Assembly: GCF_018070075.1 (NCBI RefSeq) | Contig: NZ_JAGPXE010000004.1 | Span: 496,001-560,000 of the forward strand | DNA length: 64,000 nt | Source: Saccharopolyspora endophytica | Lineage (GTDB): Bacteria > Actinomycetota > Actinomycetes > Mycobacteriales > Pseudonocardiaceae | Direction: 5' to 3' | Shown here: in pieces, positions 1-64,000 of the stretch | Layout of the letters: the number at the start of each line of letters is the position of its first letter | How positions within the stretch are numbered: position 1 is the stretch's first letter | Program-made: the position numbers and the translations under genes | The notes under the pieces: model-generated | What the model was told of the DNA's origin: nothing | Databases searched by the model: none | Seen by the model: only the letters and a program-made list of their open reading frames with translations

Positions 1-388
1 CGCGAAGCTGCTGGCCGACGGCAACCTGCTGATGGAGGAGATCCGCTTCCGGCGCGAGGCCATCAGCACGCTGCTGCGCAGCACCCGGCAGCTCTCCGAG
101 CAGCTGCGCGGGCTCGTCGCCGACAACCACGCCCAGCTGCGACCTGCGCTGACCACGCTGGAACGGGTCACCGAGGTGCTGCACCGCAACCAGGACAACC
201 TCGACCGGGGCCTGCAGAACCTCGCGCCGTTCGCGCGGTACTTCAGCAACACGGTCGGCAACGGGCGCTGGTTCGACAGCTACGTGTGCGGCCAGGTCCC
301 GCCGATGCTGCACGCCGGCCCGGTGACGTCCAACGAGGAAGGCTGCCGCCCACCGATCGCGGGCGGCGCCGGGGGAGGTCCGCGATGA
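1..388 (+). CDS. MCE family protein, 3' part (mceC-like)
   Basis: Partial gene; the 5' end lies before the window. The visible 128 residues are the helical C-terminal tail typical of Mce proteins, rich in Asn, Gln and Leu, ending with a conserved-looking motif 'FARYFSNTVGNGRWFDSYVC'. Mce proteins form the periplasmic/cell-wall channel of a lipid importer driven by YrbE permeases and an Mkl ATPase. Its stop overlaps the next mce start as ATGA (385-388), so it belongs to the same operon. Position three genes before a lipoprotein and mceF-like gene suggests mceC; this letter is inferred from order only. Confidence 0.85.
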   Translation, partial: AKLLADGNLLMEEIRFRREAISTLLRSTRQLSEQLRGLVADNHAQLRPALTTLERVTEVLHRNQDNLDRGLQNLAPFARYFSNTVGNGRWFDSYVCGQVPPMLHAGPVTSNEEGCRPPIAGGAGGGPR

Positions 389-1569
389 GCAAGCGCGCTG
401 TGGTCATCGTCCTCGCGACGGCGATGCTGATCACCGGCGGTGCGTGGTGGGCCGTCTCGCTGGCCGCCCGCACCTCCGTGACCGCCCACTTCGGCGCCAC
501 CGTCGGGTTGTTCCCCGGCTCGGACGTGCGCGTGCTGGGCATGCGGGTCGGTTCGGTGACCGAGGTCGTCCCCGAGGGGACCAAGGTGCGGGTCGAGATG
601 CGCATCGACGACGGCACGCCGATCCCGGCCGACGCCAAGGCCGTCGCGGTCGCGCCGAGCCTGGTCAGCGACCGGTACGTGCAGTTCACTCCGGTCTACG
701 AGGGCGGACCGGAACTGGCCGACGGCGCCGTGATCCCGCGCGAGCGGACGGCGACGCCGCTGGAGCTCGACGAGATCAACCGCAACACCGACCGCACGAT
801 GCGGATGCTGGGACCGGACGGGGCGAACGAGCAGGGCGCGTTGTCGGACTTCCTCGACGTCCAGGCCGCCAACCTGGGCGGGCACGGCGCGGAGCTCAAC
901 GACATGCTGCACCGGCTGAGCCAGGCGACGACCACGCTGTCGGGGTCCAAGGAGGACATGTTCGCCACCGTCGACAACCTGCAGCTGTTCAACCGCACGC
1001 TCGCCGACAGCGACCAGCAGGTGCGCCGGTTCAACACCCAGCTGTCCGACACCGCCGCGTTCCTGGCCGCCGAACGCGGCGAACTCGGCGCGGCGCTGCG
1101 GGAACTCGGGCCCGCGCTGTCGGAGACCGCCGGGTTCATCCGCGACAACCGCGCCGTGCTGCGGACGAACGTCGACCACCTCCAGGCGGTGACGCAGGTG
1201 CTCGTCGACCAGAAGGCGGCGCTGGAGGAGGTCACCGACCTCGCACCGCTGGGGCTGTCGAACCTCGCCAACACCTACGACGCCTCCACCGGCTCCACCC
1301 GCACCCGCGGCAACATCAACGAGCTGACCCACCCGCCGATCGTCCTCGTCTGCAAGCTGCTGCGGCAGTCGCCCCCGGACCGCCCGGTGCCGCCCGTGCT
1401 CGCCGACGCCTGCAAGCGCATCGAACCGGTCGTCACCGGAGCGGTCCCGCTGCCCTCCCCGGCCGAGGCGATCACCTCGCTGGAGCACGGGCGCGCACCG
1501 GACATCCCGCTCCCGCTGGTCGACGCCCTGCGCGACACCGGAACGCCGCATCCGGGAGGTGGTCGCTGA
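385..1569 (+). CDS. MCE family protein (mceD-like)
   Basis: A 394-residue Mce protein of usual length. A single N-terminal membrane anchor (about residues 4-24) is followed by the MCE/MlaD domain (about 30-115, with 'VRVLGMRVGSVTEV' and 'SDRYVQFTPVYEGG') and a long coiled helical tail. It is expected to form part of the hexameric lipid channel of an Mce importer. The start ATG overlaps the upstream stop, and its own stop overlaps the next ATG (1569), indicating translational coupling. A longer open frame upstream was not used because it would run deep into mceC. Confidence 0.9.
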   Translation: MSKRAVVIVLATAMLITGGAWWAVSLAARTSVTAHFGATVGLFPGSDVRVLGMRVGSVTEVVPEGTKVRVEMRIDDGTPIPADAKAVAVAPSLVSDRYVQFTPVYEGGPELADGAVIPRERTATPLELDEINRNTDRTMRMLGPDGANEQGALSDFLDVQAANLGGHGAELNDMLHRLSQATTTLSGSKEDMFATVDNLQLFNRTLADSDQQVRRFNTQLSDTAAFLAAERGELGAALRELGPALSETAGFIRDNRAVLRTNVDHLQAVTQVLVDQKAALEEVTDLAPLGLSNLANTYDASTGSTRTRGNINELTHPPIVLVCKLLRQSPPDRPVPPVLADACKRIEPVVTGAVPLPSPAEAITSLEHGRAPDIPLPLVDALRDTGTPHPGGGR

Positions 1570-2711
1570 TGCGGATCGCGATGGCGCTGCTGAGCTTCCT
1601 GCTGGTCGCCGGATGCGGCCAGCACGGGTTCACCGGCCTGTACAACGCGCCGCTGCCCGGCGGCGCCGACCTCGGCGACGACCCGTACCGGGTCACCGCG
1701 CAGCTCGCCGACGTGCTGGACCTGGTGCCGCAGGCCAGCGTGAAGGTCAACGACGTCGCCGTCGGCCGCGTCTCCGGCATCCGGCTCGCCCCGGACGGCT
1801 GGACCGCCGAGGTCACCCTGGAGATCAACCGCGACGTGCGGCTGCCGGCGAGCGCCATCGCCCAGCTGCGCCAGTCCAGCCTCCTCGGCGAGAAGTACGT
1901 CCAGCTCGACGGTTCCGCGACGGAGGGGCAAGCGCTGCTGTCCGACGGCGACCGCATCCCGCTGTCGCGCACGAACCGGCACCCGCAGGTCGAGGAGGTG
2001 CTCGGTGCGCTGTCGATGCTGCTCAACGGCGGCGGCATCGGCCAGCTCCAGCACATCAACCAGGAACTCGGCGCCGCCCTGTCCGGAAACGAGGCCGACA
2101 TCCGCTCGCTGCACCGGAACCTGGAGGTCTTCACCCGGGAGCTCGACGGCCAGCGCGACGAGATCACCCGCGCCATCGACGGGCTCAACCGGCTCGCCAC
2201 CTCGCTGGTCGGGCAGAAGCACGACATCGCCTTCGCGCTGGACAACCTCGGACCCGGCCTGAAGGTCATCAACGAGCAGCGGGGGCAGCTGGTCACCATG
2301 CTCCAGCAGATGGACCGGCTCTCCGAGGTCGCGGTGGAAACGACCGAGCGCAGCCGGCAGGACACCGTGGAGAACCTGCGGTCGCTGAGCCCGATCCTGC
2401 AGAAGCTGGCGGAAGCGGGCGAGGACCTCCCCAAGTCGCTGGAAATCCTGGTCACCTTCCCGTTCACCGACTACACCGTGAACGCGATCAAGGGCGACTA
2501 CACCAACCTGGACCTGCAGCTGGACCTCGACCTGAGCACCATCGTCGACAACGTGCTGCAGGGACGCCCGCCGCCCACCGGTGGCGTCGGGCCCGGCGAG
2601 TTCCCGCTCCCGCTCCCGCTGCCCGGACCGGCACCCGCGCCCGCACCTGCCATGCCGCCACCGCCGCGACCGGGCGGGCCGTTCGACGCAGTGCTCGGAG
2701 GTGTCCGGTGA
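1569..2711 (+). CDS. MCE family lipoprotein (mceE/LprK-like)
   Basis: 380 residues. The N-terminus is a lipoprotein signal with lipobox LVAGC (Cys about residue 17), as in the LprK/MceE lipoprotein present in every mce operon. The MCE domain follows (about 40-120), then the helical tail, ending in a Pro/Gly/Ala-rich segment. It should anchor the Mce assembly in the membrane and interact with the other Mce subunits. Start ATG overlaps the previous stop (TGATG); its stop overlaps the next GTG start. Confidence 0.9.
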   Translation: MRIAMALLSFLLVAGCGQHGFTGLYNAPLPGGADLGDDPYRVTAQLADVLDLVPQASVKVNDVAVGRVSGIRLAPDGWTAEVTLEINRDVRLPASAIAQLRQSSLLGEKYVQLDGSATEGQALLSDGDRIPLSRTNRHPQVEEVLGALSMLLNGGGIGQLQHINQELGAALSGNEADIRSLHRNLEVFTRELDGQRDEITRAIDGLNRLATSLVGQKHDIAFALDNLGPGLKVINEQRGQLVTMLQQMDRLSEVAVETTERSRQDTVENLRSLSPILQKLAEAGEDLPKSLEILVTFPFTDYTVNAIKGDYTNLDLQLDLDLSTIVDNVLQGRPPPTGGVGPGEFPLPLPLPGPAPAPAPAMPPPPRPGGPFDAVLGGVR

Positions 2712-3814
2712 TCTCGAAGCGGGTCAAGCTGCAGATCGGGGCGTTCGTGCTGATCGCCCTGGTCGGCATCACCTACGTCGGCGCCACCTACGCCGGGCTG
2801 GACCGGCTGGTGTCCTCCCGCGGGTTCACCACCATCGCCCGGTTCCGCGACTCCGGCGGCATCTTCACCAACGCCGAGGTCACCTACCGAGGTCTGCCCA
2901 TCGGGCGCGTCGGACCGCTGCGGCTGACGCCGGAGGGCGTCGACGTGTCGCTGGAGATCGAGGACAGCGCTCCGAAGATCCCGGCCGACACCGACGCCGT
3001 GGTCGCCAACCGGTCGGCGGTGGGGGAGCAGTACGTCGACCTCCGCCCCCGATCCGACGGCGGACCGCACCTCGGGGAGGGCTCGGTGATCACCAGCGAC
3101 CGCACCTCGATCCCGGTGCCCCCGGAGGACCTGCTGGCCAACCTGGACCGCACGGTGCGCAGCATCCCGATCGGGTCGCTCCAGACCGTGGTCACCGAAC
3201 TGGACCTGGCGTTCACCGGCCTCAACGGTCCGCTCGGCACCCTGCTCGACACCTCGAACGCCTACACCCGGCACGCCACCGACCACCTGCCGCAGACGCT
3301 GGACCTGATCTCCAGCGGCCGGGAGGTGCTGGAGACGCAGCGGGAGCAGGGCGCCGAGATCGCCTCCTTCAGCCGGGACCTCCACCTGTTCGCCGGGCAG
3401 CTGCGCGCCTCCGACCCCGACCTGCGTCGCGTCATCGGCGCAGCACCGGACGCCGCCGAGCAGGTCAGCGGGCTGCTGCGGGAATCCGGACCGCAGCTCG
3501 GCGGGCTGTTCTCGAACCTGCTGACCACCGCCAACGTCTACCGCACCCGGCTGGACGGCGTGGAGCAGCTGCTGGTCACCTACCCGAGCCTCGCGCAGGG
3601 CACCAAGACCACCGTCCCCGGCGACGGGCGAGCCCGGTTCGGCCTGGTCCTCAACAGCTTCGACCCGTTCGTCTGCACCCGGGGCTACCAGAGCACCCAC
3701 CAGCGAGCGGGCACCGACCTCGCCGAAGTCCCCGCCAACCTGCAAGCCCACTGCGCGGAACCCCCGGGCAGCCCCATCAACGTACGGGGCTCCCAACACG
3801 AATCACCCCGGTAG
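2708..3814 (+). CDS. MCE family protein (mceF-like)
   Basis: 368 residues, last mce gene in the window. GTG start at 2708 overlaps the mceE stop and begins 'MISKRVKLQIGAFVLIALVG', an N-terminal membrane anchor, followed by an MCE domain (about 38-115, 'TYRGLPIGRVGPLRLTPEGV') and the helical tail. C-terminal residues 'VFV-CTRGY' match the family tail. Order C-D-E-F and lipoprotein placement match the actinobacterial mce operon. No mas/mam accessory gene follows; the next gene is a regulator. Confidence 0.9.
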   Translation: MISKRVKLQIGAFVLIALVGITYVGATYAGLDRLVSSRGFTTIARFRDSGGIFTNAEVTYRGLPIGRVGPLRLTPEGVDVSLEIEDSAPKIPADTDAVVANRSAVGEQYVDLRPRSDGGPHLGEGSVITSDRTSIPVPPEDLLANLDRTVRSIPIGSLQTVVTELDLAFTGLNGPLGTLLDTSNAYTRHATDHLPQTLDLISSGREVLETQREQGAEIASFSRDLHLFAGQLRASDPDLRRVIGAAPDAAEQVSGLLRESGPQLGGLFSNLLTTANVYRTRLDGVEQLLVTYPSLAQGTKTTVPGDGRARFGLVLNSFDPFVCTRGYQSTHQRAGTDLAEVPANLQAHCAEPPGSPINVRGSQHESPR

Positions 3815-3835
3815 GGGAATTGAGGGATTGCTTTG

Positions 3836-3886
3836 CGTGGCGGTGCGGGCTGAGTCCCACACCTGAAGCACCGGCTCCGCCGCATT
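3836..3886 (-). repeat. Short copy (C) of the dispersed stem-loop repeat
   Basis: Read on the minus strand, this segment carries GGTGTGGG and CCCGCACC arms (plus-strand positions 3856-3863 and 3842-3849) closing a six-nt loop ACTCAG, preceded by TTCAGG. The same outer arms and flanks occur in copy A at 34159-34327, but there they enclose a large inner domain that is absent here. Upstream flank GCGGCGG-AGCCG is also shared with copy A. It lies between mceF and the PucR gene, in the antisense orientation to both. Confidence 0.6.
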
Positions 3887-3936
3887 CCTAACCAGCTGCT
3901 CACCGACACTCCACAAATTGGACCTTTTGGGGCATA

Positions 3937-5175
3937 GTGCCTGCCGTGACTCGATCGTGGCCCTGTCCGTCCGCTCGGGTTCGGGAGTTGATCCGGCTCG
4001 GCGCGGAGACGGCGTTGAAACCGCCCGCGCGCTGGGCGGACGAGCTGCACGCCGCGGTGCTCGCCACCGACCGCACGCAGGCCATCGCGGCCGATCCGGT
4101 GCTGGCCGACGGGCTGCGGCAGACCAACGTCGACAACGTCGTGCACTGGGCCGCGGCCAACGTGCAGGACCCCGGCTGCCGCGTCCCGCCGCACCTCGGC
4201 AGGCAGGCGCTCGACACCGCGCGGGACCTGGTCCGCCGCGGGCTCGACGCCAACGCCCTCGACACCTACCGGGCCGGGCAGAACGTCGCCTGGCGGTACT
4301 GGATGGAGATCTGCTTCTCGCTGACCTCCGACCCCGATGAGCTGCGGGAACTCCTCGACGTCACGGCGCTGTCGATCTCGACCTACGTCAACGACACCAT
4401 CGCCTGCATCAGCGAGCGGATGCAGGCGGAGCTCGACACCCTCATCCGCGGCACCAACGCCGACCGCCGCGCCGCCGTCGCGCTCATCCTCGAAGGTTCG
4501 CCGATCAGCGCGCGCCGGGCCGAGCTCAAGCTCGGGTACGGCCTGACCGGGCCGCACACGGCCGCCGTCGTGTGGAGCACCGCCCACGTCGGCCTCGAGG
4601 AGCTGGAGAGCGCGGCCGAGGAACTGGTGTCCCTCACCGGTGCGCGCCGCAGGCTGACCGTGGTGGCCACCGCAGGAACCCTCTGGGTCTGGCTGCCGGT
4701 GGCGACCACCGCGGGCACCGAGGAGCTGTCCGAGCACCTCGGTTCCCACCCGCACGTGCGCGTGTCGATCGGCAGACCGGGGCGGGAGGTGGACGGCTTC
4801 CGCCGCAGCCACCTCGACGCGCTGACCGCGCAGCGGATGCTGGCGAGGCTCAGCTCCCGTCGTCAGGTGGCCCGCTACGAGGACGTCCAGCTCGTGGCAC
4901 TGATGACGGCCGATCCCGCCCACGCCGACGAGTTCGTCGCCGAAGCGCTCGGTGCTCTTCGAGACGCCGACCCCGAGGTGCGCCAGGTGGTGCGGACCTA
5001 CCTCCGCGAGCAGTGCAACGCCTCCCGCACCGCCGAGCGCCTCTACACCCACCGCAACACCGTGCTGCGGCGCCTGGCGCGCGCCGACGAGCTGCTGCCG
5101 CGTCCGCTGGCCGAAGACGTGATCGGGGTCGGCGCCGCGCTGGAAGTGCTGCGCTGGCGCGGCGCCGACGCCTGA
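3937..5175 (+). CDS. PucR-type helix-turn-helix transcriptional regulator
   Basis: 412 residues. The C-terminal about 60 residues ('YLREQCNASRTAERLYTHRNTVLRRLARA') are the PucR C-terminal HTH (HTH_30 type), with the T-H-x-N-T-V-x-R-R-L signature. The preceding region is the GGDEF-like/CdaR-like mid domain, and the N-terminus is a helical sensory region with no recognised ligand site. PucR/CdaR regulators commonly control amino-acid, purine or sugar-acid catabolism; the target here is unknown. GTG start at 3937; a GTG three codons later is an alternative. It is convergent with the GH92 gene (3-nt gap). Confidence 0.85.
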   Translation: MPAVTRSWPCPSARVRELIRLGAETALKPPARWADELHAAVLATDRTQAIAADPVLADGLRQTNVDNVVHWAAANVQDPGCRVPPHLGRQALDTARDLVRRGLDANALDTYRAGQNVAWRYWMEICFSLTSDPDELRELLDVTALSISTYVNDTIACISERMQAELDTLIRGTNADRRAAVALILEGSPISARRAELKLGYGLTGPHTAAVVWSTAHVGLEELESAAEELVSLTGARRRLTVVATAGTLWVWLPVATTAGTEELSEHLGSHPHVRVSIGRPGREVDGFRRSHLDALTAQRMLARLSSRRQVARYEDVQLVALMTADPAHADEFVAEALGALRDADPEVRQVVRTYLREQCNASRTAERLYTHRNTVLRRLARADELLPRPLAEDVIGVGAALEVLRWRGADA

Positions 5176-5177
5176 CC

Positions 5178-7406
5178 TCAGCTCCCGACGTCGTAGGACG
5201 GCGGTGCGTCCTGCGGGGCGCTGCCCCACGCGGGATCGGGCTGGTCGCCGAGGGTGAAGTCGAGCGTGCCGCCCGCCGCGACGAAGTCCTCGCCCACCCA
5301 CGGCTTGGTGCTGTCGGCGCCGTTGACCTTCAGGTCGTGCACGTACTTGGTGCCCTCGGAGGCCTCCGGCGCGTTGACGGTGATGCTCGTGCCGTTGCCG
5401 CGGTCGATGGTCACCGAGGAGAAGATCGGGCTGGCCAGCACCAGTTCCGACCTGCCCGGCACCTGCGGGTACATGCCGATCGAGGCCCACACCGACCACG
5501 ACGACATCTGCCCGAGGTCGTCGTTGCCGACCTCACCGTCCGGTGTGGACTTGAACAGCGAGGTCAACGCCCGCCGCACGACGTCCTGGGTCTTGTCCGG
5601 CCGGCCCGCGTAGGCGTAGGCCCACGGGGTGTTCAGCGACGGCTCGTTGCCCAGGTAGGCGTAGGGCTTGTCGGGGCCGCCGTTGAGCTCGGTGAAGAAC
5701 TCGTCCAACCGCGACACCACCTGCTCGTCGCCGCCCATCAGGTCGAACAGCGCCCGGTGGTTGAACGGCACCATCCAGGTGTACTGGGCGCCGTTGCCCT
5801 CGGTGTACTCCTCGGTCTGCACCGGATCGAACGACGGCCACGAACCGTCGGCGTTGCGCGGCTGGAGGTAGGAGTTGGCGGGGTTGAACAGGTTCTTGAA
5901 CTTCTGCGCCTGGGCCAGGAAGTGGTCGTGCACCTCGGTCTCACCGAGTCGCGCGGCGAACTGCGACACGGCGAAGTCGGCGCTGTTGTACTCCAGCGTC
6001 GTGGCCGCCGACCCCCACACGTCCTGCACGCCCGGCGGGACGTGGCCGAGCGAGTCGTACTCGGAGTGACCGGGCCGCTCGTCGGTGTTGGTGGCGCCTT
6101 CCCGCATCTCCCGCAGCGCGGCCGCGGTGTCGAAATCCGTTGCGCCGAAGGCGTGAGCGCCGGCCACCATGATCGGCAGCGGATCGCCGACCATCACCCC
6201 GGTGCCGCCGTTGGCGACCGTCCAGCGGTCGAAGTAGCCGCCCTGCGCGGACTGGTTCACCGCCGACTGCGCGATGTCGGAGGCGATGTCCGGGGCGATC
6301 AGCGCCACCAGCGGCAGCTGCGAGCGGTAGACGTCCCACCCGGAGTAGTTGGCGTACTGGGCGTGGCCCTCGGCGGCGGTGTGCACCTGGCCGTCGAAAC
6401 CCGCGTACTCGCCGTTGACGTCGCTGAAGACGTTCGGGTGCAGCAGGGAGTGGTAGAGCCCGGTGTAGAGCCGCCGCCGGTCCTCGTCGCTGCCGCCGCC
6501 GACGTCGATGCGCCCGAGCACGCCGTTCCACGCCGCGCGGGAGCCGTCGCGGACCTCGTCGAAACCGCGCCCGCCCTGCTCGGTCTCGGCGTTGGCCCTG
6601 GCGTTGTCCGCGCTGACGAACGAGATCCCGACCCGCGCCACGACCTGCGGGGACCGGGCGGTGTCGAACTTCACGAACGCTTGGCCGCCGTTGACCTCGT
6701 GGGCGGTGAAGTCGTGGTCGAAGGTCGCGTGGAAGTACACGCGGTAGGTGTTGTCGGAACCGCAGAAACCGCCGCTGTCGCTGTGACCGCTGATGGTGTT
6801 CGGTCCGATCTGCACCGAACCGCTCGCGTCGTTGAACGCCTTCGCCGCGTCCACCGACAACGCCGCCTGCTGCCCCTGCGGGTAGGTGAACCTCGCGATG
6901 CCGGAGCGCTGGGTCGACGAGAGCTCGGTCCGCAGCCCGTTGTCGAAGGTGACGTCGTAGGAACCGGGGGAGGCCGACTCGTTGTCGTGCGAGAAGGGGT
7001 AGTCGTTCACCGGCGAGTCGCCGAGGACCGGCATGAACGGGACGTTGCCGAAGTCCCCGCACCCGGCCCCCGAGAGGTGGGTGAGGCTGAACCCGCGAAT
7101 CCGGTTGTCGTCGTAGGAGTAGCCGCCGTGCTGGTAGGTCGCGGTGTCCGGGCTGAACTGCATCATCCCGAACGGCGCCACCGCGCCCGGGAAGGTGTTG
7201 CCCGCTCCGCCGCCGTGCCCGAAGTCCGGCCCACCGGGCTTGGTTCCGACGAACGGGTTGACGTGCTGGGCCGGATCGTCGATCCGGTCTTGCGCCTCGG
7301 CGGCGGGGGCGATGGCGAGCGCGGTGGCCGCGGCGACCGCGAGGGCCGCGAGCCGGCTGGGAACGTTGGAGCGTCGAACGGTCTTGACGTCGTGCTGGCG
7401 TCGCAA
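5178..7406 (-). CDS. Secreted GH92 family alpha-mannosidase
   Basis: 742 residues with a Sec signal peptide (hydrophobic run about 19-36, cleavage near AEA-QD). The N-terminal beta-sandwich begins 'VNPFVGTKPGG', with G-GNTFPGAVAPFGM, the GH92 hallmark. The (alpha/alpha)6 catalytic domain includes 'YTEGNGAQYTWMVPFN' (general acid Glu) and 'GNDDLGQMSSWSVWASIGMYP'. GH92 enzymes are Ca-dependent exo-acting alpha-mannosidases on mannans and glycoprotein glycans. TTG start chosen at 7404-7406 because GGGAGG lies 6 nt upstream; the longer TTG at 7427 would sit inside a palindromic operator. Linkage specificity cannot be read. Confidence 0.9.
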   Translation of the reverse strand: MRRQHDVKTVRRSNVPSRLAALAVAAATALAIAPAAEAQDRIDDPAQHVNPFVGTKPGGPDFGHGGGAGNTFPGAVAPFGMMQFSPDTATYQHGGYSYDDNRIRGFSLTHLSGAGCGDFGNVPFMPVLGDSPVNDYPFSHDNESASPGSYDVTFDNGLRTELSSTQRSGIARFTYPQGQQAALSVDAAKAFNDASGSVQIGPNTISGHSDSGGFCGSDNTYRVYFHATFDHDFTAHEVNGGQAFVKFDTARSPQVVARVGISFVSADNARANAETEQGGRGFDEVRDGSRAAWNGVLGRIDVGGGSDEDRRRLYTGLYHSLLHPNVFSDVNGEYAGFDGQVHTAAEGHAQYANYSGWDVYRSQLPLVALIAPDIASDIAQSAVNQSAQGGYFDRWTVANGGTGVMVGDPLPIMVAGAHAFGATDFDTAAALREMREGATNTDERPGHSEYDSLGHVPPGVQDVWGSAATTLEYNSADFAVSQFAARLGETEVHDHFLAQAQKFKNLFNPANSYLQPRNADGSWPSFDPVQTEEYTEGNGAQYTWMVPFNHRALFDLMGGDEQVVSRLDEFFTELNGGPDKPYAYLGNEPSLNTPWAYAYAGRPDKTQDVVRRALTSLFKSTPDGEVGNDDLGQMSSWSVWASIGMYPQVPGRSELVLASPIFSSVTIDRGNGTSITVNAPEASEGTKYVHDLKVNGADSTKPWVGEDFVAAGGTLDFTLGDQPDPAWGSAPQDAPPSYDVGS

Positions 7407-7422
7407 GGAAGACCTCCCGATT

Positions 7423-7434
7423 GACAACGTTGTC
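7423..7434. promoter_or_regulatory. Palindromic LacI-type operator upstream of GH92
   Basis: GACAACGTTGTC is a perfect 12-bp palindrome with the central CG typical of LacI-family operators in actinobacteria. It lies 17 bp upstream of the chosen GH92 start codon, a good position for repression. A one-mismatch relative lies before the arabinose-type ABC operon (20208-20219). No LacI gene is in the window. Confidence 0.55.
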
Positions 7435-7856
7435 TAGACCAGGATCTTCCCAACGTAGCGATCAGTCCGAGACCGTGCAATATCGGGCGAAAATGACAAT
7501 CGGACAAGCGCGGGTGAATCTGCGCCGCGCGCGAATGGCCGCCGCAGCCCCGCCCTCCGGGGAAGATCTGCGCGGCGATCGAAAGAAGAACGTAACCGAA
7601 ATTCAGTGCTGCTGTTCATTTCGGTTGAACGTGAAGACCTTTTTGGATCGCTGATCAACCGCGAAAACCGTGCTGGTACTGTCCCGGCCAAGCGCGGATG
7701 ATCACGGAACCGGGAGTGCGGCGCGCCCGCTCGCATCGGTGACATCGCCCAATGCCGGGGAATCCCAGCGGAGCTCGTGCTTCGCGCAATTCGCGCCGAG
7801 GCTGCCGGGGGCCGGGGCCTGTCTCGTGAGAGCACAACCGAAGGAGCGCGGTCGAC
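7435..7856. other. Intergenic region, divergent promoters, with an inverted repeat
   Basis: About 420 bases between the GH92 gene and the conservon sensor, less GC-rich than the flanking genes. No credible gene is seen. It should hold both promoters. The one clear structure is a perfect 9-bp inverted repeat, AACCGAAAT (7594-7602) and ATTTCGGTT (7618-7626), separated by 15 nt. This could be a regulator site or a leader hairpin for the conservon. Confidence 0.4.
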
Positions 7857-10130
7857 GTGAGGTTAACCAGGGACAGAACGCGCGAGCCGGACAGGACGAG
7901 TCTCCGGCGGCGGATCAGGAACATTCTGATCGCCATCGTCGCGCTGTTCTTCGTGGTCGTGCTGGCCGGGTTCGCGCCCGCGTTCGTCGACGCCTTCATC
8001 GTCCGCGCGGTCGCCGTCACCGTGCAGGACACCTCGATCCCGGCCGTGCGGACCTTCGCCGCCGTGCAGTCCGAACGCCAGCTGGTCGCCCGCGCCTTCG
8101 ACGGGGAAGCCACCCCCGACACCCTCGGTCAGCGCTACGCCGTCACCGACCAGGCCATCGCCGAGCTCTCCGGCAGGCTCACCGAACTGTCCGGGAACTC
8201 CGCGACGCCGCCGGACCTCAAGGTCAAGATCGACGACGTCAACACGTTGATCGGGCGATTGCCGAAGTCCCGTCCCGACTTCCCGCTCGACCCGACCCGC
8301 AAGCGTGAAACCCTCCAGCGCTACAACGAGGTCCTCGACGCCGGTGCCGACCTCTTCGACGGGCAGGCCCGCGCCGTCGAGGACGCCAAGGCCGGGCAGG
8401 CGGGCATCACCGCCACCGAGTTCTTCCGCGCCGGTGACCAGATGGCGCAGAGCGCGCTGCTGGCGTCCCGCGGTGTGGTCACCCGGCTGCAGCCCGACGA
8501 GCAGGTCAACTTCGCGGTCCTGGTCGGCTCCTACCACGACGAGCTCGAAGAGCAGATCTCCAACGCCTCACCGCTGGTCAAGCAGCGCTACGAGGAGCTC
8601 ACCCGCTCCCAGAGCTGGAAGCAGCTGCAAGTGGTCGAGCAGGAGCTGATCGCCCACGGCCAGGTGCAGGGCGTGACGATCCAGCAGTGGCACCAGATCA
8701 GCGACCAGGTCGGCGGGCAGCTCACCGAGATCGCCGTCGAACAGGCCCGCTACGGCGCCGAGCTCGGCCTCGACAACGGCAGCGCCGCGCTGCTGCGCAC
8801 CGCGCTGTTCGCCGGCCTCGTGCTCGTCGCCACCGCCGGTGCCGCGCTGCTGATGTGGTGGTTCGCCGGACGTCACCTGGTCGCCCTGGTGCCGCAGCGA
8901 CTGGTCGAACTGCGCGACGCCGTGCGCAAGATCGCCGACGAGGACGTCCCCGAGCTGTTCCGCAGGGTGGAGCGCGGCGAGGACGTCGACGCCTCCACGT
9001 CGTTGCGCTCGCTGGACTTCGGCAAGGACGAGATCGGCGAGGTGGCGGACGCTTTCGCCGGCGCCTACCAGGTCGCCGTGCAGGAGCGCATCAAGCAGAA
9101 GCAGACGAGCGACGCGTTCACCCGCGTCGTGGTCGGCATGGCCGCGCGAGTCCAGCAGATCGTGCAGAGCGCCATGCAGATCGTCGACACCGAGGAGCGC
9201 GAAGCCGGCGAGGCCGCGCCGCGGTACCGCGCGCTGCTGGTCCTCGACAGCCTCCTGCTGCGGGCCCGCCGACTGGCGGAGAACCTGCGGCTGCTGTCGG
9301 GGAACCGACTCGCCCGCTACCACCGCGGTCCGACGCCGATGGAGGTCATCCTCGAATCGGCGCGAGCCGAGATCGAGCACTACGGGCGCATCCACACCCG
9401 CAAGCCGGGAGCCGTGGCCGTCGACGGCCAGGCCGCGCCGTACCTGATCCGCGCGCTCGCCGAGCTGATGGACAACGCCGCCAACTACAGCTCCCCGCAG
9501 GGCAAGGCCCGGGTCTGGACCGAGGAGCGCAGCGGATCGCTGGTGGTCATCATCGAGGACCGCGGTCTGGGCATGCCGGCCGAGAAGCTCGGCGAGGCCA
9601 ACACGATCCTGGGCACCGAGGCGGACTTCGCGCTCGGCAGCGTGCAGCGCCACATGCAGCTCGGCCTGCCGGTGGTCTCCAGGATCACCCAGCAGTGGAA
9701 CATCGAGGTCACCTTGGCCGCGGGCGAGTCCGGAGGCATCCGCGCCGAGGTGTCCATCCCCTCGGACCTGCTGCGCGAGACGGAGATCGAGAGGGCCGCC
9801 CCGGTGGGCGTTTCCAGCGCGCGCGGCACGCTCAGCGGCGCGACCGCGCTGCTGGCCGACCCCGTCGAGACCCGCACCCAGACGCGACCGGAACCGCCGA
9901 GGCCGCGCGCCGAGCCGGTCGAGCAGGAGCCGCTGGAGACCTCCTCGGTGGGCCTCCCGGTGCGGCGCAGGGGCGCCTCGGCGGTCGGCCGGGCCCTCGA
10001 CGAGGAGAAGAAGGCCCAGTCCGGATCCGCCAACGACAACACCGGAACCCGGCGCAGCCCGGGCGGCGGCGGGGCCATGGGCTTCGTGTCCGGACGCCAG
10101 AACCACAGCAGCGACACAGGTGAGGGGTGA
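7857..10130 (+). CDS. Conservon sensor: NIT-domain histidine-kinase-like ATPase (CvnA type)
   Basis: 757 residues. TM helix about 22-44, a large extracytoplasmic helical region resembling the nitrate/nitrite-sensing (NIT) domain (about 60-300), a second TM about 310-335, then a cytoplasmic region with a GHKL ATPase: N box 'ELMDNAANYSSP' (about 535) and G box 'EDRGLGMP' (about 567). A disordered Pro/Arg-rich tail follows. No clear H-box phosphorylation motif is seen, as is usual for conservon sensors. Conservons couple membrane sensing to a small GTPase through roadblock and DUF742 proteins. GTG start with AAGGAG at 7841-7846. Confidence 0.85.
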   Translation: MRLTRDRTREPDRTSLRRRIRNILIAIVALFFVVVLAGFAPAFVDAFIVRAVAVTVQDTSIPAVRTFAAVQSERQLVARAFDGEATPDTLGQRYAVTDQAIAELSGRLTELSGNSATPPDLKVKIDDVNTLIGRLPKSRPDFPLDPTRKRETLQRYNEVLDAGADLFDGQARAVEDAKAGQAGITATEFFRAGDQMAQSALLASRGVVTRLQPDEQVNFAVLVGSYHDELEEQISNASPLVKQRYEELTRSQSWKQLQVVEQELIAHGQVQGVTIQQWHQISDQVGGQLTEIAVEQARYGAELGLDNGSAALLRTALFAGLVLVATAGAALLMWWFAGRHLVALVPQRLVELRDAVRKIADEDVPELFRRVERGEDVDASTSLRSLDFGKDEIGEVADAFAGAYQVAVQERIKQKQTSDAFTRVVVGMAARVQQIVQSAMQIVDTEEREAGEAAPRYRALLVLDSLLLRARRLAENLRLLSGNRLARYHRGPTPMEVILESARAEIEHYGRIHTRKPGAVAVDGQAAPYLIRALAELMDNAANYSSPQGKARVWTEERSGSLVVIIEDRGLGMPAEKLGEANTILGTEADFALGSVQRHMQLGLPVVSRITQQWNIEVTLAAGESGGIRAEVSIPSDLLRETEIERAAPVGVSSARGTLSGATALLADPVETRTQTRPEPPRPRAEPVEQEPLETSSVGLPVRRRGASAVGRALDEEKKAQSGSANDNTGTRRSPGGGGAMGFVSGRQNHSSDTGEG

Positions 10131-10135
10131 ACACA

Positions 10136-10558
10136 ATGAGCGATGGCCGGGATGACTTGAGCTGGGTGCTGACCGACTTCGCACAGCGCGTCGCGGACGT
10201 GGACTGCGTCGTGCTGTGGTCGTCGGACGGATTCCCCCGCGGGGCCTCCGACGGTGTGTCCAAGGAGCAGGCGGAAGACCTCGCCGCGATGTCGGCGTCG
10301 GCGTTCAGCTCGTCGAAGCGGGTCAGCGTCATCGGTGGGGGCGGTGATCTGAGCAAGACGGTCATCGAGGGCGCGAACCGGTTCGTGATCCTCGCCCTGG
10401 CCGCCGAGCGGACCGGGATCACCGTGGTCGTCGACACCGCCGCCGACCCGCTGATCGTCAACGTCGAGCTCGACCGGTTGCTCGCGCAGGTCGGCGAGCA
10501 CCTGGTGACCGAGGGCCGCGGCGGTTCCGCGAACCCGCTGACCGGGACGAGGCCGTAA
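10136..10558 (+). CDS. Roadblock/LC7 domain protein (CvnB type)
   Basis: 140 residues forming one roadblock/LC7 fold ('LSWVLTDFAQRVADVDCVVLWSSDGFPRG'), the second gene of the conservon. In other actinobacteria such proteins act as regulators (GAP/GEF-like) of the Ras-like GTPase encoded two genes downstream. The ATG at 10136 is preferred over GTG at 10127 because GAGGGG is spaced properly for it. Spacing to the neighbours is 5 and 3 nt, so it is in one transcript with the sensor. Confidence 0.88.
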   Translation: MSDGRDDLSWVLTDFAQRVADVDCVVLWSSDGFPRGASDGVSKEQAEDLAAMSASAFSSSKRVSVIGGGGDLSKTVIEGANRFVILALAAERTGITVVVDTAADPLIVNVELDRLLAQVGEHLVTEGRGGSANPLTGTRP

Positions 10559-10561
10559 CCC

Positions 10562-10936
10562 ATGTCCGATCAGCAGAACGTCCACGCAGAGGACCCCGTC
10601 GCGGGTGTCCGGCCCTTCGTCGTGGCCGGTGCCCCCGAGAAGTCCGACCTGGACCTGGACCTGGCGACCCAGGTGGTCGCCAAGCCCGGCGGCGAGGGGC
10701 ACCGAGACCTGTCGATGAGCGACAGCGCCGCGCTGGAGCTGGCGAAGAACCCGGTCGCGATAGCGGAGGTGGCGGGGAGCCTGGGCACCCCGGTGCTGAC
10801 CGCTCGCGCCCTGGTGGGTGCGCTGCTCCGCCGGGGAGTGCTCACCCTCGACGGCGAGAGCAACCCCGAAGAAACCGTTTCCGACGCAACACTGGAATAC
10901 CTACAGGGGGTTCTGGACAGTGTTAAACAGCTTTGA
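10562..10936 (+). CDS. DUF742 protein (CvnC type)
   Basis: 124 residues. The DUF742 pattern is visible: 'VRPFVVAGAP' near the N-terminus and the winged-helix-like C-terminal part ('AEVAGSLGTPVLTARALVGALLRRGVL'). It is the third conservon component, thought to bind the membrane complex and possibly DNA. The segment between the halves is shorter than in many homologues. Its 3' end overlaps the GTPase start by 17 bp. Confidence 0.88.
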   Translation: MSDQQNVHAEDPVAGVRPFVVAGAPEKSDLDLDLATQVVAKPGGEGHRDLSMSDSAALELAKNPVAIAEVAGSLGTPVLTARALVGALLRRGVLTLDGESNPEETVSDATLEYLQGVLDSVKQL

Positions 10937-11513
10937 GCGGCCGCCGGTCAAGCTCGTCATCGCCGGTGGATACGGTTGCGGCAAGACGACACTGATCAAG
11001 AGCGTGGCGGACCCGGACCGGTACGTGCGGCTCACCGACGAGCCGATCACCGACGCCAGCGCCTCGGTGGACGCGCTCACGGGTGTTCCGGAGAAGACGA
11101 CCACGACGGTCAGCATCGACTTCGGCCGGATCAACCTCAGCAACGGCACGCCGCTGTTCCTGTTCGGAATGCCCGGCCAGTCCCGCTTCTGGTCGGTGTG
11201 GGACGACCACACCCACGGCGCGTTCGGCGCCGTGGTCGTGGCCGACACCCGCCGGCTGGACGACTGCTTCTCCAGCCTGGACTTCTACGAGGACCGCAAC
11301 ATCCCCTACGTGGTCGCGGTCAACGAGTTCGACGGCACGAAGCGCTACCAGCCCGAGGACATCGCCAACGCGCTGCAGATCGACACCGCCAAGGTCCCGG
11401 TGATCAACTTCGACGCCCGGCAGCGCGCCGACGTCAAGGACGTCCTGGCCCGGCTGCTGGAGCACGTCATGAAGCTGATGGCCACTCAGCAGACCGTCGG
11501 CGCAGGTCAGTGA
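10920..11513 (+). CDS. Ras-like ATP/GTP-binding protein (CvnD type)
   Basis: 197 residues. Walker A 'GGYGCGKTT' (about residues 14-22), a G3-like 'FGMPGQSRFW', and the G4-like 'NEFDG' (not canonical NKxD) typical of conservon GTPases. Fourth and last member of the operon, expected to cycle with the roadblock and DUF742 proteins. GTG start at 10920 with GGGGG about 9 nt upstream; it overlaps the DUF742 gene. Its last 47 bp overlap the 3' end of the convergent flavin monooxygenase gene. Confidence 0.88.
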   Translation: MLNSFERPPVKLVIAGGYGCGKTTLIKSVADPDRYVRLTDEPITDASASVDALTGVPEKTTTTVSIDFGRINLSNGTPLFLFGMPGQSRFWSVWDDHTHGAFGAVVVADTRRLDDCFSSLDFYEDRNIPYVVAVNEFDGTKRYQPEDIANALQIDTAKVPVINFDARQRADVKDVLARLLEHVMKLMATQQTVGAGQ

Positions 11514-12906
11514 GCCCGTTGTTCGGGTGAGCGTCAGCCGCCGGGCGGTCCGCACCCCGGCGGCGCTCCCGCTTGAGCCCCCGGACGTAGCTGCCGACGT
11601 CGACGTTGAGGGCGTCCTCGGGGCGCTGCGCGCCGTAGCGCTTGGCGATCCGGTCGAGGTGGCCGCGCACTTCCGCGGCCATCTCGTCGCGCCCGGGGAG
11701 CCTCGCCTCGCCGCTGATGAGGTCGCTGATCCACTCCGCCTGCAGTTCGGCGAGCCGGGTCAGCGCCCCCACCGGGCGCAGGAATCCCGCGAAGTAGAGA
11801 CCCTCGTGGCCCAGCGGCACGATCCGCTGGAACAGCGAGAGCCGGCCGTCGCCGTCGAAGGGGACCTCGTCGGGCAGCGGCAGTGACATGTCGTAGCCGG
11901 TGCAGAGGACGACCGCGTCGGCGTTCTCGGTGCTGCCGTCGGTGAAGGCGACCTGGTCGGCGGTGAACTCCCGGACGCCCGGTTTGACGGTGATCTCGCC
12001 GTGCGAGAGCCGGCTGAGCAGTTCGTCCGAGATCGTGATCGGCGCGTCCATCACCCGGTGATCGGGCTCCGGCAGGCCGTAGTCGGCGATCCGCCCGCGC
12101 GAGAGGTACAGCAGCACCTCGATGAGCTTGCGCTGCACCCGGAACGGCAGGAACGACCACCAGCGGCTGGCGGCGATCTCGTCGATCGGCAGTCCCATCA
12201 GGGTTTTCGGCACCACGTGCGCGCCCCGCCGGATCGACAGGACCGTGCGGGCCGCGACGCGGGAGAGCTCGACGGCGATGTCGCAGGCGGAGTTCCCGAA
12301 TCCCACGACCGTGACCTTCTTGCCGCGGAACGGCTCCGGGTCGGTGTAGTCCGCGGAGTGCAGCCGCCTGCCCCGGAACACCTCCGAACCGGTGATCGCC
12401 GGGTCGGGAAGCCGTGGGGCGGAGTGATAACCCGAGGCCATCACGACCTCCCGGAAGTGCCGGGTGCGCGTGCTGCCCCCGCTGCGGCTGGTGACCAGCC
12501 ATCCGCCGCCGGGCGCCGGTTCCACCTGGTGCACGTGGGTGCCGAACTCGATGCGACCGGTCAGGTCGTGCTCGTCGGCGAATCGCTCCAGGTAGGAGGC
12601 GACCTGGTCGTGGCGCGGGTAGCGCGGGAAGTCCTCGGGCACGGGGAATCCGGTGAACCCGGTGACCTTGCTGGAGGTGTTGAGGTGCAGGGACCCGTAG
12701 GCCGGGTGCGAGCTCCGCGCATCGGCAGGGCTGAAGTTCCACACCCCGCCCACGGCGTCGTCGCGTTCCAGGCCGACGAAGTCGATTCCGCGGCGATGGA
12801 GCGACCGCATCATCGCCAATCCGGAAATGCCGGCGCCGATCACGCACACATCACGGGTGTCAACCTGGGGAGATGTTTTCTTTCCACGACCGTCCACAGT
12901 GCCCAT
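11467..12906 (-). CDS. FAD-dependent monooxygenase, FMO/class B type
   Basis: 479 residues. FAD-binding 'VIGAGISGL' (about 22-30), the FMO fingerprint 'FRGRRLHSADY' (about 178-188), the NADPH-binding 'VVGFGNSACDIA' and the C-terminal 'VVLCTGYD' are all present. Such enzymes oxygenate N, S or activated C atoms using NADPH and O2. It is divergent from a prenyltransferase-like gene across a 100-bp gap, so the two may act on one substrate (for example a prenylated indole). ATG start at 12906; the C-terminus is Arg-rich and overlaps the convergent GTPase gene. Confidence 0.85.
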   Translation of the reverse strand: MGTVDGRGKKTSPQVDTRDVCVIGAGISGLAMMRSLHRRGIDFVGLERDDAVGGVWNFSPADARSSHPAYGSLHLNTSSKVTGFTGFPVPEDFPRYPRHDQVASYLERFADEHDLTGRIEFGTHVHQVEPAPGGGWLVTSRSGGSTRTRHFREVVMASGYHSAPRLPDPAITGSEVFRGRRLHSADYTDPEPFRGKKVTVVGFGNSACDIAVELSRVAARTVLSIRRGAHVVPKTLMGLPIDEIAASRWWSFLPFRVQRKLIEVLLYLSRGRIADYGLPEPDHRVMDAPITISDELLSRLSHGEITVKPGVREFTADQVAFTDGSTENADAVVLCTGYDMSLPLPDEVPFDGDGRLSLFQRIVPLGHEGLYFAGFLRPVGALTRLAELQAEWISDLISGEARLPGRDEMAAEVRGHLDRIAKRYGAQRPEDALNVDVGSYVRGLKRERRRGADRPAADAHPNNGLTDLRRRSAEWPSAS

Positions 12907-13005
12907 CGAACCCTCTCCGCGTGGAGACCATTCCCAATTCGTCGTCTGGATGAGATCGTGTTGATGTTGCTGACAGGCGCCATGCCGCGATCAAGAGTAA
13001 CCGCG

Positions 13006-14163
13006 ATGCGGAAGGTCGGGGTAGTGCCTAGTTCACGAGCGGGATCGCCATCCGTTCGCCGGTGGGGAGTCTTTCCCACGCACGGCGTGTCATTCACACA
13101 GTTCCTGACCAGCCAGTACCGAACCGTTGCCGGACATCTCGGGTTCTCGCCCTCCGATGTGGAGACCCTCGTCACAGAACTCAGCGTTGCGTTGAGCCCC
13201 TGGGGCGATCACCCGATCGGCTCTTGTCCGGAGGTTCCCTCTTTTGTTTCGGCGGACGGTTTTCCGGCCGAGATGTCCATCAGCTGGCGAGACCGGCGAC
13301 CCGAGCTCCGGATCCTCTTCGAGTCCCTCGGGGAGGACGCGACACCTGCGGGTTGCCAGCGCGCCGGGCGCGCGCTCACCGAGCGGCTGGCCGATCGGCC
13401 GGGCGTCGACCTCAGCCGCTACCACCGCGTGGAAGACCTCTTCGTCAGCGACGATCCGCGGGTGAACCGTCCCACCATCTGGCATTCGCTGGCCTGGCGC
13501 CCGGGCGAATCCACGCGGTACAAGGCGTACTTCAACCCGCAGGCGGACAGCTCGGATCCGGTCGACGTCCTGGCCAGGATGACCGAGGCGATGGCACGAC
13601 TCGGATTGGAGAGGCCGTGGAGTTCGGTTCGAATGTGGATGCCGGAGATGATGGACCGGGGAAATGAGATCGAATTCGCGGCTCTCGATTTGACCAATTC
13701 GGATAAGGCGCGGGTGAAGGTCTATTTCCGGATCACCAGTCGCGCGTGGGAAGACCTGGATTCGGTGGCCGCTCTCGCCGCCGGGCACGATTCCGAGCGG
13801 GCGGCCCGGGTGTGGCGGTCGCTGTATCACGGTCAGGACAAGGCAGAGGGCGAGGAACCGATGGTCTGCCTCGCTTTTCGCCGCGGTTCGGCGCAACCGG
13901 AGGAGGCCAACCTGTACCTCCGATTACCGGAGAACGCGGTGTCCGATGAGGACGCCGCGGAGCGCACCGCCGTCCTCATGAGACAGGAAGGCCTCGACCC
14001 GAGGCCGTACCTGTCGGCGATCAACGCTCTCGCACCCCAGCACCCGTCGACCACGACCGGCCTCCAGGACCTCCTGGCGTTCCGCACGACGTCCCCGGAC
14101 GAGGCCGCCGACATCGGCATGTACCTGCGCTTCTCCGTCTACGACCGTCCCGTCGATTCCTGA
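13006..14163 (+). CDS. Aromatic (ABBA/DMATS-type) prenyltransferase
   Basis: About 385 residues, the usual size of bacterial indole/tryptophan prenyltransferases. Family-like segments include 'LVTELSVALSPWGDHP', 'SSVRMWMPEMMDRGNEIEFAALDL' and the C-terminal 'PHP...YLRFSVY' style strand; basic and Tyr residues at strand ends ('STRYKAYFNP', 'ARVKVYFR') fit the diphosphate shield. It would transfer a dimethylallyl group to an aromatic acceptor. Bases 13000-14160 have a slightly lower GC content and more GAT/AAT codons than neighbours. Start uncertain: ATG 13006, GTG 13024 or GTG 13089. Confidence 0.75.
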   Translation: MRKVGVVPSSRAGSPSVRRWGVFPTHGVSFTQFLTSQYRTVAGHLGFSPSDVETLVTELSVALSPWGDHPIGSCPEVPSFVSADGFPAEMSISWRDRRPELRILFESLGEDATPAGCQRAGRALTERLADRPGVDLSRYHRVEDLFVSDDPRVNRPTIWHSLAWRPGESTRYKAYFNPQADSSDPVDVLARMTEAMARLGLERPWSSVRMWMPEMMDRGNEIEFAALDLTNSDKARVKVYFRITSRAWEDLDSVAALAAGHDSERAARVWRSLYHGQDKAEGEEPMVCLAFRRGSAQPEEANLYLRLPENAVSDEDAAERTAVLMRQEGLDPRPYLSAINALAPQHPSTTTGLQDLLAFRTTSPDEAADIGMYLRFSVYDRPVDS

Positions 14164-14170
14164 TCCCAAC

Positions 14171-14211
14171 GAGGAGGTGGTGGTGCTTCCCGAGGGAACC
14201 GCCACCTCCTC
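14171..14211 (+). terminator. Stem-loop terminator after the prenyltransferase
   Basis: GAGGAGGTGG (14171-14180) pairs with CCACCTCCTC (14202-14211), and the interior TTCCC/GGGAA forms a second short stem. It starts 8 nt after the prenyltransferase stop and separates it from the decarboxylase gene. No U-tract follows, as is common in high-GC actinomycetes. Confidence 0.6.
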
Positions 14212-14236
14212 CCAGGGCTCCCGTTCACGGGTGTGA

Positions 14237-15547
<1,311 letters not shown>

Positions 15548-15566
15548 CGGCGGATCTTCCCGCGAA

Positions 15567-15596
15567 CGCGAAGGGCGGCGGTGATCGCCCTTCGCG
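15567..15596. terminator. Bidirectional terminator between convergent dgdA and GH51 gene
   Basis: CGCGAAGGGCG (15567-15577) and CGCCCTTCGCG (15586-15596) form a perfect 11-bp stem with an 8-nt loop. It lies between the stops of two convergent genes (15547 and 15650), so it can serve both. Confidence 0.75.
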
Positions 15597-15649
15597 CCGG
15601 TCGAGGCGCGAGGCCTGACCGTCCCGGTGGAAGCGGGAAAGGCCCGATC

Positions 15650-17164
15650 TCAGCGTCGCAGCCGGAGGACGTTCCAGGACAGCGGTGGCAGGGTCGCGGT
15701 GAGCGCGCCGCCCTCCACCACGGCACCGTCGAGCGTCCGGGGCCGCACCCGGTCGGGTTCGGCGGCGGTGTTGCGGGCGTGACGGTCGGAATCGGCGAGG
15801 ACCCGGTGCTCCAGGACCCGCGTGCTGCCCGCCCCGCGGACGTCGGCGACCAGCTCCAGCGGCAGGTCGGTGGAGCGGTTGACCGCGAACACCACGACGG
15901 TGTCCTCGTCCTCCTGCACCGCCGTGGCGTGCAGCAGGTCGACCTCGCCGTACTGGGCGGTGTCGTGCCTGGTCGAGCGCGGTTCCACGCGCAGCACGCG
16001 GCCACGTCCGTGCCGAGCGGCGTCGGCGAACGGGAAGAATGTCGTCTGCCGCCACGCCGTCCCACCCGGCTCGGTCATGATCGGCGCGATCACGTTGACC
16101 AGCTGAGCCAGGCACGCCGCCGTGACCCGGTCGCAGTGCCGCAGCAACGTCACCAGCAGGCTGCCCACCACGACCGCGTCGGTGAGCGTGTAGTTGTCCT
16201 CCAGCAGCCGCGGCGCCACCTCCCACTCCGGCTCGGTGGCGGGATCGCGCAGGCCCCGGTACCAGACGTTCCACTCGTCGAAGGAGAGCTCCAACCGCTT
16301 GGTGCTGCGCACCTTGGCGCGCACGTGGTCGCAGGTGGCCACCACCGAGTCGATGAAGTGCTCCATGTCCTGCGCTGAGGCGAGGAAGCTGTCGACGTCC
16401 CCGCCGGACTCCTCGTAGTAGGCGTGGCAGGAGATGTGGTCGACGTGCTCGTAGGTGTGCTCCAGCACGGTGCTCTCCCACGCGGCGAACGTCGGCATGG
16501 ACGAGTTCGAGCTGCCGCAGGCCACGAGCTCCACCCCGGGGTCGACCATGCGCATCACCCGTGCCGTCTCGGCGGCGACCCGGCCGTACTCCTCGGCGGT
16601 TTTGTGCCCCATCTGCCACGGTCCGTCGAGCTCGTTGCCCAGGCACCAGAAACCGATCCGGTGCGGCTCGTCGTGACCGTGCGAGCGCCGCAGGTCCGAC
16701 CACGTGGTGCCGCCCGGGTGGTTGCAGTACTCCAGCAGCTCGCGGGCCTCCTGCGGTCCGCGCGTGCCCAGGTTCAGCGCCATCATCGGTTCCACCCCGG
16801 CGACCTCGACGAACCGCATGAACTCGTTGAGCCCGAACTCGTTGGTCTCCACGGAGCACCACGCCGGATCCAGCCTGCTCGGCCGCTCTGTCAACGGCCC
16901 GACGCCGTCCTCCCACCGGTAGCCGGACACGAAGTTGCCGCCGGGATAGCGCACCAGCGTCACGCCGAGCTCGCGCACGAGGTCCAGCACGTCCTGCCGC
17001 AGCCCGTCCTCCCGTGCCGCCGGATGCCCCGGTTCGTGGATGCCGGTGTAGACGCACCGGCCCAAGTGCTCGACGAACGAGCCGAACAAGCGCGGGTTGA
17101 CCTCGCCGACCGCGAAGGCCGGGTCGATCGTCAAGCTCGCACGCGCGCTCTCGCCGTGGGTCAT
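15650..17164 (-). CDS. Intracellular GH51 alpha-L-arabinofuranosidase
   Basis: 504 residues with no signal peptide, as in cytoplasmic GH51 enzymes. The acid/base Glu is in 'CLGNELDGPWQ' (Glu178) and the nucleophile in 'LSFDEWNVWY' (Glu297); 'NPRLFGSFVEHLGRCVYTGI' and 'VRYPGGNFVSGYRWEDGVGP' are family hallmarks. The C-terminal beta domain ends 'TLPPLSWNVLRL'. It should release arabinose from short arabino-oligosaccharides taken up by the ABC importer encoded upstream in the same operon. Start ATG 17164 with GGAGGGG a few nt upstream. Confidence 0.92.
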   Translation of the reverse strand: MTHGESARASLTIDPAFAVGEVNPRLFGSFVEHLGRCVYTGIHEPGHPAAREDGLRQDVLDLVRELGVTLVRYPGGNFVSGYRWEDGVGPLTERPSRLDPAWCSVETNEFGLNEFMRFVEVAGVEPMMALNLGTRGPQEARELLEYCNHPGGTTWSDLRRSHGHDEPHRIGFWCLGNELDGPWQMGHKTAEEYGRVAAETARVMRMVDPGVELVACGSSNSSMPTFAAWESTVLEHTYEHVDHISCHAYYEESGGDVDSFLASAQDMEHFIDSVVATCDHVRAKVRSTKRLELSFDEWNVWYRGLRDPATEPEWEVAPRLLEDNYTLTDAVVVGSLLVTLLRHCDRVTAACLAQLVNVIAPIMTEPGGTAWRQTTFFPFADAARHGRGRVLRVEPRSTRHDTAQYGEVDLLHATAVQEDEDTVVVFAVNRSTDLPLELVADVRGAGSTRVLEHRVLADSDRHARNTAAEPDRVRPRTLDGAVVEGGALTATLPPLSWNVLRLRR

Positions 17165-17179
17165 GTTCAGGTCCCCTCC

Positions 17180-18010
17180 CTATCGTCCCGCCAAACCGGT
17201 GTGCGCGACGCCGCGCACGATGTGGCGTTGGAACAGCACGAACAGCAGCAACAGCGGCAACCCGGCGATGACCACGGTCGCCATCACCTCGGCGTAGCGG
17301 ACGCCGTAGCTGCCCTGGACCGTCGCCAGCCCGACCGGCAGGGTCATCGAACCCGGGTCGGCGGTGACGATGAACGGCCACAGGAAGTTGTTCCACGTCG
17401 TGATGAACGTGAAGATCGCGACGGCCGCCAGCACCGGTCGGGACAGCGGCATGACGATGCGCCAGTAGATCCGCCAGCGGCTCGCACCGTCGACGATCGC
17501 GGCCTCTTCCAGCTCGCGCGGAACGCCGTCGAAGAACACCTTGAGGATGTAGACCATCGCGGGCAGCACCACCTGCGGGAGGATGACGCCCCACGGCGTG
17601 TCCACCATGCCGAGGAACACCATCTCGTGGAACAGCGGGACGATCAGCACCTCGGTGGGAACCAGCACTCCCGCGACGACGAACCCGAAGAGCGCCCTGC
17701 GACCGCGGAAATCCGTTCGGGAGAACCCGTAGGCGGCCATGCTGGAGAGCAGCACCACCAGCACCGTCACCGTCCCGGCGGTGAAAACGCTGTTGAACAG
17801 CCAGATCCAGATGTCGTCCGTCGCCAGTACGCTGCGGTAGGCATCGAGCGTGAACTCACTCGGCAGCCAGCGCAGCGGTACCTCGGTCGTCTCGGATTCC
17901 GGCTTCAGCGACGTCAGCAGGGTCCACGCGAACGGGAGCGACCACAGCCCCGCCAGCGCCACCGTCACGACGCCCAGAACGGCCGTGCCCCAACGGAATC
18001 GCTCGGTCAT
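17180..18010 (-). CDS. Carbohydrate ABC transporter permease (MalG type)
   Basis: 276 residues, six predicted TM helices, with the EAA loop 'EAAIVDGASRWRIYWRIVMPLSRP' that contacts the ATPase. It is the second permease of a CUT1-type sugar importer. ATG start overlaps the previous permease stop by 4 bp (ATGA). No ATP-binding subunit is encoded nearby, so it probably uses a shared MsiK-type ATPase encoded elsewhere, which is usual in actinomycetes. Confidence 0.92.
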   Translation of the reverse strand: MTERFRWGTAVLGVVTVALAGLWSLPFAWTLLTSLKPESETTEVPLRWLPSEFTLDAYRSVLATDDIWIWLFNSVFTAGTVTVLVVLLSSMAAYGFSRTDFRGRRALFGFVVAGVLVPTEVLIVPLFHEMVFLGMVDTPWGVILPQVVLPAMVYILKVFFDGVPRELEEAAIVDGASRWRIYWRIVMPLSRPVLAAVAIFTFITTWNNFLWPFIVTADPGSMTLPVGLATVQGSYGVRYAEVMATVVIAGLPLLLLFVLFQRHIVRGVAHTGLAGR

Positions 18011-18885
18011 GGTCGGTCTCCTCCCGCCCGGCGGCGTTGGATGCTGAAGTGCGCGAGCGTGAACAGCAGGATCGCCGCGAAGAACACGTAGGACACCGCC
18101 GAGGCGTATCCCGTGCGGTAGTTGGTGAACCCGGACTCGTATATGTATTGCAGGACCGGTCTCGTGCTGTGCTGCGGACCTCCGTTGGTGATCAGGTAGA
18201 ACTGGTCGAAGACCTTCAGCGAGGCCAGGACCTGCAACACCGCGATCAGTCCCGTGGTCGGCCGCAGCAGCGGCAGCGTGATGTGCCAGAGCTGGCGCCA
18301 CCCGCCCGCGCCGTCCAGCGACGACGCCTCGTGGAGATCGTGCGGAATCGCTTGCAGCGCGGCCAGGTACAGCAGGAAGTTGAAGCCGACGGTCCACCAC
18401 ACGGTCGCCACGACTACGCCGAGCATCGCCGCGACCGGGTGCGAGAGCCACCCCATCGGTCCGAACCCGAGCCAGGACAGCAGCGAGTCGGCCAGCCCGA
18501 ACTCGGGCTGGTACATCCAGACGAAGATGAGCGCGATCGCCGAGGAAGGCAGCACGTAGGGCGAGAAGAACGCCAGCCGCCACAACCAGCGAGCCGGGGC
18601 GAGGTGATGGGTGAGCAGCGCCATCACCAGCCCCACCAGGATCAGCGGGGGAGTGCTGACGGCGGTGAAACCGACGGTGACCCCGAAGGACCGCCACATC
18701 GCGGGATCGGTGAGCGCCTCGGCGAAGTTCGCCAGCCCCACGAAATCGGTGCTCGCACCGGTCAACCCGGCGTCGGTGAGGCTCGCGACCAGCCCCATTC
18801 CCAGTGGAAGCACCAGGAACAGCAGGTAGGCGGCCAGGAACGGCGTCACGAACGCGAAACCCGAGCCGGCTCTGCGCGTGGACAT
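18007..18885 (-). CDS. Carbohydrate ABC transporter permease (MalF type)
   Basis: 292 residues with six TM helices and the EAA loop 'EASSLDGAGGWRQLWHITLPLLRP'. First permease of the importer. The start ATG at 18885 follows GGAGG by 4 nt; an alternative ATG at 18900 overlaps the stop of the binding-protein gene as ATGA and would add five residues. Operon order binding protein - permease - permease - arabinofuranosidase. Confidence 0.9.
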   Translation of the reverse strand: MSTRRAGSGFAFVTPFLAAYLLFLVLPLGMGLVASLTDAGLTGASTDFVGLANFAEALTDPAMWRSFGVTVGFTAVSTPPLILVGLVMALLTHHLAPARWLWRLAFFSPYVLPSSAIALIFVWMYQPEFGLADSLLSWLGFGPMGWLSHPVAAMLGVVVATVWWTVGFNFLLYLAALQAIPHDLHEASSLDGAGGWRQLWHITLPLLRPTTGLIAVLQVLASLKVFDQFYLITNGGPQHSTRPVLQYIYESGFTNYRTGYASAVSYVFFAAILLFTLAHFSIQRRRAGGDRP

Positions 18886-18896
18886 GCTGCCTCCGA

Positions 18897-20192
18897 TCAT
18901 GCCGTGGGGTTGGGTGTGGCGAGCAGGTCCTCGATGACGTACCGGATCTGGGCCACCGCTCTGTCGATCCGCAGCCGGCCGTCCATCGCCGGTCCCAGCA
19001 CGGCGTTGAGCTCGGTCCACAGCCGCGAGCCCGAACCGGCGAACCACACGTCGGGGTCGAGCTGGACGTCGTCGATCACCGAGCGGTACTCCGACTGCGG
19101 CTGCATCCGTGCGTAGGCGTCGCCGTTGGTCACCGGCAGGTACGCCGGGATGTGCCCGCCCTCCGCCCACCTCGTGCTGTCGCGCAGCAGGGTGGCGATG
19201 AAGTCGTAGACGAGCAGGTGGTCGCGGTCGGTCCGGTCCCGGTGCGGCAGCACGAAGGCGTGCGAATCGGCCTCGGCGAGCGGTGGGCCGAAGATCCCGG
19301 GGAAGCGGGTCATGCCGAAGTTCATCTCCGCGGTGAGGAAGGTCTGCACCTCCCATTCGCCGAACCAGAAGAATCCCGCCCTGTCGCTGCTGAACAGCGC
19401 GATCGCCCCGTCGGCATCCATCTCGCCGGCGGCCAGGCCTTCCTCGTGCAGACCCTGGACGAACCCCAGCACGTCGGCGACCTTGCGCTCGTCCAGCGCC
19501 GATCGGGTGCCGTCCGGGGTGAACAGCTCACCGCCTGCCTGCCGGTACAGGCTCCAGAACAGCCGCCACGGGCCCACGCCGTCACCGGTGGTCTCCAGCA
19601 GCAGCCCGGTGGAGCCGGTCACGCCCTTGACCGCGCGGAGGGCTTCCCGGACTTCGTCGCGGCCGGTGAGGGTCCGCAGGCGGCCGTGCTCGTCGAGCAG
19701 CCCGGCAGCTCCGCAGACGTCGGTGTTGTAGTACTGGACGAACGGGTGGGTGTCCAGCGGGATCGCGAAGAGCCTGCCGTTGCGCATCGACCGCCTCCAC
19801 AGGCCCGGCGGGAAGTGCTCGGGCCCGATCCCGGACTGCCGCAGCAGGTCCGGGCGCATCTCGTCGATGAGCCCGCCCGGTGCGAACGCGGGCAGCCGTC
19901 CCAAGTGCAGGATGGCGATGTCGGGTGCGCGTTCGGCGGCGCCGGCCATCGCGAGCTTGGTGTAGTAGCGGTCGCCCCACTCCAGCGTCACGTCCTCCAG
20001 CGCGACCCCGGGATGCGTGGCGCGGTAGCCGTCGAGCATCGTCTTCATCGTCTCGCCGTCACCGCCGCTGAAGAGGTTCCAGTACCGCAGCGAGTCACCG
20101 CCCCGCGCGAAACCGCACCCGCCCGCCAGCCCCGCGCAGCCCAAAGCCGCTGCGCTGAGCAGGGTTCTGCGGCTCACTCCACGTCCGATCAC
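18897..20192 (-). CDS. Sugar ABC transporter substrate-binding lipoprotein
   Basis: 431 residues. Start GTG at 20192 is chosen because GGAGGTGG lies just upstream; a longer frame runs through the operator. The N-terminus has a Tat-like 'SRRTLLSAAALG' and lipobox LAGGC, so it is a lipid-anchored binding protein. The body has the family 1 solute-binding pattern ('YWNLFSGGDGETMKTML', 'IAILHLGRLPAFAPGGLIDEM'). With the linked arabinofuranosidase the likely ligand is an arabino-oligosaccharide; that is inferred from context. Confidence 0.88.
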   Translation of the reverse strand: MIGRGVSRRTLLSAAALGCAGLAGGCGFARGGDSLRYWNLFSGGDGETMKTMLDGYRATHPGVALEDVTLEWGDRYYTKLAMAGAAERAPDIAILHLGRLPAFAPGGLIDEMRPDLLRQSGIGPEHFPPGLWRRSMRNGRLFAIPLDTHPFVQYYNTDVCGAAGLLDEHGRLRTLTGRDEVREALRAVKGVTGSTGLLLETTGDGVGPWRLFWSLYRQAGGELFTPDGTRSALDERKVADVLGFVQGLHEEGLAAGEMDADGAIALFSSDRAGFFWFGEWEVQTFLTAEMNFGMTRFPGIFGPPLAEADSHAFVLPHRDRTDRDHLLVYDFIATLLRDSTRWAEGGHIPAYLPVTNGDAYARMQPQSEYRSVIDDVQLDPDVWFAGSGSRLWTELNAVLGPAMDGRLRIDRAVAQIRYVIEDLLATPNPTA

Positions 20193-20207
20193 CAATTCCA
20201 CCTCCGT

Positions 20208-20219
20208 GACACCGTTGTC
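20208..20219. promoter_or_regulatory. LacI-like operator before the sugar importer operon
   Basis: GACACCGTTGTC differs by one base from the perfect palindrome GACAACGTTGTC found before the GH92 gene. It lies 15 bp upstream of the binding-protein start codon. The match suggests that one LacI-family repressor controls both glycan-use loci; the repressor gene itself is not in the window. Confidence 0.5.
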
Positions 20220-20460
20220 CGGGTTTCCGACTTGCGGGCCCGACCTCGTTCGGAGCAGCTCGACGACGAGATCACGGCGAATCCGCAACGGGGAAGCCGA
20301 TATCCGGCGTCCCGACCGGCGTCCAACCGAAGGCCTGAACCCGGATGTGCGGAGCGGGGACGAACAGCCGCCGCTCGGGCGAGCGCGCCGCGATGGGAGA
20401 CCACAGGACCGCTCATCGTTGTGCTCCTGATGGGAGTCGTGGCGCCGCGACGCCGGGCGA

Positions 20461-20706
20461 TCAGGGCTGGGTGGGGCGAACTCGCCGGAACGTGACGGAG
20501 TTCGGCGGGAACGTGTGGGTGAAGGTGGCGGCGCCGTGAAAGGTCGCCTCCACAGGCCGGATCTCGTCGACGGTCACGACCTGGCGGAACGTCGGCGACT
20601 CGGTGTAGGTGGAGTCCTGCGCGGCCGCGTGCAGGACGCCCACGGCGGGAACGGCTCTCGGTCGCAGTCGCGACCTGCGCGACGGACGGGGGACGTCTCT
20701 CGCCAT
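20461..20706 (-). pseudogene. Short ORF, possible remnant of a secreted glycoside hydrolase
   Basis: 81 codons starting ATG at 20706 with GAGGAG about 8 nt upstream. The first 30 residues are Arg/Pro-rich and not recognisable. The end, 'GAATFTHTFPPNSVTFRRV', resembles the last strand of the beta-domain that closes GH51 and related glycoside hydrolases (compare 'TLPPLSWNVLRL' in the GH51 protein here). The combination of a good ribosome site, a start and only a C-terminal strand suggests an internal deletion remnant. It could equally be a small unknown protein. Confidence 0.3.
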
Positions 20707-20772
20707 CTTCGCTCCTCGGTTCAGCGTGAGGTTCGCGGCACGCACATCTCCGGGATTGAATGTTCGATATTT

Positions 20773-20785
20773 CGGACAATGTCCG
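20773..20785. promoter_or_regulatory. Inverted repeat upstream of the 81-codon ORF
   Basis: CGGACA-A-TGTCCG, 6-bp arms around one base, in a locally AT-rich stretch 66 bp upstream of the ATG at 20706. The position and symmetry fit an operator for that minus-strand ORF or for the lost gene it came from. Confidence 0.35.
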
Positions 20786-21207
20786 ACTTGAGTCGCAGAA
20801 CAAGTTAGAGGCTGGATCGTGATCTGGTCAATACGCGGGTCAGACCGCTTCGCGGGACGTGGGCGGCGGCGTGCGACGCCCTCACCGACGTGGCCCGCAA
20901 CCTCAGGGGTCGGACTCCGCCCGCAGCGGGCCCGTCGACGTCCGATCGGCGGCCCGTTGCTGCGTTCCAGGTCAGGAGTCGTACCCGCCAAGCCTCGCCG
21001 GGCGCGGGAGGGCGACCGGCGCGACGTCCTGTTCGCTTTCACGCGCACGGCGGTGCCGCATCCAGCGCCACCACATCACCGTGAGTGAGGGGATCGCGAT
21101 CGCCGCGCACACGGGGCACATGCGGCCGAGTAGGCCGCACGCGGGGCGTCGCGTCAACGCGGCTCTTCGAACGAGTCGCCGGACAACTCCTGGGGGAGGA
21201 CGACGCG
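20786..21207. other. Intergenic region without a credible gene
   Basis: About 420 bases. Open frames here are Arg-rich and have no recognisable domain or ribosome site. The 3' end contains the ribosome site GGGGGAGGA (21192-21200) of the next gene. No repeat or strong hairpin was seen. Confidence 0.4.
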
Positions 21208-23139
21208 ATGGGGCGCGTTTCCGCGGGGACCACCCTGCCTCGGCCACCGGGCCTGCGCGGTCCGCTCACCCGGCGCCGCCTGGTGCGGACCGGTGCGCTC
21301 GGCGGTGCGTTCGTGCTGCTGGGGCTGCTGCCGACCCTGCTCGGCGGCCCGGTGTGGCTGCGAGCCGCCGGGCTCGTCCCGGGCTTCGGGATCGTCTACG
21401 CGACGCCCGTGCCGGGCTGGTCCGCCGAGCTCGTGCCGTGGCTGCTGCTGCACCTCGTCGTGCTGCTGGCGGTCGTGGCCGGTCTGCTGACGGGGGTGCA
21501 GCGCATCATGGCCAAGGGCGATCACCTCACCCTCCCGGCGGTGGTCGTCGCCTCGATGCTGCTGGCCGCGCTCCTCGCCGCCGTGCACGACGGGCACGGG
21601 CACGTGCCGCAGGAGTGGGTTCCGGTGGCGGAGGTGCTCGCGGTCGTCGGATTCCCGGCGGCGCTGCTGGTGCGGGAGCGGCGGCGGGAGCGTTCCGCGC
21701 GCCGAGTCGGCGATTCCCGCCAGGCCCGCCTGGACGTGGCCGCGCGCGAGGAGTGGCGGCCAGGCCCGGACGAGCGCGCCGACGAGGACGACCGGGCGCG
21801 ACTGGCGCGGTGGGCCGAAACCCTGGCGCTGCAACCCGCGCACGAGTGGAACGGCTTCGGCCGGTTCGGCGACGAGTACCTCCTTCCGGCCATGCGCTAC
21901 CGCGTCTGGGCGGTGTTCTTGATGCTCGCGACCCTGCGCCACACCCACACGCCGGCGTACTGCGGATACCGCGACGACGCGCTGCGCGCGCTCGTCCTGC
22001 GGATGACCGACAAGCCGGTCTGGCGCTACTGGCTGCGGGAGAACCGCTGGGGGATGCTGCGCGACAGCGCCGACCCGATCGGCTCTCCGGCGAACGTCAT
22101 GTACTCCGGGTACCTGCTGCTGATGCTCTCGGCGTACCGGCAGGCGACCGGCGACGACAGCTTCGACCGGCCCGGCGCGCTCCGGTTCCGCTGGGACGAC
22201 CGGACCGAATTCGCCTACAGCCACACCGATGTCGCCGAGCGGGTCAGCGCCAACTTCCGCCGCTCGCCGCTGGTGCTGTGGCCGTGCGAGCCGGGACTGG
22301 TGTTCCCGTTCTGCAACTCCGTGGCCATGACCGGCCTGCGGATGTACGACACGTGCGCCGGGACCCGCCACGCCGAGGAGATCGCGCCGAGGTTCCTGCA
22401 CCGGCTGCGCACCGAGTTCACCGCGCCGGACGGCGACATCTGCACGTTGCAGGCCGGCAGGTTCGGCTTCACGGCCCGCTCGGCTCGGGGCATCACCAAC
22501 ACCGCGCCCATCGCGGCGCTGCTGTCCCCGCTCGACCCGGACTTCGCCTGGCGCACCTGGGAGCTGCTCGTCGCCGAAGAGCTCAACTCCGGCCACTACG
22601 CGCGCACCGACCGAGCCGGGAGCCCGGCCCCGACCGACGCGGACTGGGGCGGAGGCGCGAACCGCGCGAACGCCCTGGGCTGGTGCATGTTCCTCGCCCG
22701 CGCTCGCAGCGCGCCCTGGTACCGCAGGCTCCGCGACGCCGCGCGGAACCTGGAGAACCCGCCCGCGGAGTTCCGGATGTTCGACGCGTCGGTGCACGCC
22801 AACGGGATCCTCGGCCTGGGCGCGGTCACCGACGAACGCACCTGGCGGGACATGCTGCTCACCCCGTCCCGCCACACCGGCCCCCGCCTCACCGAAGTTC
22901 CCTGGCCGGACATCGCGGTCGTCACCGCGACCACCGACGGCCGGTCCCACGAGGCGATTCTCCGCGGCACCGACGCCGCTCAGCGCCGCCACCGGCTCGG
23001 CTTCGACCGCCTGATCCCGCACCGCACCTACACCGTCGACGGCGCCACCACGTGGGAAGTCACCGCGGATGCCACGGGCAGAGCGGTGGTGGAGATCGAT
23101 CTCCGGCCCCGCCACCACCTCCGCCTCACGCGGGGCTGA
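21208..23139 (+). CDS. Membrane-anchored linalool dehydratase/isomerase (LinD)-like protein
   Basis: 643 residues. Four predicted TM helices (about 28-47, 75-95, 110-126, 137-155), an Arg/Asp-rich linker, then an (alpha/alpha)6-type domain. The domain holds 'CEPGLVFPFCNSVAM' with Cys360 and Cys369 nine apart, matching the catalytic Cys pair of linalool dehydratase/isomerase, and 'VMYSGYLLLMLSAY', where the known enzyme has His at the Tyr position. LinD interconverts linalool, geraniol and myrcene in the periplasm. Substrate here is unknown and the His-to-Tyr change may alter activity. ATG 21208 chosen for GGGGGAGGA 7 nt upstream. Confidence 0.75.
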   Translation: MGRVSAGTTLPRPPGLRGPLTRRRLVRTGALGGAFVLLGLLPTLLGGPVWLRAAGLVPGFGIVYATPVPGWSAELVPWLLLHLVVLLAVVAGLLTGVQRIMAKGDHLTLPAVVVASMLLAALLAAVHDGHGHVPQEWVPVAEVLAVVGFPAALLVRERRRERSARRVGDSRQARLDVAAREEWRPGPDERADEDDRARLARWAETLALQPAHEWNGFGRFGDEYLLPAMRYRVWAVFLMLATLRHTHTPAYCGYRDDALRALVLRMTDKPVWRYWLRENRWGMLRDSADPIGSPANVMYSGYLLLMLSAYRQATGDDSFDRPGALRFRWDDRTEFAYSHTDVAERVSANFRRSPLVLWPCEPGLVFPFCNSVAMTGLRMYDTCAGTRHAEEIAPRFLHRLRTEFTAPDGDICTLQAGRFGFTARSARGITNTAPIAALLSPLDPDFAWRTWELLVAEELNSGHYARTDRAGSPAPTDADWGGGANRANALGWCMFLARARSAPWYRRLRDAARNLENPPAEFRMFDASVHANGILGLGAVTDERTWRDMLLTPSRHTGPRLTEVPWPDIAVVTATTDGRSHEAILRGTDAAQRRHRLGFDRLIPHRTYTVDGATTWEVTADATGRAVVEIDLRPRHHLRLTRG

Positions 23140-23210
23140 CCCGCGGGCGTGTCCGCTCCGCCTCGTCCGGGGCCGGGGCGAGAATGGAGGTCCCGTCTTA
23201 GGAGGTCGTC

Positions 23211-23672
23211 GTGCCGGAGGATCGCCCGCCCTACCCGCCGTTCACCCGCGAGACCGCGCTGCAGAAGGTCCAGGCCGCCGAGGACGCCTGGAACACGCGT
23301 GATCCGCAGCGCGTGGCGCTGGCCTACACGCCCGATTCGCAGTGGCGGAACCGGGACGTGTTCCTCAGCGGCAGGGAGGAGATCGTCGCCTTCCTGACCC
23401 GCAAGTGGGAGCGCGAGCTCGACTACGCGCTGCGCAAGAGCCTCTGGAGCTTCGGGGAGGACCGCATCGCGGTCCGCTTCCAGTACGAGTGCCACGACGC
23501 CGGCGGCCAGTGGTGGCGCAGCTACGGCAACGAGCTCTGGGAGTTCGACGAGCACGGCCTCATGCGACGCCGCGAGGCCAGCATCAACGACGTCGCCATC
23601 GACGAGGCCGACCGCCGCATCCGCCGCCCCCGCCCGGAGGCGGAACGCGGCCTCGACATCCCGCTCCGATAG
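23211..23672 (+). CDS. DUF1348 / NTF2-like protein
   Basis: 153 residues of the SnoaL/NTF2-like superfamily, closest to the DUF1348 group: '[49 protein letters not shown]' in outline, followed by '[12 protein letters not shown]' and '[13 protein letters not shown]'. The cone-shaped fold usually binds small hydrophobic ligands; no reaction is established for this family. GTG start with AGGAGG 6 nt upstream. Stand-alone gene between the LinD-like and CobW genes. Confidence 0.85.
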
Positions 23673-23763
23673 GCAGGAGTCCCTGGTCAGGGCCTTCGCG
23701 GCCGGGGAGCGGTGGCGTGCGAGGATGACCGCCGGTGAGCGAGTGGATGAACGTGGGGGAGCT

Positions 23764-24774
23764 GTGACGGCGCGGATTCCGGTGGTCGTGCTGGCGGGCT
23801 ACTTGGGCTCGGGCAAGACCACCCTGCTGAACCACCTGCTGCGCAACGACGACGGACGCCGGATCGGCGTGCTGGTCAACGACTTCGGCAGCATCAACAT
23901 CGACGCCATGAACGTCGCCGGGCAGGTCGACATCGCGATGTCGATGGAGAACGGCTGCCTGTGCTGCGCGGTCGACGCCGACGGCGTGGACCCGATGCTG
24001 GAGCGGCTGGCCTACCCGGGTGCCCCGCTGGACGTCATCGTGATCGAGGCGAGCGGCATCGCCGAACCCCGGCAGCTGGTTCGGATGGTGCTGTCCTCGC
24101 AGAACCCGCACATCGAGTTCGGCGGGCTGGTGGAGGTCGTCGACGCCGCCGAGTTCGACGACACGCGAGCCCGGCACCCGGAGCTCGACGATCACGTGCG
24201 GCTCGCCGACCTGGTGGTCGTCAACAAGATCGACCGCGTCGGGGAGGCCGAACGGGACCGGGTGATCGCCGCGGTCCGCGAGATCGCCGACGGCGCCGTG
24301 CTGCCCGCCGAGCGGGGCAGGATCTCGCCGGGCATCCTCTTCGACGACGTCGAGGCGCGCGACTTCGGGGCGAGGCAGCTGTCCTTCGCCGACCTGGAGG
24401 AGCACGATCACGACCACGACCAGCACATGCACGCGGCCTACGAGTCGATGGAGTTCATCTCCGATCGGCCGCTGAACCCCTCGGCGTTCCTGCGCTTCCT
24501 CAACGAGCGAAGCCGGGGCGTCTACCGCATCAAGGGCCCCATCGACTTCGGCCCGTCCGGCGACGACCGCCGCTTCGTGCTCCACACCGTCGGCGTCTAC
24601 GCCGCGTTCGAGAAGACCAGGTGGAAGGGCCCGCGGGCCACCAGCCTCGTCCTCATCGGCACCGGTCTCGACACCGAGGACCTCACCCGGCGGCTCCAGG
24701 CCTGCGTCGACCCGGACCCCGACACCATCGACGAGCTCGGCATCCTCAACCTCTCCCGCCACCTGGAGAACTGA
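23764..24774 (+). CDS. CobW/G3E family GTPase metallochaperone
   Basis: 336 residues. Walker A 'GYLGSGKTT' (about 12-20), the metal motif 'ENGCLCC' (CxCC), 'EASGIAEP' and 'NKID' define the COG0523 G3E family. A His/Asp cluster 'EEHDHDHDQHMH' precedes the CobW C-terminal domain. Such proteins deliver Zn, Co or Fe to target enzymes using GTP. The metal cannot be assigned; no Zur-like box was recognised upstream. GTG start at 23764 has GGGGGAG upstream and is preferred to an earlier ATG at 23725. Confidence 0.88.
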   Translation: MTARIPVVVLAGYLGSGKTTLLNHLLRNDDGRRIGVLVNDFGSINIDAMNVAGQVDIAMSMENGCLCCAVDADGVDPMLERLAYPGAPLDVIVIEASGIAEPRQLVRMVLSSQNPHIEFGGLVEVVDAAEFDDTRARHPELDDHVRLADLVVVNKIDRVGEAERDRVIAAVREIADGAVLPAERGRISPGILFDDVEARDFGARQLSFADLEEHDHDHDQHMHAAYESMEFISDRPLNPSAFLRFLNERSRGVYRIKGPIDFGPSGDDRRFVLHTVGVYAAFEKTRWKGPRATSLVLIGTGLDTEDLTRRLQACVDPDPDTIDELGILNLSRHLEN

Positions 24775-24825
24775 GCCCACCACGGCCGATCACCGCTCGA
24801 ACCGACCGGGCACACCGAACCTCGA

Positions 24826-25614
24826 TCAACGACGGTTCGCACCCCAACCCCCCACCGCGAACCACCGACCCCGCCCGTCGCCGGTGAGGGCCGGGACGGC
24901 GTCGGTGGTGTCGAGTTCTGCAGCGATCTCCACGTCTTCGAGGTGTCCGATGGCGTTGAGCTCCCGGCCCGAGGCGCAGTTCGCCAGTGTCGAGGGGACG
25001 TCGATGGTCGCCTCGTAGGCGGCGCGCGCCGCTGCGGATTCGGGGGAGAGCGGGCCGCAGCCTCGGCCGTGCAGCGCGGCGATGATGGCTCCGGCGCCGA
25101 GCAGGTCCTCCAGAGCCGGGCGGAGGCTCCCGTCCGGCCAGCGCTCACCTGCGGCGATCACGTTCACCGGGCGGTCGGCGGTGCCCCACCCACGCGCGGA
25201 CAGGGCGCGGGCGGTGGCGGTCGCGTTGCGCAGGCATCCGGCGACGACCGGGACGTCATCGGCCGCTGCGACGGCGATGGTCGAGCCGTTGGGCGAGGGC
25301 AGCACCAGCCGGTCGGCGAACGGTGCGCGCCGCAGCGCTGCGGGCGACAGCGACCAGGGCGACTCGGCGCTGACCTCGCTGCGACCCACGGCCAGCCGCG
25401 CGTCGTGCGACGCCGCGAACGCGGCCGCCGTGCCGTCCCGCCACCGGTAGGGGAAGACGTGCGTCCCGCGCTCGGCTGCGATCGCGACCGACGTCGTGAA
25501 CGACAGCACGTCCACGACCACCCGGCACCCCGACGCCAGCGCGCTCGCGCCCGAAGGTCCCCACTCGGATCGCACGCCGCAGGAGGATTGCTCGGCCCAC
25601 TCCGTCGTTGTCAT
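24826..25614 (-). CDS. ComB-like 2-phosphosulfolactate phosphatase family protein
   Basis: 262 residues with ComB family segments: 'VVVDVLSFTTSVAIAAERGTHVFPYRW', 'LPSPNGSTIAVAAA' and 'VAGCLRNATATARAL'. ComB hydrolyses 2-phosphosulfolactate in coenzyme M synthesis; in actinomycetes without coenzyme M the real substrate is unknown, so only the family is claimed. ATG at 25614; the upstream open frame would overlap the divergent aminopeptidase and is not used. Confidence 0.78.
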   Translation of the reverse strand: MTTTEWAEQSSCGVRSEWGPSGASALASGCRVVVDVLSFTTSVAIAAERGTHVFPYRWRDGTAAAFAASHDARLAVGRSEVSAESPWSLSPAALRRAPFADRLVLPSPNGSTIAVAAADDVPVVAGCLRNATATARALSARGWGTADRPVNVIAAGERWPDGSLRPALEDLLGAGAIIAALHGRGCGPLSPESAAARAAYEATIDVPSTLANCASGRELNAIGHLEDVEIAAELDTTDAVPALTGDGRGRWFAVGGWGANRR

Positions 25615-25666
25615 TCCGGGGAAGCTAGTGCAGTGGCAGGCTCGGGGGACGCTGGGAGGGGATGAC

Positions 25667-26635
25667 GTGTATCCGGTGATCGAGCCGTTCGATCCTGGGA
25701 TGTTGGAGGTCGGCGACGGCCACCGCGTGTACTGGGAGGTGTGCGGAAACCCGGAGGGCAAGCCGGCGCTGGTGCTGCACGGCGGTCCCGGCTCGGGCTG
25801 CACGCCCGGGATGCGCCGGTTCTTCGATCCCTCGGCCTACCGGATCGTGCTGTTCGACCAGCGCATGTCGGGCCGCAGCACACCACACGCCGCCGAACCC
25901 GGCGCCGACCTGTCGGCGAACACCACCGAGCACCTGATCGCCGACGTGGAACGGTTGCGCGAGCACCTGGGCGTCGACCGCTGGCTGGTGGAGGGCGGGT
26001 CGTGGGGTTGCGTGCTGGCGCTGGCCTACGCGCAGCGGCACCCTGACCGCGTGTCGGAGATGGTGCTGTGCGGCCTGGCCACCGGTCGGCGCGCCGAAAC
26101 CGACCTGCTCACGCGCGGACTCGGCGCGATCTTCCCGCAGGCGTGGGGACGCTTCCGCGACGGCGTGCCCGAACCCGACCGCGACGGCGACCTCGCCGAC
26201 GCCTACCACCGGCTGCTGATGGACCCCGATCCCGCCGTGCACCGCGCAGCGGCGCGGGACTGGGCCGCTTGGGAGGAGGCGCTGGTCCCGGATTCCCCGC
26301 CGAACTCGATGTTCGACGACCCGGACTTCGCCCTCGGGTTCGCGCGCGTCGTCACCCACTTCTGGCGGCACGGCTCCTGGCTCGACGACGAGCAGCTCCT
26401 GAGCGGAACCGGCTCTCTGGCGGGCATTCCCGCGAAGCTCCTCCAAGGAGTGCTGGACCTGGGCAACCTGCTCGGCACCCCGTGGCAGCTCGAAGCAGCC
26501 TGGCCGGGAGCCGAACTGGAGCTCGTGGACGCCGGTCACCGCGCCGCAGGCGGTTTGGCCGAGGCCGTCGTGCGGGCCACCGACCACTTCCGCCCTCACC
26601 GGGGCACCCCTGCGAGCGGTGGGGACGATCTGTAA
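25667..26635 (+). CDS. pip: Prolyl aminopeptidase (alpha/beta hydrolase)
   Basis: 322 residues. 'LVLHGGPGSGCTPGMRRFFDP', 'VLFDQRMSGRSTPHA' and 'NTTEHLIADVERLREHLGVDRW' are the S33 prolyl iminopeptidase signature; the nucleophile is in 'GGSWGCVLALAY', and the C-terminal His in 'VDAGHRA'. It removes N-terminal proline from peptides in the cytoplasm. GTG at 25667 with GGGAGGG 6 nt upstream; a longer frame would overlap the ComB-like gene on the other strand. Confidence 0.88.
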   Translation: MYPVIEPFDPGMLEVGDGHRVYWEVCGNPEGKPALVLHGGPGSGCTPGMRRFFDPSAYRIVLFDQRMSGRSTPHAAEPGADLSANTTEHLIADVERLREHLGVDRWLVEGGSWGCVLALAYAQRHPDRVSEMVLCGLATGRRAETDLLTRGLGAIFPQAWGRFRDGVPEPDRDGDLADAYHRLLMDPDPAVHRAAARDWAAWEEALVPDSPPNSMFDDPDFALGFARVVTHFWRHGSWLDDEQLLSGTGSLAGIPAKLLQGVLDLGNLLGTPWQLEAAWPGAELELVDAGHRAAGGLAEAVVRATDHFRPHRGTPASGGDDL

Positions 26636-26727
26636 CGTCGCGGCTGCCGTCGTTCGAACGACCAGCGCCGACGTGCGAGGTCGGACGCGACGCACCGGAC
26701 GCGACGAACACCGAGAGGGGACCGAGC

Positions 26728-27930
26728 ATGGCCGAGCAGGACCGGGGTGAAGCCTCCGGTGAAGCCGGCGACCCGGGCGGGGAAGAGCACGACGAGCGCT
26801 CCGAGGACCAGCAGGAGGCCGAACAGCTGGCCGAACGCGGCGAGCCGGAGTCGGAGACTCCCGATCGACGCCTCGGGCTGGTGGCCGACCCGGACATGCC
26901 CGAGCGCGTCACCCGTCGGCTCGCCCGCGACCTGCCCGAACTGCTCAGCGACGAGGAGCTGTCGTGGGCCGTCGAGGTCGACGTCGACCCGGTGACCGCC
27001 GGCAGGCACAACACCCGCGACATCCTGGCCTCCACCCGCGAGCGGATGGACCACCACCAGTGGGACCTCGCGATCTGCCTGACCGACCTCCCGGTGCGCG
27101 CCAACGGCCGCCCGGTGGTGGCCGAGGCCGACCTCGACCGCGACGTGGCCGTGGTGTCGCTGCCCGCGCTGGGCGGTACCCAGGTGTACCGGCGGTCCAA
27201 GCAGGTCATGCTGCAGATGGTCGACGAGCTCACCGGCCGCGACGGTGGTGGCGAGAACCGCTACGGCCTGGACAGCAAGCTCTCCAGGATCCTGGCGCCC
27301 GTGCAGCGCCAGGAGCACAACGGCGAGCACGAGGCGGACGTCCGCTACACCACGACCCGCAGGCGCGGCCGGTTGCGGCTGCTCAGCGGCATGGTGCGCT
27401 CCAACGAGCCCGCGCAGCTGGTCTTCGGGCTGCGCAGCGCCCTGGCCGCTGCTGTGGCCACCAGCGCCTTCGGCCTGTCGTCCAGCACGATCTGGCAGAT
27501 CGGTGATCAGCTCGGAGCGTTCCGGCAGGTCATCGCCGCGGTGCTGTCGGTGGCGCTGCTGGTCGGCTGGATGATCCTCGCGCACGGGTTGTGGGAGAAG
27601 CGGCGCGACAACAGCGAGCACGACCGCGATCAGGTGCTGCTCTACAACACCTCCACGGTGGCGACGCTGACCATCGGGATCGGCGTCATGTACCTCGGGC
27701 TGTTCGTGATCAACCTGGTCGTGGCGCTGTTCCTCGTGCCACCGAACCTGCTGGCCAGCAGCCTCGGCCATCCCGCCGACTTCACCCGCTACCTGGCGCT
27801 GGCCTGGGGATTCACCACCATGGGAGTGGTCGCCGGAGCTCTGGGCTCCAGCCTCGAATCCGATCAGGCCGTGCGCCAGGCCGCCTACGGCTACCGCGAG
27901 GAGCAGCGCCGCCGCGAGCAGGAGCGCTAG
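26728..27930 (+). CDS. Membrane protein of unknown function with four C-terminal TM helices
   Basis: 400 residues. An acidic low-complexity N-terminus (about 1-45, Glu/Asp/Gln-rich), a soluble alpha/beta domain (about 50-220, with 'WDLAICLTDLPVRANGRPVVAEADL'), then four TM helices (about 230-380) and a charged tail 'EEQRRREQER'. Homologues exist in actinomycetes but no function is known to me. The soluble part has no catalytic motif I recognise. ATG 26728 follows a GAGAGGGG ribosome site. It ends 4 bp inside the convergent metF-like gene. Confidence 0.75.
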   Translation: MAEQDRGEASGEAGDPGGEEHDERSEDQQEAEQLAERGEPESETPDRRLGLVADPDMPERVTRRLARDLPELLSDEELSWAVEVDVDPVTAGRHNTRDILASTRERMDHHQWDLAICLTDLPVRANGRPVVAEADLDRDVAVVSLPALGGTQVYRRSKQVMLQMVDELTGRDGGGENRYGLDSKLSRILAPVQRQEHNGEHEADVRYTTTRRRGRLRLLSGMVRSNEPAQLVFGLRSALAAAVATSAFGLSSSTIWQIGDQLGAFRQVIAAVLSVALLVGWMILAHGLWEKRRDNSEHDRDQVLLYNTSTVATLTIGIGVMYLGLFVINLVVALFLVPPNLLASSLGHPADFTRYLALAWGFTTMGVVAGALGSSLESDQAVRQAAYGYREEQRRREQER

Positions 27931-28757
27931 GACAGCTCGGCGAGCCGGGCCTGCCGCCAGCGCTCGGTTCCGGCCAGGTCGTTGAAGGTGAACAGGTGGA
28001 ATCCGCTGATCGCGTTGGCCGGTGAGGTGATCTGGTCGGTCAGGCCGGTGACCAGCTTGTCCGGCCGGTAGCCGCTGGGCAGGAAGAAGCGCCAGAACAT
28101 CGCCGACTGCTTGGCCAGGAACCGCGCGGACTGGCCGAGGCCGAGACCCGCCGAGACCCGGATCAGCTTCTGCCGGTTCACGCTGCCCGGGATCCCCACC
28201 CGGATCGGTGTGGTGATGCCGGAGTCGTGCAGGCGCCCGGCCCAGTCGACGGTGGTCGCAGGGTTGAAGCACAGCTGGGTGACGATCTCGTCCGCGTGAA
28301 CGGTCTTGCGCCGCAACGCTTCGGCGATCACCGAATCCGGGATCGTGCCGTGGCCCTCCGGATACCCGGCGATGCCGATGTGGGCGAAGTCGTGCCCGCC
28401 CTCGGCGAGCGCGACCAGCAGGCTCTCGGCGTCGGGGAACTCGCCTGCGGGCTCGGCGGCGTCACCGCCGACGACGAACAGGCGGTCCACCCCCGACTCC
28501 AGCAGCCGCGCGGCGATCTCGTCCAGTTCGGCGCGGTCGCGGACCAGCCGCGCGGCCAGGTGCGGGGCGGCGGCGTAGCCGTTCTTGCCGAGCCGGACGG
28601 CCAGGTCGACCGTCGGCTCCAGCCCCCTGGCCTCGGTGGTGGTGACGGTCAGCACCACGTCCCGGGGGACGTGGGCGAGGACCTTCTCCTCGGTGCTGGC
28701 GAAGGGCAGCACCTCGTAGGAGGCGTTGCGCAGCGCGGCGGCCGGCACCGCGCTCAC
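27927..28757 (-). CDS. Methylenetetrahydrofolate reductase family protein
   Basis: 276 residues with the MetF TIM-barrel pattern: 'LPFASTEEKVLAHVP', 'RLFVVGGDAAEPAGEFPDAESLL', 'HIGIAGYPEGHGTIPDS', 'ADEIVTQLCFNPATTVDWAGRL' and 'VGIPGSVNRQKLI'. Last gene of the sarcosine-oxidase operon, so it probably consumes the 5,10-methylene-THF made by SoxABDG rather than being the main MetF. GTG at 28757 overlaps the previous stop (GTGA); GTG at 28769 is the alternative start. Confidence 0.82.
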   Translation of the reverse strand: MSAVPAAALRNASYEVLPFASTEEKVLAHVPRDVVLTVTTTEARGLEPTVDLAVRLGKNGYAAAPHLAARLVRDRAELDEIAARLLESGVDRLFVVGGDAAEPAGEFPDAESLLVALAEGGHDFAHIGIAGYPEGHGTIPDSVIAEALRRKTVHADEIVTQLCFNPATTVDWAGRLHDSGITTPIRVGIPGSVNRQKLIRVSAGLGLGQSARFLAKQSAMFWRFFLPSGYRPDKLVTGLTDQITSPANAISGFHLFTFNDLAGTERWRQARLAELS

Positions 28758-29377
28758 CGGGACACCCACTCGTCGAACTGCGCGACGACCTCACCGATCG
28801 TGGTGCCCGGACCGTGCCCGGGGCGGACCCTGGTCCGGGCGGGCAGCGGCAGCAGCCGGTCCCGGATCGAGTCGATGATCGCGTCGCGGTCGGAGAACGA
28901 GCGCCCGGTCGCGCCCGGCCCACCGGCGAACAGGGTGTCGCCGGTGAACACGGTCGCCAGGTCCGGGCAGTAGAAGCACACCGATCCCGGGGTGTGGCCG
29001 GGGGTGTGGACGACCTGCAGGCTCAACCGTCCGATGTGGAACGTCTGGCGGTCCACCAGGCGCCCGTCCGGTGCCCGGTCCGGGTGGGTCAGCTCCCACA
29101 CCGGCCGGTCCATCGGGTGCAGGTACAGCGGTGCGCCGACGGCGTCGGCCAGCTGCGGGGCCACCCGCACGTGGTCGTCGTGGGCGTGGGTGGCCAGCAC
29201 CGCGACGACCTCGCGGCCCGCGACGAGTTCGAGGACGGCGTCGACGTCGTGCGGAGCGTCGATGACGAGGCACTGGTGGTCGTCACCCACGACCCACAGG
29301 TTGTTCTCGACTTCGTGGACCTCGCCGTCGAGGGAGAACTTCCCCTCGACGGCGGCGTGGTCGAGCCGGATGCTCAT
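28754..29377 (-). CDS. MBL-fold metallo-hydrolase next to mscR
   Basis: 207 residues with the glyoxalase II-type metal motif 'THAHDDH' (about 62-68), '[13 protein letters not shown]' and '[12 protein letters not shown]'. An MBL hydrolase directly after the mycothiol formaldehyde dehydrogenase gene is a known arrangement in mycobacteria; it may hydrolyse S-formylmycothiol or a related thioester, by analogy with glutathione hydrolases. ATG overlaps the mscR stop by 4 bp. Confidence 0.88.
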
Positions 29378-30459
29378 GGGAACGTCACCACCGAACGCAG
29401 CACTTCGCCGCGGCCCATCTTCGCGAAGGCCGCTTCGACATCATCAAGGGAGATCTCCTCGCTGACGAACTTCTCGAGCGGCAGCCGGCCCTGCAGGTGG
29501 AGCTCGGTGAGCATCGGGAAGTCCCGTTCGGGGAGGCAGTCACCGTACCAGCTGGACTTCAGCGCCCCGCCGCGGGCGAAGACGTCCAGCAGCGGCAGTT
29601 CCAGCCGCATCGACGGGTCTGGCACGCCGACCAGCACGGCCGTGCCCGCCAGGTCGCGGGCGTAGAACGCCTGCTCGTAGGTCGCGGGCACTCCCACCGC
29701 GTCCACGACCACATCCGCTCCGTGACCACCGGTCAGCTCGCGGATCGCCTCCACGGTGTCGGACTCGGAGGCGTTGACGGTGTGCGTGGCGCCGAAACCC
29801 CGCGCCCACTCCAGCTTCTCGGCGTCCTTGTCGACGGCGATGATCCGCCGCGCACCCGCCATGGCGGCTCCGGCGATGGCCCCGTCGCCGACGCCGCCGC
29901 AGCCGATGACGGCCACCGAATCGCCCGGCCCGACCTGCCCGGTGTTGACCGCGGCGCCGATCCCGGCCATCACACCGCATCCCAGCAACCCGGCCACCGC
30001 CGGTCGCGCCGCCGGGTCCACCTTCGTGCACTGTCCGGAGTGGACGAGGGTGCGCTCGGCGAACCCGCCGATGCCCAACGCCGGCGAGAGCGGGGTGCCG
30101 TCGGCGAGCGTCATCGGCTGGGAGGCGTTGTGGGTGGCGAAGCAGTACTGCGGACGCCCCCGCTTGCAGGCGCGGCAGTTCCCGCACACGGCCCGCCAGT
30201 TCAGCACGACGAAGTCGCCCGGCTCGACGTTGCGCACCCCTTCTCCGACGGCGTCGACGACACCGGCCACCTCGTGGCCGAGCAGGAACGGGTAGTCGTC
30301 GCTGATGCCGCCCTCGCGGTAGTGCAGGTCGGTGTGGCAGACACCGCACGCCTGCACCCGGATCACGGCCTCACCAGGGCCCGGGTCGGGCACGAGGATG
30401 GTGGTGACCTCGACCGGCTTGCCCTTCCCGGTGGACACGACTGCACGAGCTTCGGTCAC
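29374..30459 (-). CDS. mscR: S-(hydroxymethyl)mycothiol dehydrogenase (formaldehyde oxidation)
   Basis: 361 residues, the length of MscR/AdhE2. Zinc alcohol dehydrogenase motifs: catalytic '[13 protein letters not shown]' and 'GHEVAG', structural zinc '[15 protein letters not shown]', and NAD-binding '[11 protein letters not shown]'. It oxidises the mycothiol adduct of formaldehyde. Its place in the sarcosine-oxidase operon makes sense, since demethylation of betaine, dimethylglycine and sarcosine releases formaldehyde. GTG at 30459 with AGGAG upstream. Confidence 0.9.
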
Positions 30460-30473
30460 GTCAACGCTCCTGT

Positions 30474-31067
30474 TCAACGGTTCTGGTGGTATTCGGCCGC
30501 CGCGTCGCGGAGCCAGTCGGCCAGGTAGCGCGCGAACGAGGCGCGCACGAAGATCCAGTAGTTCGGTGGTTCGGCGTCGCGGCACAGCAGCACCACGCCG
30601 GTGCGGGCCAGCAGGGTCTGCGCGCAGCGGTCCGGTCCGAAGCTGCGCCGGTGCATGTCCAGCGCGCAGCCCTTCGCCAGCAGCTCAGGGGCTTTCGGCC
30701 CGGCGACCTCGATGATGGTGCGGTGCGCCGAGACGTCCACGACGGCGCCGTGCTCGTCGCCGAGCGCCTCGGCCACCGTCGCCTGGATCCGGTCGGCCTC
30801 GCCTTCCGGGCCGACCAGCAGCCACTCGTCCGGTCCGAGCCAGGCGACGAGCAGCCGTTCGGTGCGCGACACCTGCCCGGCCTGGTTGGGCAGCATCGTG
30901 CCGAGCGCGGTGCCGATGCGTTCCGCGGCAGGGCTCTTCGGGTCGACGCGCAGCGTGACCTGGGCGGTGAAGGACACCTCGGACAGGCGCAGATCTCCGG
31001 GGACCGAGGAGTCGGTCAGCACGTCGGCGTGCGAGGCCAGCGGGGATTCGCCGTAGGGCTCAGCCAT
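30474..31067 (-). CDS. soxG: Sarcosine oxidase subunit gamma
   Basis: 197 residues, matching SoxG in size and motifs ('[16 protein letters not shown]', '[31 protein letters not shown]', '[17 protein letters not shown]'). The fold is GcvT-like and it completes the heterotetramer. It overlaps the end of soxA by 8 bp and is followed 14 nt later by mscR, so it is co-transcribed. Confidence 0.92.
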
Positions 31068-33876
31068 CGCGGCGGGCTCCTTCCTTGTCGTAGAAGACCG
31101 GTTCGGTGATCTCCACGGGCACCAGCTGGTCGCCCACGTGGCTGTAGATCGTCTGCCCGATGCGGTCGCGACCGCCGGCGACCAGCGCGAGCGCGAACGG
31201 GCGGCCCAGGGCCGCGCTGCGGTAGCTGGAGGTGACGTGCCCCAGCATCGGCACCGGCGGTTCCGGCAGCTCACCGGTGGCCACCAGCTGCGATCCCTCC
31301 GGCACGACGGGGGAGTCGGCGGGCGGGAGCAGCCCGACGAGGTGCTTGCGGTCGGAGCGGGCGGTGTCGGCGCGGGTGAACGAGCGCATGCCGAGGAAGT
31401 CGTCCTTCTTCTTCGACACCGCCCAGCTCATCCCGAGGTCGTGCGGGGTCACCGTGCCGTCGGTGTCCTGGCCGACGATGGGGAAGCCCTTCTCCGCGCG
31501 CAGCACGTGCATCGTCTCGGTGCCGTACGGGGTGATGCCGAACGGCACGCCCGCGTCGTGCAGCACCTCCCACACCTCGCGGCCGTACCAGCGCGGCACG
31601 TTGATCTCGAAGGCCAGCTCGCCGGAGAAGCTGATCCGGCACACCCGCGCCTGGCGGCCCGCGACGAGGCCGTCCTGCCAGGCCATGAACGGGAACGACT
31701 CGGTGTCCAGCTCGAAGCCGGAGGACACCGCCGCCAGCACGTCGCGGGACCGGGGACCGGCCAGCGCGATGGTGGCCCACTGCTCGGTGACCGAGGTCAG
31801 GTGCACGCGCAGGTGCGGCCACTCGGTCTGCAGCCAGTCCTCCAGCCACTCCAGCACCCCGGCGGCGCCGCCGGAGGTGGTCGAGATCAGGTACCGGTGC
31901 TCGCCGGTGCGCATCACCGTGCCGTCGTCGAAGACCATGCCGTCGGCGGTGCACATCAGCCCGTACCGGATGCGGCCGACCTTCAGGGTGCTCATCTTGT
32001 TGGTGTAGACGAGATCGAGGAACTCGGCGGCGTCCGGTCCCTGCACGTCGATCTTGCCGAGCGTCGAGACGTCCTGCATGCCCACGCCGGTGCGCACGGC
32101 GTCGCACTCGCGCAGCACCGCCGCCTGCATGTCCTCGCCCGGCAGCGGGTAGTACCAGGGCCGCTTCCACTGGCCGACGTCCTCGAACGGCGCGCCCTGC
32201 TCGACGTGCCAGTCGTGCATCGCGGTGACCCGGACCGGGTCGTAGAGGTCGCCCCGGTCCCGCCCGGCCAGCGCGGCGAATGCCACCGGCGTGTAGGGCG
32301 GGCGGAACGTGGTCGCTCCGACCTCGGAGAGCTCGACGCCCAGCAGCTGGGAGATCACCCCGGAGGACTGGATGCCGGAGGTCTTGCCCTGGTCGTGGGC
32401 GGTGCCGATGGTGGTGAACCGCTTGATGTGCTCCACCGAGTCCATGCCCGCGCCGACGGCCTTGCGGACGTCGGACACGGTCGCATCCCGCGCGAGGTCC
32501 ACGTACTGCTCGTCCTCGCACGCGCCGGTGAGCAGCCACGTCGGCTGCGGCGCGACGACCGGCGGGCTCGCCACCGCGGGCACCTCGGCGAAGTCGGCGT
32601 CGAACCCGGCGTCCCGCGCCGCGTCGCTGCCCGCCTCGGAACCGGTGCGCAGGCAGTCGAAGGTGCCGAAAACCCCTGCGGCGGCGCCGACCGAGCGCAC
32701 ACCGCGCGTGCTGCGGTCCGGCACGAACGCGCCGATCTCCGCTGAGTAGCGCAGGGTTCCGCGCGACTGGCTGTGCAGGTGCACCGCCGGGTTCCAGCCA
32801 CCGGAGACCAGCAGCAGGTCGCAGTCCAGCTCGACGGTCGCCTCCTCGCCCCGCCGCTGCACCGTCACACCGCTCACGCGGCCGGTGCCCGAGGTGCCGA
32901 TCAAGGCGGAGCCGTTGCGGATGGGGATGCCGCGCTCCACGCAGCGCGAGGCCCACACCGTCGACACGACCGGCCGGACGTCCACCACCGCGGCGATGGC
33001 GACCCCGGCGTCGTGCAGGTCGATCGCGGCGGCGTAGGCGCTGTCGTTGGTGGTGTACACGACCGCGCGCTCGCCCGCGAGCACGCCGTAGCGGTGCAGG
33101 TAGGTGCGGGCGGCTCCGGCCAGCATCGTGCCGGGGCGGTCGTTGCCCGGGAACACCAGCGGGCGCTCGTGCGAACCGGTGGCCAGCACGACCTCGCGAG
33201 CCCGGATGTGCCAGGTGCGCTGCCGGACGAAGGAGTCCTCGCCGTGGTGCTCGACGGCCACGAGGTAGTTGTGGTCGTAGTGGCCGAACACCGTGGTGCG
33301 CGGCAGCGCGGTCACCTCGGGGGCGGCGTCGAGCTCGGCGACGACCCGCTGGACCCATCTGTCGGCCGGCCTGCCGGACAGCTGCTCACCGCTGCCCAGC
33401 AGCTGGCCGCCGAACTCCGGCCCCGCATCGGCGATGATCACCCGGGCTCCGCTGCGCGCGGCGCTCAGCGCCGCCGCGAGACCGGCGGGTCCGGCACCGA
33501 CCACGAGGACGTCGCAGTGCGCGTGCGTCGTCTCGTAGCGGGCCGGGTCGGGCTCGGTCGCGAGCCGTCCCTGGCCGGGCAGCCCCGTGGCGGCCAGGCC
33601 GTCGCGCAGTTCGACGGTGGTCGCGGTGAGCATCGGCTCCGGGAACGGCTCGTCGATCTGCACCAGCGCGTTCGGTTCCTCGGGGCCCGCGGCCATGATC
33701 CCGCGCGGGCGGCCGTGCTTGATGCTGGTGGTGACCTGGTGGACGCCGTTGGCCAGCAGCGCCGAGGCGAGGGTGTCGCCTTCGAAGCCCTCGTACTCCC
33801 GTCCGTCGAACCGGAATCGCAGGGTGCGGTCCCGGTCGATCCGGCCGCCTTCGGCCAGCCTGAACTCGTTGCTCAC
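31060..33876 (-). CDS. soxA: Sarcosine oxidase subunit alpha
   Basis: 938 residues. N-terminal 2Fe-2S-ferredoxin-like fold ('RFRFDGREYEGFEGDTLASALL', cysteines absent), FAD/NAD-binding 'VLVVGAGPAGLAAALSAA', a middle pyridine-nucleotide oxidoreductase part, and a C-terminal GcvT-type folate domain with 'GMQDVSTLGKIDVQGPDAAEFLD' and 'FPIVGQDTDGTVTPHDLGM'. Together with SoxB, D and G it oxidatively demethylates sarcosine to glycine, giving H2O2 and methylene-THF. GTG start overlaps the soxD stop (GTGA). Confidence 0.94.
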   Translation of the reverse strand: MSNEFRLAEGGRIDRDRTLRFRFDGREYEGFEGDTLASALLANGVHQVTTSIKHGRPRGIMAAGPEEPNALVQIDEPFPEPMLTATTVELRDGLAATGLPGQGRLATEPDPARYETTHAHCDVLVVGAGPAGLAAALSAARSGARVIIADAGPEFGGQLLGSGEQLSGRPADRWVQRVVAELDAAPEVTALPRTTVFGHYDHNYLVAVEHHGEDSFVRQRTWHIRAREVVLATGSHERPLVFPGNDRPGTMLAGAARTYLHRYGVLAGERAVVYTTNDSAYAAAIDLHDAGVAIAAVVDVRPVVSTVWASRCVERGIPIRNGSALIGTSGTGRVSGVTVQRRGEEATVELDCDLLLVSGGWNPAVHLHSQSRGTLRYSAEIGAFVPDRSTRGVRSVGAAAGVFGTFDCLRTGSEAGSDAARDAGFDADFAEVPAVASPPVVAPQPTWLLTGACEDEQYVDLARDATVSDVRKAVGAGMDSVEHIKRFTTIGTAHDQGKTSGIQSSGVISQLLGVELSEVGATTFRPPYTPVAFAALAGRDRGDLYDPVRVTAMHDWHVEQGAPFEDVGQWKRPWYYPLPGEDMQAAVLRECDAVRTGVGMQDVSTLGKIDVQGPDAAEFLDLVYTNKMSTLKVGRIRYGLMCTADGMVFDDGTVMRTGEHRYLISTTSGGAAGVLEWLEDWLQTEWPHLRVHLTSVTEQWATIALAGPRSRDVLAAVSSGFELDTESFPFMAWQDGLVAGRQARVCRISFSGELAFEINVPRWYGREVWEVLHDAGVPFGITPYGTETMHVLRAEKGFPIVGQDTDGTVTPHDLGMSWAVSKKKDDFLGMRSFTRADTARSDRKHLVGLLPPADSPVVPEGSQLVATGELPEPPVPMLGHVTSSYRSAALGRPFALALVAGGRDRIGQTIYSHVGDQLVPVEITEPVFYDKEGARRDG

Positions 33877-34136
33877 CTCGTCACCGCCCCGTCGTCGTGG
33901 AGGATCTCGTTGGTCCTGGTGTCGCGGCGGAGGGTGAACCAGCGCCGGCAACCCGCCTGGTGGTTCCACCGCTCCGCGAAGGCGCCCTTCGGATTGGCGC
34001 GGTAGAACAGGAACCGAGCCCAGTCCACATCGGACACCGCCTGCGGATCGGCGGGGTAGGCGACGTCGGCCTGACCGCCGTAGTGGAACTCGGTCTCATT
34101 GCGCGGCCCGCACCACGGGCAGGGAATCAGCATCAT
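33873..34136 (-). CDS. soxD: Sarcosine oxidase subunit delta
   Basis: 87 residues, the usual small SoxD. Zinc ligands are visible as 'CPWCGPR' near the N-terminus and 'HQAGCRRWF' near the C-terminus. It holds the heterotetramer together. Ribosome site AAGGAGG precedes the start; the two adjacent ATG codons make the start ambiguous by one residue. A repeat element separates it from soxB upstream. Confidence 0.94.
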   Translation of the reverse strand: MMLIPCPWCGPRNETEFHYGGQADVAYPADPQAVSDVDWARFLFYRANPKGAFAERWNHQAGCRRWFTLRRDTRTNEILHDDGAVTR

Positions 34137-34158
34137 GGGAGCCTCCTTACGGGGCTGT

Positions 34159-34327
34159 GGGCGGTGCGGCGGTAGCCGCTGTTTCAGGTGTGGGACTCAA
34201 CTCGCACTGCCGCGGGTTCTCAGCGGTTCTCCGGGGAGGACGCCGCGACGCCGTGTATTGGCATACTCAAGGAGTGGCGCCCGGACCCGGAGGGCCGCTG
34301 AGGTTCCGCTACCCGCACCGCCGAGCA
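34159..34327 (+). repeat. Dispersed structured repeat, copy A (between soxB and soxD)
   Basis: About 160 nt, matching copy B (47045-47206). Outer arms GGTGTGGG (34187-34194) and CCCGCACC (34312-34319). Inner 17-nt arms at 34219-34235 and 34286-34302 pair fully with two G.U pairs. The enclosed 50-nt loop (34236-34285) is 47/50 identical to copy B and contains the mini-hairpin GTAT-TGGC-ATAC. A 5' hairpin GCGGC-GGTA-GCCGC lies near 34166. The G.U pairs favour a plus-strand RNA, antisense to the sox operon. No protein is encoded. Confidence 0.7.
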
Positions 34328-34350
34328 AGATGAGCGTGGAAACAGTGTTC

Positions 34351-35580
34351 TCAGTGCGCCACGCCGGCGGCGCCGTGTTCGTCTACCAGGGCGCCGGTGG
34401 TGAACCGGTCGAGGCTGAACGGGGCGTTGAGCGGGTGGGGTTCGTCGTGGGCGATGGTGTGGGCGTAGCACCAGCCGACGCCGGGTGTCGCCTTGAAACC
34501 TCCTGTGCCCCAACCGCAGTTGATGTACAGGCCGTCGAACGGGGTCAGGCCCATGATCGCCGAGGCGTCCGGGGTCACGTCCACCACGCCCGCCCAGGTG
34601 CGCAGCACGTGCGCGCGGGCGAACATCGGGAACAGCTCGACCGCGGCGGTCAGCTCGCGCTCGATGGTGTGGAACGACCCGCGCTGCCCGTAGGAGTTGT
34701 AGGCGTCGATGCCGGCGCCGAGGACGAGCTCTCCCTTGTGCGCCTGGCTGACGTAGACGTGCACCGCGTTGGACATGACCACCGTCGGGTGCACCGGTTC
34801 CAGCAGTTCGGAGACCAGCGCCTGCAGCGGGTGGCTCTGCAGCGGCAGCGGCAGGCCGAGCTCGTCGGCGAGCACCGAGGTGTGCCCTGCGGCGGCCAGC
34901 GCGACCTTGCCGGTGGCGATGTCACCGCGCGTGGTGCGCACGCCCACGATCTTGTCGCCCACCCGGTCGAAGCCGGTGACCTGGCAGTTCTGCACGAGGT
35001 CCACGCCCATCCGGTCCAGCGCGCGGGCGAATCCCCAGGCGACGTGGTCGTGCTTGGCGATGCCCGCCCGGGGCTGCCAGGTCGCGCCCATGACCGGGTA
35101 GCGCAGGTCCGGTGAGGTGTTGAGGATCGGGCAGATCTCGGCCACCTGCTGCGGATCGAGCCACTCGGCGTCGATGCCGTTGAGCCGGTTCGCCCCCACG
35201 CGCCGGACGCTGTCGCGGACCTCCTGCAGGGAGTGGGCGAGGTTGAGCACGCCGCGCTGGGAGAACAGCAGCGGGTAGTCGAGCTCCTCCTCCAGCCCCT
35301 CCCAGAGCTTCAGCGCGTGCTCGTAGAGCCCGGCGCTGTCGTCCCAGAGGTAGTTGGAGCGGATGATCGTGGTGTTGCGGGCCATGTTCCCGCCTGCGAG
35401 CCAACCGCTTTCGAGCACGGCGACGTTGGTGATGCCGTGGTTGACGGCGAGGTAGTAGGCGGTGGCCAGGCCGTGACCGCCGCCGCCCACGATCACCACG
35501 TCGTAGGACGGTTTCGGGTCGGCGGGGCCCCAGAGCCAGTCCGGGTGCTCAGGCAAGTCGGCGCCGGGAGTGCGCGGCAT
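34351..35580 (-). CDS. soxB: Sarcosine oxidase subunit beta
   Basis: 409 residues. Dinucleotide fold '[17 protein letters not shown]' near residue 28, the SoxB segment '[17 protein letters not shown]' and '[19 protein letters not shown]', where His177 sits in the position reported to hold covalent FMN. C-terminus has '[16 protein letters not shown]'. It carries the sarcosine oxidation site. First gene of the operon soxB-D-A-G-mscR-MBL-metF. ATG 35580 with GGAGGG 6 nt upstream. Confidence 0.94.
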
Positions 35581-35645
35581 GAGAGCCCTCCGTTCGATGT
35601 GCGGTGAGCGAGTGCTCGACAGGGGGGAGAGGCACTTATGGACAA

Positions 35646-35657
35646 CTGACATATCAG
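35646..35657. promoter_or_regulatory. Operator-like palindrome, site 1 (soxB promoter)
   Basis: CTGACATATCAG, 10 of 12 positions symmetric, 66 bp upstream of soxB. One of five related sites (see 35848, 45294, 47926, 47941) that share consensus CTGATATATCAG. A GntR/FCD regulator encoded at 47234-47932 is the best candidate to bind them. Confidence 0.55.
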
Positions 35658-35847
35658 ATGGATACCAAAGGTAGCAGCGCGTGCCGCGTGGTCAAGGGCT
35701 GAAGCTCGGTCGGGGTGGAGATCGTGGCGTTGGCGCTGGTAGGAGCACTCGGACGGGTGGGTGCGCGGGGTGCGGGTCGTGCCCGTCGGTGGAATTTCGG
35801 CGCCGCGTGTTGACCGCGAAACCGGCGACGCTTATTTTGATGTGCAG

Positions 35848-35859
35848 TTGATATATCAG
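35848..35859. promoter_or_regulatory. Operator-like palindrome, site 2 (dimethylglycine oxidase promoter)
   Basis: TTGATATATCAG containing the perfect palindrome TGATATATCA. It lies 132 bp upstream of the dimethylglycine gene start, flanked by AT-rich bases that could hold a -10/-35 pair. Best match to the consensus of the five sites. Confidence 0.55.
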
Positions 35860-35981
35860 TCCTCAGTCAGAGGGCGACGATCACCTCCGCGCGGCTCCAC
35901 TCGGTGCCGGAACAGCTCTCCTCGCAACGCATCCCGCCTCGTCGCAGGCGGAGTCTCCCCAGCTTCACACCCGCTCGTTAG

Positions 35982-38456
<2,475 letters not shown>

Positions 38457-38472
38457 AAACCCCGGCAGCAAG

Positions 38473-38540
38473 GGCAGTTCTGGCCCGAACCGCCCGTGGT
38501 CGATGTCCCTTTCGCCCGGACAGTTCGGACCAGAACCGCC
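38473..38540 (-). repeat. Long inverted repeat between dimethylglycine oxidase and serine dehydratase genes
   Basis: Two 23-nt arms (38473-38495 and 38518-38540) around a 22-nt spacer. On the plus strand 19 pairs are Watson-Crick and four are A.C mismatches; on the minus strand all four become G.U, so the stem is uninterrupted there. Each arm also contains a GTTC/GAAC half-palindrome. It could be a terminator/attenuator, a two-site operator or a minus-strand RNA. Confidence 0.5.
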
Positions 38541-38593
38541 ACCTTCCGGGTATCGAACGCTTCGCTCCGCCCCCAACCGATCAGGAGCACTGC

Positions 38594-39949
38594 ATGAGCC
38601 TGTCCGTCTTCGACTTGTTCAAGGTCGGCATCGGGCCGTCGAGTTCGCACACGGTCGGGCCGATGCGGGCGGCGTTCCGGTTCGTCGACCACCTGCGCCG
38701 GACCGGGGCGCTGACCCGCACGACCCGGGTGCGCTGCGAGCTGTTCGGCTCGCTGGGCGCCACCGGCCGCGGGCACGGCAGCGTGAAGGCCGTCGTGCTC
38801 GGGCTGACCGGGGAACAACCGCACCTGGTCGACCCGGTGGCCGTCGAACCGCAGGTCCTCGCGGTGCGCGAAGAGCACCGCATCAGCCTCGGCGGCGAGC
38901 ACAAGATCACCTTCGACGTGGACGCCGACATCGTGCTGCACCGCGATGAACGGCTCGACTTCCACACCAACGGCATGACCTTCGAGGCCTTCGACGACAG
39001 CGGAGCCCGGCTCGTGCGCCGCGAGTACTACTCCGTCGGCGGCGGGTTCGTGCTCGACGAGGACGAGACCGATCGCCCGGCGCTCGTCGAGGACGCTGCG
39101 CCGGTCGCCCACCCGTTCCGCACCGGAGCCGAACTGCTCGTCCGCGCAGCGGAGACCGGTGGGCGCATCAGCGACGTGGTCCTGGCCAACGAGGCGACCT
39201 GGCGCCCCGAGAGCGAAACCCGAGCGCACCTGCTGCACATCTGGCAGGTGATGCGGGAGTGCGTCGAGCAGGGCGTGCGCACCGGCGGCGTCCTGCCCGG
39301 CGGGCTCGAAGTCCGCCGCCGCGCCCAGGACCTGCACATCCGCCTCGACGAGGACGCCGACCCCATGGAGTGGGTGACCCTCTACGCCCTGGCGGTCAAC
39401 GAGGAGAACGCGGCGGGCGGCCGCGTGGTGACCGCCCCGACCAACGGCGCCGCCGGGATCGTCCCGGCGGTGCTGCACTACGCCCACCGCTTCCTCCCGG
39501 GATTCGACGACGACGCGGCGGTCCGCTTCCTGCTCACCGCGGGAGCGGTCGGCGCGCTGTTCAAGGAGAACGCCTCCATCTCCGGTGCCGAGGTCGGGTG
39601 CCAGGGCGAGGTCGGTTCGGCCTGCTCGATGGCCGCCGCCGGGCTCGCCGAGCTGCTGGGCGGAACGCCGGAGCAGGTGGAGAACGCCGCCGAGATCGGC
39701 ATCGAGCACAACCTCGGGCTGACCTGCGACCCGATCGGCGGGCTCGTGCAGATCCCGTGCATCGAGCGCAACGCGGTCGCGGCGATCAAGGCGATCACCG
39801 CCGCGCGGATGGCGCTGCGCGGCGACGGCAAGCACCACGTCTCGCTGGACAAGGCCATCAAGACGATGCGCGACACCGGCGCCGACATGAAGGACGAGTA
39901 CAAGGAGACCGCCCGCGGCGGCCTCGCGCTCAACATCGTGGAATGCTGA
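38594..39949 (+). CDS. sdaA: L-serine ammonia-lyase (iron-sulfur type)
   Basis: 451 residues, single-chain bacterial type. Starts '[27 protein letters not shown]'-like, typical of SdaA; the 4Fe-4S cysteines are in '[16 protein letters not shown]' and '[13 protein letters not shown]'. It deaminates serine to pyruvate. In this cluster it would finish glycine use once glycine plus methylene-THF have formed serine through GlyA (not in the window). ATG 38594 with AGGAG upstream. Confidence 0.93.
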
Positions 39950-40013
39950 GGAGAACCCCGTGACCAATTGGCGTAGCTTGCAAGCCCCGTTTCTTCAGGG
40001 CCGGGTTAGCGAA

Positions 40014-40477
40014 TCAATTTCGTGGGCGACCCGGCCCGCGCAGCGGACGCTGCTGCTGCTCGATGTACTGCTTGATGATCGACAAGTGTGCCCTCCACAC
40101 GGCGCGGCGAAGTAAGACGGCGACCACAAATGCCCCTTCATCGAGAACCTGTTTACCCTGCCCGTGAACTCGAACCGCAGTTTGCGGGCGGACACACCTT
40201 TGAGGCTGTTCACGGGCTTCGGCACCGCGACCTTCGGCGGAAGGTTCACCAGCAGATGAACGTGATCGGCTCGCCGTTGAACTCGGCAAATCTCGGACTC
40301 GAAGTCCGCGCACACCTCCCGCGTCACCAGCTCGCAGCAAGCCAGCATCTCGTCGGTGAACACGCCACGCGGATAATTCGTCACAAAGAAAAAATGAACG
40401 TGCATCGCGGAGACCGCGCTACGAACACGCCTATATCCGTCATCAAAAACCATAGACCAATGGCATACTTGGATCAT
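40014..40477 (-). pseudogene. tnpA: IS200/IS605 transposase TnpA (Y1/HUH), frameshifted
   Basis: The frame from 40477 encodes 'AMHVHFFFVTNYPRGVFTDE', the HUH motif 'DHVHLLVNLP' and 'GHLWSPSYFAAPCGG', then shifts. The catalytic-Tyr helix 'LSIIKQYIEQQQRP' continues in another frame ending at 40014. The break is near 40095-40105 and looks like loss of one base. Without the Tyr helix in frame, the transposase should be inactive unless frameshifting occurs. Confidence 0.8.
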
Positions 40478-41621
40478 GCAGCTTCGGTACAACTTCCGCG
40501 TCTACCCGACGCCTGGCCAGCGCGCGGCGCTGGCCAGGACGTTCGGGTGTGCGCGAGTGGTGTACAACGACGCGCTCCGCGCCCGGCAGGACGCCTACGC
40601 GGCCGGGGAGAAGCTGTCCGACACCGACGTGCAGCGCCGCGTGGTTTCCGAGGCCAAACGGACCGAGCAACGCGCGTGGCTGTCCAAGGTCGCATCGGTT
40701 GCCCTAGTGCAGGCATGCCAGGACGCACGCATGGCGTACCGGAACTGGTTCGACTCAATGTCCGGGAAACGCTCCGGACGCAAGGTCGGGCGTCCCAAGT
40801 TCAGGTCCCGCAAAGACAACCGGCAAGCCGTCCGGTTCACCCGCAACGGCTTCAGCATCAAACCAAACGGGAAATTGTACGCGGCGAAGATCGGCGAACT
40901 CAACATCCGCTGGTCAAGGGAACTCCCATCCGCGCCGTCGTCGGTCACGCTGATCAAGGACGCGGCGAGCCGCTACTTCGCGTCGTTCGTTGTCGACGTG
41001 GACCAAGAACCGTTGCCGACCACCGGCACCGAGGTGGGTATCGACCTGGGGTTGGCCACCTTCGCGGTGCTCTCAGACGGAAAAACCATCGCGTCGCCGA
41101 AGTTCCTGCGCAGTGCCGAACGCAAGCTTCGCAAAGCTCAGCACGCCCTGTCTCGCAAGGACAAGGGAAGCAAGAATCGCGCCAAGGCCCGTGTTCGCGT
41201 GGCCAAGGCGCATGCCAAAGTCTGCGACGCTCGAACCGACTGGGCACACAAGCACTCGACGGCGATCATCCGCGACAACCAAGCGGTGTACGTCGAGGAC
41301 CTGTGTGTCAGCGGCCTTGGTCGGACGCGGTTGGCGAAGTCTGTGCACGACGCCGCGTGGGGCACGTTCCTGCGCATGCTGGAAAACAAGGCACAACGTT
41401 ATGGGCGTGTCGTGCACCGCATCGACCGGTTCTATCCGTCGTCGCAGATCTGTTCCGAGTGTGGCCGTGTCGACGGCAAGAAACCGTTGTCCGTACGGGA
41501 TTGGACGTGCCCGTGCGGCGCGCACCACGACCGCGACCTGAATGCAGCCAAGAACATCCTCACCGCCGGACGGGCGGAGAGGCTAAACGCCTGCGGAGAG
41601 ACGGTCAGCCTCTCCGCCTAG
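40476..41621 (+). CDS. tnpB: IS605-type TnpB, RNA-guided nuclease, intact
   Basis: 381 residues, full length. RuvC triad is complete: Asp190 in 'GIDLGLATFAVL', Glu274 in 'VYVEDLCVSGL' and Asp354 in 'HDRDLNAAKNIL'. The zinc ribbon 'CSECG...CPCG' lies between the last two. The N-terminal 'YNFRVYPTPGQRAALARTFGCARVVYN' is the family start. TnpB cleaves DNA guided by an omega RNA made from its own 3' end and right-end sequence, helping the element to persist. Here it may keep acting although tnpA is broken. Confidence 0.92.
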   Translation: MQLRYNFRVYPTPGQRAALARTFGCARVVYNDALRARQDAYAAGEKLSDTDVQRRVVSEAKRTEQRAWLSKVASVALVQACQDARMAYRNWFDSMSGKRSGRKVGRPKFRSRKDNRQAVRFTRNGFSIKPNGKLYAAKIGELNIRWSRELPSAPSSVTLIKDAASRYFASFVVDVDQEPLPTTGTEVGIDLGLATFAVLSDGKTIASPKFLRSAERKLRKAQHALSRKDKGSKNRAKARVRVAKAHAKVCDARTDWAHKHSTAIIRDNQAVYVEDLCVSGLGRTRLAKSVHDAAWGTFLRMLENKAQRYGRVVHRIDRFYPSSQICSECGRVDGKKPLSVRDWTCPCGAHHDRDLNAAKNILTAGRAERLNACGETVSLSA

Positions 41622-41638
41622 CGGGGAGCACGTCTCAA
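41500..41638 (+). ncRNA. Putative omega RNA (reRNA) of TnpB
   Basis: By family rule the omega RNA overlaps the tnpB 3' end and runs to the right end of the element, with the guide read from the flank. The strong stem GGCGGAGAGGCT/AGCCTCTCCGCC (41573-41584, 41607-41618) and the TCAA end support a scaffold here; its 5' end is not determinable. The guide would then start at 41639, inside purU. Confidence 0.5.
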
Positions 41639-42549
41639 TGAAACAGGAACCCACCGAAGCGACGCATACGCGCGCAGTAGGAATCCCGGCCGTTCACGGC
41701 GGGGAGGACGTCAAATTCACCCTCACCCTGAGCTGCCAGAACCGCACCGGCATCGTTCAGGCGGTCAGCTCGTTCCTGTTCCGGCACGGGTGCGACATCG
41801 GCGAGTACCGCCAGTTCGACGACGCCGTGCGCGGACGCCTGTTCCTGCGGGTGCAGGCCACCGGCGACGACGCCGACCTCGACGAGCTCAGGCGCGGGTT
41901 CGAGCCGGTGGCAACGGAATTCGGCATGGACTACGCGTTCCACTCGGCGCGTCCGGCCCGCGTGCTCGTGATGGTCTCCAAGCTCGGGCACTGCCTCAAC
42001 GACCTGATCTACCGCTGGCGGGCGGGCGCGCTGGGCGCCGAGATCGTCGCCGTGGTCTCCAACCACGAGGACCTGCGCCCGATGGCCGAGGCCGCCGGCC
42101 TGCCGTTCCACCACGTGCCGGTCACCCCGGAGACCAAACCCGAGTCCGAGGCGCGGCTGCTGCGGTTGGTCGACGACCACGCCGCGGACCTGGTCGTGCT
42201 CGCCCGCTACATGCAGGTGCTGTCCGACCAGACCTGCAAGGCGCTGCACGGCAGGGCGATCAACATCCACCACTCGTTCCTGCCCGGTTTCAAGGGCGCC
42301 AAGCCCTACCACCAGGCGTACGACCGGGGCGTCAAGCTCGTCGGCGCCACGGCCCACTACGTCACCCCGGACCTCGACGAGGGACCGATCATCGAGCAGG
42401 AGGTCATCCGCATCGACCACACCCACGACCCGAGAGCCCTGCAGACCGTGGGCCGCGACGCCGAAGCGCTCGCGCTGTCCCGCGCGGTGCGGTGGTACTG
42501 CGAGCACCGCGTCCTGCTCAACGGCAACAGCACCGTCGTGTTCCCCTGA
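41638..42549 (+). CDS. purU: Formyltetrahydrofolate deformylase
   Basis: 303 residues. N-terminal ACT domain ('FTLTLSCQNRTGIVQAVSSFLF', from about residue 24) and C-terminal formyltransferase-like domain with 'LARYMQVLS', 'NIHHSFLPGFKGAKPYHQAYDRGVKLVGATAHYV' and 'EGPIIEQEV'. It hydrolyses 10-formyl-THF to formate and THF, recycling folate for the demethylases. The first about 22 residues have no family match. An orphan ribosome site and GTG start (AGGAG then GTG at 39960) precede the IS, so the element probably split the original 5' end and the ATG at 41638 is a re-created start. Confidence 0.9.
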   Translation: MKQEPTEATHTRAVGIPAVHGGEDVKFTLTLSCQNRTGIVQAVSSFLFRHGCDIGEYRQFDDAVRGRLFLRVQATGDDADLDELRRGFEPVATEFGMDYAFHSARPARVLVMVSKLGHCLNDLIYRWRAGALGAEIVAVVSNHEDLRPMAEAAGLPFHHVPVTPETKPESEARLLRLVDDHAADLVVLARYMQVLSDQTCKALHGRAINIHHSFLPGFKGAKPYHQAYDRGVKLVGATAHYVTPDLDEGPIIEQEVIRIDHTHDPRALQTVGRDAEALALSRAVRWYCEHRVLLNGNSTVVFP

Positions 42550-42579
42550 ACCCACTTCAGCGCTGAGGAGCCTGTGCCC

Positions 42580-43719
42580 ATGACCACCGGTGAGCTTCCC
42601 ACCACCGAGTCCCAGCTGCCCGAGAGCCTGCGCGAGACGCTGCCGGGGCACTACTACACCGAGCCGGGGATCTTCCGCCTGGAGCAGGCGACGATCTTCG
42701 AGGCCGGCTGGTTCTGCGCGGTGCGCAGCGCCGACCTGGCCAAGCCGGGCCAGTTCGAGACCGTCCAGATCGGCCGGGAGAGCGTGCTGGTCACCCGCAA
42801 CCGCAGCGGCGCCGTCAAGGCGCACCTCAACGTGTGCCGGCACCGAGGCGCGCGGTTGTGCACCGAGGAGTCCGGCGAGGTGCGCCGGTCCTTCCAATGC
42901 CCCTACCACGCCTGGACGTACTCCTTCGACGGCGAGCTGATCGCCGCGCCGAACCTCAACGCCATGGACGACGTCGACCGCACCCAGTACGGCCTGCACG
43001 GGGTGCACGTGCGGGAGTGGCTCGGGTACGTGTGGCTGTGCCTGGCCGAGGAACCGCCGTCGTTCGACGACACCGTCATCGGCGACGTCACCAACCGCCT
43101 CGGCACGCCGGACGCGATCGTCGGCTACCAGGTCGCCGACCTCAAGCTGGGCAGGCGCGTCGAGTACGACGTGAAGGCGAACTGGAAGCAGATCGTCGAG
43201 AACTTCATGGAGTGCTACCACTGCGCCACGATCCACCCGGAGCTCACCGAGGTCCTGCCGGAGTTCGCCGACGGCCTCGCCGCGCAGTACTTCGTGGGTC
43301 ACGGCGCCGAGTTCGGCGAGGACGTCGAGGGTTTCACCGTGGACGGTTCGGCCGGGCTGGCGAAGCTTCCCGGCGTCAACGAGGAGCAGGACCGCCGCTA
43401 CTACGCCATCACCGTCCGGCCGCAGGTGTTCATCAACCTCGTGCCCGACCACGTGGTCTTCCACCGGATGTTCCCGCTGGCGCCCGACCGCACGCTCGTG
43501 CGCTGCGACTGGCTGTACCTGCCCGAGGTCGTCGACTCGGGCGCCGACATCGACCGCTCGGTGGAGCTGTTCCACCGGGTCAACCAGCAGGACTTCGACG
43601 CCTGCGAACGCTGCCAGCTGGCCATGGATTCCCGCTCCTACGCCTCCGGCGGCGTGCTCGTGCCCAGCGAGCACCACATCGCCGAGTTCCACGACTGGGT
43701 CCGCGAACGCACCGGCTGA
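42580..43719 (+). CDS. Glycine-betaine monooxygenase-like Rieske oxygenase (GbcA type)
   Basis: 379 residues. Rieske 2Fe-2S ligands Cys86, His88, Cys107 and His110 ('CRHRGARLC', 'CPYHAW') and the mononuclear iron site 'NFMECYHCATIHPEL' (His214, His219). Overall pattern resembles GbcA/stachydrine demethylase-type oxygenases, which convert betaine to dimethylglycine and formaldehyde. The gene context (dimethylglycine, sarcosine, formaldehyde enzymes) supports betaine. No GbcB-type reductase is adjacent. ATG 42580 has GAGGAG at good spacing; GTG 42574 is too close. Confidence 0.82.
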   Translation: MTTGELPTTESQLPESLRETLPGHYYTEPGIFRLEQATIFEAGWFCAVRSADLAKPGQFETVQIGRESVLVTRNRSGAVKAHLNVCRHRGARLCTEESGEVRRSFQCPYHAWTYSFDGELIAAPNLNAMDDVDRTQYGLHGVHVREWLGYVWLCLAEEPPSFDDTVIGDVTNRLGTPDAIVGYQVADLKLGRRVEYDVKANWKQIVENFMECYHCATIHPELTEVLPEFADGLAAQYFVGHGAEFGEDVEGFTVDGSAGLAKLPGVNEEQDRRYYAITVRPQVFINLVPDHVVFHRMFPLAPDRTLVRCDWLYLPEVVDSGADIDRSVELFHRVNQQDFDACERCQLAMDSRSYASGGVLVPSEHHIAEFHDWVRERTG

Positions 43720-43732
43720 CCCGTGACCGAGG

Positions 43733-43767
43733 AGGTGGCCTCGCACCGGACGGGTGCGAGGCCACCT
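43733..43767. terminator. Bidirectional terminator between convergent gbcA-like and MHS genes
   Basis: AGGTGGCCTCGCACC (43733-43747) and GGTGCGAGGCCACCT (43753-43767) form a perfect 15-bp stem with a 5-nt loop, placed between two convergent stops (43719 and 43784). Confidence 0.8.
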
Positions 43768-43783
43768 TCGCGCGTGCCGGGCT

Positions 43784-45214
43784 CTAGCGCGGAAGTTCCA
43801 GCGGCACGCCGTCGTCCGACAGCGGCGGGGGTGGCAGCTCGGCGCTGGAGGTCAACGGCGCGGCTCCGTCCAGCGGCTTGCCCGCGTGCTCGCGCAGGAA
43901 GTGCGTGGCCACGATCCCGATGACGCCGGCACCGATCAGGTAGTAGCCCGGCCAGTCCAGGTTGCCGGTCGCGGTGACGGCGGCCTCGATGATCGTCGGC
44001 GCGGTGCCGGCGAACAGCGACACCGACAGGTTGAAGATGACCGCGAGGCTGCTGTAGCGGATCATCGTGGGGAACAGCGCTGGCAGCGTCGACGGTGAGA
44101 CCGCCGCGAAGCACATCAGGCACAACCCGATGATGAGCAGCCCGAGCGCCTGACCACCCGTTCCGGCGCGCAGCAGCCACACGGCGGGCAGCCCGAGCAG
44201 GACCAGGGCGACGCTGCCGGTCATCAGCACGGGTTTGCGGCCGATGCGATCGCTGAGCCGGCCCACGCCGACGATGGCGCACAGCATCACCACCATGACC
44301 GCGACCTGCATGCCCGTCGCGACCGCGTTGCTCGTGCCGCCCTCGCCGTGGCGGGGGAGCGTGCTGGTCAGGTAGGTCGGGACGTAGTTGGTGAGCACGT
44401 AGTTGGTGACGTTCCACGCCACGACGATCCCGGCGGCCACCATCGCGGGAGTCCGGTAGTGGCGCAGCACGATCTGCCCCGCGCGCCGCGTCGTCATCGT
44501 GGCCAGCACCGGTGAGCGCTCCATGAGCTGCCGGAACGCCGGGGTGTCCTCCAGGCGGATGCGCAGGTAGAGCCCGATGAGCCCGAGCGGGAGCGCGAGC
44601 ATGAACGGCACCCGCCAGCCCCAGGTCAGCAGCGCGTCCGGCGGCAGCAGGGCGACCACCGCGCCGCAGGTGCCCGCGCCGAGGGCGTAGCCGGTCAGCG
44701 TGCTGAACTCCAGCCAGCTGCCGAAGAAGCCGCGGCGCCGGTCCGGCGCGTACTCGGCGATCAGCGTCAGCGCCCCGGTGTACTCGCCGCCCGCGGAGAA
44801 GCCCTGCAGCATCCGCACGAGCAGCACGAGGACGGGCGCCAGCAGACCGGCCGCGCCGTAGTCGGGGAGGAGCCCCAGCAGCACCGTGGCCGCCGCCATC
44901 ATGAGCACCGTGGCGGACAGGACCTTGGTGCGCCCGAAGCGGTCGCCGAGACGTCCGAAGACGAAGCCGCCCAGCGGGCGCATCACGAACGCGGCGGCGA
45001 ACGCGCCGAGCGTGTACACCGCGGCCCACGGGCCGAAGTCGGCGAAGAAGACCTGGTCGAGCACCCCGGCGGCCAGGTAGGAGTAGATCCCGAAGTCGTA
45101 CCACTCGGCGACGTTGCCGACCGAGGCCGCCGCGACCGCGCGGTGGACCGTGCGTTCCTCTTGCACGACAGGCGGTCTCAGACCTCGCCGAGGCCGTCTG
45201 GGGCGGTCGGTCAT
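43784..45214 (-). CDS. MFS transporter, metabolite:H+ symporter (MHS/ProP-like)
   Basis: 476 residues, 12 predicted TM helices. The MHS signature is clear: 'GNVAEWYDFGIYSYLA', 'RPLGGFVFGRLGDRFGRTKVL', 'RMLQGFSAGGEYTGALTLIAEYAP', 'SWLEFSTLTGYALGA' and 'LSDRIGRKPVLM'. MHS members carry betaine, proline, citrate or shikimate with protons; the neighbours suggest betaine or a related methylamine. ATG at 45214; operator site 3 lies about 80 bp upstream. Confidence 0.9.
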   Translation of the reverse strand: MTDRPRRPRRGLRPPVVQEERTVHRAVAAASVGNVAEWYDFGIYSYLAAGVLDQVFFADFGPWAAVYTLGAFAAAFVMRPLGGFVFGRLGDRFGRTKVLSATVLMMAAATVLLGLLPDYGAAGLLAPVLVLLVRMLQGFSAGGEYTGALTLIAEYAPDRRRGFFGSWLEFSTLTGYALGAGTCGAVVALLPPDALLTWGWRVPFMLALPLGLIGLYLRIRLEDTPAFRQLMERSPVLATMTTRRAGQIVLRHYRTPAMVAAGIVVAWNVTNYVLTNYVPTYLTSTLPRHGEGGTSNAVATGMQVAVMVVMLCAIVGVGRLSDRIGRKPVLMTGSVALVLLGLPAVWLLRAGTGGQALGLLIIGLCLMCFAAVSPSTLPALFPTMIRYSSLAVIFNLSVSLFAGTAPTIIEAAVTATGNLDWPGYYLIGAGVIGIVATHFLREHAGKPLDGAAPLTSSAELPPPPLSDDGVPLELPR

Positions 45215-45293
45215 GGGGTCCCCCGGGTGCGACGCGGTGCGCTGGGTGCCGCCGTCGGAGTGGCGGCGTCGCGGTTGTGACCGCGACCCACTA

Positions 45294-45305
45294 CTGATAT
45301 ATCTG
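45294..45305. promoter_or_regulatory. Operator-like palindrome, site 3 (transporter promoter)
   Basis: CTGATATATCTG, 10 of 12 positions symmetric, 80 bp upstream of the MHS transporter start. Shares its core GATATATC with site 2 at 35848-35859. Confidence 0.5.
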
Positions 45306-45495
45306 TTGGCGAGAAGGTATCCCCTCGGCATCGCCGAAGCAACACCCCAACTCCCTCATCACCCGTCCACGAGGTCGCGACGCGGCAGCGCGCGGCCTCG
45401 CGATCGAGCGCGCCCGGGGGTCGGAAACCCCTGTGAAGTCCCTGTTTCGGGCGAAAATCTCCCATTGACGAGCGGGCTGCGGACCCCCATCCTGT

Positions 45496-45533
45496 TGTTG
45501 CGCATAGCACGCGGTGTTCCGCTATCTGCAACA
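45496..45533. promoter_or_regulatory. Inverted repeat before the Rieske ferredoxin gene
   Basis: TGTTGCGCATAGC (45496-45508) and GCTATCTGCAACA (45521-45533), 11 of 13 positions complementary, separated by 12 nt that include GTGTTCC. The GTTCCGCTAT and GTTGCGCATAG halves resemble IclR-family operators. It abuts the AGGAGG ribosome site, so a bound protein would block transcription or initiation. Confidence 0.45.
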
Positions 45534-45542
45534 GGAGGCGTA

Positions 45543-45878
45543 ATGATCTTGGTTGGTGAGCTGCTCGACCTGCCGCCGGGGGAGTCGGTCCGCGTGCACG
45601 GCGAGGTGGCGATCGCGGTGTTCAACGTCGACGGGGAGCTCTACGCGATCGATGACACCTGCTCGCACCAGGACGCGTCGCTGTCCGACGGATGGTTGGA
45701 GGGCTGCGCGGTCGAATGTCCGCTGCACGCCGCCTGTTTCGACCTCCGCACGGGAATGCCCAGCGGCCCGCCCGCCAAGAAGCCGGTCCGCACGCACGCC
45801 GTCACCGTCGAGGACGGGATGGTCTACGTGCACGAGTCGACTCGCGTCGGCAGCACCGTCGCGGAGGAGGTCGGTTGA
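45543..45878 (+). CDS. Rieske-type 2Fe-2S ferredoxin
   Basis: 111 residues of the BphF/bifunctional nitrite-reductase-small-subunit-like Rieske family. Ligands CxH and CxxH are in 'DDTCSHQDASL' and 'VECPLHAACFD', 16 residues apart. Such small ferredoxins pass electrons from a flavoprotein reductase to an oxygenase. Its stop overlaps the reductase ATG (TGATG), so the two are coupled. The oxygenase partner is likely the GbcA-like protein encoded 1.8 kb upstream. ATG 45543 with AGGAGG. Confidence 0.9.
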   Translation: MILVGELLDLPPGESVRVHGEVAIAVFNVDGELYAIDDTCSHQDASLSDGWLEGCAVECPLHAACFDLRTGMPSGPPAKKPVRTHAVTVEDGMVYVHESTRVGSTVAEEVG

Positions 45879-47041
45879 TGCGCCACATCACGGTCGTCGG
45901 CGCGTCCCTGGCCGGGCTCTCGGCGGTCCGCGCGCTGCGCGAGCAGGGTTTCGAAGGCGAGATCGCGGTGGTCGGCGACGAGCCGCACCGCCCCTACGAC
46001 CGGCCGCCGCTGTCCAAGGAGTTCCTGGCGGGGGCGATCGACGAGGCCGACATCCGGCTCACCGACTCCGATGACGACGAGCTCGACGTGGACTGGCGCC
46101 TCGGGCAGCCCGCGAACGCGCTCGACACGGCCGGTCGCGCGGTCGTGCTCGCCGACGGCACCCGCATCGGCACCGACGGCGTCGTGCTGGCCACCGGCGC
46201 GCGGGCGCGGCAGCTGCCCGGAAAGCAGCTCCGGGGCGTGCACACCCTGCGGACCCTGGACGACGCGCGGGCGCTGCGCGCGGAGCTGGTCGCCGGAGCG
46301 CGGCTGGTGGTGGTCGGCGCCGGGTTCATCGGCGCCGAGGTCGCCTCGACGGCGGTCGCGCTCGGGTGCGAGGTCGACGTCGTCGACAACGGCCCGGTTC
46401 CGCTGCGACGAGCGCTGGGAGCAGACATGGGTGAGGTGTGCGCTCGGCTGCACGCCCGCAACGGCGTCCGGGTGCACCCGCTGTCCGGCGTCGCCGAGCT
46501 GCTGGGCGAGTCCCGCGTGACCGGGGTGCGGCTGTCCGACGGGCGGGAGCTGCCCGCGGACGTGGTCGTGGTCGGCATCGGGGCCGAACCGAACACCGAA
46601 TGGCTCGCCGGGTCCGGGCTCGACGTCGACCACGGCGTCAGCACCGACGCGCGCGGCCGGACCGGGGTGCCGGAGGTCGTGGCAGCGGGCGACTGCGCGC
46701 ACTCCTACCGCGACTACACCGAGCGTCCGATGCGGCTGGAGCACTGGACCAACGCGCTGCAACAACCGGCCGCCGCGGTGGCGGCGCTGCTCGGCCGGGA
46801 GCACTCGGCGCCCGCGCACCACGCGGTTCCCTACTTCTGGTCCGACCAGTACGGCCACAAGATCCAGTTCGCCGGCCACCGCACCGAGGACTGCACCGTC
46901 CAGATCGAGGAGGGCGACCCCGAATCCGGCGACTTCCTCGCCCTCTACCTCGACGCGGCGGAAGAGCCCGTCGGCGTGCTCGCGGTCGATCGCGCCCGGC
47001 CCTTCGGCCAATGGCGCCGCAAGCTCGCACAGCGCCTATAA
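45878..47041 (+). CDS. FAD-dependent ferredoxin reductase (BphA4/rubredoxin-reductase type)
   Basis: 387 residues. FAD motif 'VVGASLAGLSAVRALREQG', 'YDRPPLSKEFLAG', NAD motif 'VVVGAGFIGAEVAS' and 'VAAGDCAHSY' followed by 'EHWTNALQQPAAAVAALLG' are typical of oxygenase-coupled ferredoxin reductases; the C-terminal 'PYFWSDQYGHKIQFAG' fits the same group. It would move electrons from NADH to the upstream Rieske ferredoxin. Confidence 0.92.
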   Translation: MRHITVVGASLAGLSAVRALREQGFEGEIAVVGDEPHRPYDRPPLSKEFLAGAIDEADIRLTDSDDDELDVDWRLGQPANALDTAGRAVVLADGTRIGTDGVVLATGARARQLPGKQLRGVHTLRTLDDARALRAELVAGARLVVVGAGFIGAEVASTAVALGCEVDVVDNGPVPLRRALGADMGEVCARLHARNGVRVHPLSGVAELLGESRVTGVRLSDGRELPADVVVVGIGAEPNTEWLAGSGLDVDHGVSTDARGRTGVPEVVAAGDCAHSYRDYTERPMRLEHWTNALQQPAAAVAALLGREHSAPAHHAVPYFWSDQYGHKIQFAGHRTEDCTVQIEEGDPESGDFLALYLDAAEEPVGVLAVDRARPFGQWRRKLAQRL

Positions 47042-47044
47042 GGC

Positions 47045-47206
47045 AGCTGTGGGGCAGTCCGTGTTTCAGGTGCGGGACTCAGCTTGCACCGCCGCGGGTT
47101 CTCAGACGTCGTCTGGGGAGGACGCCGCGACGCCGTGTATTGGCATACATCAGGAGTGGCGCCCGGACCCAGACGGCGTCTGAGGTTCCACCACCTGCAC
47201 CGCCAA
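47045..47206 (+). repeat. Dispersed structured repeat, copy B (after the ferredoxin reductase)
   Basis: Same architecture as copy A: outer arms GGTGCGGG (47069-47076) and CCTGCACC (47194-47201), inner 17-nt arms at 47101-47117 and 47168-47184 pairing fully with one G.U, and a 50-nt loop (47118-47167) with the mini-hairpin TGTAT-TGGC-ATACA. Compared with copy A the inner arms differ at five left and four right positions, yet every pair is kept. It lies between convergent genes, so it could act as a 3' structure or terminator of the reductase transcript. Confidence 0.7.
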
Positions 47207-47233
47207 GCAGGGCCCCACAGCAATTGGCGTCAG

Positions 47234-47932
47234 CTACACCAGGGAGCGCATCGCCTTGTCGAAGTTGAGGACGTGCTCCCTGGCCAGCTGTTCCGCCTTG
47301 TCCGGCTTGCGCGATCCGATGGCTCGCAGCAGTGCCGAGTGCTCCATGACGTGGCTGTCGAAGTCCTGCATGCGGTCCAGGAAGACGCAGAAGATCCGCG
47401 TCGCGAGGTTGTCGTAGCGGATGAGGGTGTCTTCGAGGTGCGGGTTGCCCGCGGCGTGGTAGATCGTGCGGTGCACGTGCAGGTCCCAGCGCATGACCTC
47501 GTCGCGCGCCATCGAGCGGAAGTCCATGCCGTCGAGCTGGTCGACGAGGCCGCCGATCTCCTCCAGATCGGCGTCCGAGGCGATCTCCGCGGCTCGCCGG
47601 GCGGCCAGCGGTTCGAGGTGCACGCGCAGGTCGGAGATGTAGGCCAGGTCGGTGATGTCCACGGCCGTGGCGAAGGTTCCCCGGCGCGGGTAGGACACGA
47701 CGAGCCGGTCGATCTCCAGGCGCTTGAGCGCCTCGCGCACAGGGGTGCGGCCGATCTCCAGCGAGCGCGCCAGCGCCGCGTCGTCGATGGCCGTCATCGG
47801 CGGGATGTCCAGCATGATCAGCCGGTCTCTGATCGCCAGGTAGGCCTTCTCCGCCATGGACAGGTTGCCCGGTTGCTCCTCGCTCGCAGCAGTCATCATC
47901 GCCCCGACTTCATCAGAACGGAGTTCTGACAC
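47234..47932 (-). CDS. GntR-family regulator, FCD/FadR-type ligand domain
   Basis: 232 residues. Winged helix about 25-90 with 'DDAALARSLEIGRTPVREALKRLEIDRLV' and the wing 'YPRRGTFATAVD'. C-terminal FCD domain with metal-type residues in 'WDLHVHRTIYHAAGNPHLEDTL' and 'HVMEHSALLRAI'. FCD regulators sense small carboxylates or amino acids. Its location and five matching palindromes make it the best candidate regulator of the betaine/sarcosine genes. Start uncertain: GTG 47932 overlaps an operator-like site, ATG 47899 would avoid it. Confidence 0.88.
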   Translation of the reverse strand: MSELRSDEVGAMMTAASEEQPGNLSMAEKAYLAIRDRLIMLDIPPMTAIDDAALARSLEIGRTPVREALKRLEIDRLVVSYPRRGTFATAVDITDLAYISDLRVHLEPLAARRAAEIASDADLEEIGGLVDQLDGMDFRSMARDEVMRWDLHVHRTIYHAAGNPHLEDTLIRYDNLATRIFCVFLDRMQDFDSHVMEHSALLRAIGSRKPDKAEQLAREHVLNFDKAMRSLV

Positions 47933-47952
47933 ATCGAATTCTGGTACATCAG
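47926..47952. promoter_or_regulatory. Operator-like sites 4 and 5 before the GntR gene
   Basis: CTGACACATCGA (47926-47937) and CTGGTACATCAG (47941-47952) are relatives of the CTGATATATCAG consensus, 3 bp apart, at the GntR gene start. The arrangement suggests autoregulation. Sequence just beyond (TAGTATAG near 47955) could be a -10 element. Confidence 0.45.
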
Positions 47953-48081
47953 TAGTATAGCAGAAAGAATTCCGGCATCATTCGAAGTTTTTGGAGTGCG
48001 CGGTGAAATCATTCTGAATTGTGATTTCCGCGGCGCCGGACTTGCGATTCACGAGAATCGATCCGGATTCGCCGTGCGGCT

Positions 48082-48675
48082 TCACCGCGCGGGGATCGAC
48101 AGCCAGGTGAGGGCTTCGTCCGCCGCCGCGGCCGCGCGCTCGTGGGATCCGCTCTCGCTCCAGGCGACCAGGGCGGCGAAGGTGGCCGCCTGGTACCCGC
48201 TGGCCAGGGCGGAGGCGGCGGCGGGGGTGATGCCGGTGACGCGGTGCTCGATGAAGCGGGCGAGTTCGGCGATCCAGGGCCGGTAGGCGGTGGGGGCGGT
48301 GCCCGCGATCTCGGGTTCGGCGCACACGACGCGGATCCAGTCGGGGCCTGCGGGTGTCATCGGATCGTCCGAAATGGACGCGACGATCGCGCGGCGGACG
48401 GCGTCGCTGACGGGGGCGTCCGCGGGCGTGTCGTCGAGGGCGTCGCGCAGCCGGCGGGTGGCGACGGGCACGCCGATCCATGCGATGTCGGACTTGCGCG
48501 CGAAGTGCCGGACGAGCGTGCGGACGCTGATGCCGGTGGCCTCGGCGATGTCCTTCCAGCCCACGTCGTCGTAGCCGCGCTCGGTCCAGAGCCGGAAGGT
48601 CTCGGTGGCGATGGCGGCGCGGTCGAGCACGGTCGGGCGGCCGCGCTGCGGTGCGGAGGCGTCGCTGTTGCTCAC
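48082..48675 (-). CDS. TetR-family transcriptional regulator
   Basis: 197 residues. N-terminal HTH 'AIATETFRLWTERGYDDVGWKDIAEATGISVRTLVRHFARKSDI' in outline (about 20-63) is TetR-type; the C-terminal region is a ligand/dimer domain with no clear match. Divergent from an old-yellow-enzyme family gene, with a symmetric site between them, so it probably represses that gene. GTG start; no good ribosome site, perhaps a leaderless mRNA. Confidence 0.88.
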   Translation of the reverse strand: MSNSDASAPQRGRPTVLDRAAIATETFRLWTERGYDDVGWKDIAEATGISVRTLVRHFARKSDIAWIGVPVATRRLRDALDDTPADAPVSDAVRRAIVASISDDPMTPAGPDWIRVVCAEPEIAGTAPTAYRPWIAELARFIEHRVTGITPAAASALASGYQAATFAALVAWSESGSHERAAAAADEALTWLSIPAR

Positions 48676-48729
48676 CTCGCCGACGATAGTCGACCGAGGT
48701 CTCCGCGCTGGTCAACCGCTGGTCAGAAG

Positions 48730-48750
48730 TTTTGGCGCGATGCGACAAAA
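48730..48750. promoter_or_regulatory. Putative TetR operator between TetR and flavin oxidoreductase genes
   Basis: A 21-bp near-palindrome: TTTTG and CAAAA at the ends and CGC/GCG inside, so 8 of 9 outer pairs match around a 3-nt centre. It lies in the 130-bp divergent region. A direct repeat CGCTGGTCA also occurs nearby (about 48706-48726). Confidence 0.5.
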
Positions 48751-48805
48751 TGCTGGTAGGGTGCCGATCGCAACGCTGGACTTCCGACGAGGTGAGGACG
48801 AAGCG

Positions 48806-49999
48806 ATGCGCGAGAAGGTCATGCCCGACGTGCTCGCCCCGGTTGTGCTGGGGCCGTTGCGGCTGCGCAACCGGGTGCTCAAAGCCGCGACCTACGAGAA
48901 GAGGGCTCGTCGCGGACTGGTCACCGACGAGCTGATCGACTTCCACGTGCGGCACGCGGCCGGTGGTGTCGGCATGACCACGGTCGCCTACTGCGCGGTC
49001 TCACCCGAGGGGCGCACCGACGGGCACCAGATCGTCTGGCGCGACGAGGCCGTCCCAGGCCTGCGGCGGTTGACCGAAGCCGTGCACGCCGAGGGCGCTG
49101 CGATCTCCGCGCAGGTTGGCCACTCCGGGCCGGTCGCCGACTCCACCAAGACGAAGCTGCCCGCGCTCGGGCCGAGCAGATCGCTGAGCCTGCAATCGTT
49201 GCGCCCGGTCAAGGCCGCGACGCCGGCCGACATCGACCGGGTCGTCCAAGCGCACGGCGACGCCGCGAGAATGGCCGTGGCAACCGGTTTCGACGCCGTC
49301 GAGATCCACTTGGGACACAACTACCTGGCCAGCTCGTTCCTCAGCCCCAAGCTCAACAAGCGCACCGACTCCTACGGCGGAAGTCTCGCGAACCGGGCCC
49401 GGTTCGCGCTGCGGATCATGCGCGCCGTCCGTGAAGCGGTCGGCGACCGGATCGCGATCCTGGCCAAGCTGAACATGGATGACGGTGTGCCCGGCGGGTT
49501 CTGGCTGGACGAGGCGATCGCGGTGGCGCAGTGGCTGGAGGCCGAGGGCACCGTCGACGCGCTGGAGATGACGGCGGGCAGTTCGCTGCTCAACCCGATG
49601 TACCTGTTCAAGGGCGACGCACCGGTCCGCGAGTTCGCCTCGGTGATGCGCGAACCCATCCGCACCGGCGTGAAGCTGGTCGGCAGCAGGTTCTTGCGCG
49701 AATACCCCTACCAGGACGGCTACCTGCTGGACGACGCCCGCCAGATCCGCGCGGCGGTGGACCTGCCGATGGTGCTGCTCGGAGGCGTCACCAACCGGGA
49801 GATCATGGACACCGCGATGCGGGAGGGCTTCCAGTTCGTGGCGATGGGCCGGGCCCTCCTCCGCGAACCCGACCTGATCAACCGCATCGCCGCGGACTCC
49901 GGCACCCGGTCGCTGTGCAACCACAACAACCGCTGCATGGTCACCATCTTCACCGGCTCCCGCTGCGTCCTGACCCCGGACAACCCACCCCAACCCTGA
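48806..49999 (+). CDS. NADH:flavin oxidoreductase, old yellow enzyme family
   Basis: 397 residues. FMN TIM barrel with 'LRLRNRVLKAATYEKRA', 'AEGAAISAQVGHSGP', the OYE segment 'EIHLGHNYLASSFLSPKLNKRTDSYGGSLANRARF' in outline, and 'FVAMGRALLREPDLINRI'. C-terminal 'CNHNNRCMVTIFTGSRCVL' carries cysteines as in 2,4-dienoyl-CoA-reductase-like members, but the long iron-sulfur/FAD extension is missing. Substrate unknown. ATG 48806 with GGTGAGGA upstream; repressed probably by the divergent TetR. Confidence 0.88.
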   Translation: MREKVMPDVLAPVVLGPLRLRNRVLKAATYEKRARRGLVTDELIDFHVRHAAGGVGMTTVAYCAVSPEGRTDGHQIVWRDEAVPGLRRLTEAVHAEGAAISAQVGHSGPVADSTKTKLPALGPSRSLSLQSLRPVKAATPADIDRVVQAHGDAARMAVATGFDAVEIHLGHNYLASSFLSPKLNKRTDSYGGSLANRARFALRIMRAVREAVGDRIAILAKLNMDDGVPGGFWLDEAIAVAQWLEAEGTVDALEMTAGSSLLNPMYLFKGDAPVREFASVMREPIRTGVKLVGSRFLREYPYQDGYLLDDARQIRAAVDLPMVLLGGVTNREIMDTAMREGFQFVAMGRALLREPDLINRIAADSGTRSLCNHNNRCMVTIFTGSRCVLTPDNPPQP

Positions 50000-50092
50000 T
50001 TCCAGCGGAACCCGCGAACCGGATTTCAGTGGAATTCGGGGGCCGGTCTTCAGTGGAACTCGGGGACCCGATTTCCACTGAAATCCGGGATG
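49999..50092. repeat. Array of 24-nt mini-hairpin units (intergenic, four units)
   Basis: Four units with an exact 24-nt period beginning at 49999, 50023, 50047 and 50071. Each has a 5-6 nt arm, a 4-nt loop and a second arm, for example GATTTC-CACT-GAAATC in unit 4, then a G-rich spacer. Unit 4 is inverted relative to unit 2 (AGTG loop versus CACT). It lies between convergent genes and may terminate both, but the scaffold equals that of the in-gene array at 52623-52742. Confidence 0.7.
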
Positions 50093-50107
50093 GCAGTGGC
50101 GTGCTGG

Positions 50108-50908
50108 TCAGCGGCCCTCGAAGTGGCCCGGGCGCTTGTCGAGCACGGCGTTCATGGCTTCGGCGTGGTCGGCGGTGTGGTGGGAGAGGGCCTGCATGGT
50201 GGCCGAGAGCTCCAGCACGTGGCGCAGGTCGTTGGTGCGGGACTCCTTGAGCAGCCGCTTGGCCATCCGGGTGGCGTGCGGCGGGTTCTTGGCGATCCGG
50301 GCAGCCAGCGCGCGGGCTTCGTCGAGCAGCTGCTCCGGCTCGACGACGTGCGCGACCATGCCCCACTCGAGAGCCTTCGCGGCCGTGACGCGGTCGCCGG
50401 TGAGCGCCATCTCCGCCGCGCGCTGCGGGCCGATGGCCTGGGTGAGGAACCAGGCTCCGCCGTCGCCGGGGATGATGCCCAGCTGCACGAAGGACTCGGC
50501 GAACCAAGCATTGGTGGAGGCCACCCGCAGGTCGCACATCATGGCCAGGTCGCACCCGGCTCCGACGGCGGGTCCGTTGACGGCGGCGACCATCGGGACC
50601 TCGCACTCGGACAGGGCCAGCGGGATCCGCTGGATGCCGTCGCGGTAGCCGTTGCGCATCTCCCACGGGCTGCCGCTGAACATGCCGGCCTTCTCCCGCA
50701 TGTCGTTGACGTTGCCGCCGGCGGAGAACGCCTTGCCCGCTCCGGTGAGCACCACGCACCGCACGTCGAGGTCCTGCTGCACCCGCCGCGCGTTGTCCTC
50801 GAACGCCTCGATCAGGTCCGCACCGGAGATCGGATTGCGCTGATCGGGCAGGTTGATCGTCCAGGTCTCCACGTGATCGGCGCGCTCGACCAGCAGCACA
50901 TCGGACAT
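50108..50908 (-). CDS. Enoyl-CoA hydratase/isomerase family protein
   Basis: 266 residues. Crotonase fold: oxyanion-hole segment 'AFSAGGNVNDM' and 'AAVNGPAVGAGCDLAMMCDLRVAS', with acidic residue region 'FVQLGIIPGDGGAWFLTQAIG'. It would hydrate or isomerise an enoyl-CoA. Divergent from the acyl-CoA dehydrogenase pair, so it is likely one degradation pathway. ATG 50908 with GGAACG upstream; longer frame rejected. Confidence 0.9.
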   Translation of the reverse strand: MSDVLLVERADHVETWTINLPDQRNPISGADLIEAFEDNARRVQQDLDVRCVVLTGAGKAFSAGGNVNDMREKAGMFSGSPWEMRNGYRDGIQRIPLALSECEVPMVAAVNGPAVGAGCDLAMMCDLRVASTNAWFAESFVQLGIIPGDGGAWFLTQAIGPQRAAEMALTGDRVTAAKALEWGMVAHVVEPEQLLDEARALAARIAKNPPHATRMAKRLLKESRTNDLRHVLELSATMQALSHHTADHAEAMNAVLDKRPGHFEGR

Positions 50909-51060
50909 GAGAAGCGTTCCTCCAAAGCAGCCGGGCCTGACTCGGCGACACCCTACGTGCACGTGCGCCACCAGGTCATCGGCAAGGCCCGTTGACCTGG
51001 GACGTGCGTGCCGGTTACGTGGTGAGCGCAACCGTTCCGGATCCAGTGCAGGAGTGGCCG

Positions 51061-52179
51061 ATGCCGTCGTTGATGCCGCCGCCCGTTCGCGAGGACCAGG
51101 AGCTGGGCGCGGTGCGCCGGGAGGTGCGGGCTTTCCTCGCCGAGCAGGTCGCCGCGGGCGCCTTCGAGCCGACCGTGGACAGCTGGTTGAGCGGGTGGGA
51201 CGTGGATTTCACGCGCGCGCTCGCCGAGCGGGGGTGGCTGGGCATGACCGTGCCCACCGAGTACGGCGGCCACGGCAGGACGTTCCTGGAGCGGTTCGCG
51301 GTCACCGAGGAGCTGCTGGCGGCCGGTGCGCCGGTCGCCGCGCACTGGATCTCCGACCGGCAGGTCGCGCCGAACCTGCTGCGCTTCGGCAACGAGCGGC
51401 TCAAGCGGGAGTACCTGCCGCGCATCGTGACCGGCGAGGTGTTCTTCGCGATCGGGATGAGCGAGCCGGATTCGGGCTCCGACCTGGCCGGCGTGCGCAC
51501 GCGGGCGGAACGGATCGACGGCGGTTGGCGGGTGCGCGGCACCAAGCTCTGGACGTCCGGAGCGCACGTCGCGGACGCCTTCATCGCGCTCGTCCGCACC
51601 ACCCCGCAGGGGGAGGACCGCCACGGCGGGCTGAGCCAGCTGCTGGTGCGGCTGGACTCCCCGGGCGTGGAGATCCGGCCGGTCATCTCGGCGAACGGGT
51701 CGCACCACTTCAACGAGGTCCACCTCGACGAGGTGGTGGTGCCCGACGATCACGTCGTGGGGGAGATCGGGGCGGGCTGGCACCAGGTCACCTCGGAGCT
51801 GGCGTTCGAGCGCTCCGGGCCGGAGCGGTTCCTGTCCACCTACCAGCTGGCGAAATCCCTGGTGGGAAGCGTGGAATCGGCCGAAGCGGGCAGGATCACC
51901 GGCAGGCTGGCCGGGCTGCACCAGATGTCGCTGTCCATCGCCGCCGCGCTCCAGCGCGGCGACCGGCCGGACGTTCCCGCAGCGCTGGTGAAGGTGCTCG
52001 GCACCGTCCTCGAAGGCGACATCGCCGAGCTGGCCGACCTCGAGACCCCATCCGGTGAGACCGGCGACGTCGCCGCGCTCACCCGCCGGGCCGTGCAGCA
52101 GCGGCCCGGGTTCACGCTGCGCGGCGGGACGAACGAGATCCTGCGAGGCGTCATCGCACGCGGATTGGGGATGCGCTGA
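51061..52179 (+). CDS. Acyl-CoA dehydrogenase, first of a pair
   Basis: 372 residues with a full acyl-CoA dehydrogenase layout: N-terminal helices, 'MTVPTEYGGHGRTFLERFAVTEELL', FAD/substrate region 'FAIGMSEPDSGSDLAGVRTRAE' and 'KLWTSGAHVADAFI', C-terminal 'FTLRGGTNEILRGVIARGLGMR'. Next gene overlaps by ATGA and encodes a second, more divergent homologue, so the active enzyme is probably a heteromer as in actinobacterial FadE pairs. Substrate not readable. ATG 51061 with AGGAG upstream. Confidence 0.92.
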   Translation: MPSLMPPPVREDQELGAVRREVRAFLAEQVAAGAFEPTVDSWLSGWDVDFTRALAERGWLGMTVPTEYGGHGRTFLERFAVTEELLAAGAPVAAHWISDRQVAPNLLRFGNERLKREYLPRIVTGEVFFAIGMSEPDSGSDLAGVRTRAERIDGGWRVRGTKLWTSGAHVADAFIALVRTTPQGEDRHGGLSQLLVRLDSPGVEIRPVISANGSHHFNEVHLDEVVVPDDHVVGEIGAGWHQVTSELAFERSGPERFLSTYQLAKSLVGSVESAEAGRITGRLAGLHQMSLSIAAALQRGDRPDVPAALVKVLGTVLEGDIAELADLETPSGETGDVAALTRRAVQQRPGFTLRGGTNEILRGVIARGLGMR

Positions 52180-53327
52180 TGACCACCGTCGACCCGGAGC
52201 TGCGCGACGTGCTGCGCGAGGTGCTCGCCGGCGATCTCCACGACCGGCTCGACCAGACCACCGGCGGCTTCGACGCGCAGCTGTGGGAACGCTTGAGCCG
52301 ACTCGGTTTCACCGCCCTGACCGCCCCCGAGCAGCAGGGCGGTTCGGGCGCGGGCTGGCTCGAAGCAGCAGCCCTCCTGAGCGAAAGCGCAGCAGCAGCA
52401 GCACGACATCTCCCGTTCGCCGAAAGCGACCTGCTGGCCCACTGGCTCCTCCGCACCGCCGGAACCCCCGCGGACGACCCGACAACGCCGCTGACCCTGG
52501 CGATCGTCGAACCCGACGGAACAGCCCGCGCGGTCCCCTGGCTCGGCCAAGTCCCCGCGGTCCTCCTCTTCCGCCGCCCCAACGGCACCTGCGCCGTAGC
52601 CGAAACCCCCTCCCCACCAAACCCGGATTACTCCCGTAATCAGGACCCCGAAAACGGCCGTAATCGGGGACCCGACCACAGCGGTCCTCCGGACCCGGAT
52701 TACTCCCGTAATCAGGGACCTGATTACGGGAGTAATCCGGGTGCCCGGTCCGGGCTGCCTCGGGGGGAGATGCGGGGGGTCGAGGAGCCTCCTGGGGTCG
52801 TGGAGGTGGGGGCGGGGGTTCTGGACGAGTTGGTGCTGCGGGGGGCTGTGGCCCGGGCGGTGCAGGTCGTGGGGGCGTTGGACGCGGTGGTTCGGCTTTG
52901 CGTGGAGCACAGCCGGAGCCGGGTGCAGTTCGGGCGTCCGATCGCGAAGTTCCAGGCCGTGCAGCACCTGGTGGCCGAAGCCGCCGCTGAAGCAGCGCTG
53001 GCGCGGGCTGCTGTGGACGCGGCGGTGCTGGACGCGGCCGAGACCGGTGCGCTCTCGGCGGTCAAGGTCGCGGCGGCGCGGTCCTGCGCCGGACATGCGG
53101 TGTCGGTCGTCGTGCGCAACGCCCACCAGGTCCACGGCGCGATCGGCACCACCCAGGAGCACCCGTTGCAGCTGTTCACGCTGCCCGCGCTCGACTGGCG
53201 AGGCGAGTTCGGCACCACCCGCGACTGGGACCGCTTCCTCGGTGAGACCACGAGGACCTCGTCGCTGTGGGACGTCGTCCTCGGCGGCCCGGCCGACACG
53301 CCCAGCCTCCCGGGAGGTCACCGATGA
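52179..53327 (+). CDS. Acyl-CoA dehydrogenase, second of a pair, with repeat insertion
   Basis: 382 residues. N-terminal part 'LSRLGFTALTAPEQQGGSGAGWLEAAALL' and C-terminal 'RSRVQFGRPIAKFQAVQHLVAEAAAEA', 'QVHGAIGTTQEHPLQLFT' are acyl-CoA dehydrogenase-like but divergent, typical of the partner chain. Residues 149-188 are five 8-residue repeats (PDYSRNQD, PENGRNRG, PDHSGPPD, PDYSRNQG, PDYGSNPG) encoded by the 24-nt DNA array; they replace part of the mid beta-domain or extend a loop. Codon use after the array (52740-52920) is unusually G-rich. ATG overlaps the first dehydrogenase stop. Confidence 0.85.
   Translation: MTTVDPELRDVLREVLAGDLHDRLDQTTGGFDAQLWERLSRLGFTALTAPEQQGGSGAGWLEAAALLSESAAAAARHLPFAESDLLAHWLLRTAGTPADDPTTPLTLAIVEPDGTARAVPWLGQVPAVLLFRRPNGTCAVAETPSPPNPDYSRNQDPENGRNRGPDHSGPPDPDYSRNQGPDYGSNPGARSGLPRGEMRGVEEPPGVVEVGAGVLDELVLRGAVARAVQVVGALDAVVRLCVEHSRSRVQFGRPIAKFQAVQHLVAEAAAEAALARAAVDAAVLDAAETGALSAVKVAAARSCAGHAVSVVVRNAHQVHGAIGTTQEHPLQLFTLPALDWRGEFGTTRDWDRFLGETTRTSSLWDVVLGGPADTPSLPGGHR
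52623..52742. repeat. Array of 24-nt mini-hairpin units inside an acyl-CoA dehydrogenase gene
   Basis: Five units of exactly 24 nt starting at 52623, 52647, 52671, 52695 and 52719. Units 1 and 4 contain GATTAC-TCCC-GTAATC; unit 5 contains the inverse GATTAC-GGGA-GTAATC. Units 4 and 5 together form a perfect 23-bp inverted repeat (52694-52716 and 52719-52741) with a 2-nt spacer. As 24 is a multiple of 3 the frame is kept. Same scaffold as 49999-50092. Confidence 0.8.
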
Positions 53328-54535
53328 GCGGGGAACTGCTGGCCGGTGTGCGGGTCCTCGACCTGTCCACGGTGTTCATGGGGCCCTATGCGGCGCAGGT
53401 CCTCGCCGAGTGGGGCGCCGACGTCGTCAAGGTCGAATCCTTGCGCGGCGACCAGGTGCGGGGAGTCGGCGACACCTCGGGAGCCGGCGCGGGGCCGATC
53501 TTCGTCAACGCCAACCGGGGCAAGCGCTCCCTCGCCGTCGACCTCAAGAGCGACGACGCCCGCGACGTGCTGCACGCGCTGGTGCGCGATGCCGACGTGC
53601 TGCTGCACAACATCCGCCCGCCGGCGGCGGCCCGGCTCGGACTGACCTGGGACGACCTGCGCGAGGTCAACCCGGCGCTGGTGCTGTGCGCGTTCCGCGG
53701 CTACGGCAGGCACGGCCCGCACGCCGACCGCCCCGCCTACGACGACGTGATCCAGGCGGCCTCCGGCATCGCCGACGCCCAGGCCGCCGCGGGCGGTGAG
53801 CCGGAGTACTGGCGCTCGGCGGCGTCCGACAAGGTGATGGGCCTCTACGGTGCCGCGGCCACCTGCGCCGCCCTCCGCGCTCGCGAGATCGACGGTGCCG
53901 GCCGCTCGGTGGAGGTCCCGATGTTCGAGGGCATGGCGTCGTTCATGCTGCTCGACCGGCAGGGCGGCTGGCTCACCGACCCGCCATCAGGCCCCACCGG
54001 CTACCCGAGGACCGACTCCGCGCACCGGCGCCCGTACGCCACCGCGGACGGTCACCTGGCCGTCATGATGTACGCCGACAAGCACTGGATCGCGTTCTTC
54101 GACCTGATCGGCCGCCCGGAGCTCGCCGAGGACCCGCGCTTCCACGACATCGGCGCCCGCACGACCCACATCGACGAGCTCTACGCGCTGCTGGCCGAGG
54201 AGATGGTCCACCGCACCTCGGCGGAGTGGAGCGCGGCGTTCGCACGCGCCGACATCCCGCACGGGCCGGTCAACTCGATCGAAGACCTCTTCGCGGATCC
54301 GCAGCTGGTGGCGACCGACTTCTTCCAGACCGTCCATCAGCCGGGCGTGGGCCCGGTCCGGCTGGCCCGGCGACCGATCGACTTCGGAACGCCCCCGCCA
54401 CCACCGCGACCGGCCCCGCTGCTGGGCCAGCACTCCCGAGAGGTCCTGGCGGAAGCCGGGATCGCCGAGGAGGACGTGCAACGCCTCGTCGACGCGGGAG
54501 TGCTCCGCACCGACGAGATCACCCGGCCGGGCTGA
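53324..54535 (+). CDS. CaiB/BaiF family CoA transferase
   Basis: 403 residues, class III CoA-transferase. 'VRVLDLSTVFMGPYAAQVLAEWGADVVKVES', 'NRGKRSLAVDLKSDDARDVLHALV', 'AYDDVIQAASGIAD' (nucleophilic Asp region) and 'HGPVNSIEDLFADPQL' are typical. It would load a carboxylic acid onto CoA for the adjacent dehydrogenases and hydratase. ATG overlaps the previous stop. Its last 17 bp overlap the convergent methyltransferase gene. Confidence 0.92.
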   Translation: MSGELLAGVRVLDLSTVFMGPYAAQVLAEWGADVVKVESLRGDQVRGVGDTSGAGAGPIFVNANRGKRSLAVDLKSDDARDVLHALVRDADVLLHNIRPPAAARLGLTWDDLREVNPALVLCAFRGYGRHGPHADRPAYDDVIQAASGIADAQAAAGGEPEYWRSAASDKVMGLYGAAATCAALRAREIDGAGRSVEVPMFEGMASFMLLDRQGGWLTDPPSGPTGYPRTDSAHRRPYATADGHLAVMMYADKHWIAFFDLIGRPELAEDPRFHDIGARTTHIDELYALLAEEMVHRTSAEWSAAFARADIPHGPVNSIEDLFADPQLVATDFFQTVHQPGVGPVRLARRPIDFGTPPPPPRPAPLLGQHSREVLAEAGIAEEDVQRLVDAGVLRTDEITRPG

Positions 54536-55127
54536 GGATCGCGACGAGGAAGTCCGAGTCCGCTCGGCGCGGGCGCAGGTCCCAGGTGGCCAGGGCGACG
54601 TCCTGCGTGAGCCCGGCGGCCTCCACGTCGGCGAAGAACTCGTCGGGTTCGTACCCGCGTCCGGTCCCGAACCCGATGGCCACCCGGCCTCGCGGCGCCA
54701 GGTGCTCGCGGAACCGCTGCAGCACGGTGCGACGCGTGCTCGGGGCGAGGAAGGTCATCACGTTCCCGGCGCACACGATCACGTCGAACGGTTCGTTGAT
54801 GCCGTGCGCTGCGAGGTCGAGTTCCGCGAGGTCGTCGACGATCCAGCGCGGCCCCGGGTGGTCTTCCTCGGCGGCCTTGATCAGCGCCGCGTCGACGTCC
54901 ACACCGACCACGTCGTGACCGGCCGCCGCGAGGGCGCCGGCGACCCGGCCCGGGCCGCACCCGGCGTCGAGGATGCGCGAGCCGCGCGCGGCCATCGAGT
55001 CGATCAGCCGAGCCTCACCCGCGAGGTCCTCACCGGCCTCGGCCAGACCGCGCATCCGGCCGATGTACCAGGCGGAATGTCCCGGGTCAGCCGCCACCTT
55101 CTGCATCCACACGCTCTGCTCGACCAT
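54519..55127 (-). CDS. Class I SAM-dependent methyltransferase
   Basis: 202 residues. SAM motif I 'ILDAGCGPGRVAGALAAAGHDVVGVDVD' in outline (about 52-75), then 'FDVIVCAGNVMTFL' (motif IV region). Small stand-alone methyltransferase with no clear substrate. ATG 55127 is chosen; the frame stays open far upstream but without support. Convergent with the CoA transferase, divergent from the APC transporter. Confidence 0.85.
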   Translation of the reverse strand: MVEQSVWMQKVAADPGHSAWYIGRMRGLAEAGEDLAGEARLIDSMAARGSRILDAGCGPGRVAGALAAAGHDVVGVDVDAALIKAAEEDHPGPRWIVDDLAELDLAAHGINEPFDVIVCAGNVMTFLAPSTRRTVLQRFREHLAPRGRVAIGFGTGRGYEPDEFFADVEAAGLTQDVALATWDLRPRRADSDFLVAILSPAG

Positions 55128-55379
55128 GCCCCCATTGTGCAGCGCCGCAGCGACGCGGGGCTCACGGCCCGACGGGTCGGAGCCTCTCCGCTCGGAGGGG
55201 GCCGGCCGGCGTCGAGCGCAGCGGGGGCGCGCCCCCGCCCCCGCGATCCGACAACCACCTCCTTGCCGTATTGAACTGATCGGGTGCCTGGTCGACTCTG
55301 TCGGACGGTGGCGCTCTGCTCGGCGAGATCCGCCCGCCACCTCCCCTCGCCTGATCCCGCTCGGTTGGAAGGAGCTGAT

Positions 55380-56834
55380 GTGGCCACGTCCAGCGCCGAA
55401 TCGTCGAGCAGGCTCGTGCCGGATCAGCTGGGCACCGCCGGAGTGGTGTTCCTGGTGCTGGCGGCGGTCGCGCCGCTGACCGCCGCCATCGTCGTCGCGG
55501 GCCTGGCGATCGGGCTCGGCGGTGGCGGTGGAACCGTCGTCGCCTACCTGGCCGTGGCGGTCGTGCTGCTGCTGTTCGCGGTCGGCTACGCCCAGATGTC
55601 GCGGGAGGTCGTCAGCGCGGGCGGGTTCTACGCGTTCGTGGTGCGAGGACTGGGCCGGCCCGCGGGTCTGGTGGCCGGGTTCATCGCCACCACGGGCTAC
55701 AACTTCTTCGTCGCCGGAGCGATGGGCACGGCCGGGTTCTACACGTCGTCGGCGCTGGCCGACCTGCTGGGGATCGATGTGCACTGGTACCTCAGCGCCC
55801 TGGTCATCATGTTGGCCGCGTTCCTGTTCGCCCGATCGGGGATCAGCATCAGCGCCAGGGCTCTGGGCATCGCGCTCGTGCTCGAAGTCCTCGTGCTCGT
55901 CGCCTTCAGCGCCTCGGTGCTGATCCGAACCGGCTTCAGCTTCGACGCGTTCAGCGTCGAGGCCATCACCGGAGGAGCGCCGGCCGTCGGCCTGCTGCTG
56001 GCGTCCACCGCCTTCCTGGGCTTCGAAGCGACATCGCTGTTCAGCGAGGAGGCCCGGCGACCGGAACGCACCATCCCGCGCGCCACCTACCTCGCGATCG
56101 CGCTGATCGGGCTGATCCACGGGGTGACGGTGTGGGCCGTGGTCAGCGCGGTCGGCGTGGCCGACGCTCAGCGCGTCGCCGAGCAGCACCTGGCCGACGG
56201 CGACCTGCTGTTCGCGCTGATCGATGAGTACCTGGGCGGGTTCCTCCTCGGGGTCGTGGTGGTGCTGCTGGTGGTGAGCCTGTTCGCCGCGCAGCTGGCC
56301 TTCCACAACGTCGCCGGGCGCTACCTGTTCTCCCTCGGCCGCGCGGAAGTGCTGCCCGGCGGGCTGGCGCGCACCCGCGACAACGGCGTGCCGCAGCGGG
56401 CGCTGTCGGTCAACGCGGGGTTCGCCGCCGTGGTCGCCGGGGCGTTCGCCGCGTTCGGGCTCGACGTGATCACCACGCTGGTACCGGTCATGGTCGGCTT
56501 CGGGACGCTGTGCATCATCGTGCTGCAGGCGCTGGCGGCGCTGTCGATCGTCGTGCACTTCCGGCGCGCGGCCGATCCCCGGGTGTGGTCCACGTTGGTG
56601 GCACCCGGGCTCGGTTTCCTCGGCCTGCTCTCGATTTCGGTGATGGCTGTGGCCAATTTCGGACTGCTGGCCGGATCCGAGGCCTCCTACGTGACCGCAC
56701 TGCCGTGGCTGCTGCCGGTCGCCGCGCTCGGCGGGTTCGCCCACGCGGCACACCTCCGGGCGAGGCGCCCGGAGGTGTACGAGGGGTTGGACGCCGACCT
56801 GGAGCGGTTCGGCGGTACCACTCCCACGAGCTAG
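55380..56834 (+). CDS. APC family amino acid permease
   Basis: 484 residues, about 12 TM helices. Family segments: 'VFLVLAAVAPLTAAIVVAG', 'SREVVSAGGFYAFVVRGLGRPAGLVAGF', 'FLGFEATSLFSEEARRPERTIPRATYLAI'. It probably imports an amino acid, or exchanges one for its amine, for the decarboxylase encoded nearby. GTG 55380 with GAAGGAG upstream. Ends 4 bp inside the convergent LuxR-type gene. Confidence 0.88.
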   Translation: MATSSAESSSRLVPDQLGTAGVVFLVLAAVAPLTAAIVVAGLAIGLGGGGGTVVAYLAVAVVLLLFAVGYAQMSREVVSAGGFYAFVVRGLGRPAGLVAGFIATTGYNFFVAGAMGTAGFYTSSALADLLGIDVHWYLSALVIMLAAFLFARSGISISARALGIALVLEVLVLVAFSASVLIRTGFSFDAFSVEAITGGAPAVGLLLASTAFLGFEATSLFSEEARRPERTIPRATYLAIALIGLIHGVTVWAVVSAVGVADAQRVAEQHLADGDLLFALIDEYLGGFLLGVVVVLLVVSLFAAQLAFHNVAGRYLFSLGRAEVLPGGLARTRDNGVPQRALSVNAGFAAVVAGAFAAFGLDVITTLVPVMVGFGTLCIIVLQALAALSIVVHFRRAADPRVWSTLVAPGLGFLGLLSISVMAVANFGLLAGSEASYVTALPWLLPVAALGGFAHAAHLRARRPEVYEGLDADLERFGGTTPTS

Positions 56835-57196
56835 CCCATGCGGCCCAGTGCCTTCACGACGGCCGAAGTCCGGTCGCCCACACCGAGTTTCGTGAAGATG
56901 TTTCGGAGGTGATTCTTGACCGTGCGTTCGGATATCCCCAGTGATCGTCCGATCTGCCGGTTGGAGCAGCCGCGAGCGAGGTGATCGAGGACCTCGCGCT
57001 CCCGCTTGGTCAGCGGTGAAAGCACCTCGGTCAGCGTGGTTTCGGAGGAGTCCGATGATTCGAGCATGTTGATCCTTAATGAAGCTAACTGACCGACTTG
57101 GTTCAGAACCTGACGCATCGCACGCGAGTGCTCGACGGCCTCGTGCAGCAACGCGGTGATCGCCCGGTCCAGAGCCCGGTCAGAGGAACGGGCCAT
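56831..57196 (-). CDS. Small LuxR-type helix-turn-helix regulator
   Basis: 121 residues. The C-terminal GerE/LuxR HTH is clear: 'LSPLTKREREVLDHLARGCSNRQIGRSLGISERTVKNHLRNIFTKLGV'. The N-terminal about 50 residues are helical, without receiver or ligand domain. Divergent from the decarboxylase gene, and next to the permease, so it probably regulates them. ATG 57196 with GGAGG 6 nt upstream is preferred to the earlier ATG at 57268. Confidence 0.85.
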   Translation of the reverse strand: MARSSDRALDRAITALLHEAVEHSRAMRQVLNQVGQLASLRINMLESSDSSETTLTEVLSPLTKREREVLDHLARGCSNRQIGRSLGISERTVKNHLRNIFTKLGVGDRTSAVVKALGRMG

Positions 57197-57353
57197 GAAA
57201 TGCCTCCACTCGGGCGGATCGTCCGGGGGCACCCTGCACCCGTCCTTTCCTACTTCCCATTTCGCCACAGCATTACGCGCGAATTACGACCCTGTCCGCG
57301 AATCCCTCGTATGAGTGGGGAATTGCCCCGTGTGGACCAGTCCGAGCGGCCTG

Positions 57354-57363
57354 GAACTAGTTC
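57354..57363. promoter_or_regulatory. Palindrome GAACTAGTTC in the decarboxylase promoter
   Basis: Perfect 10-bp palindrome about 97 bp upstream of the decarboxylase start, in the 263-bp divergent region with the LuxR-type gene. LuxR-type HTH dimers bind such short palindromes, so it is a candidate site. Confidence 0.35.
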
Positions 57364-57459
57364 GGATGATCTGGGGCGAATTGTTCATGGCACCTGGGTC
57401 CTGCCTGGTCGTAGCGTTGATCGTGTTTCGCACACAACCAGGAACAGGAGCATTCGACG

Positions 57460-58743
57460 ATGTCTGCTTTGCCGAAGGCGTTCGAGGAATCGTCGGGTTG
57501 CTCGACGCAACTTCGGGGCGGTATCCCTCTATTCGGAATGGATGCGGATGAGGCTTTCAACGCCGTCACGGAAAGGCTGAGCGGAGACGGCCCGCCGGAG
57601 CGCAACCTCGCGACCTTCCTGACCACATCGATCGAACCGGAGGCTCACCGGCTGTACCGCGAGTACCTGAACTACAACCTCGTCGACCGAGAGCAGTACC
57701 CGGCCATCGACGCGCTGCTGCGCGAGTGCGTCGACATCATCGGTGCGCTGTGGCACGGAGATGCGAGCGAGGTCGTGGGCAGTGCCACCACCGGGTCCAG
57801 CGAGGCGGCGATGCTCGCCGGTGCGTCCTTGCTGCGGGCCTGGCAGGACCGCACCGGAGATCGGCTGACCCGGCCGAACATCGTCATGGGGGCCGGCGCG
57901 CACGCCTGCTGGAAGAAGTTCTGCCGCCACTGGGGGGTGGAGGCGCGCGTCGCCCCGGCGACCGGCGATGGACCCGCGCTCGACGGCAGCGCGGTCGAGC
58001 GACTCTGCGACGAGCGGACCATCGGAGTCGTCGGGATCCTGGGGTCCACTCTGGACGGCCGCTACGAACCCATCGCCGAGATCGCCGAGCGGCTGGACCA
58101 GCTGGAGGAGCAGCGCGGTATCGACGTTCCGCTGCACGTCGACGCCGCATCGGGCGGGTTCATCGCGCCGTTCCTGGATCCCGAGCTGCTCTGGGACTTC
58201 CAGATCCCGCGAGTGGTCTCGATCAACGCTTCCGGTCACAAGTCCGGCATGGTGCTGCCGGGCCTGGGCTGGTTGCTCTGGCGGGACCGCAGCCGTCGCC
58301 GTCCCGAACTGGGGGTTCGGATCAACTACCTCGGCGGCGACGACGCCCACTACGAGCTGACCTTCTCCAGGTCGGCGGCCCCCGTGGTCATCCAGTACTA
58401 CAACTTCGTGCGCCTCGGGTTCGCCGGTTTCCGCGCCGTGCACGCCCGGTCCCGGTCGCTCGCGCAGCGGCTGGCCACGCGGTTGCAGGCGACCGGACGG
58501 CTCCGGGTGCTGGGCGACGGCAGCGAGTTACCCGTGGTCGTGGTGACCGCGGAACCACCGGTCGACCTGCGGGAGGTGTCCAAGCGACTGGCCGACATCG
58601 GCTGGTCCGTACCCGTCTACACCTTCCCGCCCAAGCTCGACGACGTCGAGGTGATGCGCATCGTCGTGCGCGGTGATCTCACGTCGGAAGCGGTCGAGAA
58701 CCTCGCGACCGCCGTCGAGGAATTCGTTTCCCACGCGAACTGA
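57460..58743 (+). CDS. Glutamate decarboxylase-like PLP-dependent decarboxylase
   Basis: 427 residues. GAD family motifs: 'NLATFLTTSIEPEAHRLYREYLNYNLVDREQYP' in outline, 'GSATTGSSEAAMLAGASLLRAW', 'PLHVDAASGGFIAPFLDP' (Asp228) and 'SINASGHKSGMVLPGLGWLLW' (PLP Lys261). The length is slightly under that of GadB and the C-terminal pH-sensing tail is missing. It likely decarboxylates glutamate to GABA, but a related acidic amino acid is possible. First of a run with the nitrilase-family gene (19-nt gap). Confidence 0.85.
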   Translation: MSALPKAFEESSGCSTQLRGGIPLFGMDADEAFNAVTERLSGDGPPERNLATFLTTSIEPEAHRLYREYLNYNLVDREQYPAIDALLRECVDIIGALWHGDASEVVGSATTGSSEAAMLAGASLLRAWQDRTGDRLTRPNIVMGAGAHACWKKFCRHWGVEARVAPATGDGPALDGSAVERLCDERTIGVVGILGSTLDGRYEPIAEIAERLDQLEEQRGIDVPLHVDAASGGFIAPFLDPELLWDFQIPRVVSINASGHKSGMVLPGLGWLLWRDRSRRRPELGVRINYLGGDDAHYELTFSRSAAPVVIQYYNFVRLGFAGFRAVHARSRSLAQRLATRLQATGRLRVLGDGSELPVVVVTAEPPVDLREVSKRLADIGWSVPVYTFPPKLDDVEVMRIVVRGDLTSEAVENLATAVEEFVSHAN

Positions 58744-58762
58744 TCGGAAAAGGAGAACATCC

Positions 58763-59695
58763 ATGCGTCCCGTCCGAATCGTCAGCCGGTTGACCGACCG
58801 CGAACCACCGCGGGCCGGCACCGGGATTCGCCTCGCGCTGTTCCAGGGCGAGAACCCCTCGGGAACGCCCGAGGCGGTGGCGGAGAACCTCCTCCGGATG
58901 GAGGAGGTGTTGGCGCTCGCCGCCGGCTACGGCAGCCAGCTGTGCGCCTTCCCCGAATGCTTCAACACCGGCTACGCGCTCAACCGTGAGCTCTGCGAGC
59001 AGCTCGCCGAGCCGAGTGACGGAAGGAGTGTCGAACTGGCCAAGAAGCTGTCCACGCAGCACGAGATCGCCGTCGCCCTGCCCTACGTGGAACGGGGCGC
59101 CAACGATGCGCTGCACGACTCGGTGGCCCTCGTCGCCGACGGAGAGCTCAAGGCCAACTACCGCAAGACCCACCTCTACGGCGACGCCGAACGGGTGAAC
59201 TTCACGCCGGGGCACGACCTGCCGCCCGTCGTTCAGGTGAACGGGTTCCCGGTCGGGTTGCTCAACTGCTACGAGTGCGAGTTCCCGCCGCTGTACCAGA
59301 GCCTGGTGCGGCGGGGAGCGCGGCTGATCGTCGGTCCCACGGCCGCCGACCGGCACTTCACGCTCCAGAACGGGAACCCGACGCTGGTGGCCTACCCCGA
59401 CGCCACCGAGCACATCATCCCCGCGATGGCCGCCGTCTGGCGGGTTTTCGTTGCCTACGCCAACCGGCGCGGATGGGAGGTGTCCGACCGCGGGCAGTGG
59501 GAGTACCGGGGCAACTCCGGCATCTGGGCGCCGGACGGCTCCCCGGTGGTCAGCGCGGGCCCGGAGGAACGTGCGGTGGACTCGCTGCTGCTGGCCGACT
59601 GCCTGCCGGAAGCGGTGCCGCCGTTCAGCCCGGAAGGTGATCACCTGAGCGATTCGCGGATGGCCGAATCCGAGAGGCTGCTGCCCGCAGGCTGA
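58763..59695 (+). CDS. Carbon-nitrogen hydrolase (nitrilase superfamily amidase)
   Basis: 310 residues. Catalytic triad Glu65 ('FPECFNTGY'), Lys135 ('NYRKTHLYG') and Cys169 ('LNCYECEFP') is complete. The N-terminal about 20 residues precede the domain. Close relatives hydrolyse omega-amides, N-carbamoyl compounds or polyamine-derived amides; no specific substrate can be assigned. Same direction as the decarboxylase; stop is 1 nt from the convergent pxpA stop. ATG 58763 with AAAGGAGA. Confidence 0.88.
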   Translation: MRPVRIVSRLTDREPPRAGTGIRLALFQGENPSGTPEAVAENLLRMEEVLALAAGYGSQLCAFPECFNTGYALNRELCEQLAEPSDGRSVELAKKLSTQHEIAVALPYVERGANDALHDSVALVADGELKANYRKTHLYGDAERVNFTPGHDLPPVVQVNGFPVGLLNCYECEFPPLYQSLVRRGARLIVGPTAADRHFTLQNGNPTLVAYPDATEHIIPAMAAVWRVFVAYANRRGWEVSDRGQWEYRGNSGIWAPDGSPVVSAGPEERAVDSLLLADCLPEAVPPFSPEGDHLSDSRMAESERLLPAG

Positions 59696-59696
59696 T

Positions 59697-60467
59697 TCAG
59701 CCCCGAGCGTCCGCCACTTCGGCCATCGGGGCCAGACGGACACCCGCGGAGGCGAACCGCTCGCGGATCGCCTCCGCGATGTCCACCGCGTTCGGCCGGT
59801 CGCCGTGCAGGCAGATCGTGTCGGCGTCCACCGGGATGGGGTTGCCCGTCACCGAGCGCACCTCGCCCCGCAGGACGGCCTCCGCCTGGTCCGCGCAGGT
59901 CTGCGGCGACTTCGGCAGCGGCTCCGGTTCGATGATGATGTGCCCGGAGTCGTCGTAGTCGAGGTCGGCGAAGGCCTCCCGCACCACCGGGAACCCGCGT
60001 TCGGCGAGGCGTTCGGACACGGGTCCGGCCAGCAGCACGATCCGCACGCCGGGAGCCGCGGTCGCGATGGCCTCCACGATGGCTTCGGCGACCCCCTCGT
60101 CCTTGAGCGTCAGCCCGTAGAACGCGCCGTGCGGCTTGACGTGCCGGATGGTCTCACCGCACCGAGCGGCGATCGCCTGCAGTGCCCCGAACTGGTACAG
60201 GCAGGCGCGCGCGGCGTCCTCCGGGCTCAGAGCCATGGCCCGCCTGCCGAAACCGGCGAGGTCGGGGAAACCGGGGTGCGCGCCGACGGCGGTGTCGCCG
60301 TCGCGTGCCAGTTCGACGGACCGCTGCATCGTCGCCGGGTCCCCGGCGTGCCAGCCGCAAGCGATGTTCACCGACGTCACGAGGGGGATGAGGCGGGCGT
60401 CGTCACCGAGACGCCACCGCCCGAAGCTCTCCCCGGCATCAGCGTTGAGGTCTACGAGAGTGCGCAT
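59697..60467 (-). CDS. pxpA: 5-oxoprolinase subunit A (LamB/YcsF family)
   Basis: 256 residues, usual length. Begins 'MRTLVDLNADAGESFG', with 'NIACGWHAGDPATM', 'GAHPGFPDLAGFGRRAM' and 'RHVKPHGAFYG', all family hallmarks. With PxpB and PxpC it cleaves 5-oxoproline using ATP. Here it is divergent from pxpB/pxpC and may act on the same or a related lactam. ATG 60467 with GGAGGTGAG upstream. Confidence 0.92.
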   Translation of the reverse strand: MRTLVDLNADAGESFGRWRLGDDARLIPLVTSVNIACGWHAGDPATMQRSVELARDGDTAVGAHPGFPDLAGFGRRAMALSPEDAARACLYQFGALQAIAARCGETIRHVKPHGAFYGLTLKDEGVAEAIVEAIATAAPGVRIVLLAGPVSERLAERGFPVVREAFADLDYDDSGHIIIEPEPLPKSPQTCADQAEAVLRGEVRSVTGNPIPVDADTICLHGDRPNAVDIAEAIRERFASAGVRLAPMAEVADARG

Positions 60468-60636
60468 GACTCACCTCCGGATCCGGGCGCCCACCTTAGT
60501 TTCCGGTGATTGCGCACGCAGATCAATCAGCCTATCCTCTCACTCGAAGGTGGTCGATTGGTGACCGACGCGCTGCGTCGAGCCGTCCTGCGGCGCATTC
60601 TCGACTGGCACTCGTCGGGGGATGCGGAGGTGCGCC

Positions 60637-61539
60637 GTGACCGTGATGGAGGTTCAACTACCACCGGCTCGGTACGAATTCGGCGGGGATGAGTTCATCT
60701 TCGTCGAAATCGACCGCGAGATGAGCCTGGAGGCCAATCTCAAGGCCATGGCCATCACCGGCGCGTTGCGCCGGGAGAACATCGACGGGGTCATCGACAT
60801 CTGCCCGTCGAACGCTTCATACCTCGTTCGGTTGGATCCGGATCGTCTGCATCCGACCGAACTCGTCGAGGAACTGCGCCGACTGGAGCGCACGGCCGGC
60901 GAGCTGCGCAGCGACGACGCTGTGAGCACCCGGATCGTGGACGTGCCGGTGCTCTTCGACGACCCGTGGACGCGCGAAACCCTGATGAGGTTCCGCGATC
61001 GCCACCAGGACCCCGAGGTCACCGACCTCGAATACGCCGCCAGGATCAACGGGTTCTCCGATGTGCCGTCGCTGATCGAGTCGATCACCTCGGCGCCGTT
61101 CCTGGTCACGATGCTCGGGTTCGTCCCGGGGCTTCCGTTCTGCTACCAGATGGTTCCGCGCGACCGGCAGATCGAGGTGCCCAAGTACGTGCGCCCGCGC
61201 ACCGACACGCCCGAGCGCGCTTTCGGCTACGGCGGCGCGTTCTCCGTGGTGTACCCGGTGCGAGGAGCCGGTGGGTACCAGCTGTTCGGGATCGCCCCGG
61301 CGCCGGTCTTCGACCTGGCGCAGCGGCTTCCCGACTTCGCTGACGACATCGCGTTCCCGCGGCCCAGCGATGTGCTGCGGTACCGGGCGATCGACCGGGA
61401 CGAGTACGACCGCACGCGCGTGGAGGTCGAGGAGGGCCGGTTCCGCTACCGGATCCGCGAGGCGGAACTCCTTCCGGCGGAACTGCTCGCCGACCCGGAC
61501 GCGGTCAACCGCGGGCTGTTGGAGGTGCTGTACAGATGA
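60637..61539 (+). CDS. pxpB: 5-oxoprolinase subunit B (KipI/AHS1 family)
   Basis: 300 residues. AHS1 motifs: 'VDVPVLFDDPWTRETL', 'FLVTMLGFVPGLPFCYQMVP' and 'YGGAFSVVYPVRGAGGYQLFG'. Typical PxpB is about 220-240 residues; this one has a longer N-terminus and C-terminus. AHS1 domains also form part of the carboxyltransferase of urea carboxylase. GTG 60637 with GGAGG 6 nt upstream. Stop overlaps the pxpC start (ATGA). Confidence 0.88.
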   Translation: MTVMEVQLPPARYEFGGDEFIFVEIDREMSLEANLKAMAITGALRRENIDGVIDICPSNASYLVRLDPDRLHPTELVEELRRLERTAGELRSDDAVSTRIVDVPVLFDDPWTRETLMRFRDRHQDPEVTDLEYAARINGFSDVPSLIESITSAPFLVTMLGFVPGLPFCYQMVPRDRQIEVPKYVRPRTDTPERAFGYGGAFSVVYPVRGAGGYQLFGIAPAPVFDLAQRLPDFADDIAFPRPSDVLRYRAIDRDEYDRTRVEVEEGRFRYRIREAELLPAELLADPDAVNRGLLEVLYR

Positions 61540-62516
61540 GTTCCTTGATCGTGCGCACGAGCGGCCTGTCCACGACGGTCCAGGACTCGGGCCGGGACGG
61601 CCAGTACGCCATCGGCATGCCGCCTTCGGGCGCGATGGACCAGTACTCCTACGCGGTCGCGAACCTGCTGGTCGGCAACCCCGACGGCGCCGCCGTGCTG
61701 GAGGCGACCTACATCGGGCCGGAGCTGGAGTTCACCGATTCCCGCAGCGTCGCGGTCACCGGTGCCGACAGCGTCGTCACCATCAACGGCGAACCGGCGC
61801 CGACCTGGCAGACGCTGGGGATCAAGGCCGGGGACGTCCTGGCGGTGAAGGCCGTGCGCGCGGGCGCCCGGCCCTACATCGCGATCAGCGGCGGGGTGGA
61901 CGTGCCGCTCTACCTCGGCTCGCGCTCGACCTACATGCTCACCGGTATCGGTGGTTTCGAGGGCCGCGCGCTGGTCGACGGCGACCGGCTCCCGCTCGGC
62001 GGGGCGGTCGAATCGCCCGCGCTGGGCACCGAGATCCCCGCCGAACTCATCCCGGAGTTCCCGGACGCGACCGTCCTTCGCCTGGTCGTCGGGTTGTGCG
62101 CCTACCGGTTGACCGAGCGAGCGCTGGAGTCGTTCCTCACCACGGAGTGGAAGGTCACCAAGGACGCCGACCGGGTGGGCTACCGGTTGCGCGGCGGCTC
62201 GCTGGAGTTCGTCGAGCGGGAGCAGCCGTTCGGCGCGGGGAGCGACCAGGCCAACGTCGTCGACCTCGGCTACCCGGTCGGATCGGTGCAGGTTCCCGGC
62301 GGTGACGAGCCGATCGTGCTGCTCAACGACGCGGTCACCGGTGGCGGGTACGCGACCATCGGCACCGTGATCTCGGTGGACCGCGATCGGATGGCCCAGG
62401 CCAGGACCGGCAGCAAGGTGCAGTTCGAGCGGGTGGACATCGATGGTGCGGTGGCCGCCCGGTCGGAACGGCGTGCACGTCTTGAAAAAGCGCGGGTGGC
62501 GGTAGCCGGCGCCTAG
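61536..62516 (+). CDS. pxpC: 5-oxoprolinase subunit C (KipA/AHS2 family)
   Basis: 326 residues. Begins 'LIVRTSGLSTTVQDSGRDGQYAIGMPPSGAMDQYS' in outline, the AHS2 signature; later 'RPYIAISGGVDVPLYLGSRSTYMLTGIGGFEGRAL' and 'LNDAVTGGGYATIGTVISVD'. It pairs with PxpB. Directly followed by biotin carrier and biotin carboxylase genes, as in a urea-carboxylase-like system. Confidence 0.9.
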   Translation: MSSLIVRTSGLSTTVQDSGRDGQYAIGMPPSGAMDQYSYAVANLLVGNPDGAAVLEATYIGPELEFTDSRSVAVTGADSVVTINGEPAPTWQTLGIKAGDVLAVKAVRAGARPYIAISGGVDVPLYLGSRSTYMLTGIGGFEGRALVDGDRLPLGGAVESPALGTEIPAELIPEFPDATVLRLVVGLCAYRLTERALESFLTTEWKVTKDADRVGYRLRGGSLEFVEREQPFGAGSDQANVVDLGYPVGSVQVPGGDEPIVLLNDAVTGGGYATIGTVISVDRDRMAQARTGSKVQFERVDIDGAVAARSERRARLEKARVAVAGA

Positions 62517-62536
62517 AGCCGGCGGAGGGGGAAACG

Positions 62537-62776
62537 ATGTCCACAGTGGATGCTCAGATGCCCGGTGTCTTCTACCGGCGCCCATCGCCCGAAGCGGACC
62601 CGTACATCGAGCCCGGAACCGTGGTGCGGTCCGGGCAGACGATCGGGCTCATCGAGGTGATGAAGACCTTCAACGAGGTCAAGGCCGACCGCGAGTGCCG
62701 GGTCAGCAAGATCTTGCTCGACGACGGTGACGAGGTGGACATCGGCCAGACGATGTTCGAGGTCGATGACGTATGA
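62537..62776 (+). CDS. Biotin carboxyl carrier protein
   Basis: 79 residues, a stand-alone biotinyl domain. The biotin site is 'EVMKTF' with Lys43, slightly different from the classical AMKM (M-K-T as in some acetyl-CoA carboxylases). N-terminus 'MSTVDAQMPGVFYRRPSPEADPYIEPG' resembles AccB. ATG with GGAGGGGGAAACG upstream; stop overlaps the biotin carboxylase ATG. Confidence 0.92.
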   Translation: MSTVDAQMPGVFYRRPSPEADPYIEPGTVVRSGQTIGLIEVMKTFNEVKADRECRVSKILLDDGDEVDIGQTMFEVDDV

Positions 62777-64000
62777 GCGGCCTGCGGCGAGTGATGGTGG
62801 CCAACCGCGGTGAGATCGCGGTTCGGATCATCCGTGCGTGCCACGTTGCGGGTGTCGAAGCGGTGGCGGTCTACTCCGACGCCGACGAGCACTCGAAATG
62901 GGTTCGGATGGCCGATGATGCGGTGCACATCGGCCGTTCCGCCGCGCAGAAGTCGTACCTGGATCCGGACGCGCTGCTCAAGGCGGCGCGTGCCACCGAG
63001 GTCGACGCGGTGCACCCGGGTTACGGCTTCCTCTCCGAGAGCGGCGCTTTCGCCAGGGCGATCGACGAGGCGGGGCTGGTGTTCATCGGTCCTCGACCGG
63101 CGGTCCTGGAGCAGATGGGTGACAAGGCGGCCGCGCGCAGTGCGGCCGCTTCCGCCGGTGTGCCGGTGGTGCCCGGCACCGATCCGATCGAGGATCCGGC
63201 CGACGTGCCCCGGCTGGCTGCGGAGATCGGATTCCCGTTGCTGCTCAAGGCGGCAGCAGGCGGCGGTGGGCGCGGCATCCGGCCGGTCCACGACCTCGAA
63301 GGTCTCCTGGACGCACTTCCCGCCGCGCAGGCGGAGGCGCGTTCGGCGTTCGGAGACCCGGCGGTCTACCTGGAGCGCGCCGTGGCCGACGCCAGGCACG
63401 TGGAGGTGCAGGTCCTCGCCGACGACCACGGCAACGTGGTGCACCTCTTCGAGCGGGACTGCTCGGTGCAGCGGCGCAGGCAGAAGCTCATCGAGGAAGC
63501 ACCGGCACCGTCGCTGCACGAGGAGACCCGGCAGGCCATCACCGCCGCGGCGGTGCGGCTGGCCGAGCACGTCGGGTACCGCGGTGCGGGCACGGTCGAG
63601 TTCCTGGTCGACGGTGACGGCAACTTCTACTTCATCGAGATGAACGCGCGGGTCCAGGTCGAGCACCCGATCACCGAGGCGATCACCGGCGTGGACATCG
63701 TCGCGGAGCAGTTGCGCATCGCCGCGGGCGAACCGCTGTCGATGGACCAGGGCTCGATCGAGCGTCGTGGCGCGGCCGTCGAACTGCGCATCAACGCCGA
63801 GGACCCGGAGCGCGATTTCGCCCCGACCCCAGGCGAGATCGCCGTCCTGCGACTGCCGGGAGGGCCCGGAGTCCGGGTCGACACGGGCATCTCGCAGGGC
63901 GACCGGATCAGCCCGTTCTACGACTCGCTCATCGCGAAGATCATCTGCTGGGGCGCGGACCGGGACCAGGCCTACGCCCGAGCCCGGCAGGCGCTCACCG
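62773..64000 (+). CDS. accC: Biotin carboxylase (AccC type), 5' part
   Basis: 409 codons visible; the gene runs off the window. Motifs: 'RVMVANRGEIAVRIIRACHVAG', 'HPGYGFLSESGAFARA', ATP-grasp 'KAAAGGGGRGIRPV', 'VEVQVLADDHGNVVHLFERDCSVQRRRQKLIEEAP' and 'VEFLVDGDGNFYFIEMNARVQVEHPITE'. It carboxylates biotin with bicarbonate and ATP. Linked BCCP and AHS1/AHS2 subunits suggest the acceptor is an amide or lactam rather than acetyl-CoA; no AccD-like subunit is seen. Confidence 0.93.
   Translation, partial: MSGLRRVMVANRGEIAVRIIRACHVAGVEAVAVYSDADEHSKWVRMADDAVHIGRSAAQKSYLDPDALLKAARATEVDAVHPGYGFLSESGAFARAIDEAGLVFIGPRPAVLEQMGDKAAARSAAASAGVPVVPGTDPIEDPADVPRLAAEIGFPLLLKAAAGGGGRGIRPVHDLEGLLDALPAAQAEARSAFGDPAVYLERAVADARHVEVQVLADDHGNVVHLFERDCSVQRRRQKLIEEAPAPSLHEETRQAITAAAVRLAEHVGYRGAGTVEFLVDGDGNFYFIEMNARVQVEHPITEAITGVDIVAEQLRIAAGEPLSMDQGSIERRGAAVELRINAEDPERDFAPTPGEIAVLRLPGGPGVRVDTGISQGDRISPFYDSLIAKIICWGADRDQAYARARQALT

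Follow-up and report, generated by a model that had tools for sequence, protein, structure and literature searches.

In the Bacillus cereus group, bcr1-type repeats are dispersed, foldable elements of ~155 bp that lie between genes, are insertion-polymorphic and carry compensatory changes, and the ERIC sequences of enterobacteria are foldable extragenic repeats of ~127 bp. By these general descriptions, the repeat reported here resembles bcr1 in being a dispersed, foldable and insertion-polymorphic repeat with compensatory changes, but differs from it in host, target site and architecture, and it shares with ERIC the foldable extragenic character, but neither the host nor the ends. To our knowledge, neither replichore polarity nor placement at stop codons has been reported for bcr1.

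Two further systems bear on the comparison. IS5-family MITEs are like the present repeat in having inverted-repeat ends and a short duplication of the kind made by a resident IS5, as seen in S. rosea and, with ends of the same type, in S. erythraea; unlike them, the present repeat has a deeply conserved, covarying folded core, and its own genome gave no NF033580 match. The REP and REPIN sequences with RAYT transposases include REPs tagged with CGTC (PMC3733652). The present repeat is likewise extragenic, palindromic and multicopy, and some of its type-2 copies begin CGTCAGGCAAGC beside a short hairpin; however, it is ~200 bp long with a multi-helix core and IS5-type duplications, and Y1 is unmatched in 10 of 20 element-rich genomes. 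Membership of the REP/RAYT group was rejected, as the repeat, some type-2 copies of which start with CGTC, does not consist of a GTAG/CGTC tag beside a single palindrome of 20–40 bp, and no Y1/RAYT transposase was found to be its companion.

Two copies in the window

Copies A and B, which the sequence-only reading had picked out, are indeed present in the window (the whole stretch of 64,000 nucleotides that was analysed), and they are copies of a dispersed DNA repeat of ~200 bases that occurs in Saccharopolyspora and some related bacteria. Their parts and neighbours are as follows.

3833–3883, minus strand: core-less type-1 module, a solo copy of the flanking repeat
33873–34136, minus strand: soxD (PF04267), one flank of copy A
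34159–34352, plus strand: copy A, the complete repeat to the extent that its limits can be set, with type-1 5′ module, core and 3′ tail ending at the soxB stop codon (antisense TCA)
34204–34321, plus strand: core of copy A, covariance-model positions 1–118, 136.1 bits
34220–34234, plus strand: 5′ arm of the long covarying helix P1 of A, from sequence and covariation
34287–34301, plus strand: 3′ arm of P1 of A, from sequence and covariation
34351–35652, minus strand: soxB (TIGR01373), the other flank of copy A
45692–47041, plus strand: oxidoreductase gene (gene-family search), directly before copy B
47043–47233, plus strand: copy B, the complete repeat to the extent that its limits can be set, starting just past the oxidoreductase gene and ending where the GntR-family gene has its stop codon (antisense CTA)
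47046–47055, plus strand: outer arm GCTGTGGGGC of B, read as a terminal inverted repeat with 47212–47221 as partner
47086–47203, plus strand: core of copy B, covariance-model positions 1–118, 138.2 bits
47094–47098, plus strand: basal helix GCGGG of the B core, facing 47187–47191, with a single C.A mismatch in B
47102–47116, plus strand: 5′ arm of the long covarying helix P1 of B, from sequence and covariation
47125–47128, plus strand: 5′ arm of the inner helix P2 of B, partner 47156–47159, covarying across genera
47137–47148, plus strand: apical hairpin GTAT-TGGC-ATAC of B, from sequence; helix 4 of the cross-genus alignment
47169–47183, plus strand: 3′ arm of P1 of B, terminating in CTGAG
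47212–47221, plus strand: outer arm GCCCCACAGC of B, from sequence, pairing with 47046–47055
47234–47932, minus strand: GntR-family gene (gene-family search), whose antisense stop (CTA) bounds copy B

The stem arms, CGGTTCTCC/GGAGGGCCG in A and ACGTCGTCT/AGACGGCGT in B, had been read correctly: from A to B four pairs change on both sides (C-G to A-T, G-C to C-G, C-G to G-C and C-G to T-A), one T.G becomes C-G, and no pair is broken. The near-identity claimed for the loop is likewise borne out, TCAA/ATCA being the sole difference. Between the basal helix and P1 of B, a GGGTTC/GGTTCC step containing G.T, T.T and T.G is conserved. As for the outer stem of the earlier reading, it exists around B, but its arms are better read as terminal inverted repeats lying outside the core fold. 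Ends analogous to B's outer arm, with CTAG on both sides, occur at G000:C29:583.3k. The idea that the outer repeat GAGCTGTTGAGGAATG of the own genome marks the end of an IS with many copies was dismissed: with at most one mismatch it occurs there at just 3 places, and at 18 in a set of 22 genomes. Long ORFs run across A and B and resemble spurious high-GC frames, and a copy of ~200 bp is too short for a transposase.

Copy number and spread of the family

The covariance-model search that the sequence-only reading had proposed was run on the own genome and on the Pseudonocardiaceae, and returned many more copies, whose arms also remain paired. The own genome, that of a 7.2-Mb Saccharopolyspora, holds at least 148 copies at E ≤ 0.01, a lower bound obtained from 150 scored candidates, and a Blast search with B scored 40 places out of 202 candidates. 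Model A1 was built without L028 and L018b, which are truncated or interrupted. The resemblance of A and B is far beyond chance, and coincidence or a coding origin is rejected by the copy number and by the controls with slid partners (below). The model of the 118-nt core matched 25 of 61 relatives, while a broader model matched 56 of 200 Pseudonocardiaceae genomes in 13 of 46 genera, with 144 of the 200 giving no match under its stricter filters.

The impression of an unrecognised family holds as well: Rfam gave no match in the window at the gathering score, and at E ≤ 5 over 46900–47350 it gave a single chance microRNA match and nothing else, so that a known Rfam family, including HEARO, group II introns and riboswitches, is set aside. 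A description of this repeat was not found in the literature searched.

A core kept foldable on one strand

Across 99 distinct Saccharopolyspora copies, 97.3% of the 3333 pair cells hold standard pairs, as compared with 37.6–48.5% for slid partners. Changes on both sides affect 408 cells, as compared with 24–104 in the slid controls; slid partners and shuffles served as the controls for covariation. The covariation goes beyond what relatedness controls yield, as expected of a structured RNA. When columns with a G.T majority are excluded, the pair cells contain 143 G.T and 11 A.C, and therefore one strand is the folded strand. The GTAT/ATAC mini-hairpin proposed from the sequence is supported across genera, with 93.8% of the cells of helix 4 paired and 11 changes from U-A to G-C, but it is disrupted in several close copies.

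At the orthologous gatB locus of three species, in which gatB itself (identified by gene-family search) is 92–93% identical, 4–6 double, 1–2 one-sided and 1–2 broken changes were counted among 39 pairs. This excess of double changes (4–6 against 1–2) is what single-event correction would yield, namely one arm of a near-perfect palindrome being copied onto its partner when replication switches template, which would give compensatory pairs without selection and a fold without function, and the joint switch of stem and loop type at several orthologous sites (by eye, L016, L040 and L049) also suggests block replacement. Such correction would, however, erase G.T pairs, which fill 461 of the 3333 cells, and it leads one to expect G.T to equal A.C and loops to drift freely, the opposite of what is seen for both; moreover, conservation across genera extends to unpaired motifs and to fixed G.T pairs. 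This is the least probable of the readings weighed here. We favour selection on the fold: independently of its movement, the core is kept foldable on one strand, most likely as RNA, with G.T but hardly any A.C accepted and with paired substitutions even where the orthologous locus is fixed. A role of the folded strand at the RNA level, for example in binding a protein or in stopping read-through, is the reading of its function that we prefer.

Ends, target sites and transposases

The presence of the element varies among close relatives, in which filled, empty and core-less sites are found. The site of copy A is empty in G001, carries a module without a core in G011, and holds orthologous copies in G007 and G009. 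When 27 of 29 own sites (L011 and L043 left out) were compared with G007, the core matched on the same strand at 16, on the opposite strand at 4 and not at all at 7. The orthologous-site comparison of own C29 with C2 of S. dendranthemae gave little common sequence. With compensatory change on one strand and dispersed, insertion-polymorphic copies, both halves of the earlier suggestion find support, that of a functional RNA as well as that of a mobile DNA recognised by its structure.

Short target duplications, judged by eye, accompany some copies. At C29:583.3k, a copy absent from G007, CTAG flanks both sides with 196 bp between; at the S. dendranthemae copy L340 the TAG of the left gene and the CTA of the right gene stand one on each side; and in S. 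erythraea TCAG or CTCAG lies on both sides of, among others, the copies at 310157, 905402, 4905886 and 6797794. A clean duplication was not found for A and B themselves, and element ends vary both between and within genomes. Direct repeats of at least 11 nt are few (5 of 138, with 1.0 expected), and some are long or variable, with 20 nt at L402 and 11 nt at L385; long duplications typical of target-primed insertion were discarded as an explanation, such cases being few.

Terminal inverted repeats in common with a resident transposon are present in S. rosea, where the 5′ end of the element is TGCCTGTCTTTGAACCTG and the IS5 end is TGCCTGTCTTTGATCTTGGG; in S. erythraea they are present for one type of end. 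The S. rosea IS5 transposase matches NF033580 with 199.5 bits, and the 4 IS5 loci examined there, out of 11 matches, are all located at the CTGAG in a P1 arm of an element. In S. erythraea, both IS ends lie at the CTGAG motif in two of the four interrupted copies examined and one junction does in the other two, and in S. rosea tandems the elements themselves also insert at this motif, which closes the 3′ arm of P1 in B. The folded core is not part of the S. rosea IS5 sequence inspected, and the IS5-type ends found fall outside the covarying stem and do not account for it. At E ≤ 1e-20, NF033580 has no match in the own genome despite its at least 148 elements, nor in G009, G011 and G035; therefore, in the own genome the mover would be another IS, or it has been lost.

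Taken as a whole, the family probably consists of non-autonomous MITE-like elements that are moved in trans by IS5 and whose core fold is kept independently, probably as RNA. A 5′ hairpin module, the conserved folded core of 118 nt and a short tail make up the element, which is ~190–200 bp long and bounded by inverted-repeat ends; IS5-family transposases would move it in trans at CTNAG/CTAG-type sites, duplicating 3–5 bp. The ends and duplications were seen in S. rosea, in S. erythraea and at a few Saccharopolyspora sites, from which we infer the movement and its extension to A and B.

Placement at stop codons and orientation on the replichores

The repeat often lies ~26 nt past a stop codon and antisense to that gene. 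An antisense stop is found 14–34 nt from the core in 21 of the 30 best-scoring of the 148 own copies, within 17–46 nt in 22 of 30 copies from other genera, and within 18–49 nt in 22 of 39 copies of S. erythraea; the tendency is weaker among named Saccharopolyspora copies (28 of 80, within 22–48 nt; gene context was taken for 80 of the 92 non-own matches). This placement may arise because the CTNAG target contains TGA or TAA; tolerated insertions would pile up at stop codons, since TNA covers TGA and TAA, and CTAG includes TAG. One study reports that antisense transcription in S. erythraea is enriched at 3′ ends (PMC3610266).

Orientation, scored against the replichore with dnaA at the chromosome start, follows replication strongly in S. 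erythraea (37 of the 39 listed copies) and G034 (76 of the 93 listed), in 6 of 7 copies in G035, and more weakly in S. rosea (78 of 112); the listed copies make up 39 of the 44 matches in G033 and 93 of the 108 in G034. Among the top matches listed for G096, which starts at dnaA, 5 of 6 are polarised. Counts from position 1 in G122 (5 of 10), G161 (5 of 8), G107 (4 of 8) and G014 (6 of 13) are uninterpretable for polarity, because dnaA is not at the start of these contigs. Polarity is kept in 19 of 20 S. erythraea copies between convergent genes, where gene direction cannot dictate orientation. IS5 copies in three of the polarity-scored genomes are unpolarised (17 of 37, the near-full-length copies among 81 matches in G033, G034 and G003). 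That the elements are polarised and IS5 is not counts against our explanation, and simple IS5 transposition does not explain polarity. Strand-specific hairpin instability was discounted as its cause, the predicted DNA strand energies differing by ~1.5 kcal/mol or not at all.

The polarity in S. erythraea, G034, S. rosea and G035, its persistence between convergent genes and its absence from IS5 would suit a chromosomal signal serving the host. Its fold would be read in a single direction with respect to replication, in the form of RNA or of single-stranded DNA at the fork, and its copies would be retained for acting at replication–transcription boundaries or gene ends. This reading we hold to be unlikely, given the patchy spread (144 of 200 family genomes without a match), sites that are not conserved between close relatives, the core or remnant lying in opposite orientation in G007 at 4 of 27 compared sites, and the 43 best-scoring S. 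rosea copies, in which polarity is absent or weak (25 of 43).

Movement at replication forks by way of an intermediate of single-stranded DNA or of RNA, IS200/IS605-like or retrotransposition-like, would impose polarity and need the fold, in keeping with selection on one strand and with the long or variable direct repeats at L402 and L385. PF01797 (Y1 transposase) matches in the own genome and, counting it, in 10 of the 20 genomes with at least 30 element matches, but in the other 10 there is no match, which led us to reject RAYT/Y1 mobilisation as a general explanation, and a scan of the window detected no repeat copy at the ends of its Y1 gene. It is the leading-strand template that folds, whereas IS608-type movement is expected on the lagging-strand template, and short duplications with IS5-type ends favour a DDE transposase. 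Such movement thus appears distinctly unlikely, and movement in trans by IS5-family transposases remains our preferred reading.

Conclusion

We know of no other small bacterial repeat that combines strong one-strand covariation, seen even at a fixed orthologous locus, with frequent placement at stop codons and, in some genomes, a replication polarity not shared by its probable IS5 vector. A bolder reading, unlikely in our view, is that the family-wide fold, as a structured RNA or a strand exposed at the fork, is polarised by replication independently of genes and of the IS that may carry it, its retention being set by replisome direction and the fold serving co-directional genes at their 3′ ends. 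The work places in the genomes of the Pseudonocardiaceae a large structured-repeat family that Rfam lacks; among its apparent hosts is S. erythraea, which produces erythromycin. It makes testable whether the RNA or DNA fold of the repeat, and not a transposase, decides where and which way copies survive.

A folded repeat with two copies in the window

The repeat to which copies A and B belong forms a family that is real, widespread, folded and insertion-polymorphic. The features of the window that bear on it are the following:

34159-34352, plus strand: copy A of the repeat
47043-47233, plus strand: copy B of the repeat
39995-40492, minus strand: IS200/IS605-type Y1 transposase gene (PF01797, NF033573), between A and B
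3833-3883, minus strand: solo type-1 flanking module without a core (blast)

Re-reading of the sequence bears out both the positions and the compensatory arm changes that the sequence-only reading had claimed for A and B, with both partners altered in four pairs, a T.G replaced by C-G in another and none broken. By profile match of gene families, copy A lies between soxB and soxD, and copy B has a reductase gene on one side and, on the other, a convergent gene of the GntR family. Used as a query against its own genome (7.17 Mb in 34 contigs), B scored at 40 places from 202 candidates, and a covariance model, R1, built on 30 copies (alignment A1) matched at least 148 places (E<=0.01; 150 candidates scored), A and B being the only strong matches in the window scan. 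The same scan found no repeat copies at the ends of the Y1 transposase gene, which is the sole PF01797 match found in the genome. On contig C29 of this genome, a second, more diverged type-1 module without a core occurs at 475.9k, and two copies about 500 bp apart (L018, 130.2-130.9k) sit amid short genes that look WXG100-like by eye, in a putative ESX-type locus.

Distribution among genomes

R1 matched 25 of 61 relatives. Within the genus, 21 of 22 genomes matched, the own one counted; other genera of the family contributed four, and none of 24 outside the family matched. A broader model, R2, was built on alignment A3, which holds 40 copies from five genera. Under stricter filters, with at most 18 candidates scored per genome, it found matches in 56 of the family's 200 genomes, representing 13 of 46 genera. 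Among the matches listed by a pattern scan of named genomes, only Saccharopolyspora species appeared.

Covariation of the core

In alignment A2, 99 distinct Saccharopolyspora copies aligned to the model and hence biased towards it, pairing is kept in 97.3% of 3333 cells versus 37.6-48.5% with partners slid, and 408 cells carry both-sided changes versus 24-104; none of 500 shuffles equalled the observed values. The cross-genus alignment A3, made without the model, gives 96.0% pairing versus 41-51% in slid controls and 212 both-sided cells versus 31-50, and it conserves motifs around GGGTTC/GGTTCC and GAGGAC. The long P1 and inner P2 helices carry both-sided changes, as does the hairpin at the apex. 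With columns of G.T majority left out, G.T occupies 143 cells versus 11 for A.C, and therefore the folding strand is the one written as sense. Predicted RNA folds favour that strand by an average of 2.4-4.2 kcal/mol in three sets, and predicted DNA folds by about 1.5 kcal/mol or not at all. In S. rosea, a larger variant (L418-L425; nine copies viewed) has P1 interrupted by about 50 nt that occur in both arms as direct repeats.

Seven genomes are listed for genus g55 of the family, with 1-4 R2 matches apiece. Of the four copies fetched, three (L512, L513, L515) directly follow gatB in antisense orientation and occupy one and the same position in three species, whose gatB genes are 92-93% identical; their core ends a few nucleotides from the gatB stop. 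The fourth lies elsewhere. Any two of these cores, compared over the 39 pairs of the fold predicted for one of the three, show 4-6 double changes, 1-2 one-sided changes and 1-2 broken pairs, and differ at 3-5 of 42 unpaired positions, so paired change happens in place too.

Presence, absence and mobility

Site B holds copies with differing stems in the own genome and relatives G007 and G011, the 5' module alone in G009, and is empty in S. dendranthemae and G016. Site A has a full copy in the own genome, an internal deletion in G007, a copy in common with G009 (viewed from a contig end) and a core-less version in G011, and is empty in S. dendranthemae. At C29:583.3k, where 196 bp separate the two CTAG copies, the repeat and its outer inverted repeats are missing from G007, which has CTAG at the joint. 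Among 27 comparable sites of 29 own-genome sites searched for in G007 (blast, 70 known cores), a same-strand core matched at 16, nine of them above 100 bits and one nearly identical (L020); an opposite-strand core matched at four (L005, L015, L022, L025), and the core was absent at seven (L012, L013, L019, L026, L028, L044, L047). By eye, G007 retains the 5' module without the core at L012 and L028, and has a same-strand copy of different stem and loop type at L016, L040 and L049.

Ends, targets and IS5 elements

S. rosea copies start with TGCCTGTCTTTGAACCTG, preceded by CTCAG/CTGAG; a resident IS5-family element carries TGCCTGTCTTTGATCTTGGG at its ends and is flanked by that motif as well, and its transposase (277 aa) matches Pfam DUF4096 and DDE_Tnp_1 and NCBIfam NF033580. 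Of the 11 IS5 matches in the S. rosea genome, four loci were examined, and each sits in the CTGAG at the base of a repeat's P1 3' arm; tandem repeat copies are inserted there too. By eye, S. erythraea copies have two end types: one resembles AGCCTGTCTTTGATCTT and comes with TCAG/CTCAG duplications, the other resembles GGGCTGTTTCACAAG and comes with CTTAG. Among its interrupted copies, two have both IS ends at the CTGAG motif and two have one junction. IS5 recurs at the core's CTGAG in S. rosea (L447, L455, L462, L468), as if the repeat were a landing site, and likewise in S. erythraea (L499, L501, L502, L503). No NF033580 match (E<=1e-20) was found in the own genome, G009, G011 or G035, so another IS, or one since lost, may have moved the local copies.

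In S. dendranthemae, six copies (L288, L296, L322, L342, L354, L355) are fused to a longer 5' sequence with CTAAAACTGGGACCTGGTG or close variants; a similar string lies 3' of most of them, and the string itself also bounds an IS5 element in that genome. At L402 (G034:C1:87364), the flanking direct repeat of 20 nt, which includes the neighbouring gene's stop codon, far exceeds the usual duplication.

Gene context and orientation

Table. Antisense gene on the right of the core, counted with our own simple ORF caller.
Set; antisense gene; stop-to-core distance (copies)
Own genome, best-scoring; 25/30; 14-34 nt (21)
Other genera; 27/30; 17-46 nt (22)
Named Saccharopolyspora; 48/80; 22-48 nt (28)
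S. erythraea; 29/39; 18-49 nt (22)

Since TGA or TAA between C and G makes a CTNAG site, and TAG lies within CTAG, such a target, together with purging of gene-breaking insertions, may lie behind the stop-codon placement. This would not fully cover its one-sidedness.

With dnaA at the chromosome start and the terminus assumed opposite, the copies oriented as the replichore predicts number 37 of the 39 listed for S. erythraea (44 found), 76 of the 93 listed for G034 (108 found), 78 of 112 for S. rosea and 6 of 7 for G035. Own contigs bearing at least eight copies are skewed, the majority strand holding 81 of 105. The best 43 S. rosea copies count against polarity, just 25 of them fitting. S. 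erythraea copies between convergent genes fit in 19 of 20 cases, only 41 of 76 genes in the fetched regions are leading, and near-full-length IS5 copies of three genomes fit in 17 of 37. The polarity of the repeat may come from a fork-linked insertion bias or from selection on orientation.

The description that suits the family best is a MITE-like repeat whose core is structured. In two species, ends and targets speak for its movement, which would extend by inference to the others, and the strand-specific covariation suggests a role of the core at the RNA level.
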